DNA of 47,969 nt, from the NCBI GenBank assembly GCA_025454875.1, contig JALONP010000009.1, forward strand, positions 129,696 through 177,664, read 5' to 3'. Shown piece by piece: positions 1 to 47,969 of this stretch; position 1 is the stretch's first letter, and the number at the start of each line of letters is the position of its first letter. Position numbers and translations under genes: made by a program. A model generated the notes under the pieces. It was given only the letters and a program-made list of their open reading frames with translations, ran no database searches and was not told the origin of the DNA. The DNA comes from Bacteroidia bacterium (lineage in GTDB: Bacteria > Bacteroidota > Bacteroidia > UKL13-3).

Positions 1-3000
1 ATTGGGTTGCGTTGGTCCGAAAAGGTGCCGTTACCAAAGTCCCATCTGTACTTTACCGTATCGCCTGGCAATAAAAGGGTTTGGTTAATTAATTGAACAT
101 CAAAGGAGCATGTGTCGCGTGTATGGGTGAAATCGGCAGCGGCAAATGGAAAGATACGCAAAGGCAATGTTGCTGTATCCGCTTTGTTGCACGTATTAGG
201 GTCGGTTACAATCAAATCAATGGTATACCTTCCTTTGTTAAAAGCGGAGTCTATTGTTTTTCCTGTATCAATAAGGGTATTGTTGATATACCATTTTAAT
301 CCAGAAGTATTATTACCGGTATAGGTGTATTTAAAAAAAGCGGGTTCGCAACCAGCGGTGTCATTGGGGCTAAACCTTGCAATGGCTAAATGACCATCTG
401 CAACATACGCTACTGTTGCAACAGCTGAGTCGGCACAATTGGATTTTGGATTGGTGACCAACAATACTTGATATGTACCATTGGCAGGAAATTGGTATTG
501 CACCACAGCCAAATTACTTGTATCACCATTGCCAAAAAACCACTTGAAAGGTGCAGGTGAAGATGTATTGGTAAAAAGCATATTGGGACTACATGTATCC
601 CTGAAACTGGTAAATGACGCAACACTCAAATTGCTTACAACTAATACTTGAGATACACTGTCAATCACAATACATCGGTTAGAGTCAATAGCAGTTAAAC
701 TAACGGTGTAAGTTCCTGCTGTATAAAATGTATCGGTAAATTGAAATGATGTTGCCTTGAGCAAGCCATTTACCCGCCAACGGTATTGCAATGCATTGTA
801 AGAGGTGTTGGTAAATGTAACAACCAAGTATGAATCGAGGCACAAGCGTTGTGGAGCGTAGGTAAACCTTGCCCTCACACTGTTGGATACTTGAACATCA
901 ATTTTTGTGCTTGCGTTGCTGCATCTGGGACTCGCATTTACAGGTGCATATGCGTTTGGTGTTGTCGGAAACGATCCTGATCCACCGGTATTGCAACTCG
1001 CACAAACAGATTGGTAAATCATCCCTTTGGAGTCGAAACGACTTGTTCCACCATCTACATGATCTGCATCTCCAAGCTCGCCTAAAAAGCTCCCGTACAA
1101 GAGGCTGTCAAAATTATTGTTTACTGCAAAAATGTAAAAATCAGAACCATCGGTGGTGTTTTGAAGTGCGTTAGAAGTGACGGGTAAATTGTTGGTTGTG
1201 CTTGCATAATTAGACAGAATGGAAGCCATTCTGCTTTGGAAATTAACCTGACCACCCCAAATACTTGCATACAAAATACCACATTCATCTACAACCATTG
1301 CACTTGGAGAAAGCGCACTGCGTTGGTTGCCATTCCCAATAGATGTTGCAGCTTCAATCGTTTGCAAATCTTGGTTAAACCTACTCATGAAAATGCTCCC
1401 TTTTGCATTGTAAAAAGAAGCGTTAATGGGTGTGATGGAGTCAAATTGTTGACCCAATAATATAGGCTTACCATTAGGTGTGGTGCGAACAAAAAAACCT
1501 TGGTCGTACCCGGCCGATCCATAATACGAAAAGTGGTTTACTGCGCTAGCAGTATTGTTTACAAAAGCGATAAACGCATCACTGATTCCTCCTTTAAAAT
1601 TTGATGTTTGGATGGGAGGTCCAAACGCAAAGTTTGTGCTTTGAGTTCCTCCACAAATGTACATGCCAGTATTTGTTGGCTCAATGGAGTAAATGGCATC
1701 GTGTTGTTGTTTACCCCAATAGGTTGAGGCCAGCAGTGTGCTCAAGTTTGCATCCAGTTTACACAAAATGCCATCTTGTTTTCCTCCGTTGCTAGCTTGG
1801 AGAGATCCTGGAGTAATCGGAAAATTATTAGAGGTTGTGCTACTTCCAATCCAAACATTTCCGTTGGGGTCTAGCTGAATTTCTCCTCTAAACTCATCGG
1901 CATAATTCATACGCAAGGTGTCGGCAATATTAACCCCATCAATACCTGAACCACCTAAATAGGTGGATGCAAGCAGTTGGGTACCATCGGGTGATAATTT
2001 GCTAATGACGATATCAAACGAATCTTGTTTGACTTTACTGTAAGCGTTTATGGTTGTGGCAAAATTTGCAGAAAGGGTTGTACCTAAAACAAACAGGTTT
2101 CCTGAGCTATCCGCAATCAAGCTTGTAGGATAATCATTGTGGTTTCCACCAAGGTATGTAGCAAAGAGCAATATTGATCCATCCGAACTGTATTTGCTAA
2201 TACTCATGTCGCAAGGAAATCCTGCTTGCGGCCAACTGCCTACACCACCGCCCCAAACTTGTTGAAATGCTCCAGGAGTAACAGGATAGGTGCCATTTGG
2301 AAATGAAGTTGGGTTGCGGGCGATACCTGCTGCATATAAATGCCCAGCCTTATCAAAAGTTGCACTATGGCCAAAATTATCAACGCTTGAGCCCGAATAA
2401 GTGCTGAATACAACAACGGGATCAATAACCAATGGAATATTTTTTTGGTATGCACCTAAGGCGAATGAAACCGTTTGCCCTTCTAACACAAACGCACAAG
2501 GAATTTGAATCTTCTGTCCATTTATAACTTGGTATGCAAAAGGTTGTTGTTCTTCCCATTGGTTAATTGACGTTTGAACTCTGAGCTTCTGTTCTTTGAT
2601 TTGAATGTTAGAAACCCCCTGATACAAAAGTTTGATTTGATTTGGATTGCCATTGGGGGTTACCCAAAAATCATATTTCAATTGGGCTTCTTTATTAAAA
2701 TAAATTTTTGCATCAATGTTTGGATATGCTTCTGTATACAATACCGATTCGAAGGGGCGAACTTGTTGTTGCCATAACGTTGGGTTGTTGCCAACATAAA
2801 AATTAAAATAGGTTTGTGCTGGATTAACACCAGTAACAGATTTAGTAGAGGCATTGACTAAGCCAACTCGAACAGCATGGCTTCTGATTGTAAATGATTG
2901 AAGTTGATTTTCGAAGGAGCGTGGATGTTTAAAAGCGTTTTGAATATCGTTAGGATGTTGGAAAATAAAATGCCATGCATTGGGTTCTAAGTAGAGTTCA

Positions 3001-3155
3001 CCTTGGGGTAATCTTGTGCAAAATCTTGCCTCGTTTTCCCATTGTCCTTTGTTTTCGATAAATGGAAAAGATACAGCATAGCCTTGGAATGCAGTTGACA
3101 CAATTGCACAAACAATGCATATGCAGGCAAAAATAAAATGAGGTGCTTTGCGCAA
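1..3155 (-). CDS. Giant secreted DUF7948/SBBP-repeat and PKD-domain protein, N-terminal 1,051 codons (runs off the left edge)
   Basis: The minus strand is open from 3155 to the window edge. Translation gives a signal peptide (about residues 1-26, rich in Ile, Cys and Ala), then FPFIENKGQW, the hallmark start of the DUF7948 domain of Bacteroidota surface proteins. A beta-propeller-like region of SBBP type follows (repeated pattern LLASTYLGGSG), then PKD/Ig-like modules with WDFGNGTF-type motifs from about residue 740. The C-terminus is outside the window, where a type IX sorting domain would be expected. No in-frame ATG lies between the upstream TAG and the signal peptide. TTG at 3153-3155 is the only start that keeps the whole signal peptide. 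The gene is divergent from the sigma-factor operon, 190 bp away. Likely a cell-surface or gliding-associated adhesin; the role is inferred. Confidence 0.88.
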   Translation of the reverse strand, partial: MRKAPHFIFACICIVCAIVSTAFQGYAVSFPFIENKGQWENEARFCTRLPQGELYLEPNAWHFIFQHPNDIQNAFKHPRSFENQLQSFTIRSHAVRVGLVNASTKSVTGVNPAQTYFNFYVGNNPTLWQQQVRPFESVLYTEAYPNIDAKIYFNKEAQLKYDFWVTPNGNPNQIKLLYQGVSNIQIKEQKLRVQTSINQWEEQQPFAYQVINGQKIQIPCAFVLEGQTVSFALGAYQKNIPLVIDPVVVFSTYSGSSVDNFGHSATFDKAGHLYAAGIARNPTSFPNGTYPVTPGAFQQVWGGGVGSWPQAGFPCDMSISKYSSDGSILLFATYLGGNHNDYPTSLIADSSGNLFVLGTTLSANFATTINAYSKVKQDSFDIVISKLSPDGTQLLASTYLGGSGIDGVNIADTLRMNYADEFRGEIQLDPNGNVWIGSSTTSNNFPITPGSLQASNGGKQDGILCKLDANLSTLLASTYWGKQQHDAIYSIEPTNTGMYICGGTQSTNFAFGPPIQTSNFKGGISDAFIAFVNNTASAVNHFSYYGSAGYDQGFFVRTTPNGKPILLGQQFDSITPINASFYNAKGSIFMSRFNQDLQTIEAATSIGNGNQRSALSPSAMVVDECGILYASIWGGQVNFQSRMASILSNYASTTNNLPVTSNALQNTTDGSDFYIFAVNNNFDSLLYGSFLGELGDADHVDGGTSRFDSKGMIYQSVCASCNTGGSGSFPTTPNAYAPVNASPRCSNASTKIDVQVSNSVRARFTYAPQRLCLDSYLVVTFTNTSYNALQYRWRVNGLLKATSFQFTDTFYTAGTYTVSLTAIDSNRCIVIDSVSQVLVVSNLSVASFTSFRDTCSPNMLFTNTSSPAPFKWFFGNGDTSNLAVVQYQFPANGTYQVLLVTNPKSNCADSAVATVAYVADGHLAIARFSPNDTAGCEPAFFKYTYTGNNTSGLKWYINNTLIDTGKTIDSAFNKGRYTIDLIVTDPNTCNKADTATLPLRIFPFAAADFTHTRDTCSFDVQLINQTLLLPGDTVKYRWDFGNGTFSDQRNP

Positions 3156-3345
3156 GGTGTTTTTTGGGTACTAAAATAAACTTATTATTGAAGCTGGGCC
3201 ATTGGTTTAAGAAACTTTTAACAACCTCGTTCAACTTATATTGAACCAACGTTGCAATTGTTAGCGGCTGATTAAAAAAATGACAAAGCCGTTGCAACCT
3301 ATGGTCCTTAAGTAGCATCTAATCACCATATTCGAATACAAAGGC

Positions 3346-3894
3346 GTGGGCAAAATATCAGAGCATGAGCTTATTACGGCATGTTTAAGTGGCGATGGTA
3401 AAGCGCAAAAGCAATTGTATGACCAATATAACAAGGTAATGTTTGGTATTTGTTTGCGGTACAGCGGTACCTATGATGAAGCCAAGGATATTTTGCAAGA
3501 TGGGTTTGTAAAGGTGTTCATGAAGATGCATCAATTTGGCTTTCAAGGTTCATTTGAGGGTTGGATGAAACGAATTTTTGTAAATACAGCATTGGAGTAC
3601 TACCGTTCGCAAAAGAATCACCTCTATCATGAAGATGTAAGTGCTGCAGAAACAATTGAATTAGTGGATAGTACTTTGGAGCGAATGGAGCTAAAAGAGG
3701 TTTTGAAGGCATTGCAGCAGTTATCACCAGGTTACCGAAATGTGCTAAATTTATTCATTATTGAGGGCTACTCACATGCAGAAATAGCAAGTATGCTTCA
3801 AATAAGTGAAGGCACTTCAAAGTCACAATTATCAAGAGCAAGAGCCGCTTTGGTTGAGGCCATTGGGTTATTGCATAAAAAAGGAATAGAATGA
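3346..3894 (+). CDS. ECF-type RNA polymerase sigma factor
   Basis: A 182-residue sigma-70 family protein. Region 2 is visible around residues 20-90 (YDQYNKVMFGICLRY, DEAKDILQDGFVKVF, then WMKRIFVNTALEYYR). Region 4 lies around 120-175 (LQQLSPGYRNVLNLFIIEGY and the helix-turn-helix HAEIASMLQISEGTSKSQL). The length fits the ECF group. The start is GTG; no in-frame ATG fits the usual N-terminus. The stop overlaps the next gene (ATGA, 4 bp), so the two are translationally coupled. The adjacent membrane protein sits in the anti-sigma position, so this sigma factor is probably held inactive at the inner membrane until a surface or envelope signal arrives. Its target promoters are unknown; the two flanking giant surface-protein genes are candidates. 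Confidence 0.93.
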   Translation: MGKISEHELITACLSGDGKAQKQLYDQYNKVMFGICLRYSGTYDEAKDILQDGFVKVFMKMHQFGFQGSFEGWMKRIFVNTALEYYRSQKNHLYHEDVSAAETIELVDSTLERMELKEVLKALQQLSPGYRNVLNLFIIEGYSHAEIASMLQISEGTSKSQLSRARAALVEAIGLLHKKGIE

Positions 3895-4772
3895 ACAATC
3901 AACCATCCATAGACGATTGGTTTAAAAATCAATTTGAAGGCTTTGCCCCTGATGCGCCCGATGTTTGGGGAAGCATTCAGCAAGGCATTCAAGCTGGTCA
4001 AGCAGCAACGGGAGCAGCATCCGTAACCAAATCTGCTTTATCTGTCGGGGCAAAATGGGTAATTGCCACTGCCTTGGTAGCAACCATTACTACAGCTGTT
4101 TATTTTGGTTACCAAACTCAAAATACACCAAGTGAACAGCCAACGAACGCAATAGCAGAGGCTTTAAAGGCCGACAGCCTAGTAGAAGAAGATGTTCAAC
4201 CACTCACATCAGTTGGTATTCAAGCACCCAAAACAAAAGAATCAGATTCACCACGTCCAAGCTTATCGAGTGCGGAACAAGCAAACCCAGAACCTAACGA
4301 TGAAGTTGTTCCATTGGAACAAAATATAAATGCGGAACAATCCAACCCAACAGCGGAACCAATAACGGCAAAACCAACTTTGAATGAGCTGCCAACTACG
4401 GCAAAACCACAAGCATTGAATGAACCGAACACAGCAGTTGTTGAATCGGAGCAAAAATCAGAAGCAAAGCAGCCTAATAATTCAAAAGCAGTGGTATTAA
4501 GTGCCTTGCCAAATGTAATCACGCCAAATGGAGATGGGTTAAATGATTCGTGGATAATCGACTGGGAGGACGTGCAATACACCTTTATTATTATTGACCA
4601 AAAGGGTAATTTGGTTTATGAGAGTAAAGCCAACGAGCCAAGTTGGAATGGTGTGAATGGGTTTACGGGTCAATTGTGTGAAAAAGGCGACTATATTTTT
4701 GTGATTCGGTACCAACCAAATGGCGCTGATAATCAAGAACAAAAAACTGGACCTTTAAGGATTAACTATTAA
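3891..4772 (+). CDS. Putative anti-sigma membrane protein with a C-terminal CHU_C (T9SS type B sorting) domain
   Basis: 293 residues. The N-terminal about 30 residues (WFKNQFEGFAPDAPDVW) match the short cytoplasmic 'P..VW..I' segment typical of Bacteroidota proteins encoded directly after ECF sigma genes. One transmembrane helix lies at about 55-75 (WVIATALVATITTAVYFGY). A long Pro/Glu/Asn/Thr-rich linker runs from about 76 to 205. Residues about 208-293 form a complete CHU_C domain (VITPNGDGLNDSW, LVYESKANEPSWNG, KGDYIFVIRY). There is no cleavable signal peptide, so the C-terminal domain should face the periplasm while the protein stays in the inner membrane. The gene overlaps the sigma gene by 4 bp and the next gene by 1 bp. 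The anti-sigma role is inferred from position and topology only. Confidence 0.85.
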   Translation: MNNQPSIDDWFKNQFEGFAPDAPDVWGSIQQGIQAGQAATGAASVTKSALSVGAKWVIATALVATITTAVYFGYQTQNTPSEQPTNAIAEALKADSLVEEDVQPLTSVGIQAPKTKESDSPRPSLSSAEQANPEPNDEVVPLEQNINAEQSNPTAEPITAKPTLNELPTTAKPQALNEPNTAVVESEQKSEAKQPNNSKAVVLSALPNVITPNGDGLNDSWIIDWEDVQYTFIIIDQKGNLVYESKANEPSWNGVNGFTGQLCEKGDYIFVIRYQPNGADNQEQKTGPLRINY

Positions 4773-7700
4773 TGTTTGAAATCAATAAGATAATGTATAT
4801 GTTAGCAAGTATGTTTACACAACAATTAAGACAGATGGAGAAGTTTTCCAAAAGTGTTAACCGTTTGATAAACCCTTCAATCGGGATTCATCGAATGGTA
4901 TTGGCTATAATCTTTTTAGGGTTAGGCGTTTTAAGCTACCAAGCAAGTGCACAGTCAGTTTCTGCAACTGTAACTGCTGAAGCCTGTTTGGGTCAGGCCG
5001 TTACTTTTAATGTGAATGTATCTGGTGGTACACCAACAAGGTATATTTATATTTTTTCGCCAACAGATTCGGCCATTGTGCCTAGTAGTGCATCAAGCAA
5101 TACCCGAACACATTTGTATCCTGCTCCAGGTGCAGTGCATTTGCCACAAGTGTTTGTGGAGTTTACCAATGGGGCGCGTGTAGCTAGCTCATCTGCTTTG
5201 CAAACGACCATTTATAACTTGCCACAACCTTTGTATACGACTACAACTCAAGATACGCAATGCTTTAGGGCAAATGTTTTTTGTTTTGATAACAACTCGG
5301 TTCAAAATCCGCTTGCACCGAGCAACCCGATTGTTAGGTATGAATGGTTATACGGAAACGGAGATTTTGCTGCTACCGCAGGCCCTGATCCAACTTGTAT
5401 TAACTATAGTTTTGCAAGCAGTTTTGTTGTGACGCTCACTGCTATTGACGCCAAAGGCTGTCGCCAATCTTATGATAACAATGCTTTACCCATTGTGGTT
5501 AAGCCAAACTTAGCTGTTTCATTTGATTGGACACGTATCAGTGGCCCTTGTTTCACATCTCAATTCCGTTTTAACAACTTAACGCCTATCCAGATTGGTA
5601 ATGTGAACAGTTATACTTGGCGTTTCGGTGATGGAAGAACGGTTACAGCTAGACGACCTTTTAGCGCAGTAGCCATAGCAAACTTTTCTTCAATTCTGCA
5701 CACTTATGCCACTAATAGTAGTGGTTTTTTACCAACATTGATTATTGAAGACATTACGGGATGTATTGATAGTATTAACTATAATCTTACCAATACATCA
5801 AATAGATTGCCTTTTAATGTAGTTTTTGATTTTGATGTAACAACTTCGCGCCCCGTTGTTGCTGGTAGTTATGGTGATTCGGTTTGTATTGGTTCACGAA
5901 GTGCCGGACAAGTATGTTTTAAACAAACCCCCGTTAATGACAACCAACCCGGTACGGGTGATTTTTTATGGAATTTTGATGATCCTCAGTCCCTAACTAA
6001 TTTAAATAATAGTAACTGGCAACCATGCCATCCGTTTGCTGGCGGAATGAATACGTACTACCCCACTTTGTCCGTTAGGTGCGCTAACCTTCGGTTTACC
6101 CATACTTATTACTCTGCTGTAACCATTCAAGATGACCGATTTTTGGACAAGTTTATTTATGGCAACAATGACGCGCTGGATGCCAATTTAGCAACCCGCC
6201 CTAGACCATTTGCAGATACTATTGCATCAAGAACAAGGGTTAGGGATGCTTACCTACTTAAATATACGGGTAATTTTAGTGTTGCATACAGCGATACTAT
6301 TTATGAATACGCTAAGTATTATATTGGAGAAGTCGATTCGATTATCGAACGTCCACGTTTTTACATTTCAACCAATAGTTTGGTTTACAACGCTTCTGGA
6401 GGTATTAATCAAGTTATTCGGTTACCACTTGATACGAGCGGGCCAGTTATCGATACAAATATTGCCAAGGGATATGCATTTAAAGTGCTGCCTTTTAACG
6501 AAACACCAGATTCATTTGCGATTGCCTCAATGCCAACTTACACTACCTTTTACAATGCAGCAACAAAAAGTACCGACTCAACCGCAAATGACACAGTACA
6601 GTTGAAGTTGTATGGCGATAGCCGGTTTCCGCTTATGATTACCAAATTTGTAGAAGGATACCCTGCTGGTTATTACAATTACCGTTGGGATACAACTGGT
6701 AAAATTGTAGACTCAACATTTGTTACGGCTGATACTACTTACTTACAAAGTACCAGAAGGCTACGTACCACTGTGGTCAGATTGTTTGGTTATGGAATCA
6801 GGATATTGGGTCCTTTTGCAAGGATTCCAAATCCGCCAGCGGGTGTGCGCATTGCACAAGGACAACAATACCAATGTGGTAATGACACGGTTGATTTTGT
6901 AAACACTTCATTGTATTATAAGTCGCGGAAAGTATACCGTTTATGGGAAATGGGCGATGATTGGGCACCACAATGTACCTCATTTAGTGTGCCTAAAGCT
7001 GGTTGGCCAAACTTAATTGTAAGCATTCAACCATTGGATTCTGTTTCGTACGATAATGGATTAACTTGGAACCGTTTTGGTCCAGATACGATTCGCCATT
7101 GGCGCAATGCACTTGAGCAGTACCGTAATAGCAACCACTATTTTATACTCAATGGGGCAACCTACCCAGGTATTATGCATTGCCAGTTTTCGTTTGATAC
7201 CTTACCGCGACATGCTTATCCTAATTGGGATACTGTGTATAAATGGCATCGGTATGGGCGCGACTTTTTCCCATGGACTCCAGCCGACTTCTCTTTAACA
7301 CCAACCGGAAACCAAACCTTGGTTGACTCAGGTTATGCCCGATGGTGGAATAAACCTATTTTCTTGAATCCAACTACTGGTGAATGGTCGCTCACCCAAG
7401 GAACGGGCCCTGCACCATACGGTTTATGGGCGCGCATTGATACCATGCGTATGGGTATAAATAATAACCAAGATTTACGCGACAGTGCCGAGATTACAAT
7501 ACGCCAAGTGCCAGATCCTTTCGCTTTGGCTAGAGGTCAAGTTGTAAACTTAAATGGCGGTAACGTTACTCCGGGTAGTTGTGTTGTTACATACGTTTTG
7601 GATACTGCAGTTTCATCCAGAATTGACACCATTTACAATGGTATTGGCCAAATTGTAGATATTGATACTGTATTTTTTAATCCCATTATTGATTCTGTTC

Positions 7701-10700
7701 GTATTTGTGGATTTACGCTTTTACCGGGAAGCAATCAAACGTTTTATGAGTACGTTTTTAAACGTACTATTCAACGTTGTAATACTGTGCGACTGTTCTT
7801 AAAAGATAGTAGTAATAATGAGAGTGGCGAAGAATGGACACTTAACCCAGACTCCACAATTAAAGATAGTCTAGATTGCGAGATGGAAGCCACTGTTCAA
7901 TTGGCGTTGGTCAAACCAGATGGGCGCGGAATGTCGAAAATAGGCAGCTTGGAATGTCCAGGGTTGTCTCCTAATGTAATCCAATTTAACCTTGATTTAA
8001 ACCCTGGTATTATGCCAAATTGTGGTGGGCAAACCATGTTTTTATTAAACCTTGATTCATTAGCTGATAGGCAAGATGGAACGCCATGTTGTTTGGACGG
8101 GTTTACTGGATTTCAAGGTGGTGTGACACAAGGAAATTTAAACAGAGGAACATTTTTTAATCAACCTAATTTTCCAAATACAGGAGTATGGCCAAACGCA
8201 AACGGAAGGACCATAGTGTACCATTACGGATTAGGAGCTCAAGGTCGTCCAGCTCCTGCCAACTTTACGCAAGGTTATGTTACTGTTGGAACCATTGTTG
8301 GAACAGGCTGTAAAGACAGTATCAATCCGAACCAGTTTTTGAGCAACCTTAAAAATAATCCTGCCCCCTTTAATGTGAATTATGACATTGCGACCAATAC
8401 GTTTACTGCCGCTGGAACCATAACAGCTTATGCCAAACATCCTGATGGCCGCACGCAGTTTATTGCCGGATTAGACAGCACCATTAATTACGGCTTTTAC
8501 CAACTGGTAAATAGAAGGGCTGTTGCGCTAGTAGGTGGTGGTACAGATACGTTGGTTGATATTCAATACACCGACTGTAACTGGCCAAAATGTATTTCAG
8601 ATACTGTTTGGTACCATAAGTTCTTGTTTATACAAAACTTGGCGGCAGGTTTTACCGTAGAGCCAAACAATACTCCATTTGTCACATGCAGGTTAAGACA
8701 CAAAGGGTATCCTGGTATTAAGGAATACAAAGATGCCAGTGGCAATGTGATTTACCGAGACTCAAACGCATATATTGGTGAAGAAACAATTGTGTACTAT
8801 GCTGATAGTATCCAGGACAGTATTCAGTTCGATTTTTGGGATTGGGGTGATAATACCGTTACCATCGACTCTTTTTGGTATGCTGATAATGGTGCTCAAA
8901 TAACAGATGGTTTTTACACGCTTGGCATGCGCAGGGTGAGGTATAATCTTGACATCACAGATCGAAACAATCCAACACTGATTGACTCAACTGTATGGCC
9001 AATTAATGCACGCTGGCCTGGCGATACTGCAGGTTTAAAACCTGGTGTCGCACGCGATACAATTTTTGAAAATACACTGTTAAGAGATTGGACATTGGTG
9101 AGTCCGAAACCACCTTTTACCGCAGCTCAAGCAACAGAGTTTGCAGCCTTTAAAGATTCTCTCGAAAACAACAGGCTTTCGTTGATTAACAAAAACAGAA
9201 TCACACCATCGTTTGGGGAGGTTGTAATCAGGCAAAAATGCGCAGTTCAATGTCCGAACAACCGATTGCCAACATTGCCACAACCCGTTTTTGACACCAT
9301 CCCTTGGAGAGAGATTTACGACCTCTACAACAGTTGGAATATTTTAAACCCAACTTACAAGCCTGATTCAATGATTATTCAACGTAAATCAACCTTGGCA
9401 ATTGATACCATTGCTATCAGAGATACGGCTTCATTGTACCTAATTTTCCAAATTATTGATACATCAATGATGCAATTGCCTGTATCGCATGTGTTCCGCA
9501 GAACAAGTTGGGAAGTTGCTGGTAGGGATTTAGATGCAACCACAGGTAGAATTTCCCACTTTATTAACTCAGTAAAAGGATGTTCTCAAAATGCATCATT
9601 CCCTGTTACTGTTGGTATTATTGATACCTTTGACATTCTAAATTCAAGTGGGGTGCATGATACTGTATTTTGTGAAAACGAGGAGATTCAATTTGTTGAC
9701 TCAATCCGTTATTGGCGTTTTGATTGTACACAAACCGATGCACCAAACGGTAACCCAGCTATTACAAAGAGTAAAGCAGGTACGTTTAGTTTAGGTGGTG
9801 GTCCTTTTGAAAATTTGCAGATTGATACTGCTGATTTCTGGCGCCAAGATGTAGGAGACCCAAGCGTATTGCAAGGTTTTAATCCTGTATTGCCAAGCCC
9901 AATTATTTTGATAAACAGTACAACTCCTGATCCATTATTGGTTCCATTTGATAGCACGCAGCATTATTTCAACTTAAATCCAATACCAGGTATTCCAATT
10001 GGGTTAACACGTTGGTTTAACGGCACATTTGCTGGAAGTCCTTACAGGGGATGGCTGCAAGCCGATACAACTACATACCGTAAACGCTTGCTTATCGACT
10101 CGATTGTGCCAGAGCGTGTGTATTGGGATTTCGGAGATGGTTCTCCTATTGATTCATCGATGAGGCCTAAACACCGTTACGCATCATTTGGTACTTACAA
10201 AGTAACCATGGCAACTCGCGATAGTATGGGCTTCTTTGATACCAGTTACCGCTTTGTTTATGTGGCCAAGCCAGTGGCTGTTCCTAAACCTTCACAGATC
10301 ATTTTCCCTTGTGGTTCAAATGTTGATTTTATTGATTCATCGTACATGATTTATGGTAACATCGATCCAAATGCCAAGAAAGTGGATAGCGTAAAAACCA
10401 ATTATTGGTGGTTTGGTGAAGATGTGCTTGATACCGTAAACTGGGATACCCGCGACCAATATGATCCTGTTTGGCGTTACCGCAGAAATGGTACATTTAA
10501 TATTAAGCTGGTGATTGAAACGCACCAAGGATGTTTTGATACAGGACGCGTTTCGGTCTTTGTAAATGGACCACGACCAATGTTCCGTTTAGAGAATGTT
10601 TCAGACACTATTGGTTGTGCACCATTTAAGGTGAGGCTTATAAATATGGCTGATTCTTTGGGTAAATACGTTGATCCGTTAACAGGTCTTACAAACCCTG

Positions 10701-11782
10701 CGGATACACCTACTGGCGTGACCTTCATTTATTGGGGTGATGCTGGTAATCAACAAACGCGTATTGATGGTAGAAGAGATACGGTAGAATTTGAATATAC
10801 CGACTCAGGTACCTTCTATATTACCGCATTAGGATATGATAGCGTTCCGAATATCTGTGCTCCTGTATTGTTCCCTGATAGTACATTCCAAGCCAAAGTA
10901 TCAATAACAGTATTGAAATTGGAACGTAATATTACCACGGATAAACAAGTGGTGTGCGTTGGTCAAGCATTTGAAATCAAGAATCTTTCAGACACTTTGT
11001 TCTTAACCTACGATTACAAAGCTGCTAAGAAGTGGAATGGCATAGTAACGGATTCGGTTGAAAATCGAATTGTTCCTGACTCATTCAATTTTACACTTAA
11101 TGATACTTCTGATTACTACATTTTTGCCATACCAGACTTGCTTGATCCATTTATCCCAATCAATGCTCAACCATTTTGTAGAAATGTAGATACATTGGAG
11201 ATTAAGGTAGTAGAAGCAAGTGCATCATTTGTTGTTGATACGGCAGCAACCCCAGTATTTAGCTGTACAAACACATCTGATACAAGCATCAACAATTCAT
11301 ACGAATGGCGATTGATTCGTTTAGCTGATAATGTAGAAAGGCAGTTTAAGTTAGGTACCAACCTCGATCCTAATTTCGGGTTTGATTTAGGAAATGATAC
11401 AGGCTCGTTTAAGATTTGTTTAACAGCTTATGCTAGTGGTATTGATCAATCAGAAGGATGTTGGGATTCTACTTGTCAGGAAATACGCAATACCTTTACA
11501 ACGGATATTGATGTTCCGAATGTATTCTCGCCAAATAGTGATGGTAAGAATGATTTCTTCAATATTTTAATTGAAGGAGAAACCGAGTACGACCTCGTTA
11601 TTTATAACCGTTGGGGATCCAAAGTTTTTGAAAGTACCAAAGGGGATGTTCTTTGGAATGGTAAAACATTTAATAGCGGTGCGGATTGTCCGGCAGGTGT
11701 TTACTACTTTATCTTCAAGTATAAACTAAGAGGTGAAGAGAAAACAACTGAACTAACTGGAACGGTAACACTCATCCGGTAA
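4772..11782 (+). CDS. Giant PKD-domain surface protein with C-terminal CHU_C sorting domain
   Basis: 2,336 residues. A signal peptide is visible around residues 40-61 (MVLAIIFLGLGVLSYQASAQ), so a start at one of the ATGs at 4793, 4799, 4811 or 4835 is as plausible as the ATG at 4772, which overlaps the upstream stop (TAATG). The body is a chain of PKD/Ig-like domains with motifs such as YTWRFGDGRT, FDFWDWGDN and VYWDFGDGSP, many conserved Cys pairs and frequent DT/DS dipeptides. The last about 85 residues form a type B type IX secretion sorting domain (VFSPNSDGKNDFF, LVIYNRWGSKVFES, DVLWNGK, PAGVYYFIFKY). It should be exported by Sec, moved over the outer membrane by the T9SS and fixed at the cell surface. 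It is the last gene of the sigma/anti-sigma operon and ends at a strong terminator. Probably an adhesin or sheath protein; no ligand can be named. Confidence 0.92.
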   Translation: MFEINKIMYMLASMFTQQLRQMEKFSKSVNRLINPSIGIHRMVLAIIFLGLGVLSYQASAQSVSATVTAEACLGQAVTFNVNVSGGTPTRYIYIFSPTDSAIVPSSASSNTRTHLYPAPGAVHLPQVFVEFTNGARVASSSALQTTIYNLPQPLYTTTTQDTQCFRANVFCFDNNSVQNPLAPSNPIVRYEWLYGNGDFAATAGPDPTCINYSFASSFVVTLTAIDAKGCRQSYDNNALPIVVKPNLAVSFDWTRISGPCFTSQFRFNNLTPIQIGNVNSYTWRFGDGRTVTARRPFSAVAIANFSSILHTYATNSSGFLPTLIIEDITGCIDSINYNLTNTSNRLPFNVVFDFDVTTSRPVVAGSYGDSVCIGSRSAGQVCFKQTPVNDNQPGTGDFLWNFDDPQSLTNLNNSNWQPCHPFAGGMNTYYPTLSVRCANLRFTHTYYSAVTIQDDRFLDKFIYGNNDALDANLATRPRPFADTIASRTRVRDAYLLKYTGNFSVAYSDTIYEYAKYYIGEVDSIIERPRFYISTNSLVYNASGGINQVIRLPLDTSGPVIDTNIAKGYAFKVLPFNETPDSFAIASMPTYTTFYNAATKSTDSTANDTVQLKLYGDSRFPLMITKFVEGYPAGYYNYRWDTTGKIVDSTFVTADTTYLQSTRRLRTTVVRLFGYGIRILGPFARIPNPPAGVRIAQGQQYQCGNDTVDFVNTSLYYKSRKVYRLWEMGDDWAPQCTSFSVPKAGWPNLIVSIQPLDSVSYDNGLTWNRFGPDTIRHWRNALEQYRNSNHYFILNGATYPGIMHCQFSFDTLPRHAYPNWDTVYKWHRYGRDFFPWTPADFSLTPTGNQTLVDSGYARWWNKPIFLNPTTGEWSLTQGTGPAPYGLWARIDTMRMGINNNQDLRDSAEITIRQVPDPFALARGQVVNLNGGNVTPGSCVVTYVLDTAVSSRIDTIYNGIGQIVDIDTVFFNPIIDSVRICGFTLLPGSNQTFYEYVFKRTIQRCNTVRLFLKDSSNNESGEEWTLNPDSTIKDSLDCEMEATVQLALVKPDGRGMSKIGSLECPGLSPNVIQFNLDLNPGIMPNCGGQTMFLLNLDSLADRQDGTPCCLDGFTGFQGGVTQGNLNRGTFFNQPNFPNTGVWPNANGRTIVYHYGLGAQGRPAPANFTQGYVTVGTIVGTGCKDSINPNQFLSNLKNNPAPFNVNYDIATNTFTAAGTITAYAKHPDGRTQFIAGLDSTINYGFYQLVNRRAVALVGGGTDTLVDIQYTDCNWPKCISDTVWYHKFLFIQNLAAGFTVEPNNTPFVTCRLRHKGYPGIKEYKDASGNVIYRDSNAYIGEETIVYYADSIQDSIQFDFWDWGDNTVTIDSFWYADNGAQITDGFYTLGMRRVRYNLDITDRNNPTLIDSTVWPINARWPGDTAGLKPGVARDTIFENTLLRDWTLVSPKPPFTAAQATEFAAFKDSLENNRLSLINKNRITPSFGEVVIRQKCAVQCPNNRLPTLPQPVFDTIPWREIYDLYNSWNILNPTYKPDSMIIQRKSTLAIDTIAIRDTASLYLIFQIIDTSMMQLPVSHVFRRTSWEVAGRDLDATTGRISHFINSVKGCSQNASFPVTVGIIDTFDILNSSGVHDTVFCENEEIQFVDSIRYWRFDCTQTDAPNGNPAITKSKAGTFSLGGGPFENLQIDTADFWRQDVGDPSVLQGFNPVLPSPIILINSTTPDPLLVPFDSTQHYFNLNPIPGIPIGLTRWFNGTFAGSPYRGWLQADTTTYRKRLLIDSIVPERVYWDFGDGSPIDSSMRPKHRYASFGTYKVTMATRDSMGFFDTSYRFVYVAKPVAVPKPSQIIFPCGSNVDFIDSSYMIYGNIDPNAKKVDSVKTNYWWFGEDVLDTVNWDTRDQYDPVWRYRRNGTFNIKLVIETHQGCFDTGRVSVFVNGPRPMFRLENVSDTIGCAPFKVRLINMADSLGKYVDPLTGLTNPADTPTGVTFIYWGDAGNQQTRIDGRRDTVEFEYTDSGTFYITALGYDSVPNICAPVLFPDSTFQAKVSITVLKLERNITTDKQVVCVGQAFEIKNLSDTLFLTYDYKAAKKWNGIVTDSVENRIVPDSFNFTLNDTSDYYIFAIPDLLDPFIPINAQPFCRNVDTLEIKVVEASASFVVDTAATPVFSCTNTSDTSINNSYEWRLIRLADNVERQFKLGTNLDPNFGFDLGNDTGSFKICLTAYASGIDQSEGCWDSTCQEIRNTFTTDIDVPNVFSPNSDGKNDFFNILIEGETEYDLVIYNRWGSKVFESTKGDVLWNGKTFNSGADCPAGVYYFIFKYKLRGEEKTTELTGTVTLIR

Positions 11783-11798
11783 TCATCAAGCTAATATC

Positions 11799-11830
11799 AA
11801 AAGCCCGTGCATTTATGCACGGGCTTTTTT
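11799..11830. terminator. Bidirectional rho-independent terminator
   Basis: A perfect inverted repeat (AAGCCCGTGCAT / ATGCACGGGCTT, 12 bp, extendable by two A-T pairs) with a two-base centre. It is flanked by As on one side and Ts on the other, so it can end both the PKD operon (+) and mutL (-). Confidence 0.9.
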
Positions 11831-11867
11831 GTGAATGCTGAACCCGAAGCGCGATTTGATGGCTCTC

Positions 11868-13682
11868 TTATTTTAACAAGCCAAATAAATGATCTATTGA
11901 GAGGGTAGTTAAGCAAGGCTTACCACTAGGAGCCATATTGGGCTCCGCACATGCAAACAAATTATCGATGAGTTCTGTAATTTCAATATCTGTTAAAAGT
12001 TTACCATAACCAATAGCTGCCTTTTGTGCCAATGCCCGTGCCAATTTCTCGTTCGGGTTGGTGCTGTTGTCCTGTTGGTACTCGGCTAGCATTTGGGTAA
12101 GCAGTTCGGCTTCGTTGGTTTGGGTAAACTCGGCTGGAACACCATTAATAGCGAATGTTTGCGGACCTAATGCATCAATATCGAAACCTAAATGTTTGAG
12201 AGAAGGGAGTAAGGTTTGCAATAAAAGGGTATCATTTGCGGATAGCTGGATGCTTTTTGGAAACAACTTTTGCTGTGAACTTGCATCGTTTTTTGAAAGT
12301 TGATCAACATACTTTTCGTACAGAATTCGTTGGTGTGCCGCGTGTTGGTCGATTAACAACACACCCGATTTGATGATGGCCATGATAAAACAACCATGTA
12401 TTTGCAAGTGCTTTCCCCAAGCTGGTAATGTTGTTTCAGGAATCAATGAGGCGGTTTCACTTTGCTTATACATTGGCTTACCTACTGTATCTGAAGGTTT
12501 GTTTAATATAGCGAACAATTCTTGCCAATCTTGTTTCGCTGCAGGTTTGTTGAATGAATCGGATCGGCTTGTTTTGAAACCAGCATTCGAATTGTCTGAT
12601 TGTGGGCTAATGCCAAGTTGTACAGGATTATTGGCCTGTGGTTGCAATTGTAAAAAGTGGTCTTCGCCCATTGGGTTATAACTCGGTATGTAAAAATGCT
12701 CACCAATGGCTTTTTTAGCTACTGCTTTTACGATTTGATATACACTTCGTTCGTCATCAAACTTAATTTCTGTTTTGGTTGGATGTACATTTACATCAAT
12801 ATGAGCTGGATTGATTTCAATGTATACTGCATAGAACGGATACTGTTCTTTTTGAATGAGCTGCTCATAACAACTTACAATAGCATGGTTTAAATATGCG
12901 TCTTTTATAAAACGATTGTTTACAAAAAGATACTGCTCTCCCCTTGTTTTTTTTGCCATTTCTGGTTTGCCAAAATAGCCGCGAATAGTGGCGATGGAGG
13001 TTGTTTCTTCGGTAAAAAGAACTTGATCGCTAGTTTTATAAGCAAATACTTGCTCAATTCGTTGTGCAGTTGTTCCGGCTTTCAAAGAGAATGTTTCATT
13101 CTCATTGTTCACCATTGTCCATGTAATTTGTGGATGGGCTAGGGCCAAACGTAAAAATTCATCAATGATATGCCTTGTTTCAACAGGATTTGACTTTAAA
13201 AAATTGCGCCTTGCTGGAATGTTAAAGAACAAGTTTTTAACCGTTATCACTGTGCCTTCAGCAGCAGCAATGGTTTCTTGAGCGAGTACAGTAGAAGCTT
13301 CAATAACTATGCGGGTTCCTACTTTATCTTCAACACGTTTTGTGGTAAGTTCTACTTGGGCAACTGAAGCGATAGAGGCGAGCGCTTCTCCTCTAAATCC
13401 CATAGTACGCACGGCATAGATATCTTCAGTAATTGCAATTTTTGAAGTAGCATGTCGTTCCCAACACATGCGTGCATCTGTTGGCGACATCCCTTTTCCA
13501 TTGTCCATTACTTGAATAAATGTTTTACCACCATCCTTTATCGTTAGGCTAATTACGGTACTGCCTGCATCAATCGCATTTTCGAGCAACTCCTTTACTG
13601 CTGAGGCAGGTCTTTGAATCACTTCTCCAGCAGCAATCTGGTTGGCCACATGGTCGGGTAATAATTTAATGATATCGCTCAC
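11868..13682 (-). CDS. mutL: DNA mismatch repair protein MutL
   Basis: About 604 residues, normal for MutL. The N-terminal GHKL ATPase carries LLENAIDAG, DNGKGMS and GFRGEALASIASV, followed by the MutL transducer domain. The C-terminal dimerisation domain contains IDQHAAHQRILYE and the end motif PSGKPCLTTL. MutL couples MutS mismatch recognition to strand incision and excision. I place the start at the GTG giving MSDIIKLLPDHVANQIAAGE, because family members begin exactly there; an ATG 18 bp upstream (13700) is the alternative. The endonuclease motif DQHA(X)2E(X)4E seen in incising MutL proteins has Gln instead of the first Glu here. The gene is convergent with the PKD operon and divergent from the GH3 gene. 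Confidence 0.96.
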   Translation of the reverse strand: MSDIIKLLPDHVANQIAAGEVIQRPASAVKELLENAIDAGSTVISLTIKDGGKTFIQVMDNGKGMSPTDARMCWERHATSKIAITEDIYAVRTMGFRGEALASIASVAQVELTTKRVEDKVGTRIVIEASTVLAQETIAAAEGTVITVKNLFFNIPARRNFLKSNPVETRHIIDEFLRLALAHPQITWTMVNNENETFSLKAGTTAQRIEQVFAYKTSDQVLFTEETTSIATIRGYFGKPEMAKKTRGEQYLFVNNRFIKDAYLNHAIVSCYEQLIQKEQYPFYAVYIEINPAHIDVNVHPTKTEIKFDDERSVYQIVKAVAKKAIGEHFYIPSYNPMGEDHFLQLQPQANNPVQLGISPQSDNSNAGFKTSRSDSFNKPAAKQDWQELFAILNKPSDTVGKPMYKQSETASLIPETTLPAWGKHLQIHGCFIMAIIKSGVLLIDQHAAHQRILYEKYVDQLSKNDASSQQKLFPKSIQLSANDTLLLQTLLPSLKHLGFDIDALGPQTFAINGVPAEFTQTNEAELLTQMLAEYQQDNSTNPNEKLARALAQKAAIGYGKLLTDIEITELIDNLFACAEPNMAPSGKPCLTTLSIDHLFGLLK

Positions 13683-13784
13683 AAGGCGCAAGTTAACCAT
13701 TCTATTTTGATGTTGATATTTACCTGAAAAACTAATTGTTCGAACGCATATATATCCGTGATTTTTAAGCGTTTTTTGTATTCG

Positions 13785-16697
13785 ATGAGCAAACGAATTT
13801 TTTTGATGATGGTGGTTGGTTGCTTGATGCTGTTAAAAGCCCAAGCCCAAATCAACTGGTCGAGGCAAAATACTTGGGTAGATTCTGTTTATGATAAATT
13901 AACCACCGAACAACGGATTGCGCAACTCATTATGTTAGCGGCTTTTTCCAATCGCGATTCCAATCATATTAAGGAGTTGGAGTGCGCAGTTAGGGAGCAA
14001 AAAATTGGCGGGATTATTTTTTTTAAAGGCAATCCGCATAAGCAGGCCCAATTAACCAATTATTACCAATCGGTTGCTGATGTTCCCTTGCTTATCGGGA
14101 TTGATGCCGAGTGGGGTTTGGCCATGCGCCTTGACAGTGTAATGGCATTTCCGAGACAAATGGTGCTTGGAGCTGCAAGAAACGAAAAACTTGCATACGA
14201 AATGGGTTTGAGTGTTGGCAAACAATGCAAACGTATGGGCATTCATATCAATTTTGCTCCGGTAGTTGATGTGAACAACAATCCACTCAATCCGGTAATC
14301 AACGATCGGTCATTTGGAGAAAATAAGTATTGGGTTGCTAAACTGGGGTCGCAATATGCAAAAGGACTCCAGAACAATGGGGTAATTGCATGTGCCAAGC
14401 ATTTTCCAGGTCATGGTGATACCGAAACAGATTCGCATTACAGTTTGCCTGTGGTAAATGGAAACAGGAAACGGCTCGACTCACTAGAGTTGTATCCTTT
14501 TAAAACGTTAATTGAACAGGGAGTGATGGCCGTAATGACAGCTCATTTAAACGTGCCTGCTTTGGATACAACCTCGCAACTTCCTTCGTCATTATCTAAA
14601 ACAATTATTACACAACTACTCAAAGAGGAAATGGGGTTTGAGGGATTGGTTGTTACCGATGCTTTAAACATGAAGGGTGTAACCGAATTTTACAAACCTG
14701 GTGAAGTTACTGCAAAAGCATTGGCTGCCGGAAATGATATTATGGAGTTTGTTGAAGACGTGGGACAATCAATTAGCATGATAAAATACTACATGGAACA
14801 AGGTTGGATTACTGAGGCGCAGTTAGAGCGTAGTTGTAAAAAAGTTCTCCTTGCAAAGTATTGGGCTGGGCTGCACCAATACAAACCCATTAACTTAACA
14901 AACCTTACCCAAGACTTAAATTGTTGTGATACGTATCTTTCAATTGACCATATTATCAAAGAGGGATTAGTGGTTGCGAGCAACCAAGATTATATAATTC
15001 CAATCGAAAATCCAGAGTTGTATAAAATGGCTTGTGTTTCGGTTGGCTCAAACCAGTTCACTGCATTTCAGCAAAAGCTATTGGACTATGCAAAGGCTGA
15101 TTTATTCAGTATTGATAAAAATGAAAACAAACCTGCATGGGATAGTTTGTTAAGTGCACTTAGCAACTACAATTTAGTTGTTTTGAGTTTACACAATACA
15201 AGCCGATTTGTTTCCAAAAATCTAGGTTTAACACCCTTACAAATTGAATTTATTAACGCGGTAGCGGCTAAAGTGCAGAAAACAATTCTGGTATGCCACG
15301 GCAATCCATACATTATTCGAAAATTAAACCCCATACGCAATGTGTTGGTTTCATTTGAAGACCAGGAAACAAACAACCAGCTAGCTGCACAAGTATTGTT
15401 TGGAGCGTATAAGCCCAATGGTGTATTGCCTGTTACTGTAAATGAATCTTTTAAGCAGGGAGCAGGAATCCATCCTGAACCCTTGCACCGATTCGAGTAT
15501 ATCCATCCCGAAGCGATTGGGATAGATCCAATTGCTTTTTCCCCAATCGATACCATTGTGAGCCAAGCCATTGCTGCGCAAGCAATGCCCGGAGCCCAGG
15601 TGCTTATTGCCAAAGATGGCAAAGTACTCTACCAAAAATCATTCGGATACCACACATATGATAGCTTAATTCCCGTCCAAAATCACCATTTATATGATTT
15701 GGCATCGCTTACAAAAATTCTTGCAACCACGGTGGCTATCATGCATTTGGTTGATGAAGAAAAAATTGATTTGGATGCGCCTATCTCAAAATACCTTCCT
15801 CAACTTAAAGGGACCAACAAAGCAGACCTGAAAATTGCTGATGTTTTGTTACATCAAGCTGGGCTTGTTCCGTTTGTGCCTTTTTACAAAAGTACATTGG
15901 TAAATGGCTTGCCTAACCCCGTTTTGTATAGCGATACATTGGGCGGATTGTATACGATTCCAGTAGCACAAAACATGTATTTACACCAAGATTATACTAC
16001 AGAGCTTTGGCAGCAAATCATCAATACAGAAGTAAAAGAAGAAGGTAAATATGTGTATTCAGATATTGGCTTTATACTGTTAGCACAAGTAGTTGAATCG
16101 ATTGGCAAAATGTCTTTTGAGCAATACGTTCATCAACATATTTACAAGCCTTTAAACCTGGCTACAATGCAATTCAATCCCTTGTTAAATGGAGTGAATC
16201 CTGATTGGATTGTGCCTACTGAATGTGATTCATTTTTTAGAATGCAAACACTTGACGGAACAGTGCACGACCAAACTGCTGCATTATTAGGAGGGATTAG
16301 TGGCCATGCTGGATTATTTGCCAATGCCAACGATGTTGCTATCATCATGCAAATGTTGTTAAACGGAGGTACTTATGGCAATAAGCGCGTTTTAAAGGAG
16401 GCAACTGTTAAAGAATTTACCAAACGCCACCAAAAGCAAAACCGCAGGGGTTATGGATTTGATAAACCTGAAACTGATCCTAAAAGAGCTTCTCCAGCTG
16501 CATTGGCTGCTTCGCCACTAGCGTTCGGGCATACAGGGTTTACAGGCACATGTGCTTGGGCTGATCCTAAAAACAAAACTGTTTATGTTTTTTTAAGCAA
16601 CAGGGTACACCCAAGCGCCAATAATAAAAAACTTGTTGAGCTAAATGTTCGCACCCGCATTCAAGAAACCATGTATGGAGCGGTAAAAGGCAAATAA
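13785..16697 (+). CDS. Two-domain enzyme: GH3 beta-N-acetylglucosaminidase fused to a serine beta-lactamase-like domain
   Basis: About 970 residues. A signal peptide (SKRIFLMMVVGCLMLLKAQA) precedes a family 3 glycosidase domain. Numbered from the GTG at 13758, the GH3 part has the NagZ-type loop KHFPGHGDTETDSH at 214-227 and the nucleophile Asp301 in VVTDALNM. The C-terminal third is a penicillin-binding/class C beta-lactamase fold with SLTK (Ser650, Lys653), the YSD variant of the YxN motif at 767-769 and HTG at 925-927. I prefer the ATG at 13785 because it gives a clean signal peptide. The combination suggests muropeptide trimming in the periplasm: removal of GlcNAc plus a peptidase or esterase step. 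This kind of fusion is known in Bacteroidota; its exact substrates are inferred. Confidence 0.92.
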   Translation: MSKRIFLMMVVGCLMLLKAQAQINWSRQNTWVDSVYDKLTTEQRIAQLIMLAAFSNRDSNHIKELECAVREQKIGGIIFFKGNPHKQAQLTNYYQSVADVPLLIGIDAEWGLAMRLDSVMAFPRQMVLGAARNEKLAYEMGLSVGKQCKRMGIHINFAPVVDVNNNPLNPVINDRSFGENKYWVAKLGSQYAKGLQNNGVIACAKHFPGHGDTETDSHYSLPVVNGNRKRLDSLELYPFKTLIEQGVMAVMTAHLNVPALDTTSQLPSSLSKTIITQLLKEEMGFEGLVVTDALNMKGVTEFYKPGEVTAKALAAGNDIMEFVEDVGQSISMIKYYMEQGWITEAQLERSCKKVLLAKYWAGLHQYKPINLTNLTQDLNCCDTYLSIDHIIKEGLVVASNQDYIIPIENPELYKMACVSVGSNQFTAFQQKLLDYAKADLFSIDKNENKPAWDSLLSALSNYNLVVLSLHNTSRFVSKNLGLTPLQIEFINAVAAKVQKTILVCHGNPYIIRKLNPIRNVLVSFEDQETNNQLAAQVLFGAYKPNGVLPVTVNESFKQGAGIHPEPLHRFEYIHPEAIGIDPIAFSPIDTIVSQAIAAQAMPGAQVLIAKDGKVLYQKSFGYHTYDSLIPVQNHHLYDLASLTKILATTVAIMHLVDEEKIDLDAPISKYLPQLKGTNKADLKIADVLLHQAGLVPFVPFYKSTLVNGLPNPVLYSDTLGGLYTIPVAQNMYLHQDYTTELWQQIINTEVKEEGKYVYSDIGFILLAQVVESIGKMSFEQYVHQHIYKPLNLATMQFNPLLNGVNPDWIVPTECDSFFRMQTLDGTVHDQTAALLGGISGHAGLFANANDVAIIMQMLLNGGTYGNKRVLKEATVKEFTKRHQKQNRRGYGFDKPETDPKRASPAALAASPLAFGHTGFTGTCAWADPKNKTVYVFLSNRVHPSANNKKLVELNVRTRIQETMYGAVKGK

Positions 16698-16761
16698 TGG
16701 TAGGTTAGTTATAACTGTTCATTCAAAACAATACCGTAATCTTGTACCTTAATTGTATAAC

Positions 16762-17901
16762 ATGAAAATAGGAATTGTTTGTTATCCTACGTATGGTGGA
16801 AGTGGTGTGGTTGCAACTGAACTTGGAAAGGCGTTATCAATGCGTGGACATCAGGTTCATTTTATCTCATACAAACAACCTGCTCGTCTCGATTTTTTTA
16901 CAGGTAATATTTTTTTCCATGAAGTGTATGTTTCTCATTACCCCTTGTTTGATTTTCCGCCATACGAAACAGCATTAACCAGTCGTCTGGTTGATGTTGT
17001 TAAATTTGAAAAGCTGGATGTATTGCATGTGCATTATGCCATTCCACACGCATCTGCAGCGGTAATGGCCAAACAGATTTTAGCAGCCGAAGGTATTCAC
17101 ATTCCAATTGTAACCACCCTTCATGGTACTGATATTACCTTGGTAGGAAAAGATAAATCATTTGAACCGGTAGTAAGCTATTCGCTCAATCAATCTACTA
17201 GGGTAACAGCCGTTTCAGATTCACTCAAACGTGATACGTATGAACATTTTAGGGTAACTAGAGCTATTGAGGTGATACCCAATTTTATCGATTTTGATAG
17301 ATTCAGCAAACAAGCAAAAGAACATTTTAAAAAGGCAGTTGCACCAGCTGGTGAAAAGTTGTTGATTCATACCTCTAATTTTAGAAAGGTGAAACGTGTA
17401 GAAGATGTGGTAAAGGTATTTGGTAAAGTTCGAGAGGCCATTAATGCAAAATTGCTTTTGGTAGGCGATGGTCCCGAAAGGCAAAATATTGAACAACTGT
17501 GCCGCGATTTGAATTTATGTGACGGCATTTCCTTTTTAGGGAAACAAGATGCGGTAGAAGAGGTACTCTCGATAGGAGATTTGTTTTTAATGCCTTCAGA
17601 AACGGAGAGTTTTGGACTGGCCGCCTTAGAGGCAATGGCTTGCGAAGTACCTGTTGTTTCGAGCAATGCCGGGGGGATTCCAGAGTTAAATGTAGATGGT
17701 GTTACCGGATTTTTGTGCAATGTAGGTGATGTTGAAACCATGGCATCCAAAGCCATTTATATTTTAAGTGACGAAGATCGTTTAAAAACATTCAAGCAAA
17801 ACGCTCGTAACCGAGCCAATGAGTTTCATATTAGTGCCATCGTACCAAAGTATGAAGCACTTTACAATGAAGTAATCCAATTGGGTCATCCAAGTATCTA
17901 A
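16762..17901 (+). CDS. bshA: N-acetyl-alpha-D-glucosaminyl L-malate synthase BshA
   Basis: 379 residues, family GT4. The N-terminus MKIGIVCYPTYGGSGVVATE is diagnostic for BshA. Further family motifs are VLHVHYAIPHASAA, TTLHGTDITLVG, and the donor-site stretch PSETESFGLAALEAMACEVP (EX7E). It links UDP-GlcNAc to L-malate, the first step of bacillithiol synthesis, in the cytoplasm. The ATG at 16762 gives the family N-terminus; the open frame extends only three codons further, to a TTG. No bshB or bshC gene is seen nearby. The next gene starts 30 bp downstream on the same strand and may be co-transcribed. Confidence 0.95.
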   Translation: MKIGIVCYPTYGGSGVVATELGKALSMRGHQVHFISYKQPARLDFFTGNIFFHEVYVSHYPLFDFPPYETALTSRLVDVVKFEKLDVLHVHYAIPHASAAVMAKQILAAEGIHIPIVTTLHGTDITLVGKDKSFEPVVSYSLNQSTRVTAVSDSLKRDTYEHFRVTRAIEVIPNFIDFDRFSKQAKEHFKKAVAPAGEKLLIHTSNFRKVKRVEDVVKVFGKVREAINAKLLLVGDGPERQNIEQLCRDLNLCDGISFLGKQDAVEEVLSIGDLFLMPSETESFGLAALEAMACEVPVVSSNAGGIPELNVDGVTGFLCNVGDVETMASKAIYILSDEDRLKTFKQNARNRANEFHISAIVPKYEALYNEVIQLGHPSI

Positions 17902-17930
17902 TCAATTGGTTATGTTTGTTTCATTCAAAC

Positions 17931-19394
17931 ATGAAACCAGATCGCGTTGTATTTGCGTTAATTGCAGCATACCAATTTTGCATTTGGTGGGTAGTACGTA
18001 ATGATCCTTTTTTTGGAGATGCAATTTCGTCTACCGCGCAAGCTGCCACTTATATTTACCAACAACAACTCACTACACTTTTTTACCCATTAACTGCCGA
18101 CCCAGGCCATCCAACATTTTACAGTTATTTACTTGCTTTGGTATGGACACTTACTGATTACTCATTGCCTGTTGCACACGCATACAGTTGTACATGGGCG
18201 GGGTTTTTGTTGTGGTCGGTATTTGTATTTGCAAAGCAATATTTATCCATAAAACAATCCATTATTGCGTTAGTAGGATGCATGCTTTTTGCAACCACCT
18301 TATCTCAAAGTGCGATGGTATTAAATACAGTTGCTTTGATGGCTTTTTTTATTCAAGCCGTAATCGCTGTTGTAACACATAATCGCTTGCGATTAATATT
18401 TGCTGCATCACTTATGTGTATCACTCATTTGCAAGCACCTTTTTTGCTGCTTTCTTTGTTTTGCTTTGATGCCTACCGAACGTTTTTCCGCAAACAAGAA
18501 GGCAACCTTACACGTTTTGTTTCTTCACGTTGGATTGTATACGCTATACCCATTGTGTGTTGGTTTGGCTGGTTATATGTGCATTATGTGCATACGGGTT
18601 GGTTCTTGCATTCGCCTTATTATACAGATGCTGATACGTTAAATGGACCTAAAGAATGGTTAAAGGCTATGCTTACAATTTGCATGCGCCTATTCGATTA
18701 TGGGATGATTGCATGTTACCTCGCCATTGGTTATGCAGCGTTTACAAATGCTGAATACAGAAAGAAGCTTGTATCATGGATAATGCTCTTGCTTCCATTA
18801 TGTGTAACAATGGCTGTTTTTTTAAACAATACAATTGGGCATCGCTATTTTTTGGGGTATCAATTACTTGCCATCGTAGGAACCGTGTATACAATTGAAC
18901 AATTGAAATTGGCTAAGCGAGTATATGTATACGGGTTGGTTAGTGTATGTGTTTTTTCAGGCAATTGGATGTATTATCCTGGCAAAACATTGGGTGATGC
19001 TACGCTTGCATACAGAAGTTATTTTGCATTAGAAGAACAAGTACTAGCGGCATACCCAAATGTCACATTTTACACACATGCTCCCATTGCAAATCCATAT
19101 GCACTAACGCATTTGCAACCTGGACGCTCTGCATTTGTTAGACTGAATGATGCATCATTTGATACCATACCTGCTATTTTGCAATCCAATATCAACGCTG
19201 AGTTTAGTGAAAAGCAAAAGGCGTTTTTAACACAAAATTGGTATGGTGAAAGTTTTGAGTCGGGCGCTGTTTATGCAACCGTATTTTTAAACCCAACTTT
19301 TTATCCAAATCATAAAATGCAGCATTTTAGAAAACCTACGGCAATTGAGCAGATGATGATTAATCTTAAGTTGAAATGGAAAGGCAGCCAATAG
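17931..19394 (+). CDS. Multi-pass membrane protein, probable GT-C (PMT/ArnT-like) glycosyltransferase
   Basis: 487 residues with roughly 10-11 hydrophobic segments. The first periplasmic loop carries an acidic residue (FFGDAISST) and a DPGHPTFYSYL motif, as in the GT39/GT83 families that take sugars from polyprenyl-phosphate donors. A soluble C-terminal stretch of about 120 residues follows the last helix. The ATG at 17931 is preferred over the TTG at 17916 because Lys-Pro-Asp-Arg then precedes the first helix. Acceptor and sugar cannot be predicted. It ends 2 bp from the convergent arginase-fold gene, with no terminator between them. Confidence 0.72.
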   Translation: MKPDRVVFALIAAYQFCIWWVVRNDPFFGDAISSTAQAATYIYQQQLTTLFYPLTADPGHPTFYSYLLALVWTLTDYSLPVAHAYSCTWAGFLLWSVFVFAKQYLSIKQSIIALVGCMLFATTLSQSAMVLNTVALMAFFIQAVIAVVTHNRLRLIFAASLMCITHLQAPFLLLSLFCFDAYRTFFRKQEGNLTRFVSSRWIVYAIPIVCWFGWLYVHYVHTGWFLHSPYYTDADTLNGPKEWLKAMLTICMRLFDYGMIACYLAIGYAAFTNAEYRKKLVSWIMLLLPLCVTMAVFLNNTIGHRYFLGYQLLAIVGTVYTIEQLKLAKRVYVYGLVSVCVFSGNWMYYPGKTLGDATLAYRSYFALEEQVLAAYPNVTFYTHAPIANPYALTHLQPGRSAFVRLNDASFDTIPAILQSNINAEFSEKQKAFLTQNWYGESFESGAVYATVFLNPTFYPNHKMQHFRKPTAIEQMMINLKLKWKGSQ

Positions 19395-19396
19395 TT

Positions 19397-20563
19397 TTAC
19401 ACTAGTTTATGGTAAGCCTTTAACCATCGATCAGGTATTTCATCAGCAAGGGCTGCTTGGTAATCGCTGTAGCTGCATGGCACCATGAACATTCCTTTAT
19501 ATTGGCTTCTTTCTTTTGGATACGGTACTTCCATCCACCACCGATCAGTTAAGGTATGTTTGTAAAACACAATTTCGTGGTTGCTGTTGTGAAAAGTGGT
19601 TCGGTACACAGTATAATCGTTGCTTTCAGCAGTTGGGTAATCATTGCGCCTTGCATAAATGCCCTCAATTAAGTACCACATCATTTGTGATACCAATTTG
19701 GCCCCTCTGCCGTCTATATCATTCGCGCTGTTTAAGTCATAAATACCAATGGATGTTAAATCATTTCCCATACCAGCATAACGCATGAGTTGGCAAGCTT
19801 CTTCGCCAAACAAACCATTCGGATTGCTTTGTGTTGAGCAAGGACAATCGGACGCGCGAATGCTGTTAGCGCTTACAACTAACATATGCGCATTGCGAAG
19901 CAAAGGTTCTGTATCTTGTATTTTGGACCGCACATTACCTAAACGCACCAAATCAAAATTCATCTTTTCAAACGAGTCGAGGCTTTCTTGTTCAATAAAA
20001 TAATTTTGGTTGCACATATGTACGATGTTAAAGAGGTAGTTTGGTTGGTGCGCAATCATTTTATACAAATAGCCTGTTTGATTATCATCGGTTGGGTGTT
20101 GGGTTAAATCAATCCGTGAATCAATTGCAACTGCATTTACCGCATGGTTCATGCCTTGATATGAAGTATATTGAGCATAAGCCAATTCTTGGCTACCACC
20201 TAAAACCAACGTGATAATTTTTTGCTCATGCAAATAGGTAAGTACTGCGTTGAGTGCAAAAAAAGTATCGTTCACAGATTCGCCTGGTTTAATATTTCCC
20301 AAATCGGCAATGCGAATATTGTGTTTAGGCTGAACCAACTGGTAAAAGTATTTTCTTATTTCATTGGGCGCTTGTGCACAACCTTGATCTATAGCTTTAA
20401 TGCGATCTTCTTCAACGCCTATAATTGCAATATGCACATCACCCAAGTCGGGCATATGTTTAACGTACATATCCGAAACGTTCACCAATGTTTTGGGCGA
20501 ACTGTCGTGTATGGTTTGAAACAAATTTTCAGGTATCGGACTTAAAAAATCAGTCAGTTGCAT
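19397..20563 (-). CDS. Arginase/formimidoylglutamase-fold protein lacking the canonical metal ligands
   Basis: 388 residues from ATG 20563 (MQLTDFLSPIPENLF). The fold is recognisable from HIAIIGVEEDR, the conserved TLVLGGSQELAYAQY, AVAIDSRIDL and MLVVSANSIRASD. In active ureohydrolases the three motifs read GGDHS, DAHxD and SxDxDxxDP; here they are GGSQ, DSRID and SANSIRASD. Most manganese-binding His and Asp residues are therefore replaced. Automatic annotation would call this a formimidoylglutamase, but a binding or scaffold role, or an altered active site, is more likely. The longer frame to 20626 is rejected because it runs into the divergent gene's leader. It is divergent from the epimerase gene with 66 bp between starts. 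Confidence 0.82.
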   Translation of the reverse strand: MQLTDFLSPIPENLFQTIHDSSPKTLVNVSDMYVKHMPDLGDVHIAIIGVEEDRIKAIDQGCAQAPNEIRKYFYQLVQPKHNIRIADLGNIKPGESVNDTFFALNAVLTYLHEQKIITLVLGGSQELAYAQYTSYQGMNHAVNAVAIDSRIDLTQHPTDDNQTGYLYKMIAHQPNYLFNIVHMCNQNYFIEQESLDSFEKMNFDLVRLGNVRSKIQDTEPLLRNAHMLVVSANSIRASDCPCSTQSNPNGLFGEEACQLMRYAGMGNDLTSIGIYDLNSANDIDGRGAKLVSQMMWYLIEGIYARRNDYPTAESNDYTVYRTTFHNSNHEIVFYKHTLTDRWWMEVPYPKERSQYKGMFMVPCSYSDYQAALADEIPDRWLKAYHKLV

Positions 20564-20629
20564 ATTGATGGTTTTACTTACTACAAAATACCCTATTTTA
20601 GCGCGGTAGTAAATAAACATTTCCACATT

Positions 20630-21652
20630 GTGATTGCTGTAAGTGGTGCATCTGGTTTTTTAGGTTCGTATGTAGTTTGTTCGCTCATCGAACAAGGCAA
20701 GCAGGTTCGTGCATTTAAACGAGCCGAAACACGTTTGGATGAGTTTACGTATATTTTTTCCAATTACTTTAAACAACGTTCTATTGCTGAACAACAACAC
20801 CTCCACGCACGCATCCAATGGGTGATTGCCGATGTAACAGATGTGACTTCGCTGGACGAAGCATTACAAGGTATTGAGGAAATTTACCACTGTGCTGCCA
20901 TCGTTTCATTTGCCCAAAAGGACAAATCATTGCTGATGAAAGTAAATGCCGAAGGAACTGCCAATATGGTCAATATTGCATTGCAACACGGTGTTAAAAA
21001 GTTTTGCCATGTAAGCTCCATTGCAGCGTTGGGCCGAACCGATGCAGGCAACCTTATTACAGAACAAACCCAATGGATGGCATCTAAGCATAACAGCAAT
21101 TACGCAATTAGCAAGTACAAAGCTGAAATGGAGGTATGGCGTGGTGCAGCCGAAGGATTAAATGTAACCGTAGTTAATCCGGGGGTTATTTTAGGAGTAG
21201 GCGATTGGCAAAAAGGATCGTGCAAGTTGTTTCAAATGGTATGGAAGGGAATGCCTTTTTATACCGAAGGGATAAATGGATACGTGGATGTAGTAGATGT
21301 TGCCAAAGCAATGGTTTGGCTAATGCAAGAAAACCACATGAACCAACGTTTTGTATTGGTTTCAGCCAATATGAACATGAAATGGTACTTGGATAGAGTA
21401 GCATCACATTTGGGAAAAACCAAACCAACCATTCGGGTAAATAAATTTATTGCAGAAGTGGCATGGATGGCGGAGGCTATTAAATGTTGGTTCACTCAAA
21501 AACAGCCAGCGTTAACACGTGAAACCGCTAGGGCATCGATGCGCCAATATTCGTATAGTAGTGCAAAAATTGAGCAATTGGGATTTGCTTTTACTCCAAT
21601 AGAACAGACCATTGCTGAAACATGCTCCCAATTTTTAACAACAACAAAATAA
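20630..21652 (+). CDS. NAD(P)-dependent epimerase/dehydratase (extended SDR family)
   Basis: 340 residues. The Rossmann nucleotide motif GASGFLGSYV is at the very N-terminus. Later come DVTDVTSLDEAL, YHCAAIVSF, the active-site Ser region VSSIAALG and YAISKYKAE (catalytic Tyr and Lys). It resembles dihydroflavonol-4-reductase-like or 3-beta-HSD-like SDRs that act on sugar-nucleotide, terpenoid or related substrates; the substrate is unknown. The start is GTG at 20630, which places the Rossmann motif where the family has it. The open frame extends to 20558, but that would overlap the divergent gene. Confidence 0.85.
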   Translation: MIAVSGASGFLGSYVVCSLIEQGKQVRAFKRAETRLDEFTYIFSNYFKQRSIAEQQHLHARIQWVIADVTDVTSLDEALQGIEEIYHCAAIVSFAQKDKSLLMKVNAEGTANMVNIALQHGVKKFCHVSSIAALGRTDAGNLITEQTQWMASKHNSNYAISKYKAEMEVWRGAAEGLNVTVVNPGVILGVGDWQKGSCKLFQMVWKGMPFYTEGINGYVDVVDVAKAMVWLMQENHMNQRFVLVSANMNMKWYLDRVASHLGKTKPTIRVNKFIAEVAWMAEAIKCWFTQKQPALTRETARASMRQYSYSSAKIEQLGFAFTPIEQTIAETCSQFLTTTK

Positions 21653-21653
21653 T

Positions 21654-21701
21654 GCCGCAGATTACGCTAATTAATGAAAATATATTTGCGAAATTAGCGG
21701 C
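21654..21701. repeat. Intergenic palindromic repeat, copy 1
   Basis: An imperfect inverted repeat: left arm GCCGCAGATTACGC and right arm GCGAAATTAGCGGC (11 of 14 bases pair), with an AT-rich centre. It starts just after the epimerase stop. It shares the core GCGTAATCTGCGGC (minus-strand reading) with the repeat at 27294-27378, which has GCGTAAATCTGTGGC. Confidence 0.7.
21681..21688 (+). promoter_or_regulatory. Candidate Bacteroidota -7 promoter element
   Basis: TATATTTG matches the Bacteroidota housekeeping -7 consensus TAnnTTTG. It lies in the centre of palindromic repeat copy 1, 40 bp before the TPR lipoprotein ATG. No clear -33 TTG lies at the expected spacing, so this is tentative. Confidence 0.45.
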
Positions 21702-21727
21702 TTAAAAAACCAACTCAAAAATCATAT

Positions 21728-22423
21728 ATGAAACATAGTTTAATTGTATTTGCAGCAGCTTTGTTAATTGCATGTAATGGCGAAAAGAAGCAAGATGCGA
21801 CAGCCTCAACTGAAACCTACAAGAAGTTGTATGAGAAAAGCATGAAGATTAAAGATTTGAATACGGCCATTACAGCCATACAAATGATTTTACTTACCGA
21901 TTCTACCAATAGCCTGCGCGATTCATTACCAGAATTATACGGTGCGGTAAACAATGTGGAGGCATGCATGCAAACGAACGAAGAAACCTTAAAGCGATAC
22001 CCAAACGAAGAGAAATTTTTAAATATTAAGGTATTGTGTTTGCAGCAAATTGGTGATTTGGATGGGCAGTTTGTATTGCTCGAAAAACTGTACACACAAA
22101 CCAAAAAGCCTCAATACATTGCCCAAATGGCATCGCTTCAGTTGGCAGGTGGGCAGCCTAAAGAGGCCATGAAAACGATCGATTTTATGATTGGTGAGTT
22201 TGCTTCGAACAAAACAGATAGCCTCGATATCTTTTTAGATGAAGTGAATAAGCAAAAAGTACCTGTACTTGCCGCTGCTTACAATATGAAAGGTTATGTA
22301 TACATGCAGCGCAAAGACATTAAAAACGCAAAGGAAATGTATTTTAAAGCGCTTGAAATTTACCCTGATTTTGAAATGCCAAAACGGAACCTTGAAGCCA
22401 TTTTTGCGCGAAAGTTTGACTAA
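21728..22423 (+). CDS. TPR-containing lipoprotein
   Basis: 231 residues. A lipoprotein signal peptide ends in the lipobox LIAC (Cys at residue 16), followed by a charged, Gln/Asp-rich linker. The rest is helical, with tetratricopeptide-like repeats. The clearest is the last one, AYNMKGYVYMQRKDIKNAKE followed by a Tyr-Pro-Asp turn. It should sit in the periplasm or on an outer-membrane leaflet as a protein-interaction scaffold; the partner is unknown. The DUF1801 gene follows after 10 bp on the same strand. Confidence 0.82.
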   Translation: MKHSLIVFAAALLIACNGEKKQDATASTETYKKLYEKSMKIKDLNTAITAIQMILLTDSTNSLRDSLPELYGAVNNVEACMQTNEETLKRYPNEEKFLNIKVLCLQQIGDLDGQFVLLEKLYTQTKKPQYIAQMASLQLAGGQPKEAMKTIDFMIGEFASNKTDSLDIFLDEVNKQKVPVLAAAYNMKGYVYMQRKDIKNAKEMYFKALEIYPDFEMPKRNLEAIFARKFD

Positions 22424-22433
22424 TAGTTGAGGT

Positions 22434-22835
22434 ATGCGTTATTCTGATTTTGAAACGTATGCATCAGATTTACAACCTTGGATGCATACCCTTTTTAATG
22501 AAGTGCGTATGTTGATGTCTACCTTTACAGAGATTACAGAAAAAATGCGTTACAATACCCCTTTTTTTGATGCTGGTGGTAAAATGATGTGTTATTTAGG
22601 TTCGTTTAAGAAAAAACGGTTTGTATTGGCATTTGTAAATGGCAACCTTATGAAGGACGAAGCTGGAATTTTAAAGGCTGAGCATAACCAAACACAGGTA
22701 AGGCATTGGGAGTTTTTTGAAAATAGAGCATATGACACGGAACTACTTGTCGAATATATTGCCGAAGCCATTCAGTTGAATTTAAATTTACAAGAACCAC
22801 AACATGTTACTACACGTAAAAAAGGCAAACGTTAA
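22434..22835 (+). CDS. DUF1801 family protein
   Basis: 133 residues, single domain. Conserved features are an N-terminal helical segment (WMHTLFNEVRMLMSTF), the block EKMRYNTPFFDAGGKMMCYL with a central Tyr/Pro pair, and FVLAFVNGNLMKDE. This is the pattern of the small DUF1801/YdhG-like fold, which has no established biochemical activity. The tail ends in a Lys/Arg-rich segment and overlaps the start of the GNAT gene by 32 bp in another frame, so the pair is likely co-translated. Confidence 0.78.
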   Translation: MRYSDFETYASDLQPWMHTLFNEVRMLMSTFTEITEKMRYNTPFFDAGGKMMCYLGSFKKKRFVLAFVNGNLMKDEAGILKAEHNQTQVRHWEFFENRAYDTELLVEYIAEAIQLNLNLQEPQHVTTRKKGKR

Positions 22836-23316
22836 CGATGTAGCTTTGCTTGCCACGTTAGGTGCGCAAACCTTTTACGATACCTTTCACATGCACCATA
22901 CCAAGGCAGATATGGATATGTATTTGCAGCAAGCATACAATGAAGCATACATTGCCGAAAACTTAGCCAACCCAATGGTTTATTATGCTATTGCATACCA
23001 AGGCGAAGAAGCGGTAGGATACACTAAACTAAAGTTGGCTTCTTCGCACCCAATGCTTAGTGGCAAACAAGTGGAACTCGAAAAAATTTATGTTTTGCAA
23101 ACAGCATTGGGAAGTGGAGCAGGAAAAATATTGATGGATCATATAATAGAAATTGCCAAGCAACAACAATGCACTTGGATGTTTTTAGGTGTATGGGAAG
23201 AGAACAAACGCGCAGTAGCCTTTTATCAAAAATACGGGTTCGAATTATTTACAACCCGCACCTTTCAACTGGGAACCAATTTGTGTGATGATTTTTTGAT
23301 GAAGAAAGCACTTTAA
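22804..23316 (+). CDS. GNAT family N-acetyltransferase
   Basis: 170 residues. The acetyl-CoA binding motif A is seen as VLQTALGSGAGKILMDHII, and motif B as FLGVWEENKRAVAFYQKYGF. The N-terminal part (KKANVNDVALLATLGAQTFY) resembles the PaiA-like/spermidine acetyltransferase branch. The acyl acceptor cannot be read from sequence. The ATG overlaps the DUF1801 gene by 32 bp. A diverged copy of its last about 15 codons exists 1.6 kb downstream (24861-24908). Confidence 0.88.
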   Translation: MLLHVKKANVNDVALLATLGAQTFYDTFHMHHTKADMDMYLQQAYNEAYIAENLANPMVYYAIAYQGEEAVGYTKLKLASSHPMLSGKQVELEKIYVLQTALGSGAGKILMDHIIEIAKQQQCTWMFLGVWEENKRAVAFYQKYGFELFTTRTFQLGTNLCDDFLMKKAL

Positions 23317-23409
23317 ACAGAACGTATTTCCTCATTTGATTTCGTTTATGGGATTTTAACTTGTGGCGTATAGGTTTCTGCATTAAATTGAATTTTAATT
23401 ACGTTAACC

Positions 23410-24168
23410 ATGCACGTCTTAATCAAATACCTTATTGTTATTTTTAGATGTACACCGACTAAGTGTTTTGCAATAGCAAGTATGTTAAATATTGGTGTGG
23501 TATATGGGCAACAAACCGGGCTTTCGGTAGCAGTATTCGGAGGCACAACCTTTACAAATGCTTTTGGAAAAGCTAAGCCAGACTTTTTAAACGATGGAAT
23601 AGTAGAAAGCAAATACTTACGACCTGATTTTGGCTATACGTTTGGTGTCACCTTACAATATGATCTTACAACCCGAATAGCCTTGCGAGGAAGTTATGGT
23701 TGGGATCAAAAGATAGTGAAGTCAACAGGAGATGCATTTAACCAATTTGGTGAAAAAATGGGCACATATGTATTGGATTACAAGCACTCATTTAATACTG
23801 CCAATATTGCTGTGCAATATGCAGTTTATCGCAACAGGGCGAGTGCATATTGTACACTTGGATTTTTTACCAGTTTTCTACCTAGGAATGATGACCGCAT
23901 TTTTTTTGAAAGTGAGTTGATGGTCAATGGAAGCGTAAACACTTTTAACCAAAGCATCAGACCATTTACAATGCACGGGGGAATAATGAGTGGAGCAGGT
24001 TTAAAGTACCTTTTAGGCAAAAAATTGGGTATAAATCTTGAGCTTATGACCTATACCACAATTTCTAATTATAATAATGCAGGTAACCGCAAAAAGTACA
24101 ATATGCCTTTTGGTATTCATGGTACCCTGGGTTTATCCTATTTACTATTAACAAATGCCACAAAATAA
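23410..24168 (+). CDS. Predicted outer-membrane beta-barrel protein
   Basis: 252 residues. An N-terminal hydrophobic stretch ends near VYGQQTG and looks like a signal peptide, although it is long. The mature part alternates polar and aromatic residues in strands: LSVAVFGGTTFTNAF, FGYTFGVTLQYDLTTRIAL, IAVQYAVYRNRASAYCTLGF and LGLSYLL. This is the pattern of small Bacteroidota outer-membrane barrels of the porin-like/OmpA-like barrel type. The gene overlaps the next (lipoprotein) by 14 bp, so both probably work together. No function can be named. Confidence 0.7.
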   Translation: MHVLIKYLIVIFRCTPTKCFAIASMLNIGVVYGQQTGLSVAVFGGTTFTNAFGKAKPDFLNDGIVESKYLRPDFGYTFGVTLQYDLTTRIALRGSYGWDQKIVKSTGDAFNQFGEKMGTYVLDYKHSFNTANIAVQYAVYRNRASAYCTLGFFTSFLPRNDDRIFFESELMVNGSVNTFNQSIRPFTMHGGIMSGAGLKYLLGKKLGINLELMTYTTISNYNNAGNRKKYNMPFGIHGTLGLSYLLLTNATK

Positions 24169-24835
24169 CTATTTATGCTTGGCAATATTATGTCTGCTCT
24201 TGTTTTGCGGTTGTAAAAAGGAAGACAGGAGCGCTTTAGTTTATGAAAACTTTGATGGGCAATGTAAAGCGGCTAATACAGTCAGAATACCACGTTCAAT
24301 AGCGAAGTATTTCCTATTTAAACAAGGAAGTTATTGGGTATATGAAAATAAAGCAAATGGGGTATTGGACAGTATTTGGATTTCAAGGGCCGTATTCCAA
24401 GTTTTTTCAGCTTACTCACCACCTCGATTCAATAAAAAAATATGCCACGAGAATGTGCGGATGTTTTATCAAAGTTCACAGTTTCAGTCTTACCCTTGGT
24501 ATTTAAATTCTTTAATTCAATATAGTCCATACGCGCCAAATAACGATACCACTTTTGATATTATGGATAATCCATATACAAATTTGAGCTTTACTAAAGT
24601 GATTGCAATTGGCGATAGTGTTATTGAAGCAAATGATAATGTGTTGGCCTACCTTAATTTTATTGAGGTTAATAATACGCAGTTTAATGATGTGCTTCGT
24701 ATTTATTATACACAACAGCCATATGATATATTACGTGATGCCTGGTATGCAGCCGATGTTGGTTTGGTGAAATTTATTAGGTTAGATGGAAGTGTTTGGG
24801 AATTAAAAAGGTTTAAAATTATTTTAAAAGAGTAG
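24155..24835 (+). CDS. Hypothetical lipoprotein
   Basis: 226 residues. The signal peptide LCLAILCLLLFCGC ends in a lipobox with Cys near residue 20, followed by Lys-Lys-Glu-Asp. The mature part contains YFLFKQGSYWVYENKANGVL, a pattern seen in small Bacteroidota lipoproteins that carry the phrase 'F..G..W.Y', then strand-like segments to the end. I do not recognise a named family. It overlaps the upstream barrel gene by 14 bp and probably sits with it at the outer membrane. Confidence 0.72.
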   Translation: MPQNNYLCLAILCLLLFCGCKKEDRSALVYENFDGQCKAANTVRIPRSIAKYFLFKQGSYWVYENKANGVLDSIWISRAVFQVFSAYSPPRFNKKICHENVRMFYQSSQFQSYPWYLNSLIQYSPYAPNNDTTFDIMDNPYTNLSFTKVIAIGDSVIEANDNVLAYLNFIEVNNTQFNDVLRIYYTQQPYDILRDAWYAADVGLVKFIRLDGSVWELKRFKIILKE

Positions 24836-24860
24836 TCCTTGTCTAGAGTATTTGCTCTAC

Positions 24861-24908
24861 CAACTTTTAAATGTATGTGATGATTTTTTGATGAAGAAGG
24901 TGTTGTAA
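24861..24908 (+). pseudogene. Remnant of a GNAT acetyltransferase C-terminus
   Basis: The stretch encodes about 15 residues ending CDDFLMKKVL and a stop, matching the end CDDFLMKKAL of the intact GNAT gene. At DNA level 23 bases are identical (23284-23306 versus 24876-24898). No start or upstream domain remains. It shows that the barrel/lipoprotein pair lies between a GNAT gene and a second GNAT tail. Confidence 0.75.
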
Positions 24909-24909
24909 T

Positions 24910-24940
24910 AAAAAAGCCTCACTTTAAGCGAGGCTTTTTT
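24910..24940. terminator. Bidirectional rho-independent terminator
   Basis: A-tract, then GCCTC / GAGGC stem (with a possible inner CTT/AAG pairing), then a six-T tract. It lies between the lipoprotein gene (+) and glyA (-) and can serve both. Confidence 0.85.
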
Positions 24941-24944
24941 AGGG

Positions 24945-26216
24945 TTAGTTATACAAAGGAAATTTCTCCATCAACTTGTTTACTTTTTTGCGAACGCTTT
25001 TGATTGTTTTTTCGTCCTCAGGATTCATGAGCACTTCGTCAATGAGCTCTACTATTTTGGCCATTTCTTTTTCTTTGAGTCCGCGTGTTGTAATAGCGGC
25101 TGTGCCAATCCGAATTCCGCTTGTTACAAATGGGGATTTATCATCAAACGGAACCATGTTTTTGTTCAACGTAATATCTGCTTTCACCAATGCATTTTCG
25201 GCAGCTTTACCGCTAATGTTTTTATTGCGCAGGTCTATTAACATAAGGTGGTTATCCGTTCCACCCGAAATAATTTTATAGTCGCGGTCAACCAACGCTT
25301 TAGCCATAGCTTGTGCATTGAGTTGTACTTGTTTCATATACTGTTTGTACTCATCAGTTAACGCCTCACCAAAGGCCACTGCCTTGGCAGCAATCACATG
25401 CTCAAGAGGCCCTCCTTGGGTACCCGGAAATACCGCAGCATCTAACAAGGCGCTCATCATTTTGGTTTCACCTTTAGGTGTTTTGTGCCCCCAAGGATTT
25501 TCAAAATCTTTACCCATCATGATAATTCCACCTCTGGCGCCACGCAAGGTTTTATGTGTGGTTGAGGTAACAATATGGCAATGCGGAATTGGGTTGTTTA
25601 ATAAACCTGCGGCAATTAAACCTGCAGGGTGTGCAATATCGGCAAGCAACAATGCGCCAACCGAATCAGCAATCTGGCGCAAGCGTGCATAATCCCAATC
25701 GCGTGAATAGGCCGATGCACCACAAATCAGCAACTTAGGCATTTCGCGTTTGGCGGTTGCTTCTACCTTATCATAGTCAATTAAACCTGTTGCTTCTTCT
25801 ACACCATAAAACGAGGGCTTGTATAATTTACCCGAAAAATTAACGGGAGATCCATGTGTTAAGTGTCCACCATGCGAAAGGTCGAAGCCCAAAATTTTAT
25901 CACCCGGATTTAAGCAGGCCAACATTACTGCTGCATTGGCTTGAGCACCACTGTGCGGTTGTACATTGGCCCAAGCAGCACCAAACAACTCTTTCAAGCG
26001 GTCTATTGCTAATTGTTCAACTTGGTCTACCACCTCGCATCCACCATAGTAACGTTTGCCTGGCAAACCTTCGGCATATTTATTGGTAAGCACACTTCCT
26101 TGTGCTTTCATTACTTGTTTGCTTACAAAGTTTTCAGAAGCAATGAGTTCAATCCCGTGTTCTTGGCGTTGGTGTTCTTGTTCAATTAAGTCGAAAATGA
26201 CCTTATCTTTTTTCAT
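24945..26216 (-). CDS. glyA: Serine hydroxymethyltransferase
   Basis: 423 residues, standard length. Family signatures are [45 protein letters not shown] and the PLP-lysine motif [13 protein letters not shown] (Lys222). It interconverts serine and glycine with tetrahydrofolate as one-carbon carrier in the cytoplasm. It is divergent from the nucleotidyltransferase gene, with 78 bp between them, and ends at the shared terminator. Confidence 0.98.
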
Positions 26217-26267
26217 GTATTGTTTACGTTAGGTGGGTTGCAATTTAGTATTTTACAGCTAATGCAA

Positions 26268-26275
26268 TAACTTTG
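26268..26275 (+). promoter_or_regulatory. Candidate Bacteroidota -7 promoter element
   Basis: TAACTTTG matches TAnnTTTG exactly and lies 19 bp before the ATG of the nucleotidyltransferase gene. The nearest upstream TTG is about 27 bp away, longer than the usual spacing. Confidence 0.45.
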
Positions 26276-26294
26276 AATCGGTAAAATTCTAAGC

Positions 26295-27284
26295 ATGAAA
26301 GCCATTATTCCAGTAGCAGGCATTGGTACCCGCCTTCGCCCACATACACATACACAACCCAAAGCCTTAATACCCATTGCGGGGAAGCCTATTTTGGCAC
26401 ATATCATCGATGCCCTTGTAGAAGCAGGTATTCGAGAGTTTGTGTTTATTATTGGGTACATGGGTGATAAAATAGAAAATTACATCACCACTACTTATCC
26501 ATCTATACAAACAGATTTTGTGATCCAAACAACAGGTCGCGGAACAGGCCACGCCATATGGCTCGCCAAAGATTTAGTTGAATCAGAAGAGTTGTTAATT
26601 GTATTGGGCGATACGATTGCTGATGTAAACCTCAAGCAATTAATGGAGGCGCCCACAACCACATTGTGTGTAAAAAAAGTAGATGATCCGCGCTTATTTG
26701 GTGTTGCCGAACTCAATACAGATGGCAGTATCAAAAGGCTTATCGAAAAACCCAGTATTCCCAAGTCGAACATGGCGCTTGTGGGTATTTACCGTATCAA
26801 AGAGAGCAAAGCCTTGTTTGATGCAATTGACCACAATATTTCAAATAAAATAACAAACCAAAACGAATACCATTTAACAGATGCTTTGATGCGCATGATT
26901 GAACAAGGCGTGGTAATGAAAACGGTTGACGTAGACAATTGGTTTGATTGCGGAAAAAAAGAAATATTACTGGATACAAATGCCACGTTGCTCAAGCGAC
27001 TCAATTACGATACAAGTAATTATAAGTTTGACAACACCATCATCATACCTCCTGTATTTATTGGAAACAATTGCACCATCGCTAGCTCCATTATTGGCCC
27101 AAATGTATCTATCGGTGATAATGCCATCATGAATTATGCAGTTGTAAAAGACAGCATTATTGGTCCGTATGCACAAATCGAATATGCTATTTTGGATCGT
27201 TCATTGATTGGCAATGATGCAGTGTTTATAGGCATGAAACAAAGCCTAAATATTGGAGATAGCACAGAGATTAATTTTGGGTAA
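26295..27284 (+). CDS. Sugar-phosphate nucleotidyltransferase with C-terminal left-handed beta-helix
   Basis: 329 residues. The N-terminal Rossmann-like domain starts MKAIIPVAGIGTRLRPHTHT and continues PKALIPIAGKPIL, the nucleotide-binding signature (GxGTRxRP...PK). LLIVLGDTIADV carries the metal-binding Asp. From about residue 245, hexapeptide repeats (IIPPVFIGNNCTIASSIIG, VSIGDNAIM, SIIGPYAQIEY) form a left-handed beta-helix as in bifunctional GlmU-like or GDP-mannose pyrophosphorylase-like enzymes. The exact sugar is uncertain; glucose-1-phosphate thymidylyl- or uridylyltransferase-like. No sugar-pathway operon surrounds it. Confidence 0.88.
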   Translation: MKAIIPVAGIGTRLRPHTHTQPKALIPIAGKPILAHIIDALVEAGIREFVFIIGYMGDKIENYITTTYPSIQTDFVIQTTGRGTGHAIWLAKDLVESEELLIVLGDTIADVNLKQLMEAPTTTLCVKKVDDPRLFGVAELNTDGSIKRLIEKPSIPKSNMALVGIYRIKESKALFDAIDHNISNKITNQNEYHLTDALMRMIEQGVVMKTVDVDNWFDCGKKEILLDTNATLLKRLNYDTSNYKFDNTIIIPPVFIGNNCTIASSIIGPNVSIGDNAIMNYAVVKDSIIGPYAQIEYAILDRSLIGNDAVFIGMKQSLNIGDSTEINFG

Positions 27285-27293
27285 AATGTATTT

Positions 27294-27378
27294 GCCACAG
27301 ATTTACGCAGATTGATTAAAAAAATTCTGTGCTAATCTGTGGCATGTAAAATATAAAAATTCTGTGTAAATCTGTGGC
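27294..27378. repeat. Intergenic palindromic repeat, copy 2 (one left arm, two right arms)
   Basis: Left arm GCCACAGATTTACGCAGA (27294-27311). Two right arms lie at 27326-27343 and 27361-27378; the second pairs with the left arm at 17 of 18 bases. The right arms form a direct repeat with 35-bp period, so two alternative hairpins are possible. The second arm ends in the GTG that could serve as an alternative start of the next gene. Confidence 0.75.
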
Positions 27379-27394
27379 ATTAAACAAACACCAA

Positions 27395-27853
27395 ATGACA
27401 ACCCAACGATTTGTTTCTTTACATGGTTTTTTTGCGGTAGCTTATCCCAGTGCTTGGACACAAGAAACGGATGAGCATGGACATTATCTTTTTTACAATA
27501 CCAATGGAGGCAGCGGAGTAGCCCGTATAATGGTGCTCGAAAATGAGTTTACTGGCGAAAATGCAGATGCCAAACTCATGGAGGAGGTGTATAACCGCCA
27601 CCACGATTTTGAGCCACAACTATTGGTAGCCGGGGTAAACCGATTTGTGCATTACCAAAAGGTACATGATGTAAATGGTACCCCCTTTTCAGTTTCGTAT
27701 TGGGTCACAGCCAAACAAGACAAAGTTGTTTTAATCACTTTTACCATCCAATCTTCCATGAAAGAAATGGATGTGGCTATTGCTGAAAAGCGTGAAATAG
27801 AACAGATGGTGGCCTCCTTTACTTTTTTACACGATACCGTTCACCACGGTTAG
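27395..27853 (+). CDS. Small cytosolic protein, DUF3805-like
   Basis: 152 residues from ATG 27395, no signal peptide or membrane segment. The sequence shows an N-terminal strand pattern (FVSLHGFFAVAYPSAWTQET), ARIMVLENEF, and a C-terminal block (VVLITFTIQSSMKEMD) of the kind annotated DUF3805 in Bacteroidota. The frame extends upstream to a GTG inside the palindromic repeat (27374), but the ATG is more likely. No function is known; the family assignment is from memory and moderate. Confidence 0.6.
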   Translation: MTTQRFVSLHGFFAVAYPSAWTQETDEHGHYLFYNTNGGSGVARIMVLENEFTGENADAKLMEEVYNRHHDFEPQLLVAGVNRFVHYQKVHDVNGTPFSVSYWVTAKQDKVVLITFTIQSSMKEMDVAIAEKREIEQMVASFTFLHDTVHHG

Positions 27854-27901
27854 GTGAAGGCTGTTTGTTATTAAATAAGAAAAGTAGTAAGTTGCTTTAC
27901 C

Positions 27902-28519
27902 ATGAACAAAACCATACTCACAATCGTAATTTGGATAGCAGCAATTGTTGTTCAAGCACAAGGAATTGAAATTCGGCCACTGGCCTTTTACACCTTCAGA
28001 GAAACCGTTCCCATTTCTGCAGGTCAAGCCATTATTAATGACGGTGCAACCTATGGAATAGAGCTGGGATACGTAGCCCAACAACATTTAGATATTCATT
28101 TGTCATACCAAGCAATGCCTACAACAGTAGATATTCGGAGGTTTCCTTCATTGGTTGGAGATATTGGTAACAATATGCTTGCAAGCTACTGGCAATTGGG
28201 CGCAAATAGGCTTTATCCATTGGTGGCAACCGATAAAGTAATTCCGTATACAGGAGTAAAAATCGGCTTGGGGGTATACGATTTTGAGTCAGCCAAAGTC
28301 AATACCGTTTACAGAGCAGCATTGGGTTTTCAAGCTGGTATAAAAGTGATGGCATCACCAAAAATTGGCTTGCAACTTGGTATGCAACTGCAATCGCCAA
28401 TTAGTGGGTTGGGTATGGGCGTAAGCGCAGGAACTGGAGGTGTAAGTACAGGTGTTTCTACCTACAGCTACATGTTTCAATTTAGCCTTGGAGGCGGCTT
28501 AATATTTAGGTTGAAATAA
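27902..28519 (+). CDS. Predicted small outer-membrane beta-barrel protein
   Basis: 205 residues. Signal peptide KTILTIVIWIAAIVVQAQG. The mature part has alternating strands and turns (YGIELGYVAQQHLDIHLSY, VIPYTGVKIGLGVYDFES, RAALGFQAGIKVM, FQFSLGGGLIFRLK), consistent with an eight-stranded barrel of the OmpW/OmpA-like kind. The last residues have the aromatic/hydrophobic pattern expected for the final strand. Nothing indicates substrate or partner. Confidence 0.72.
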   Translation: MNKTILTIVIWIAAIVVQAQGIEIRPLAFYTFRETVPISAGQAIINDGATYGIELGYVAQQHLDIHLSYQAMPTTVDIRRFPSLVGDIGNNMLASYWQLGANRLYPLVATDKVIPYTGVKIGLGVYDFESAKVNTVYRAALGFQAGIKVMASPKIGLQLGMQLQSPISGLGMGVSAGTGGVSTGVSTYSYMFQFSLGGGLIFRLK

Positions 28520-28832
28520 AATCGTTTCGGAAACGAAGGTTCAGGTTATTCTAACACTGTTTCTTGCTTATTCCTCTTTCCGTTTTTCAATAATGCTTTT
28601 TAAGTGGTGGTAAATGAATCTCATTTTCGGGTTGTTGCGCAGGCCGTGTTAATCATTATCAATTATTTTATCAAATCACTTGCAATTAAGATGCTATTGC
28701 CATGCTGCATGAACAAGTGAACGTCATTTGATCAACTTCAATTTCAGTTTCATCTTACTTAACAGACGTTTCATCAATCCAAATCGGTTAATGGTTATTT
28801 ATAATGATAGTTTTGAGTAAACAATTTACAAG
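28520..28832. other. Intergenic stretch, 313 bp
   Basis: No ORF with a plausible start or domain. It holds a small palindrome CGTTTCGGAAACG just after the upstream stop, which lacks a T-tract and is at best a weak terminator. A TAGTTTTG promoter-like box lies near its right end. Confidence 0.5.
28808..28815 (+). promoter_or_regulatory. Candidate Bacteroidota -7 promoter element
   Basis: TAGTTTTG matches TAnnTTTG and lies 17 bp before the GTG of the seven-helix membrane protein. No clear -33 TTG is seen. Confidence 0.4.
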
Positions 28833-29597
28833 GTGAAATATTTTATTGATACTCTTAGAACCAAAAGTGAAGTACTTTTTTATTTCGGACTAATCTGTTT
28901 GGTAGTTGGTTTGATTTTTTTGTTGCTTACTCGCATCACCCAGACACAGGTGTTGGGAATTAATGCATGGATTAAGCCAGCAAAGTTTGCATTATCAACT
29001 TGGTTATACGCTTGGGCAATGGGCTGGTACTGCCAATATTTGGTGTCGTTTAACCTTTCGTTTTTTGAGTGGAGTGTGGTGGTATTATTGGGGCTTGAAA
29101 TTGCATACATTGCCTTTCAAGCAAGTCGCGGTCAATTGTCACATTTTAACCTAAGTACTCCTGTTACTGCGGCATTGTATTCAATGATGGCAATTGCTGC
29201 AACTTTGGTTACGGTTTATACTGCCTTTGTGGCTATCCAATTTGTAATTGGTAATCATGTTCCTTTACCCGATTATTATGCACAAAGCATACAGTACGCA
29301 TTGTGGTTGTTTGTTGTATTTGCTTTTGAAGGATTTGTGATGGGATCAAAACTCACACATACCATTGGTGGGGCAATGGGTGGCAAGGGATTGCCTTTTT
29401 TAAATTGGAGCACACAACTTGGCGACCCTCGGGTTGCGCATTTCATAGGCATGCACGCGCTACAGGTGTTGCCTATTATCGCTTATTATTTTCTAAAAGA
29501 TACTAAACTTGTTTTGATTACTGCATTGTTATACGGAGTTTTAGCAATATTTACCCTTATGCAAGCGCTTGATGGTAGGCCTTTCATTAAGACATAG
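28833..29597 (+). CDS. Conserved membrane protein of unknown function (about 7 helices)
   Basis: 254 residues from a GTG start (MKYFIDTLRTKSEVLFYFG); no in-frame ATG lies before the first helix. Hydrophobic segments fall near residues 14-35, 48-70, 77-96, 108-135, 150-170, 193-215 and 221-245. The segment LGINAWIKPAKFALSTWLY looks like a conserved signature of this uncharacterised group. No cofactor motifs are evident, although several His residues are present. It is convergent with the Omp85-like gene, with only 6 bp between them. Confidence 0.65.
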   Translation: MKYFIDTLRTKSEVLFYFGLICLVVGLIFLLLTRITQTQVLGINAWIKPAKFALSTWLYAWAMGWYCQYLVSFNLSFFEWSVVVLLGLEIAYIAFQASRGQLSHFNLSTPVTAALYSMMAIAATLVTVYTAFVAIQFVIGNHVPLPDYYAQSIQYALWLFVVFAFEGFVMGSKLTHTIGGAMGGKGLPFLNWSTQLGDPRVAHFIGMHALQVLPIIAYYFLKDTKLVLITALLYGVLAIFTLMQALDGRPFIKT

Positions 29598-29603
29598 CAG
29601 TAT

Positions 29604-30821
29604 TTAAAACACTTCACCTAATTGCAATACCAATCCTTGAGCTCCATATTTACCCCAAGCATAATCAACGCAAATATTTGCACGTGATTTTCTATTTAAC
29701 ATAAACCGCAAACCTACTCCCGCAGCGGGATCAATATAGTCAAACAAGGCAATTCCGCCTGAGCCATTGCTCACTGTAGATGCATTTGCAAAAATAACCC
29801 CACCTAACCGTTTCCATAAAGGATAACGGTATTCAACCTCTCCATACAGCAAATCTTCTCCTCTAAAACGGCCTTGCGTGTAGGGTCTTGCCGATCTTGA
29901 GTATTGGTCTGTTCCAGATGCTGGTAAGTTTAAATAAGGTGTATTCCCACTCGTCACTGAATTTGCAAAGGCCCAAAGTCCAATGATATGGTTAGGCTTG
30001 CGTGGAACTCTAAAATAGGTTCGGTATTCAAGCCATAATTGTGAGCTTGCTTGTGTGCTACCCATGGCAGTTGGGTTTATTCTAAATGAAACATTTCCGT
30101 ATTGTCCTTTTGTTGGATTTAACGGATTGTCCCTAGAGTCATAAACGCCATCAACAGATAAACCACAAAGCAGGTATTGTTTTGGGTTAAATTTTTTGGC
30201 ACTGCTGTATGCATAATGACTGGTTATTACTTTTGGTATGGTATCTAGGTTAAGAACAGGCTCGGCTATTTTGCTGGTGGCATCCAACCTAAAACCCGCC
30301 CCAACAAAAAAGTTTGAATTGCCATATCGGTTTAACAATACTTGGTGTATACGTATTTGGTTAAATTGAATTTGCTGATTGGTTTGAATGGGTTCTGACC
30401 ACATGTTTTCTGCATAATTAAAACCAGTACTGCCTACTATTTTTGCTGATTGCGGACCCGTTCCTAATCCCCAATTTGGCAAACTGTTAATATTGTACCG
30501 CCAATCTCCTTGTAGTATCCAACTATCGTCCTTTAAAAAAACGGTTGATTTAAAGGTAATGTACACTTGGTCCTGCACCGTAGCAATCACACCCATCACT
30601 CCTGACGATAAGCGTGTAGTTTGAGGGTTGCCAAAGTATTTAGAGGCTGCTCCCGAAGCCCCAATTAAAAATCCTGTTGTAGGGTTAGAGCCGATAACAG
30701 GTAATACAACCAACATTAACTTTTTGTTATATGCAGGCGTGTCTGATTGTGCTAAACAAGCAGGATGCCACATACCTACCATGATACAAGAGAGTAGCAA
30801 TGTTTGTAAGAGTTGTTTCAT
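29604..30821 (-). CDS. Omp85/BamA-TamA-like outer-membrane protein (surface antigen domain only)
   Basis: 405 residues. Signal peptide LLLSCIMVGMWHPACLAQ. The mature protein is a barrel without visible POTRA domains. The stretch GRFRGEDLLYGEVEYRYPLW corresponds to the conserved RG.../EYR strand of Omp85 barrels, and the C-terminus ends in Phe after VLQLGEV. Length is about half of BamA. Such short members may act in lipid or protein insertion at the outer membrane, but this one's role is unknown. It is divergent from the 30911 gene. Confidence 0.8.
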   Translation of the reverse strand: MKQLLQTLLLSCIMVGMWHPACLAQSDTPAYNKKLMLVVLPVIGSNPTTGFLIGASGAASKYFGNPQTTRLSSGVMGVIATVQDQVYITFKSTVFLKDDSWILQGDWRYNINSLPNWGLGTGPQSAKIVGSTGFNYAENMWSEPIQTNQQIQFNQIRIHQVLLNRYGNSNFFVGAGFRLDATSKIAEPVLNLDTIPKVITSHYAYSSAKKFNPKQYLLCGLSVDGVYDSRDNPLNPTKGQYGNVSFRINPTAMGSTQASSQLWLEYRTYFRVPRKPNHIIGLWAFANSVTSGNTPYLNLPASGTDQYSRSARPYTQGRFRGEDLLYGEVEYRYPLWKRLGGVIFANASTVSNGSGGIALFDYIDPAAGVGLRFMLNRKSRANICVDYAWGKYGAQGLVLQLGEVF

Positions 30822-30910
30822 GCAGCTAATATACTAGATTCTCAATCGAGTAAATGAGGTTGGGGTTGTTACTTTGGATTAATTTTAATTATTTGCTAAA
30901 AAAAAAGCAT

Positions 30911-31402
30911 ATGAAAAAAATTACACTCTTTCTATTCATCAGCATTTCAGCTGCTGTTTGCAACCAAACGTTCGCGCAAATGAACAAAGATGAAGTACAA
31001 CTGGTACAAAGCATTTGGGGCATGGAAAAACGAGCAATCATTACTGAGTACATGAAATTTACCGAAGCAGAGATTACCAAGTTTGCTCCAATATATGAAG
31101 AGTATGCCAAAGCATATAAATCACTTGGTGAAGCGCGTTTGCAAATTATCAGTGAGTACGCCAATAGTTTTACAACAATGACCAATGAACAAGCAGATGT
31201 ATTAATGCAAAAGTATCTGAAGAACAATGCAGATATAGATAAGTTGCAATTGTTGTATTATAACAAAATCAAAAAAGAAATTTCAGCATTACGCGCTGCG
31301 GCTTGGATGCAACTCGAAATTTACTTGCAAACAATGATTCGTGCAGAATTGCAAAGCGCGTTGCCAATGATTGGCGAATTGGATCAGCGAATTCAGCATT
31401 AA
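30911..31402 (+). CDS. Small periplasmic helical protein
   Basis: 163 residues from ATG 30911. Signal peptide MKKITLFLFISISAAVCNQT ending near FAQ. The mature part is almost entirely helical and charged (FAPIYEEYAKAYKSLGEARL, LMQKYLKNNADIDKLQLLYY, LQTMIRAELQSALPMIGELD). This pattern resembles Spy/CpxP-like helical periplasmic proteins in general build, without the LTxxQ motif. The channel gene starts 1 bp after its stop, so the two form an operon. Confidence 0.72.
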   Translation: MKKITLFLFISISAAVCNQTFAQMNKDEVQLVQSIWGMEKRAIITEYMKFTEAEITKFAPIYEEYAKAYKSLGEARLQIISEYANSFTTMTNEQADVLMQKYLKNNADIDKLQLLYYNKIKKEISALRAAAWMQLEIYLQTMIRAELQSALPMIGELDQRIQH

Positions 31403-31403
31403 C

Positions 31404-32063
31404 ATGCAATCACGTATTTGGTATTTTAAGGCCAATACTGCAACACAAGTTTTTATTTGTTTTTTGTTGCTGTTTGGTATTCCCCTTTTACCTGAATTTG
31501 TTAGGGATGAGGCGTATTTAATTACCAATGTGATTTTAATTTTTGTGAGTGCCACCCTTGTCCAACACCATAATAAGTGGTATGTTGGTACGGCCGCAGT
31601 ATTGATGCTCGCCCGTGTTATTACACGCATATTTCATAATGAGTCGGTGGTACTTGTAGAGGATTTGCTAACCGTACTATTTTTTAGCTGGATATCGTTG
31701 GTTTTGATTAAACAGGTAATCAAAAGACCTCCTGGTGTGGAAACTATTTTGGAAGCAATAGCAGGGTATTTGTTATTGGGTATCTCGTGCACATTTGTGA
31801 TGGGAGCAATCACCGCTATTTATCCCGGTTCATTTGCCCTGAATGCGATACCCCTCACTATTGCAGAAGGAGATTTTGGAGTCTATTCGTACTTTGTTTT
31901 TATCACCTATACCACTGTTGGTTTTGGAGATATTTTACCAGTGAATCATATTGGGATGGCTTTTGCAAAATTTGTTGCGATGAGTGGTCAAATTTACATA
32001 TCAGTTATCATTGCCATTCTTATTGGCAAGTATTTGCAAGCAGGAAAATTAAATGACCATTAA
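31404..32063 (+). CDS. Potassium-channel-like membrane protein (Ion_trans_2)
   Basis: 219 residues from ATG 31404. Several hydrophobic segments fill the first half. The pore region reads YFVFITYTTVGFGDILPVN: TVGFGD is the K+ selectivity filter, followed by a last helix (ISVIIAILIGKYLQ) and a short tail. It probably forms a tetrameric K+-selective channel in the inner membrane. No cytoplasmic RCK/TrkA domain is present, so gating is unknown. The longer frame from 31371 overlaps the upstream gene and is not preferred. Confidence 0.86.
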   Translation: MQSRIWYFKANTATQVFICFLLLFGIPLLPEFVRDEAYLITNVILIFVSATLVQHHNKWYVGTAAVLMLARVITRIFHNESVVLVEDLLTVLFFSWISLVLIKQVIKRPPGVETILEAIAGYLLLGISCTFVMGAITAIYPGSFALNAIPLTIAEGDFGVYSYFVFITYTTVGFGDILPVNHIGMAFAKFVAMSGQIYISVIIAILIGKYLQAGKLNDH

Positions 32064-32112
32064 TACATAACAACTGTTTTGGACATCAGGTTTAGCCAAA
32101 TGAAATCAATTA

Positions 32113-32142
32113 TTGCGAATTGTAATTCCTCTATTACATTTG
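32113..32142 (+). promoter_or_regulatory. Bacteroidota-type promoter for the chaA-like operon
   Basis: A TTG at 32113-32115 is followed after 19 bp by TACATTTG (32135-32142), a full match to TAnnTTTG. The ATG of the antiporter gene begins 6 bp further, which suggests a leaderless or nearly leaderless transcript. Confidence 0.55.
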
Positions 32143-32147
32143 AGTAA

Positions 32148-33230
32148 ATGAAATCTACTGTTCAATCTCTTGTGTACCCGCTATTTGTAGTACTTGTTGC
32201 GGCAATGGGTATCACCACTGATATACCCTATTTTTACATACTTGGAGCAGTTGCTTTAATTGCTGGAGTAATGCAAGCTGTGCACCATGCAGAAGCCATT
32301 GCACACAAAATAGGAGAACCCTATGGTGCACTTGTTTTGGCTGTTGCCGTTACCGTAATTGAGGTGTCAATCATTGTTTCGTTAATGTTGGAAGGAGGAG
32401 ACAATACATCCGGATTGGCACGTGATACTGTTTTTGCAGCAGTAATGATTATTTTAAACGGAATGGTTGGATTGGTATTGTTAATTGGAGGATTAAAGTT
32501 TCATGAACAATACTTTTCGATGCAGGGTGTTAAATCAGCACTCACTGTATTGTTCACTATTTCTGTTTTTATATTTATCCTTCCCAATTATACACAAGCT
32601 ACCCCTGGGCCTTACTACAACCACGAGCAGTTGTTATTTGTAGCGATTGTAACTTTATTACTTTACATGGCATTTTTGTTTGTACAAAACATTAGGCACC
32701 GCAATGATTTTATTCCGCCTCAGGCAACCAATCAACAACAGGCTCAAGGTACAATTGCAATGGGTCAAGTTCATACGCAATCTGTTTTGCAAAGTTGGAT
32801 TTTATTGCCAATATTATTGATTGCAGTGGTTTTGCTAGCCGAGCATCTTGCCCCCGATTTGGATTATGTAGTAACCATTACAGGCGCACCCAAGGCAATC
32901 TCAGGAATTGTGATTGCAAGTATCATTTTATTGCCCGAGGCGATTACGGCAGTTAAAGCTGCGTTGCGAAACGAATTGCAAACAAGCCTTAATCTATCTT
33001 TAGGTTCTGCTTTAGCAACCATTGGTTTGTCTATTCCAACGGTAGCATGTGTTTCGTATATACTTGATATTCCGCTATCGCTTGGTATATCAGATGAAGC
33101 AACGGTATTGTTTATCCTTTCATTGCTGGTAAATGTGATGTCGTTGAGCACAGGGCGTACCTCCATACTACATGGAATTGTGTTATTGGTTTTATTCAGC
33201 GTTTATTTGCTTACTGTTTGGATTCCGTGA
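32148..33230 (+). CDS. Calcium/cation:proton antiporter, ChaA-like (CaCA superfamily)
   Basis: 360 residues with about 11 hydrophobic segments in two halves. The first alpha-repeat shows GEPYGALVLAVAVTVIEVS, the conserved acidic motif of CAX/ChaA exchangers. The second half has the matching acidic segment GIVIASIILLPEAITAVKAA. It should exchange Ca2+ or Na+/K+ for H+ at the inner membrane; ion choice cannot be read. Its TGA overlaps the GTG of the DUF4421 gene by 3 bp. Confidence 0.88.
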   Translation: MKSTVQSLVYPLFVVLVAAMGITTDIPYFYILGAVALIAGVMQAVHHAEAIAHKIGEPYGALVLAVAVTVIEVSIIVSLMLEGGDNTSGLARDTVFAAVMIILNGMVGLVLLIGGLKFHEQYFSMQGVKSALTVLFTISVFIFILPNYTQATPGPYYNHEQLLFVAIVTLLLYMAFLFVQNIRHRNDFIPPQATNQQQAQGTIAMGQVHTQSVLQSWILLPILLIAVVLLAEHLAPDLDYVVTITGAPKAISGIVIASIILLPEAITAVKAALRNELQTSLNLSLGSALATIGLSIPTVACVSYILDIPLSLGISDEATVLFILSLLVNVMSLSTGRTSILHGIVLLVLFSVYLLTVWIP

Positions 33231-34264
33231 AAAAATATTGTTTTACAGGTGTGCTTATGGCAATGAGCATTTGGGCACAAGCGCAAAATGAATCGTTGTT
33301 AAGAAAACTATTTGGCAAGACACATATTGACACTTCCTACATCACGAGTTATTACGATAAGCTCCAACTAACAGGAGTGAGTATTTCAAAGGGGCACAGT
33401 ACAATCATTTCTGATCGCACCACTGACAAGCGACTGATATTTGCGCCTAATACGGGTAATACTTTTGGATTAGGAGTTGATTATAAAATTCTAACCTTTG
33501 AATTTACACGTGCAATTCAAGGGTTGTTTTCACCAGATCCGCAAAAGGGTAAAAGCGAAAGTTTTGGATTCCGATTTGGTTTAACAGGCCGTAAATGGTT
33601 ATTCAGCGGGCTATTGCAAGGCTATAATGGATTGTACATTAAAAATCCGCAAGAGATAATTGATGGATGGAATCCTGAAGTAAATGGATATCCTAACCGT
33701 GAAGATTTATCCAGCTTTACGCTGTTGTTGAGTTTAAATTATGTATTCAACCCAACTAAATATTCCAATATGGCCGCTTTGTGGCAAATAGATCGCCAAA
33801 AAAAATCAGCTGGTTCCTTTATGTGTGGAATTACCTTGAGGGGGAATTCGCTTACATCTGACTCAACTATTGTTCCGTCAAGAGTATACACCGAATTTCC
33901 TGAGGTTAACCGGGTAATGCAGGGTTCAAATGGGACCATTGGTTTCAACTTTGGTTATGGGCATAATTTTGTGTACCGAAAGCGTTTTTTTGCAAACGTT
34001 ATGTTTGTTCCTGGAATAAATATGCAGAATGGCATTTTGCAGTATACAGATGGGTCATTGATTAATTATGAATCGAAATTGGGTGTTCACGGTGATTTTA
34101 GATTAATCACCGGATACAATGGTGAGCGTTATTATTGGGGCCTACACTATGCAAATTACTTTTTAAACAGAGCATTTGATGAAGTGATTTCGATGAGTGA
34201 GCGAAGTACTTATTTTAGGTTGTTTGCAGGAGTTAGGTTTACTGTACATAAAGAAAAGAAATGA
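33227..34264 (+). CDS. DUF4421 family outer-membrane protein
   Basis: 345 residues. I choose the GTG at 33227 (MKKYCFTGVLMAMSIWAQAQ), which overlaps the antiporter stop as GTGA and gives a typical signal peptide; a TTG three codons upstream is less likely. The mature part (YDKLQLTGVSISKGHSTIIS, LGVDYKILTFEFTRAI, GFRFGLTGRKWLFSGLLQGY) follows the DUF4421 pattern, a predicted barrel found in Bacteroidota. It overlaps the next gene by 4 bp (ATGA), making a three-gene operon with the antiporter. Confidence 0.8.
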   Translation: MKKYCFTGVLMAMSIWAQAQNESLLRKLFGKTHIDTSYITSYYDKLQLTGVSISKGHSTIISDRTTDKRLIFAPNTGNTFGLGVDYKILTFEFTRAIQGLFSPDPQKGKSESFGFRFGLTGRKWLFSGLLQGYNGLYIKNPQEIIDGWNPEVNGYPNREDLSSFTLLLSLNYVFNPTKYSNMAALWQIDRQKKSAGSFMCGITLRGNSLTSDSTIVPSRVYTEFPEVNRVMQGSNGTIGFNFGYGHNFVYRKRFFANVMFVPGINMQNGILQYTDGSLINYESKLGVHGDFRLITGYNGERYYWGLHYANYFLNRAFDEVISMSERSTYFRLFAGVRFTVHKEKK

Positions 34265-35076
34265 GTCGATTAAGTTATCGTACATCTTTAAAAGTACTGT
34301 TGTGTATCACACTACTAGGCTGCATTCATGTTGGAATAGCTCAGGATACTGTTTCGGTTTATAGAAAAGCCTACCAATATGCATATAAGACTTTTCATAA
34401 AGATGCCTATGGAAAAAATATTATACGATACAACCCAATGCCCTCTTTGCTTTTTATTGAGTTTAAAAATGCTGCTGTTGGTTATGAGCGTGTGTTGTGG
34501 CGAAACCAATCTGCATCCGTCAATATCGGCTATTTTACCATTCCTGATATTTTAGGAAATTCAATTGGGGCTGTGAAAATAAATAAAAGCAATAGCAGGG
34601 GAATGATTGCAAGTTTTGATTATCGATTCTATTTAAAAAGACTGAATACAAGACCTGCACCCAATGGTATTTATATCGGCCCCTATTACAGTTTGTACAG
34701 ACATCGTTCCAATACAGATTTTGTTTATTTTGAGCCAACCCAACTTCTTCAATACGATGCAGCGCTAGCAACAACATTTAATTTTCACAATATAGGATTT
34801 CAACTTGGGTACCAATTCATTTTTGGCAAACGCATCACACTTGATATGGTATTGTTTGGCCCTTCAGTTTCATGGTATAATGTACAACTAGATTTGGAAA
34901 GTAATCTAAGTCCTAACCAGGCTAATCAATTGTATGAAAAGTATTACGACCAATTCTTTAGCAAGTATCCCATTTTCGATCAACTTTTTCAAAATGCAAC
35001 ATTTACCAAAACCAATAGTGCCAATGGTATTCTTCCTAATTTCAGGTATTTGTTTCAGTTTGGGTATCATTTTTAA
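34261..35076 (+). CDS. Predicted outer-membrane protein, unknown family
   Basis: 271 residues. The signal peptide is LKVLLCITLLGCIHVGIAQ; the Cys lies before the likely cleavage site, so a lipoprotein is possible but not favoured. Strand-like segments include LLFIEFKNAAVGYERVLW, ASFDYRFYLKRL, IYIGPYYSLYRH and FQLGYQFIFGKRITLDMVLF, and the protein ends FRYLFQFGYHF, a good last barrel strand. Third gene of the antiporter operon, joined by a 4-bp overlap. No functional assignment. Confidence 0.72.
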   Translation: MSRLSYRTSLKVLLCITLLGCIHVGIAQDTVSVYRKAYQYAYKTFHKDAYGKNIIRYNPMPSLLFIEFKNAAVGYERVLWRNQSASVNIGYFTIPDILGNSIGAVKINKSNSRGMIASFDYRFYLKRLNTRPAPNGIYIGPYYSLYRHRSNTDFVYFEPTQLLQYDAALATTFNFHNIGFQLGYQFIFGKRITLDMVLFGPSVSWYNVQLDLESNLSPNQANQLYEKYYDQFFSKYPIFDQLFQNATFTKTNSANGILPNFRYLFQFGYHF

Positions 35077-35295
35077 GTTGGGTCAATGAATCTGCTGGAA
35101 ATTTATTAACCACAAATCCCGATATATCAGGAGCAAAGAATTATTAAACACTTTTGTGTTATCAGTATCGACTTTTCGCCATGAACTTCTCTATACGATA
35201 CTTTATCTCTACTTGAAGTAACGAATTTTGATTGCATGAGTAAATTGACTTTTATATACGCAACCTTAGCAGTTAATATTTAGCGTTAAAATAAT

Positions 35296-36675
35296 TTACC
35301 AACCACCACCAAGTGCTTTGTACAGGTTTACCAGGGCATTGTGTTTTTGTTGCAGTACCGAAGATTCTTGTAGTTCAGCATCAAGTAAATTGGTTTCCTG
35401 TATAAGCACCTCAAGGTAAGAAGTGTAACCAGTATTGTAACGCTGGTTGCTTAATTCAAGAGCTCGAGTGGTTGCTTCAACTTGTTTTTTGCGTGCTTCA
35501 TACTCTACACCTAAATAGTTTACTTGTCCCAGCGTGCTTTCTACTTCTGCAAATGCTACCAATACAACTTGTTCGTATTGGAGTAGGAGTTGCTCCGCAC
35601 GTTTACGCTCTACATCTACTCTGCGTTTGTTTTGGCCAAATGCAAAGATTGGACCCACCAAACTTCCACCAACTCCATTGTACAACGAGTTGCTGTTTAA
35701 TACAGAAGAAAGTTCAGGACTCGCAAGTCCTAATGCGGCTGTGAGGTTTAATGTTGGAAGCCGGTTCGCAACTGCCACACCAACCCTGCTATACTGAGCA
35801 TTTACCGCAAACTCTGCTGCTTTTACATCTGGCCTGCGGTCTAAAAGTTGTGAAGGCAATCCAGCGGGAATGGTAGGAGGGAGCGACTGTTCGAAATTGG
35901 TTTTGCCACGGGCAATTGTGCCGGCACTTCTGCCACACAAAACATTTAAATTGTTTTCAATTACCACAATTTGCCGTTGAATATTGGGCTTGATGGCTTG
36001 CGCAAAGTTTAATTGAGCTTGGGCTTGCAGCTTGTCTATCTCCGCTATATAACCTTTGCTGAACCGCTCACTTATAATTCTATAAGACTCTTCTCTCGAT
36101 TGAATGGTTCGTTCTGCAATGGCTAACCTGTTATCCAAATCGCGAAGCAAGAAATAATTGGAAGCTACTTCGGCAATTAAACTCACTTGTACATTTTTAC
36201 GAACCTCTTCCCTTGATAAATACTCATTGATAGCGGCATCTTTGGAATTGCGTATTTTACCAAACAAGTCAATTTCCCAATTGAGTGTAGCTGCAGTTTG
36301 AAATGTATTTACATCTTGTGCAGCAAAGCTGCGTTGAGCATTGGTACCTGCACCCGAACTGCGTGCGCCTAAGTTGTAATTAAGTTGCGGTAGTAAATTG
36401 GATCTTACAATGGCAGCGGCAGCTTTCGACTCTTCTACTTTGGCAATGGCAATTTTTAAATTTCGGTTGCTATCCAATGCCATTTGAATTAAGCTATTGA
36501 GTGCTTCATCTTTGTATAATTCAAACCATTTTAAAGCACTAATGCTATCGCTGGCGCTTTTTGCTTGGCCATACTCTTTTTTGGTTTCGGCTAATTTGGG
36601 TCGTTCATAAGAAGGACCAACTTTACAGGCACTCCAAATAAGTGCAACCATGATTAAGGCAATTCCTTTTTTCAT
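35296..36675 (-). CDS. RND efflux outer-membrane lipoprotein (TolC/OprM/NodT family)
   Basis: 459 residues. The lipobox is LIWSAC with Cys17, then KVGPSYERP, the classical start of OprM-type channels. Two outer-membrane efflux protein repeats are seen: an N-terminal part (LKIAIAKVEESKAAAAIVRS, PQLNYNLGARSSG) and a C-terminal part (RRPDVKAAEFAVNAQYSRVG). It forms the trimeric exit duct of the pump. Last gene of the operon; its ATG overlaps the permease stop by 4 bp. The stretch downstream to the next gene (about 220 bp) shows no terminator I can identify. Confidence 0.94.
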   Translation of the reverse strand: MKKGIALIMVALIWSACKVGPSYERPKLAETKKEYGQAKSASDSISALKWFELYKDEALNSLIQMALDSNRNLKIAIAKVEESKAAAAIVRSNLLPQLNYNLGARSSGAGTNAQRSFAAQDVNTFQTAATLNWEIDLFGKIRNSKDAAINEYLSREEVRKNVQVSLIAEVASNYFLLRDLDNRLAIAERTIQSREESYRIISERFSKGYIAEIDKLQAQAQLNFAQAIKPNIQRQIVVIENNLNVLCGRSAGTIARGKTNFEQSLPPTIPAGLPSQLLDRRPDVKAAEFAVNAQYSRVGVAVANRLPTLNLTAALGLASPELSSVLNSNSLYNGVGGSLVGPIFAFGQNKRRVDVERKRAEQLLLQYEQVVLVAFAEVESTLGQVNYLGVEYEARKKQVEATTRALELSNQRYNTGYTSYLEVLIQETNLLDAELQESSVLQQKHNALVNLYKALGGGW

Positions 36676-39600
36676 ACTGATGCCTCCTTTTTTTTATTGC
36701 GACTACCAAGTTTTGTAACCAACACAAACAGTGCTGGAATGAGGATAACACCCACAATTGTTGACACCAACATTCCGCTAAATACTGCCATGCCCATTAC
36801 TTTACGTGCCTCGGCACCTGCACCCATGGCTGTAAGTAATGGTACCACTCCTAATATAAATGCAAACGAAGTCATTAAAATAGGTCTGAAACGAAGCTTG
36901 GCTCCCTCGATGGCAGCTTCAAGAGCTGGCATGCCTTCCTCGTATTTCATTTTAGCAAACTCAACAATTAAAATGGCATTTTTTGCATTTAAGCCAATCA
37001 GCATCACCAATCCGATCTGTGCAAATACGTTGTTCTCATAGCTTGGCGAAAAGAGCCCCATTACGTATAACCCTAAAAACGCACCCATTATAGCCCATGG
37101 AGTTCCGAGCAATACACTAAATGGTAACGACCAACTTTCGTACTGTGCAGCAAGAATTAAAAACACAAATACCAACGCCATTAAAAATACGGTTGCCCCT
37201 TTGCCGGATGCTGCCTTTTCTTGGTACGACATGTTGGTCCATTCATACCCCATATTGTTTGGTAATACCTCTTTTGCAACTTTTTCGAGCGCAGCAAGTG
37301 CATCATCGCTGCTGTACCCTTGCGCGGGTACTCCGTTTAACTCGGCTGCACGGTACATATTGTGCCTAATGGTAAAATCAGAGCCAGACGTATCTGTTAC
37401 TTTTACCAAGGTGTTTAATGGAATCATATCGCCATCTTTATCGCGTACGAAATAGTTTGCAAGGTCTTCTGGTTTCATACGGTATTCTGATTCGCTTTGA
37501 ACATAAACCCTGTATTGCCTTCCAAATCGGTTGAAGTTGTTTACAAAAGCACCACCCATGTAGGCTGAAACTGTTTTGGTCACATCATTGATGCTTAGCC
37601 CAAGCTTTTGAATTTTTTCGCGATCAAACTCAATTTGTTTTTGAGGAATATTCGCTTTCATCTGGGTATACACCAACCCAATTTCAGGTCGTTGAGATGC
37701 AGCTGCAATAAATCGTTGTGTTTGCTCAGCTAAGTATTGAGGCGTGCTTCCACTTCGGTCTTGCAGTACCATTGAAAAACCCGCTCCTGTTCCCAAACCG
37801 GGTATTGGTGGAGGTTCAAAGGCCAAACAAGTTGCCTCAGTTACCTTAATCATCAACATTCGATTAATGTACTGCACAATTTGTTTTGCAGTACCTTTTC
37901 TTTCGTCCCAAGGTTTTAGTTGGAAAAAGATGGTAGCATGATTGGTATTGCTGCTAAACGTAAATACGTTCAAGCCATTAATCACATTGTATGAACTGAT
38001 AGGAGGTAACGTTGCTAAAATTTGCTCAACCTTTTGTGTTATCTTCTCGGTACGCTGCAATGAAGCAGCGTCAGGTAATTGAACACTCATCATAAAATAA
38101 CCTTGGTCTTCACCTGGCACAAAACCTGTTGGCAAGGTTTTACCAAGCCAACCAGCACTTCCGCTTATCAGCACCAAAAATAAAACGGTAATTGCCAATT
38201 TGCGCGCGCTCCAAGCGGCCACTTTGCCGTAGCGGTTGGTAAATGCATCAAAGGCCTTGTTAAACGCATCAAACCTGCGCTGGAGCCAGCCCTTTTTTTC
38301 TGATTTTGGTTTTAATAAAAGTGCTGCAAGTGCCGGGCTTAACGTTAAGGCATTAAAGGCAGAGAAGGCAACGGATATGGCAATGGTAATTGCAAATTGT
38401 TGGTATAACAACCCTGTAATTCCACCTTCCAACGCCACAGGAACAAAAACGGCTATTAGAATTAATGCGATTGCAATAACTGGTCCACCCACCTCTTTCA
38501 TTGCTTTTGATGTAGCTTCCTTGGGTGACAGCCCATGTTCTATATGGTGCATTACCGCTTCTACAACCACAATGGCATCATCAACTACTAAACCAATGGC
38601 TAGTACCATTCCGAGTAACGAAAGCACATTTACAGAAAAGCCTAATACAGGAAACAAGATAAATGTTCCGATTAAAGATACCGGAACAGTAAGCAGTGGA
38701 ATAAGGGTAGCTCGCCAATCTTGTAAAAAAATGAATACTACGATTATTACAAGCAGTACCGCCTCGAATAGTGTATGTATGATTTCATCGATACCGGCTG
38801 TTACTGCTTTTGTGGTATCAAGCGAAACCATGTAATTCACTCCATTTGGAAAACGCTCTTTGAGTTCTTCCATCTTTTGCTTGGCAGCATCTGCTACCTC
38901 CAAAGCATTTGATCCGGGTACTTGAAACAAAGCAATGGTAGTGGCTGCTTTTCCGTTAATGCGGCTATTCATGCCGTAATCTTGTATTCCCAATTCCACG
39001 CGGGTAACATCTTTCATGCGAACTTTTCCACCAGCATCGTTTGATTTGATGATGATATTGCCAAACTCCTCTTCTGATATCAATCGGGTTTGCAATTTTG
39101 CTGTATAGGTAAAAGGGTTGTTGTCAGGAGCAGGGTTGCCACCAAATTGCCCTCCCGGAACAATTTCATTTTGATCTTGTATAGCCCTCATCACATCTTG
39201 AATGGTGAGGTTTAACTTGGCTAAAATATCTGGTTTTACCCATACACGCATCGAATACTCAGAGCCACCAAATACACTTACTTTACCTACACCTTTTAAC
39301 CTTGCTAAGTCGTTTAAGATATTAATGTAAACATAGTTTGATAAAAACGAATTATTGAATGCAGTATCATCAGCGTACAGTGAAAACATGACTAACGGAA
39401 ATGCCAACGACTTTTGAGTAACCACACCAAGTTTGGTTACTTCAGGAGGCAATGATGCATTGGCTTGGCTTACCCTGTTTTGTGTAAGCATGTTTGCTTT
39501 ATCCAAGTCGGTGCCAACATCAAATGTAACTGTGAGTGCCATGGTGCCGTTTCCATTGTTAACGGATTTCATGTACAACATATCTTCTACACCGTTTACT

Positions 39601-39803
39601 TGTTGCTCAATTGGAGTAGCAACAGATTGTTCCATGCTTACCGCATCGGCACCATTGTAACTTGCCGAAACTTGTATAGAAGGAGGGGTGATTTCGGGAT
39701 ACTGTGAAATGGGCGTTTGTTGTAAGGTAACAAAACCCAAAATCACTATAAGGATGGATAGCACCATCGCAAAAATTGGCCTTTTGATAAATAATTCACT
39801 CAT
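36672..39803 (-). CDS. RND multidrug efflux permease (HAE1/AcrB-MexB type)
   Basis: 1,043 residues, full length. The N-terminus (MSELFIKRPIFAMVLSILIV), the porter motif GTDLDKANMLTQNRVSQA and the proton-relay Asp pair at 408/409 (LVVDDAIVVVEAV) identify the hydrophobe/amphiphile exporters. Twelve transmembrane segments and two large periplasmic loops are visible; the second half contains GLNAKNAILIVEFAKM. It takes substrates from the periplasm or inner membrane and drives them out with the proton gradient. Gene order is fusion protein, permease, channel. Confidence 0.97.
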   Translation of the reverse strand: MSELFIKRPIFAMVLSILIVILGFVTLQQTPISQYPEITPPSIQVSASYNGADAVSMEQSVATPIEQQVNGVEDMLYMKSVNNGNGTMALTVTFDVGTDLDKANMLTQNRVSQANASLPPEVTKLGVVTQKSLAFPLVMFSLYADDTAFNNSFLSNYVYINILNDLARLKGVGKVSVFGGSEYSMRVWVKPDILAKLNLTIQDVMRAIQDQNEIVPGGQFGGNPAPDNNPFTYTAKLQTRLISEEEFGNIIIKSNDAGGKVRMKDVTRVELGIQDYGMNSRINGKAATTIALFQVPGSNALEVADAAKQKMEELKERFPNGVNYMVSLDTTKAVTAGIDEIIHTLFEAVLLVIIVVFIFLQDWRATLIPLLTVPVSLIGTFILFPVLGFSVNVLSLLGMVLAIGLVVDDAIVVVEAVMHHIEHGLSPKEATSKAMKEVGGPVIAIALILIAVFVPVALEGGITGLLYQQFAITIAISVAFSAFNALTLSPALAALLLKPKSEKKGWLQRRFDAFNKAFDAFTNRYGKVAAWSARKLAITVLFLVLISGSAGWLGKTLPTGFVPGEDQGYFMMSVQLPDAASLQRTEKITQKVEQILATLPPISSYNVINGLNVFTFSSNTNHATIFFQLKPWDERKGTAKQIVQYINRMLMIKVTEATCLAFEPPPIPGLGTGAGFSMVLQDRSGSTPQYLAEQTQRFIAAASQRPEIGLVYTQMKANIPQKQIEFDREKIQKLGLSINDVTKTVSAYMGGAFVNNFNRFGRQYRVYVQSESEYRMKPEDLANYFVRDKDGDMIPLNTLVKVTDTSGSDFTIRHNMYRAAELNGVPAQGYSSDDALAALEKVAKEVLPNNMGYEWTNMSYQEKAASGKGATVFLMALVFVFLILAAQYESWSLPFSVLLGTPWAIMGAFLGLYVMGLFSPSYENNVFAQIGLVMLIGLNAKNAILIVEFAKMKYEEGMPALEAAIEGAKLRFRPILMTSFAFILGVVPLLTAMGAGAEARKVMGMAVFSGMLVSTIVGVILIPALFVLVTKLGSRNKKKEASV

Positions 39804-39813
39804 GGGTTGGTTA

Positions 39814-40944
39814 TTAAGGAGTGGTTACTTTTGTGCTATCACCTTGTATCAATGGCTGTACCTTGGTGCCAGGTCTAATCATTTTGTTTCCTAAAAGCAA
39901 TACTTGATCACCAGGTTTTAAGCCGCTCTCAATCACCCAATTTTCACCTGAGCGCAATCCTGGTTTAACCATTACTGCTTCAACTTTGTTGCTATCGCCT
40001 AACACATATACTTGGTAAATATTTTGGGTTTGTAAAACCGCACGTTGCGGAACAATTAGTGCGTTTTTAACCGACTCAGCAACAAACCGCACGCGCATGT
40101 ATTGCCCGGGGCGCAGCACACCATTTGGATTGTCAACAATCACTTCGAGCAATAAACTTCCTGTAGCTGGATCAATTTCACGGTTGGCAATATTGAATTT
40201 ACCTTTATAAGGATACAAATTACCATTGCTTAAAATTAAATCTACTTCTTGGTTCATGGGTTTGTAAGTAGAGTCCTTTTTATAACGCTCAACAAACGTG
40301 AGGTAATCATTTTCACTTATTGGAAACCGCACACGCATTTGGTTAATTGCAGAAATAGTGTTGAGGTTTCGGCTGCTCATGCCACCTACAAAATCGCCAA
40401 CCCGAACTGTAGAAATTCCTATGGTTCCAGAGATTGGCGCAATTACACTAGCGTAACTTAATTGAATTCTGGCATTTTCAAGAGCAGCTCTTGCGGCCTT
40501 TACCCGAGCTTGTGCAGCTTGATAAGCAGCTTTTGCAGCATCTAAATCACGCTGGCTTAAAGCATTGGTTGCTGCTAATGGGATAACCCTATCTAAATCA
40601 CTTTTACTTCGTGCCTGTTCTGTTTCAGCATCGGCAACTTTTCCTTCTGCTTCGCTTACTTTGGCTTGATAAGGCATATCATCAATGGTGTATAACAAAT
40701 CACCTTCTTTTACTGGCAATCCTTCTTTGAAATGGATACCTGTAATTAATCCTTCAACTCTTGCTTGAACCTTCACATCAGAAAGTCCATAAGCCTGGCC
40801 TACATATTCTGCGTAAATGGGTAAGTCGCTCTGAACAACCGGAACGGCTGTAACCTCAGGTAAAGGTATTTGTTTATTTGCGTTGGGATTGCTACAACTC
40901 CAAACTGATATAAGCCCCATTGTAATGAGAAGAATACGTTTCAT
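39814..40944 (-). CDS. RND efflux periplasmic adaptor lipoprotein (AcrA/MexA type)
   Basis: 376 residues from ATG 40944 (MKRILLITMGLISVWSC, Cys17 as lipidation site). The biotinyl-lipoyl halves are AYGLSDVKVQARVEGLI and ASVIAPISGTIG. Between them lies a coiled coil (about residues 95-165: AEGKVADAETEQARSKSDLD and AAKAAYQAAQARVKAARAAL). Membrane-proximal beta-barrel follows. It bridges permease and outer channel. A TTG two codons upstream extends the frame but is not needed. First gene of the operon; no TetR-type regulator is adjacent. Confidence 0.95.
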   Translation of the reverse strand: MKRILLITMGLISVWSCSNPNANKQIPLPEVTAVPVVQSDLPIYAEYVGQAYGLSDVKVQARVEGLITGIHFKEGLPVKEGDLLYTIDDMPYQAKVSEAEGKVADAETEQARSKSDLDRVIPLAATNALSQRDLDAAKAAYQAAQARVKAARAALENARIQLSYASVIAPISGTIGISTVRVGDFVGGMSSRNLNTISAINQMRVRFPISENDYLTFVERYKKDSTYKPMNQEVDLILSNGNLYPYKGKFNIANREIDPATGSLLLEVIVDNPNGVLRPGQYMRVRFVAESVKNALIVPQRAVLQTQNIYQVYVLGDSNKVEAVMVKPGLRSGENWVIESGLKPGDQVLLLGNKMIRPGTKVQPLIQGDSTKVTTP

Positions 40945-41113
40945 AGGCAATAATTTTATTCAAGTATACAAAAACAACCGCATTATTAATATGGTTACCA
41001 ATTGTTTAATGCGCCTTAAATGGTCATGTAAATTATTGGCACCATCAAAGCAAGTACTGTAGGGAGTATAAGTGAAATGTATTTACTGCTGCTGTGATTA
41101 GCTTGATTTGTTA

Positions 41114-42166
41114 TTATAGCGCAGCAAATTTAAAGGGTACCGCAACTTTAAAATGGAGAGAAGCTTCGCCTGAATAGTTTTCATTATTTTCTAAACTCAG
41201 TTTTTTTACTTTACCCTTTTCACTCAAATCAATTTTGCTAAAATCCACCCAAACAATATTTGGGTTAAGCACATTATCAAAATAATAAACCAAGTTCTTT
41301 TGATCTGCAACGGTTCTCCATCGGGTAGATGAAATATTGGGTTCTGTTTCCGATGAAATACCAAATGGTACAGAACAATTTCTGATTACACTAAATACAC
41401 TTGCCAATGCAACGCGTGTATTGTCTGTTTTGGGAATAGCATCAATATAATAAGATGCCCTAACAAAGCGATCTGCTGCTCTGTTGGTTCCCGGAAGCAT
41501 AATTGTTCCAGGAATACTTTTCCAGTAGGTGTTTATCGAAAGTTGCTTTTCAAAAATTGGAGAATTAGTCATTGTTACATATGATCTGTTGTGGTGTATT
41601 GATAATTTTCCATTTATGTACTCAAAAATCGCATTATCACCTGATGCATCTGAAATGGATAAGTGCACTGTTGCATAAGTTGTTGTTCCTGGAATATAAG
41701 ACGAAGCGACAACAAACTCTTCCTTTTGAAGCAATTCAACCGCCTCTGCAACAGAAGAAAAATTATCCAGTACATACTGCAACCAAAGTGAAACAGCAAG
41801 GCCCGCTTTTCCTTTGTCTTTTTCAAATGATGGATACGTTGACTCAACTAGCCATAATAAGTTGCCTACGAGGCCCTTTTCGTTCATTCCATCAGATGAC
41901 GCAATATCCCATGAGCTCGTAATCACACTTCCATATTTCGACTTCCATTTTACGGATGTAGTTCCTGCCTCACCATTGCGTTCTATCCCTTTAGGGAATA
42001 TCCAAAGATTGGCTGGAATATCTCCTTTCCAATCCATTGAGCGCGCTGTAATGATGGTTCCATTAGGGCCTTGATAAACAACCCTTGTACAAGCGAGCGT
42101 TTCGATTGCTGAAACGAAAATTGCCATAATAAAGGTGATGGCGGCCTTAACTGATTTTATTTGCAT
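41114..42166 (-). CDS. Choloylglycine hydrolase/penicillin V acylase-like linear amide hydrolase (Ntn family)
   Basis: 350 residues. A signal peptide (about 1-25, ending ETLA) is followed directly by Cys26-Thr-Arg, the nucleophile exposed after cleavage. Arg42 and Asp45 (TARSMDW) lie 16 and 19 residues after the Cys, exactly as Arg18 and Asp21 relate to Cys2 in bile-salt hydrolases. Further motifs are SSDGMNEKGLVGNLL, DNAIFEYINGK and VTMTNSPIFEKQL. The enzyme cleaves linear amides, possibly penicillin V, acyl-homoserine lactones or conjugated bile acids, in the periplasm. Signal-peptide removal would create the N-terminal Cys, as in Gram-negative members. Confidence 0.9.
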   Translation of the reverse strand: MQIKSVKAAITFIMAIFVSAIETLACTRVVYQGPNGTIITARSMDWKGDIPANLWIFPKGIERNGEAGTTSVKWKSKYGSVITSSWDIASSDGMNEKGLVGNLLWLVESTYPSFEKDKGKAGLAVSLWLQYVLDNFSSVAEAVELLQKEEFVVASSYIPGTTTYATVHLSISDASGDNAIFEYINGKLSIHHNRSYVTMTNSPIFEKQLSINTYWKSIPGTIMLPGTNRAADRFVRASYYIDAIPKTDNTRVALASVFSVIRNCSVPFGISSETEPNISSTRWRTVADQKNLVYYFDNVLNPNIVWVDFSKIDLSEKGKVKKLSLENNENYSGEASLHFKVAVPFKFAAL

Positions 42167-42306
42167 GGTATTTAAGTAAACTACAGTGATAAGGGTTTTG
42201 TTTTTAATTTGTTGTTCAGGATTCGAATTGCATCCTAATGAATGTAAATTTTTATTGTTAAGATAAAAAACAATGCGAAGAAAAACGATGATGCTACTAA
42301 ATATAC

Positions 42307-42338
42307 GGCACCTGCTTAAGGCCGCTGCTAGGTGCTGG
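42307..42338 (-). repeat. Degenerate terminal attC-like site
   Basis: Minus strand: GCACCTAGC, a short GCGGCC-centred hairpin, then GCAGGTGCC. It resembles the ACCTAAC and GTTAGGTGC ends of the other sites with substitutions and a collapsed middle. It marks the left end of the array. The TAG stop of the neighbouring ORF is part of its first box. Confidence 0.45.
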
Positions 42339-42879
42339 CCTTCCTGAGCGACTTTGTTATGTCCCGCCTGATTAATAAATGAGTGAAAAGTACAGGCAAA
42401 TTAATTTTTAAGTTGTCACGAATGACTGTAAATAGTAATAAGCCGTCTTTGAAGAAAAATATTCTTGTCTTGCAGGTATATGAACTCAAGTCCAGGTAAT
42501 TAGGGCTATTCAATATGATGCAATTGTTAGAATCTCGATAAATCTCAAACTTATTTCTGTCTGCATAATCTAATAAAGCTGTCCTGATAGTTTGTTTGTC
42601 ATGCACAGTTGTAATCTTAATTAAGTGCTTTTCTGTCAAGGCTCGAATTATACCATAAAGTCCGATTACTATTAGAATAAGAAGTATCCAATGAAGAATA
42701 GAAATTTCTTTTGTATTCGCGAAATTTTCGTAATACATAACTATCAAAGGAAGGTAAATTAATTGTCCAAAGAAAATCACAACTGCTAATCTATTTAACT
42801 TATCCATCCAGCTTTCGTCAAAGATTAATCGTCTTTTTGAGACGCTTTCAGCTACATTTATTTTCCTTATTTCTCGCAT
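42328..42879 (-). CDS. Cassette-borne small membrane protein, unknown function
   Basis: 183 residues from ATG 42879 (MREIRKINVAESVSKRR). An ATG at 42909 overlaps the GTTAG box of the preceding attC-like site, so that longer start would be created by the recombination junction; I prefer the internal one. Two transmembrane helices are seen (LAVVIFFGQLIYLPLIVMYY and ILHWILLILIVIGLYGII). A cytosolic C-terminal domain of about 90 residues follows (strand-rich, IYRDSNNCIILNSPNYLDLS). Two membrane helices followed by a compact beta domain could be PH-like, but I do not recognise the family. The stop lies inside the next attC-like box. Confidence 0.7.
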   Translation of the reverse strand: MREIRKINVAESVSKRRLIFDESWMDKLNRLAVVIFFGQLIYLPLIVMYYENFANTKEISILHWILLILIVIGLYGIIRALTEKHLIKITTVHDKQTIRTALLDYADRNKFEIYRDSNNCIILNSPNYLDLSSYTCKTRIFFFKDGLLLFTVIRDNLKINLPVLFTHLLIRRDITKSLRKAST

Positions 42880-42900
42880 GTATCTTTGTCTTGGGCTTGC

Positions 42901-42962
42901 CACTAACATTCCGCGGCTTTACTCCCGATACCTATCGGGATCACGCAAAACCCGTGTTAGTG
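42901..42962 (-). repeat. attC-like site, compact form (62 bp)
   Basis: Perfect 7-bp ends CACTAAC and GTTAGTG. The inner arms are CCGCGGCTTT and GCAAAACCCG-type, and the centre is a hairpin CCCGATA/TATCGGG. It follows the DUF4287 stop by 17 bp on the minus strand. It has the same ends as the 202-bp site at 43626 but lacks its about 140-bp middle part. Confidence 0.72.
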
Positions 42963-42979
42963 TTTCGTTGTTTTTCTTG

Positions 42980-43198
42980 TCATTCGGTTTTTCCTTTGAA
43001 AGTTGCATAGATTGCCATAGCGTGTCCGTGTCCTAATTTAAATTCTTCTTTGAGCCAGTTAGTTATTTCAGTTGCATTTATTTTTGGATTTAGCTTTCCG
43101 TCAACAATAAAGTTCTTTTTTTCAGCTAATTTTTTAAAGTCTGTAGGTGTCTTTCCTGTCTTGGCTTTTATGTTGTCAATGTATGCTTGAAATGACAT
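42980..43198 (-). CDS. DUF4287 domain protein
   Basis: 72 residues. The sequence FQAYIDNIKAKTGKTPTDFK, then LAEKKNFIVDGKL and WLKEEFKLGHGHAMAIYATF, is the DUF4287 pattern: a small helical domain with a conserved GHGHAMA motif, often found in proteins with DUF5655. No biochemical role is established. It starts 5 bp after the DoxX stop, so both belong to one cassette and one transcript. Confidence 0.85.
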   Translation of the reverse strand: MSFQAYIDNIKAKTGKTPTDFKKLAEKKNFIVDGKLNPKINATEITNWLKEEFKLGHGHAMAIYATFKGKTE

Positions 43199-43203
43199 AA
43201 ATG

Positions 43204-43575
43204 TTAATTTTTGTTAGTGTTTAATTTGTGATAGTAAATGTAAGAAACGACTAAAACTGTGAATACAACTAACGGAAAAAAAGTTTGTCCATTTATTCCG
43301 TCCACTGCTCCATGACTAATGGTTGCAAAAATAAAGTCAAATGCAAATCCTGCATAAGTCCATTCTTTTACACGTTTCGGAACCTGTGGAATTATTAATG
43401 CTAAAACCCCCAACACTTTAAAAACTACTAATGCGTTTCCAAAATATTCAGGATAACCCAAATGTCTAATTCCTTCTTTTGCCAACTCCGTTTGTGAAGT
43501 CAACGCAGGCATTACTCCTTCAAATAAAGCGATGATTGTTGTCGCTGTCCAATAAATTATTTTATCCTTTTTCAT
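43204..43575 (-). CDS. DoxX-like four-helix membrane protein
   Basis: 123 residues from ATG 43575. Four hydrophobic segments: IYWTATTIIALFEGVMPAL, YFGNALVVFKVLGVLALIIP, WTYAGFAFDFIFATISHGAV and TFFPLVVFTVLVVSYIYYH. The HLGYPEYFGNALVVFKVLG block is typical of DoxX_2 proteins. DoxX relatives are linked to redox and stress responses, but substrates are not settled. The open frame runs 49 codons further upstream, but that part is translation of the attC-like repeat and its junction, so I reject it. First gene of a two-gene cassette with DUF4287. Confidence 0.85.
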   Translation of the reverse strand: MKKDKIIYWTATTIIALFEGVMPALTSQTELAKEGIRHLGYPEYFGNALVVFKVLGVLALIIPQVPKRVKEWTYAGFAFDFIFATISHGAVDGINGQTFFPLVVFTVLVVSYIYYHKLNTNKN

Positions 43576-43625
43576 TTTTATTTTTAAACTTTTTTGTTTG
43601 TCGTAGGGGTATCTATTACAATGAC

Positions 43626-43827
43626 CACTAACGTTCCGCGGCTTTGCTTCCGATTCCGATCGGGACGGGCGGGAATTTTGCCTAGAGACAAGCTCTTGGT
43701 GGCGAGCTGAGCCTCGCCACACTCACTCGATACAAAGCACGCAATTCAAATATAGCAGAAATTGTCTTAGAAAAATGTTAACCCTACCGATACATATCGG
43801 GATCACGCAAAAACGCTCATGTTACGG
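43626..43827 (-). repeat. attC-like site, long form (202 bp)
   Basis: Ends CACTAAC (plus-strand left) and GTTACGG (right). Inner arms are CCGCGGCTTTGC on the left and ATCACGCAAAAACGCT on the right. The middle holds further small hairpins, including GGCGAGCTGAGCCTCGCC and two CCGAT.../...ATCGGG palindromes. It is closely similar along its whole length to the site at 44464. It follows the DUF5615 stop by 16 bp on the minus strand. Confidence 0.75.
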
Positions 43828-43843
43828 GTTTGTACCTTTCTTG

Positions 43844-44185
43844 CTAGTCTATCTCCAAACAGCCAATGTCAGCATAGTTAATGTCGCTGACAAACGCTTT
43901 TATAATTTCTGAATGATTCTGAAGAACCCTTATCAAGTTGTCTGTACTAGTGTTTCCAATTCTAAGCCATACTACTTTAGGTGGATGTCCATAAAGGGTA
44001 ACCAAGTCATAAAAGTCAGCATCAAATGTCACTATGGTGAATTCCTCTTTGGTAGCGAAATTCCATATTTCCCAGTCACTTTTATCTTCAAGATTTAGTT
44101 CTCGCACTTGTCCGCAACCAGGGAATATTGGTTTTAGTTTATTGGCGACTCTAAATGAAATGTTTTGATCGAAAAGAAGTTTCAC
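43844..44185 (-). CDS. DUF5615 PIN-like (Mut7-C) protein, probable toxin of a TA pair
   Basis: 113 residues. The N-terminus MKLLFDQNISFRVANKLK carries the first PIN-type Asp. The second acidic block is EEFTIVTFDADFYDLVTLYG, then PKVVWLRIGN, as in the DUF5615/Mut7-C PIN-like family. The family is thought to be RNase-like; activity of this protein is inferred. It overlaps the DUF433 gene by 4 bp, a standard toxin-antitoxin arrangement with the antitoxin first. Confidence 0.9.
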   Translation of the reverse strand: MKLLFDQNISFRVANKLKPIFPGCGQVRELNLEDKSDWEIWNFATKEEFTIVTFDADFYDLVTLYGHPPKVVWLRIGNTSTDNLIRVLQNHSEIIKAFVSDINYADIGCLEID

Positions 44186-44406
44186 GAAGCAATGAGAATT
44201 TTATGTTCTCTGTCAGCAGCATAAGATAGAGCTGCTTGTAGGTCTTCCTCTGTCAATTCAGGAAAGTCAGTTAGGATGTCTTGCTTTGTCATTCCAGACG
44301 CAAACCAGCCTAAGATGTCATAAACGCTAATTCTTATTCCACGAATAGAAGGTCGACCAAATCTAGTCTGTGCGTTTATTGTAATTCTCTCCGAATAGTG
44401 TTTCAT
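44182..44406 (-). CDS. DUF433 protein, probable antitoxin
   Basis: 74 residues. The core GRPSIRGIRISVYDILGWFA, SGMTKQDILTDFPELTEEDL and LQAALSYAADRE is the DUF433 helix-turn-helix pattern. DUF433 genes are commonly paired with PIN-like DUF5615 genes and are taken as antitoxin/repressor of the pair. The distance from the start to the preceding attC-like site is 57 bp, leaving room for a cassette-borne promoter; none is clear. The pair is a typical stabilising cargo of cassette arrays. Confidence 0.9.
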   Translation of the reverse strand: MKHYSERITINAQTRFGRPSIRGIRISVYDILGWFASGMTKQDILTDFPELTEEDLQAALSYAADREHKILIAS

Positions 44407-44463
44407 GACGCTAAGATAATTAAAAGCGAATTAGTTTCAAATTCTTGGTTTTTCAGGCATAAC

Positions 44464-44666
44464 CCATAACGTTCCGCGGCTTTGCTCCCGATTCCTATCG
44501 GGACGGGCGGGAGTTTTTTGCCTGGAGGCAAGCTCTTGGTGGCGAGCTATGCCTCGCCACACTCACTCGAAACAATGCACGCAATTCAAATATAAAAGAA
44601 ATTGTGTTAGAAAAATGTTAACACTCCCAATACCAATCGGGATGACGTGAAAACGCTGTTAGGTGC
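44464..44666 (-). repeat. attC-like site, long form (203 bp)
   Basis: Ends CCATAAC (left) and GTTAGGTGC (right). Read on the minus strand it opens with GCACCTAAC, a full match to RYYYAAC, 9 bp after the nuclease stop. The interior repeats the hairpins of the 43626 site (GGCGAGCTATGCCTCGCC, CCCGATTCCTATCGGG), with about one difference in eight bases by eye. Confidence 0.77.
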
Positions 44667-44675
44667 TGGGCTTCT

Positions 44676-46118
44676 CTATACCATTGGTTTTAAGAAGTAG
44701 TTGTCTAATGCCTCTTTCAACTTTTTGTTTTTCATCTTTATGGTTAATTCTCTAATCGCTTGCGGTCTGAAATACGACACTTTGAATTTATTAGTCATTG
44801 CAATGTATTTATCCAATTTTTTGATAGCGTCATCTGTAAATCCTCCCGTGGCCCAATATTCAAATTCAATTTCATGATTCTTTAGTGTTTCTTGTTTTAG
44901 AAGCCATGCTCGGAAAGCTGGAATTTTTGTATTAATCCACTTATCTATCTTAGTGCCGTCAATTTTACTGTTTGTAGCTTTACATTCAACAAAAACGACT
45001 TTGTCATTGTAAACTACATAAACGTCAATCTCATGTTTCCCATTATTCTCAAATATTTCTCTTCCTAGGTCTATACTCTGACTTTTCTTAGAATGTATGT
45101 GTCCAACGAAATATTCGAATAACGTTCCTCTTATATTGAAAATGAGCGTCTCGTTATAAGTTTTCAGTTCTTCAATTAGTTCTAAGTATTTGTTCGGTTG
45201 GGATTTGAGATTAGCACCTGCATTATTCAGAATTGACACTAATTCATTTAAGGCTTTAGCATATTTCTCACCAAAAAGTTCACTTATTAATCCAATTACA
45301 ACGCCATTTTTCTTTAACTCCTTTAATGCATCAGGATGTAAATTGTCAACTATTAGGAATGGAATTACTTTTGAGGAATTATTGAAACTCTGAACATGAT
45401 TCAATTTTTCAATGAAAAACAGTACGTCTTCTTTGTATACTTCTCTCCCAAATAATATATCAGCTAATACAAAACCTGGCTGTTTATTATTAACTAAGCC
45501 TCTGATATACGAAGCACCTTTAAAGCTCTACCTAAATTTTCCATATTCTCCAAAGAGTTCTCCTGTATTGTAGGAAATCAAGCCCATATTTTTCACTAAC
45601 GTACGAAAATTGGATAGTATATCGTCTTTAATGGTTTCAATGGTTCGGTATGTCAAATTTGACGTGTCAATGGAACAAAATTTAGGTGCAAATAAATACT
45701 CATCTTGTCCATTAAAAACTAGTATTCCTTCTTGCACAAACTTTTGCATCACCTTTTTGAAGGGAAGGTGCTTCTTTAAAGGAAGTATCGGATAATTTGT
45801 ATAACATTCTAGATACTTTCTGTTAATAATTCCACCATGGTTTTTTACTGCGTTTAAGCAATACCAATACTTTCTTCCATTCTCATAGAGTGATTTAGAT
45901 AGGATATCGTATAACTTATCGTTTTTGTATTGTTCTTCAAGGAAACACAGAGACTGATTGCTTACAAAAAAGCCCCTTATCTTTTTAATACTTTTTGTGC
46001 GTGAAACTTTTTGACTGGCGGTATTAAGAGGGATTTTTTCGATCCTGGAAAGATGCTCAGATAACTTACCCGACATAAGAGGGCCTTTAGTTGTCAAGAT
46101 TTTTTCAATTGTTGTCAT
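44676..46118 (-). pseudogene. wHTH + PD-(D/E)XK nuclease gene interrupted by an in-frame amber codon
   Basis: Two open segments, 46118-45528 and 45527-44676, lie in the same frame and are separated only by TAG at codon 197 (45528-45530). Together they give a 480-codon reading frame. The N-terminal part starts MTTIEKILTTKGPLMSGKLS and looks like a winged helix (LNTASQKVSRTKSIKKIRGF). The second part runs SFKGASYIRGLVNNKQPGFV without an ATG for well over 200 codons. It contains a PD-(D/E)XK core: Glu in RGTLFEYFVG, then HEIDVYVV and VVFVECKA (Asp365, Glu378, Lys380 in full numbering). The intact protein would be a DNA-cutting, possibly phage-defence, enzyme. A sequencing error or natural readthrough cannot be excluded. 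Confidence 0.8.
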
Positions 46119-46148
46119 ATGGCTCTATATATAAACAACTCGTTAAAG

Positions 46149-46262
46149 TTAAGCACCTTGTAATTTTTTTTGTTTAGGCCTTGTAAACACTGGGAAATCA
46201 TTTTTAAAAAGTTCCATTTTTAACGTCATATCAAGTTTTGGATAGTCTTTGTAGCCTTGCAC
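46149..46262 (-). CDS. Possible small cassette ORF (37 codons)
   Basis: GTG of the attC-like GTTAGGTGC box opens a frame (start MQGYKDYPKLDMTLKMELFK) that ends after PKQKKLQGA, 30 bp before the nuclease gene. An internal ATG at 46229 gives a 26-residue version. There is no recognisable domain. It may be a leader, a decayed gene tail or chance; listed because a cassette's first ORF often begins at the junction. Confidence 0.25.
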   Translation of the reverse strand: MQGYKDYPKLDMTLKMELFKNDFPVFTRPKQKKLQGA

Positions 46263-46392
46263 CTAACGTTCCCGGGCTATGCGTTCGGGCGGGTTTCGGA
46301 GCGCAAAACTGTTAATAAGCACTGAACTTGAATAGAAGCACAATGCTCCAAGTTTGCAGGTTACCCCGCCTGACGCAAAACCCGTGTTAGCG
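46261..46392 (-). repeat. attC-like site (132 bp)
   Basis: Ends ACCTAAC (left) and GTTAGCG (right). The arms pair well: left CCCGGGCTATGCGTTCGGGC against right GCCTGACGCAAAACCCG, giving an imperfect hairpin with unpaired bases, as in folded attC sites. The centre differs from the 200-bp sites. It follows the SRPBCC stop by 29 bp on the minus strand. Confidence 0.75.
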
Positions 46393-46421
46393 GTTCGGGC
46401 TTCTTTCAGTCATCATTGTTC

Positions 46422-46946
46422 TTATTCACTCGAAAGCTTCTCTACATAGTTTTTGAGTTCCAAATTCATTTTCTTGAACCCCTCAGGAGCAGTTTTCATC
46501 ATTGGAAGTTGTCGAAAGATTTGAGAAAGCACTCCACGATATTCTTCTCTGTTAGTCAGCAGGGTTTTACCGTTACCTAAATCTTTTAGTTCAAAAAAAT
46601 GTTCTCCATCAAAAATTCTTGGAAGTCCAGTCTGGGCAAGCCAAGCGAATTGCTTTCTCTCTGTCCAATGGGAAATATCAGGCTTAAACTCATAAGGGTC
46701 AGTACCTTCTACTGCAAGTCTTAAATGCAGGTTACCATTTGGTTGTACTGTCCCACCCAAAAATGTCAATTGAGAGTTCCATTTTTTATAATTGTCAAAG
46801 TCTATTACCGTATTCCAAACTTTGTCAACCGAAGCATTTATTTCAACATCATCTCGAATTTCAAAACTGGTTCTACTCAAAAGAAGAACTAAGCCGACTG
46901 TGATTGCTAAAATTATCCACATATTTTTCCTTTTTTTGATTGTCAT
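46422..46946 (-). CDS. SRPBCC-domain protein with N-terminal membrane anchor
   Basis: 174 residues. A single hydrophobic segment (MWIILAITVGLVLLLS) is followed by a START/Bet v1-like domain: IRDDVEINASVDKVWNTVID, FDNYKKWNSQLTFLGGTVQ, the central DISHWTERKQFAWLAQTG and the long C-terminal helix. SRPBCC proteins bind hydrophobic ligands in a deep pocket; ligand unknown. First cassette of the array, 48 bp after the junction half-site at 46994. Confidence 0.88.
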   Translation of the reverse strand: MTIKKRKNMWIILAITVGLVLLLSRTSFEIRDDVEINASVDKVWNTVIDFDNYKKWNSQLTFLGGTVQPNGNLHLRLAVEGTDPYEFKPDISHWTERKQFAWLAQTGLPRIFDGEHFFELKDLGNGKTLLTNREEYRGVLSQIFRQLPMMKTAPEGFKKMNLELKNYVEKLSSE

Positions 46947-46993
46947 TAGTTCGTCCTATTTTACTTTCGTTGGTTATTGTTTTATGGCCTGAC

Positions 46994-47000
46994 CGCTAAC
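46994..47000 (-). other. Array edge half-site (GTTAGCG on minus strand)
   Basis: CGCTAAC on the plus strand equals the GTTAGCG end of the site at 46261-46392. No palindrome partner lies to its right, so it is the outer junction of the array (attI-like position or last remnant of a lost site). Confidence 0.45.
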
Positions 47001-47066
47001 TCAATATTCTAAGCAATACCATTCCAGGTACTACAAGGCATTGTACAAGCTATGCTTTCTTGTTTT

Positions 47067-47567
47067 TTACTCCTCGCTCTCTTCGCTTGTGTTTTGATTG
47101 GGTGCAGCAGTTTTGGCTCCGCCAATTACAATATTGCCATTAAACAACATGGCATTATCTGATTCATCTTCTTTAAACGAAAGGTCGGCATTTACATGCA
47201 CACCCAAGCGGTATACTCCGGGCGGAATTGTAAACGCTGCCAGTGAGATATTCACATTTTTATATTCCCTGCTACCCATATGGTATTGGCCTTCGAGCTC
47301 ATAGGTTTTAATGTAAATAGGCTCTTTGTCTTTTTGGTATAAATACAGTTTTACGGTAAATGCTGGTGTTACATCTTTTGAATTGTTGCCATCACTCAAT
47401 ACTAAAAAATTAATATTTTTGATGGTGTTAGTGGCTGCATCATATTTTTCGAACCACATATTTTCCTCAATATTACTTGGGTATACATTGCACTCTTTAA
47501 TATCTTGGCCGTAGCTTGGTATTGTTAAGAGTAAGAGCATGAGTTTACATACATTTTTCATCTGCAT
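47067..47567 (-). CDS. Secreted CARDB-like protein, unknown function
   Basis: 166 residues. Signal peptide VCKLMLLLLTIPSYGQ. The mature part is one beta-sandwich: NIKNINFLVLSDGNN, FTVKLYLYQKDKEPIYIKTY, NISLAAFTIPPGVYRLGVHV and ADLSFKEDESDNAMLFNGNI, which matches the CARDB/Ig-like pattern ('vdvSDESDNA...'). The tail is acidic and Asn/Ser-rich. It is the first chromosomal gene right of the cassette array. Periplasmic or surface location expected. Confidence 0.72.
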   Translation of the reverse strand: MQMKNVCKLMLLLLTIPSYGQDIKECNVYPSNIEENMWFEKYDAATNTIKNINFLVLSDGNNSKDVTPAFTVKLYLYQKDKEPIYIKTYELEGQYHMGSREYKNVNISLAAFTIPPGVYRLGVHVNADLSFKEDESDNAMLFNGNIVIGGAKTAAPNQNTSEESEE

Positions 47568-47913
47568 AAAAGTTAAAATTAAACAATAGGTTATGAATGG
47601 TGGTGTTTCAATAATTCTAAGTTAGTATTTTTTATGGCCCATGCAATATTAATTTTAGGTTTGTTCTGTAGTTGTATTGTAAGCAGGAGTAAACCAATAG
47701 GAGATAACCAATCAATGTAACCTTAGCATGCTTGTATTTTCTTTTGCTGAATCAAAAAGTAACAAAAAGAGTAGCTACCTGATGTAAAGTTACCTTTTTA
47801 TGCTTTGAATGTTGCTGCTGGTAAAGTTGCGGATATGTATTTTATTTCAAACTCAATTAAGTATATCCTCTGCATTACCACTCAAATGGATTTACACTTT
47901 ATTTGATATGCTC

Positions 47914-47932
47914 TTGGGGCTAGCCGCCCCAA
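47914..47932. repeat. GC-rich hairpin
   Basis: TTGGGGC, five-base loop TAGCC, GCCCCAA: a 7-bp perfect stem in an otherwise AT-rich stretch. Confidence 0.7.
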
Positions 47933-47938
47933 ACCCGC

Positions 47939-47969
47939 ATTACTTTTTCTCTGGGAAAGAAAAAGTAAT
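47939..47969. repeat. Perfect 12-bp inverted repeat at the window edge
   Basis: ATTACTTTTTCT and AGAAAAAGTAAT separated by seven bases (CTGGGAA). The AAAAAGTAA word also occurs near 47755, so both may belong to one small element. Confidence 0.7.

Follow-up and report, generated by a model that had tools for sequence, protein, structure and literature searches.

The window, the whole 47,969-nt stretch of DNA analysed here, holds a cassette array at positions 42257-47000. An earlier note on this DNA had placed five minus-strand cassettes here, and both the sites and the open reading frames (ORFs) bear this out: all five cassettes, and the array features listed below, lie on the minus strand, with folded attC-like sites between the cassettes. 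The right edge of the array is a G|TT junction at 47000/46999, and the array start box reads GTTAGCGG. A degenerate attI-like sequence (47001..47020, minus strand; GGTATTGCTTAGAATATTGA before G|TT) precedes the junction. Compared with the attI motifs of integrase loci, it was a weak likeness that did not match the strict motif; it might conceivably be the relic of an attI, or else a secondary site.

Cassette 1 (46267..46999; start TTAGCGGTC) spans TTAGCGG to CCGCTAA, boxes that are complementary by sequence, and carries an SRPBCC/Polyketide_cyc2 gene (46422-46946; ORF and Pfam). Cassette 2 (44470..46266) starts with TTAGGTGC and ends with GCACCTAA, and its boxes pair at 5/5 positions. Its two ORFs (45528-46118 and 44676-45404) could represent a single gene (44676-46118) broken near 45528, and their weak NERD/CARF-PDDEXK similarity suggests that the product could be a defence nuclease. 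The boxes of cassettes 3 (43632..44469) and 4 (42907..43631) each pair at 4/5 positions. Pfam assigned the genes of cassette 3 to DUF433 (44182-44406) and DUF5615 (43844-44185), which look like a toxin-antitoxin pair, and those of cassette 4 to DoxX_2 (ORF to 43204, with a probable start near 43575) and DUF4287 (42980-43198). The gene of cassette 5 (42257..42906) lies at 42328-42909 and was assigned to no family.

We scored the attC sites with R1, a covariance model of the attC family that favours the modal 128-nt form. Site 1 (46260..46393; 134 nt, modal form), itself a member of the seed alignment, scored strongly at 115 bits (E 1e-27). Two sites scored weakly: site 2 (44463..44665; long form, 203 nt) at 20 bits (E 0.025) and site 4 (42900..42963; short form, 64 nt; single-strand DNA fold z −5.05) at 15 bits (E 0.07). 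Site 3 (43625..43828; long form, with direct repeat D1) is 88% identical to site 2 over 142 nt and fell below the R1 cut-off. The loops of these three sites depart from the modal 128 nt, which explains their low or sub-cut-off scores, and we accept the three as putative attC sites on their conserved arms and their positions rather than on the R1 score. The arm spacings of 725, 838 and 1797 bp equal the cassette lengths. A left-arm motif, TAAC[AG]TTCCnnGGCTnT[GA]C, which we composed after inspecting the sites, was found at exactly four places in the 48-kb window, on one strand and always within the array. When both strands of 40 first-order Markov copies were searched, it was found 0 times.

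The attC of cassette 5 is truncated to a half site (42257..42334), with the right half present and the left half missing, that by eye resembles the right half of a site in the second array of the source genome (L012:7248-7380). The expectation of a palindrome after each cassette thus held for four complete sites, and the one expected near 42307 proved to be a right half only, starting from about 42257. The end boxes proposed earlier (ACCTAAC/GTTAGGT) are one variant of a more general form: the R-box core TAAC/GTTA, invariant in the seeds, comes with 4-5 variable bases, and of the canonical R boxes RYYYAAC/GTTRRRY the RRRY part fits only some copies.

The earlier note had seen no integrase, and we likewise found no PF00589 protein on the contig of the window (C6), which ends ~0.97 kb past the array. 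With four complete sites, the array has what defines a CALIN (at least two attC sites, with an integrase absent nearby). No Rfam family scored above threshold within the window. We sought an empty site of the array through its right-hand flanking gene, which is absent from nearly all close relatives, and did not find one. Among 19 loci carrying the cassette 1 gene, one weak attC was found in other contexts, and the best homologue of this gene (72%) lies outside any array.

We observed a common hairpin in 15 sites from the source genome and its relatives. It consists, in order, of the R box (TAAC/GTTA), an asymmetric internal loop, the L stem, a mismatch and a longer stem. At 16 of the 22 stem pairs both sides change, and pairing was lost in slid versions of the alignment. 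A covariance-model search, which the earlier note had proposed, revealed further arrays in the source genome and in most relatives. R1 gave 10 sites in the source genome (E ≤ 0.1) and showed additional clusters on contigs C15 and C26. Among genomes that include many metagenome bins, R1 sites occurred in 123/147 relatives (E ≤ 0.001) and in 116/247 members of a phylum sample (E ≤ 1e-6), and many of the sites were singletons in their genomes. On a class 1 integron the best R1 score was 10 bits, which is no real match. A duplex-energy scan for attC had too low a specificity.

The second array of the source genome (L012:5408-8554) lies at the end of C15; it holds an HTH/Gp49 toxin-antitoxin-like pair, and an IS110-family transposase adjoins a half attC. 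The third (L141:5124-9041, on C26) carries a PIN/DUF6364 pair and a GmrSD-like gene. Seven further genomes were reached through non-Bacteroidota or poor loci, and six of them had no R1 match. The seventh, Orenia metallireducens (G381, L102; Halanaerobiia, Bacillota), has an integrase of the array-linked type and three R1 attC sites, probably through transfer between phyla.

In an integron cassette, the first bases (TTRRRY) and the last (RYYYAA) form one site in the circle. Complementarity is thus expected within a cassette and not across the linear palindrome. We observed a within-cassette box match of 4.21/5 in 42 cassettes, in a test that, like R1, takes in the window sites (permuted 2.01; 0/20000 permutations as high). 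The match across the palindrome was 2.12/5 (75 sites; permuted 1.97). We read this pairing of a cassette start box with its own end as the mark of circles joined at G|TT. The array type also shares with canonical integrons a foldable attC, containing R and L boxes, that closes each of the co-oriented cassettes at its 3' end, together with the G|TT junction and complementary start and end boxes of one cassette. Some arrays contain genes without an intervening site.

The source genome encodes three PF00589 proteins: XerC, XerD and a 366-aa protein on contig C10. The best-scoring models for the C10 protein were XerA and IntI, both under their cut-offs (for IntI, TIGR02249, 199 bits against a cut-off of 265). 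Its closest solved relative, by sequence and by Foldseek, is the Vibrio cholerae integron integrase 2a3v, and XerA and 2a3v stand near each other in its Z-score list. The call for a search for an IntI-type recombinase was therefore answered in part: an integrase of IntI/XerA affinity lies in the genome beside an attI-like site, but on another contig and with the additional domain missing.

Relatives of this integrase were present in 64 contigs of named genomes. The KDR-HxLRH distance was 58-63 aa in array-linked integrases vs exactly 100 aa in every measured IntI of the phylum. By this measure the array-linked integrases lack the IntI additional domain, and the array is not a canonical integron. 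The catalytic residues R, K, HxxR, H and Y were invariant in 40 sequences. In a tree with thin outgroup sampling, which does not set the direction of the additional-domain change, the Bacteroidota integrases formed a clade (99/91) separate from IntI (100/99), and the two stood together against four Xer rows. We interpret the array-linked integrases as the sister clade of IntI on this topology.

A region with an N-terminal W-x-W motif was present in 38/53 array-type integrases (some of the others are truncated) and in 0 IntI. In the L003/L013 integrases, residues 1-80 (alignment A4) form an extra b-b-a-b-b domain that is found neither in IntI nor in the short members. Against HARP (PF07443), 8/25 members matched with a best E of 1e-4, and those inspected reached 20.7 bits (cut-off 25). 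The 4o66 fold gave E 0.14 by profile and E 0.74 by Foldseek, and it was missing from the VIA list. We hypothesize that this domain reads the folded attC.

Close integrase relatives occurred in 54/147 genomes, compared with 123/147 for attC. Because attC is the more widespread, other recombinases may serve some of the sites. Two bins, labelled Planktophila (L088) and Bifidobacterium breve (L096), contain Bacteroidota-type integrase contigs and are probably mislabelled or mis-binned.

Arrays and integrases were arranged with a clear polarity. In 31-32 integrase loci, 74/75 attC sites were placed with cassettes pointing away from the integrase. The array was upstream and divergent in 6 loci, and downstream on the same strand in 25. 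In most integrase loci without attC, the sequence ends shortly past the integrase on the array side. A motif, CG[TC]ATA-N7-|GTT, was found within 500 bp of the integrase in 18/60 loci, at 0.32 per kb vs 0.016 elsewhere (20x), and 16 of the 18 had the expected side, orientation and GTT[AG]. In the source genome, the motif lies 110 bp before the start of the C10 integrase and is followed by the cassette start GTTAGCGGTC. We take CG[TC]ATA-N7-|GTT[AG] beside an integrase as a candidate attI. An attI beside the integrase, as in canonical integrons, is accordingly assigned to the source genome and to 16 loci, and the window array itself has only the degenerate look-alike.

Cassette junctions were resolved to the base at resistance genes in other loci. 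In the relative G142, an erm(F) cassette (L047:13898) starts with GTTATGCGGCAGC directly behind the attI motif, and the Erm(F) gene scored above the curated cut-off. A Bacteroides fragilis plasmid holds a second erm(F) cassette (L231:6335), placed directly behind the attC of tet(X2). The two copies are 99.1% identical over 897 columns, with the alignment starting at the G of GTT. In both cassettes (L047:13005-13898, the first at attI in G142, and L231:6335-7229) the gene is reversed within the cassette. For tet(X), the start at GTT follows attI in Acinetobacter tet(X3) plasmids and a different sequence in Empedobacter, where the GTT at L230:157 is the first aligned base. In records of Empedobacter, Bacteroides and Proteus, tet(X) is followed by an attC that R1 scored at 67-76 bits. 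No attC was found by R1 behind tet(X3) in Acinetobacter, because the attC there is cut short. These erm(F) and tet(X) loci, all distinct from the window array, are whole-cassette differences broken exactly in the GTTA box.

The earlier note had asked for breakpoints inside this box, and they are supplied by the erm(F) and tet(X) loci and not by the window array. We saw neither of the outcomes that it had named as contrary, that is, palindromes unrelated or absent in relatives, or breaks outside GTTAG/CTAAC. The genes tet(X), tet(X2), tet(X3) and a tet(X4)-like gene occur as cassettes at L230:157-1491, L231:4714-6342, L232:4161-4295, L146:3804-5117 and L147:8889-10180, and estT comes after the attC in L232.

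Overall, our data suggest with high confidence that the window holds a CALIN-like cluster, devoid of an integrase, of an integron type that is non-canonical and spread across the Bacteroidota. Of the two identities offered earlier, an integron or a related, poorly described system in this phylum, the results support chiefly the second. By every sequence test available the array type behaves as an integron, and from this we infer recombination; the missing IntI additional domain keeps us from classing it with the canonical integrons.

Several other explanations account for part of these observations. An ordinary IntI with the additional domain could have captured the cassettes, the array then being a remnant and the Bacteroidota integrase incidental. 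The array plan is indeed integron-like, with an attC behind every cassette, circle pairing and G|TT, and other classes of the phylum often carry canonical IntI, with 70/247 genomes over the cut-off. The class of the window, however, holds only 1 of the 71 IntI-matched genomes, canonical IntI was not found in the source genome, arrays of the same family are polarised from the other integrase, and R1 fails on the class 1 integron. We consider this origin improbable. It is less probable still that housekeeping XerC/XerD move the cassettes, as in Xer-dependent resistance modules, with the array-linked integrase a diverged Xer in another role. Although the source genome encodes both proteins and many attC-bearing genomes show no close integrase relative, such a scheme is at odds with the polarity and attI motif beside a dedicated integrase, and with the cassette junctions at attI in the erm(F) and tet(X3) loci.

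The singleton sites in many genomes, and the genes that follow one another without a site in some arrays, could also be explained by palindromes that are a REP- or MITE-like repeat family between genes, with the cassette appearance due to chance. Such repeats, however, predict pairing between the two arms of one copy. The pairing that we observed joins neighbouring copies, between the two ends that enclose one cassette, and the erm(F) and tet(X) loci break exactly at G|TT. Of the explanations considered, chance repeats are the one to which we assign the smallest probability.

Under the non-canonical integron reading, the recombinase would bind the folded single strand of attC in a cassette circle and join the circle at G|TT to attI or to another attC. 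The outcome would be capture, movement and loss of cassettes. The C10 integrase would act in trans on the window array, which would have lost half of its last attC. In most members the weakly HARP-like N-terminal domain might take over recognition of folded DNA. According to Messier and Roy 2001, as cited in PMC4792948, the additional domain is needed for activity of the closest solved enzyme. This counts against the proposed mechanism, because an enzyme of the 2a3v type needs the domain and the integrase here is without one. More tentatively, and slightly short of an even chance, we propose a second Bacteroidota-wide integron lineage. Its enzyme, a sister of IntI, would never have had, or would have lost, the additional domain, would recognise the folded strand through the HARP-like domain, and would have been the first mobiliser of tet(X), erm(F) and perhaps estT cassettes.

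IntegronFinder 2.0 reported almost no integrons in Bacteroidetes; it listed In0 elements and a single complete integron, in Salinibacter (PMC9024848). Surveys pick IntI by its additional domain (PMC2426708; PMC8352920), so a cassette system spread through the phylum but served by a different integrase would have gone unnoticed. We found no description of the system in the open-access literature on integrons, CALIN, the additional domain, Flavobacterium, rAID, or ermF/tetX with attC, and one may exist elsewhere. The array type would offer a natural test of the purpose of the additional domain, and the integrase clade is a possible step between Xer and IntI. The spread of tet(X) and erm(F) could be reinterpreted as integron cassettes first, with ISCR2 and plasmids later. 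Surveillance by intI1 and standard attC models would miss this reservoir.

Compared with canonical integrons and CALINs, the array type is alike in its attC at the cassette 3' end, folded R/L boxes, complementary start and end boxes and G|TT. It also shares with canonical integrons arrays that point away from the integrase and an attI beside it, and IntI is the closest relative of its integrase, solved and phylogenetic. It differs in an integrase without the additional domain (58-63 vs 100 aa) and mostly with an extra N-terminal domain, and in a 128-nt attC family whose core is TAAC/GTTA, whose outer boxes vary and which R1 separates from class 1 attC. Its arrays often lie downstream of the integrase on the same strand.

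With XerA and XerC/XerD, the integrase has in common the catalytic residues and a compact C-terminal domain without the insertion, and it is XerA-like in NCBIfam; unlike them, it is tied to cassette arrays and an attI-like motif, and it forms a separate clade in the tree. The tnpF-tet(X3)-ISVsa3 (ISCR2) segment of Acinetobacter plasmids has been rearranged by ISVsa3 and its attC behind tet(X3) is cut short, but its annotated TnpF is related to the integrase (49.6%), though truncated, and the attI motif lies directly before tet(X3).

The rAID (recombinase-associated acquired interbacterial defence) clusters of Bacteroidales have a predicted tyrosine recombinase with short genes behind it, all in one orientation and with conserved motifs between them, and PMC12247911, which describes them, does not name them integrons. 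We rejected rAID as the identity of the window array, as Pfam gave no T6SS immunity family among the window genes (SRPBCC, DoxX, DUF433/DUF5615, DUF4287 and unassigned genes). A Parabacteroides plasmid (L151:9716-16809) carries a 44% identical integrase, T6SS immunity genes (rAID-like) and no R1 attC, and its sites may be a further branch. The two systems thus share a tyrosine recombinase, co-oriented short genes and intergenic motifs, but the Parabacteroides example is without R1-type attC, and rAID clusters hold immunity genes only whereas the cassettes here are of mixed function. Among described systems in the phylum, rAID is the nearest, and it may be a specialised branch of the array type.
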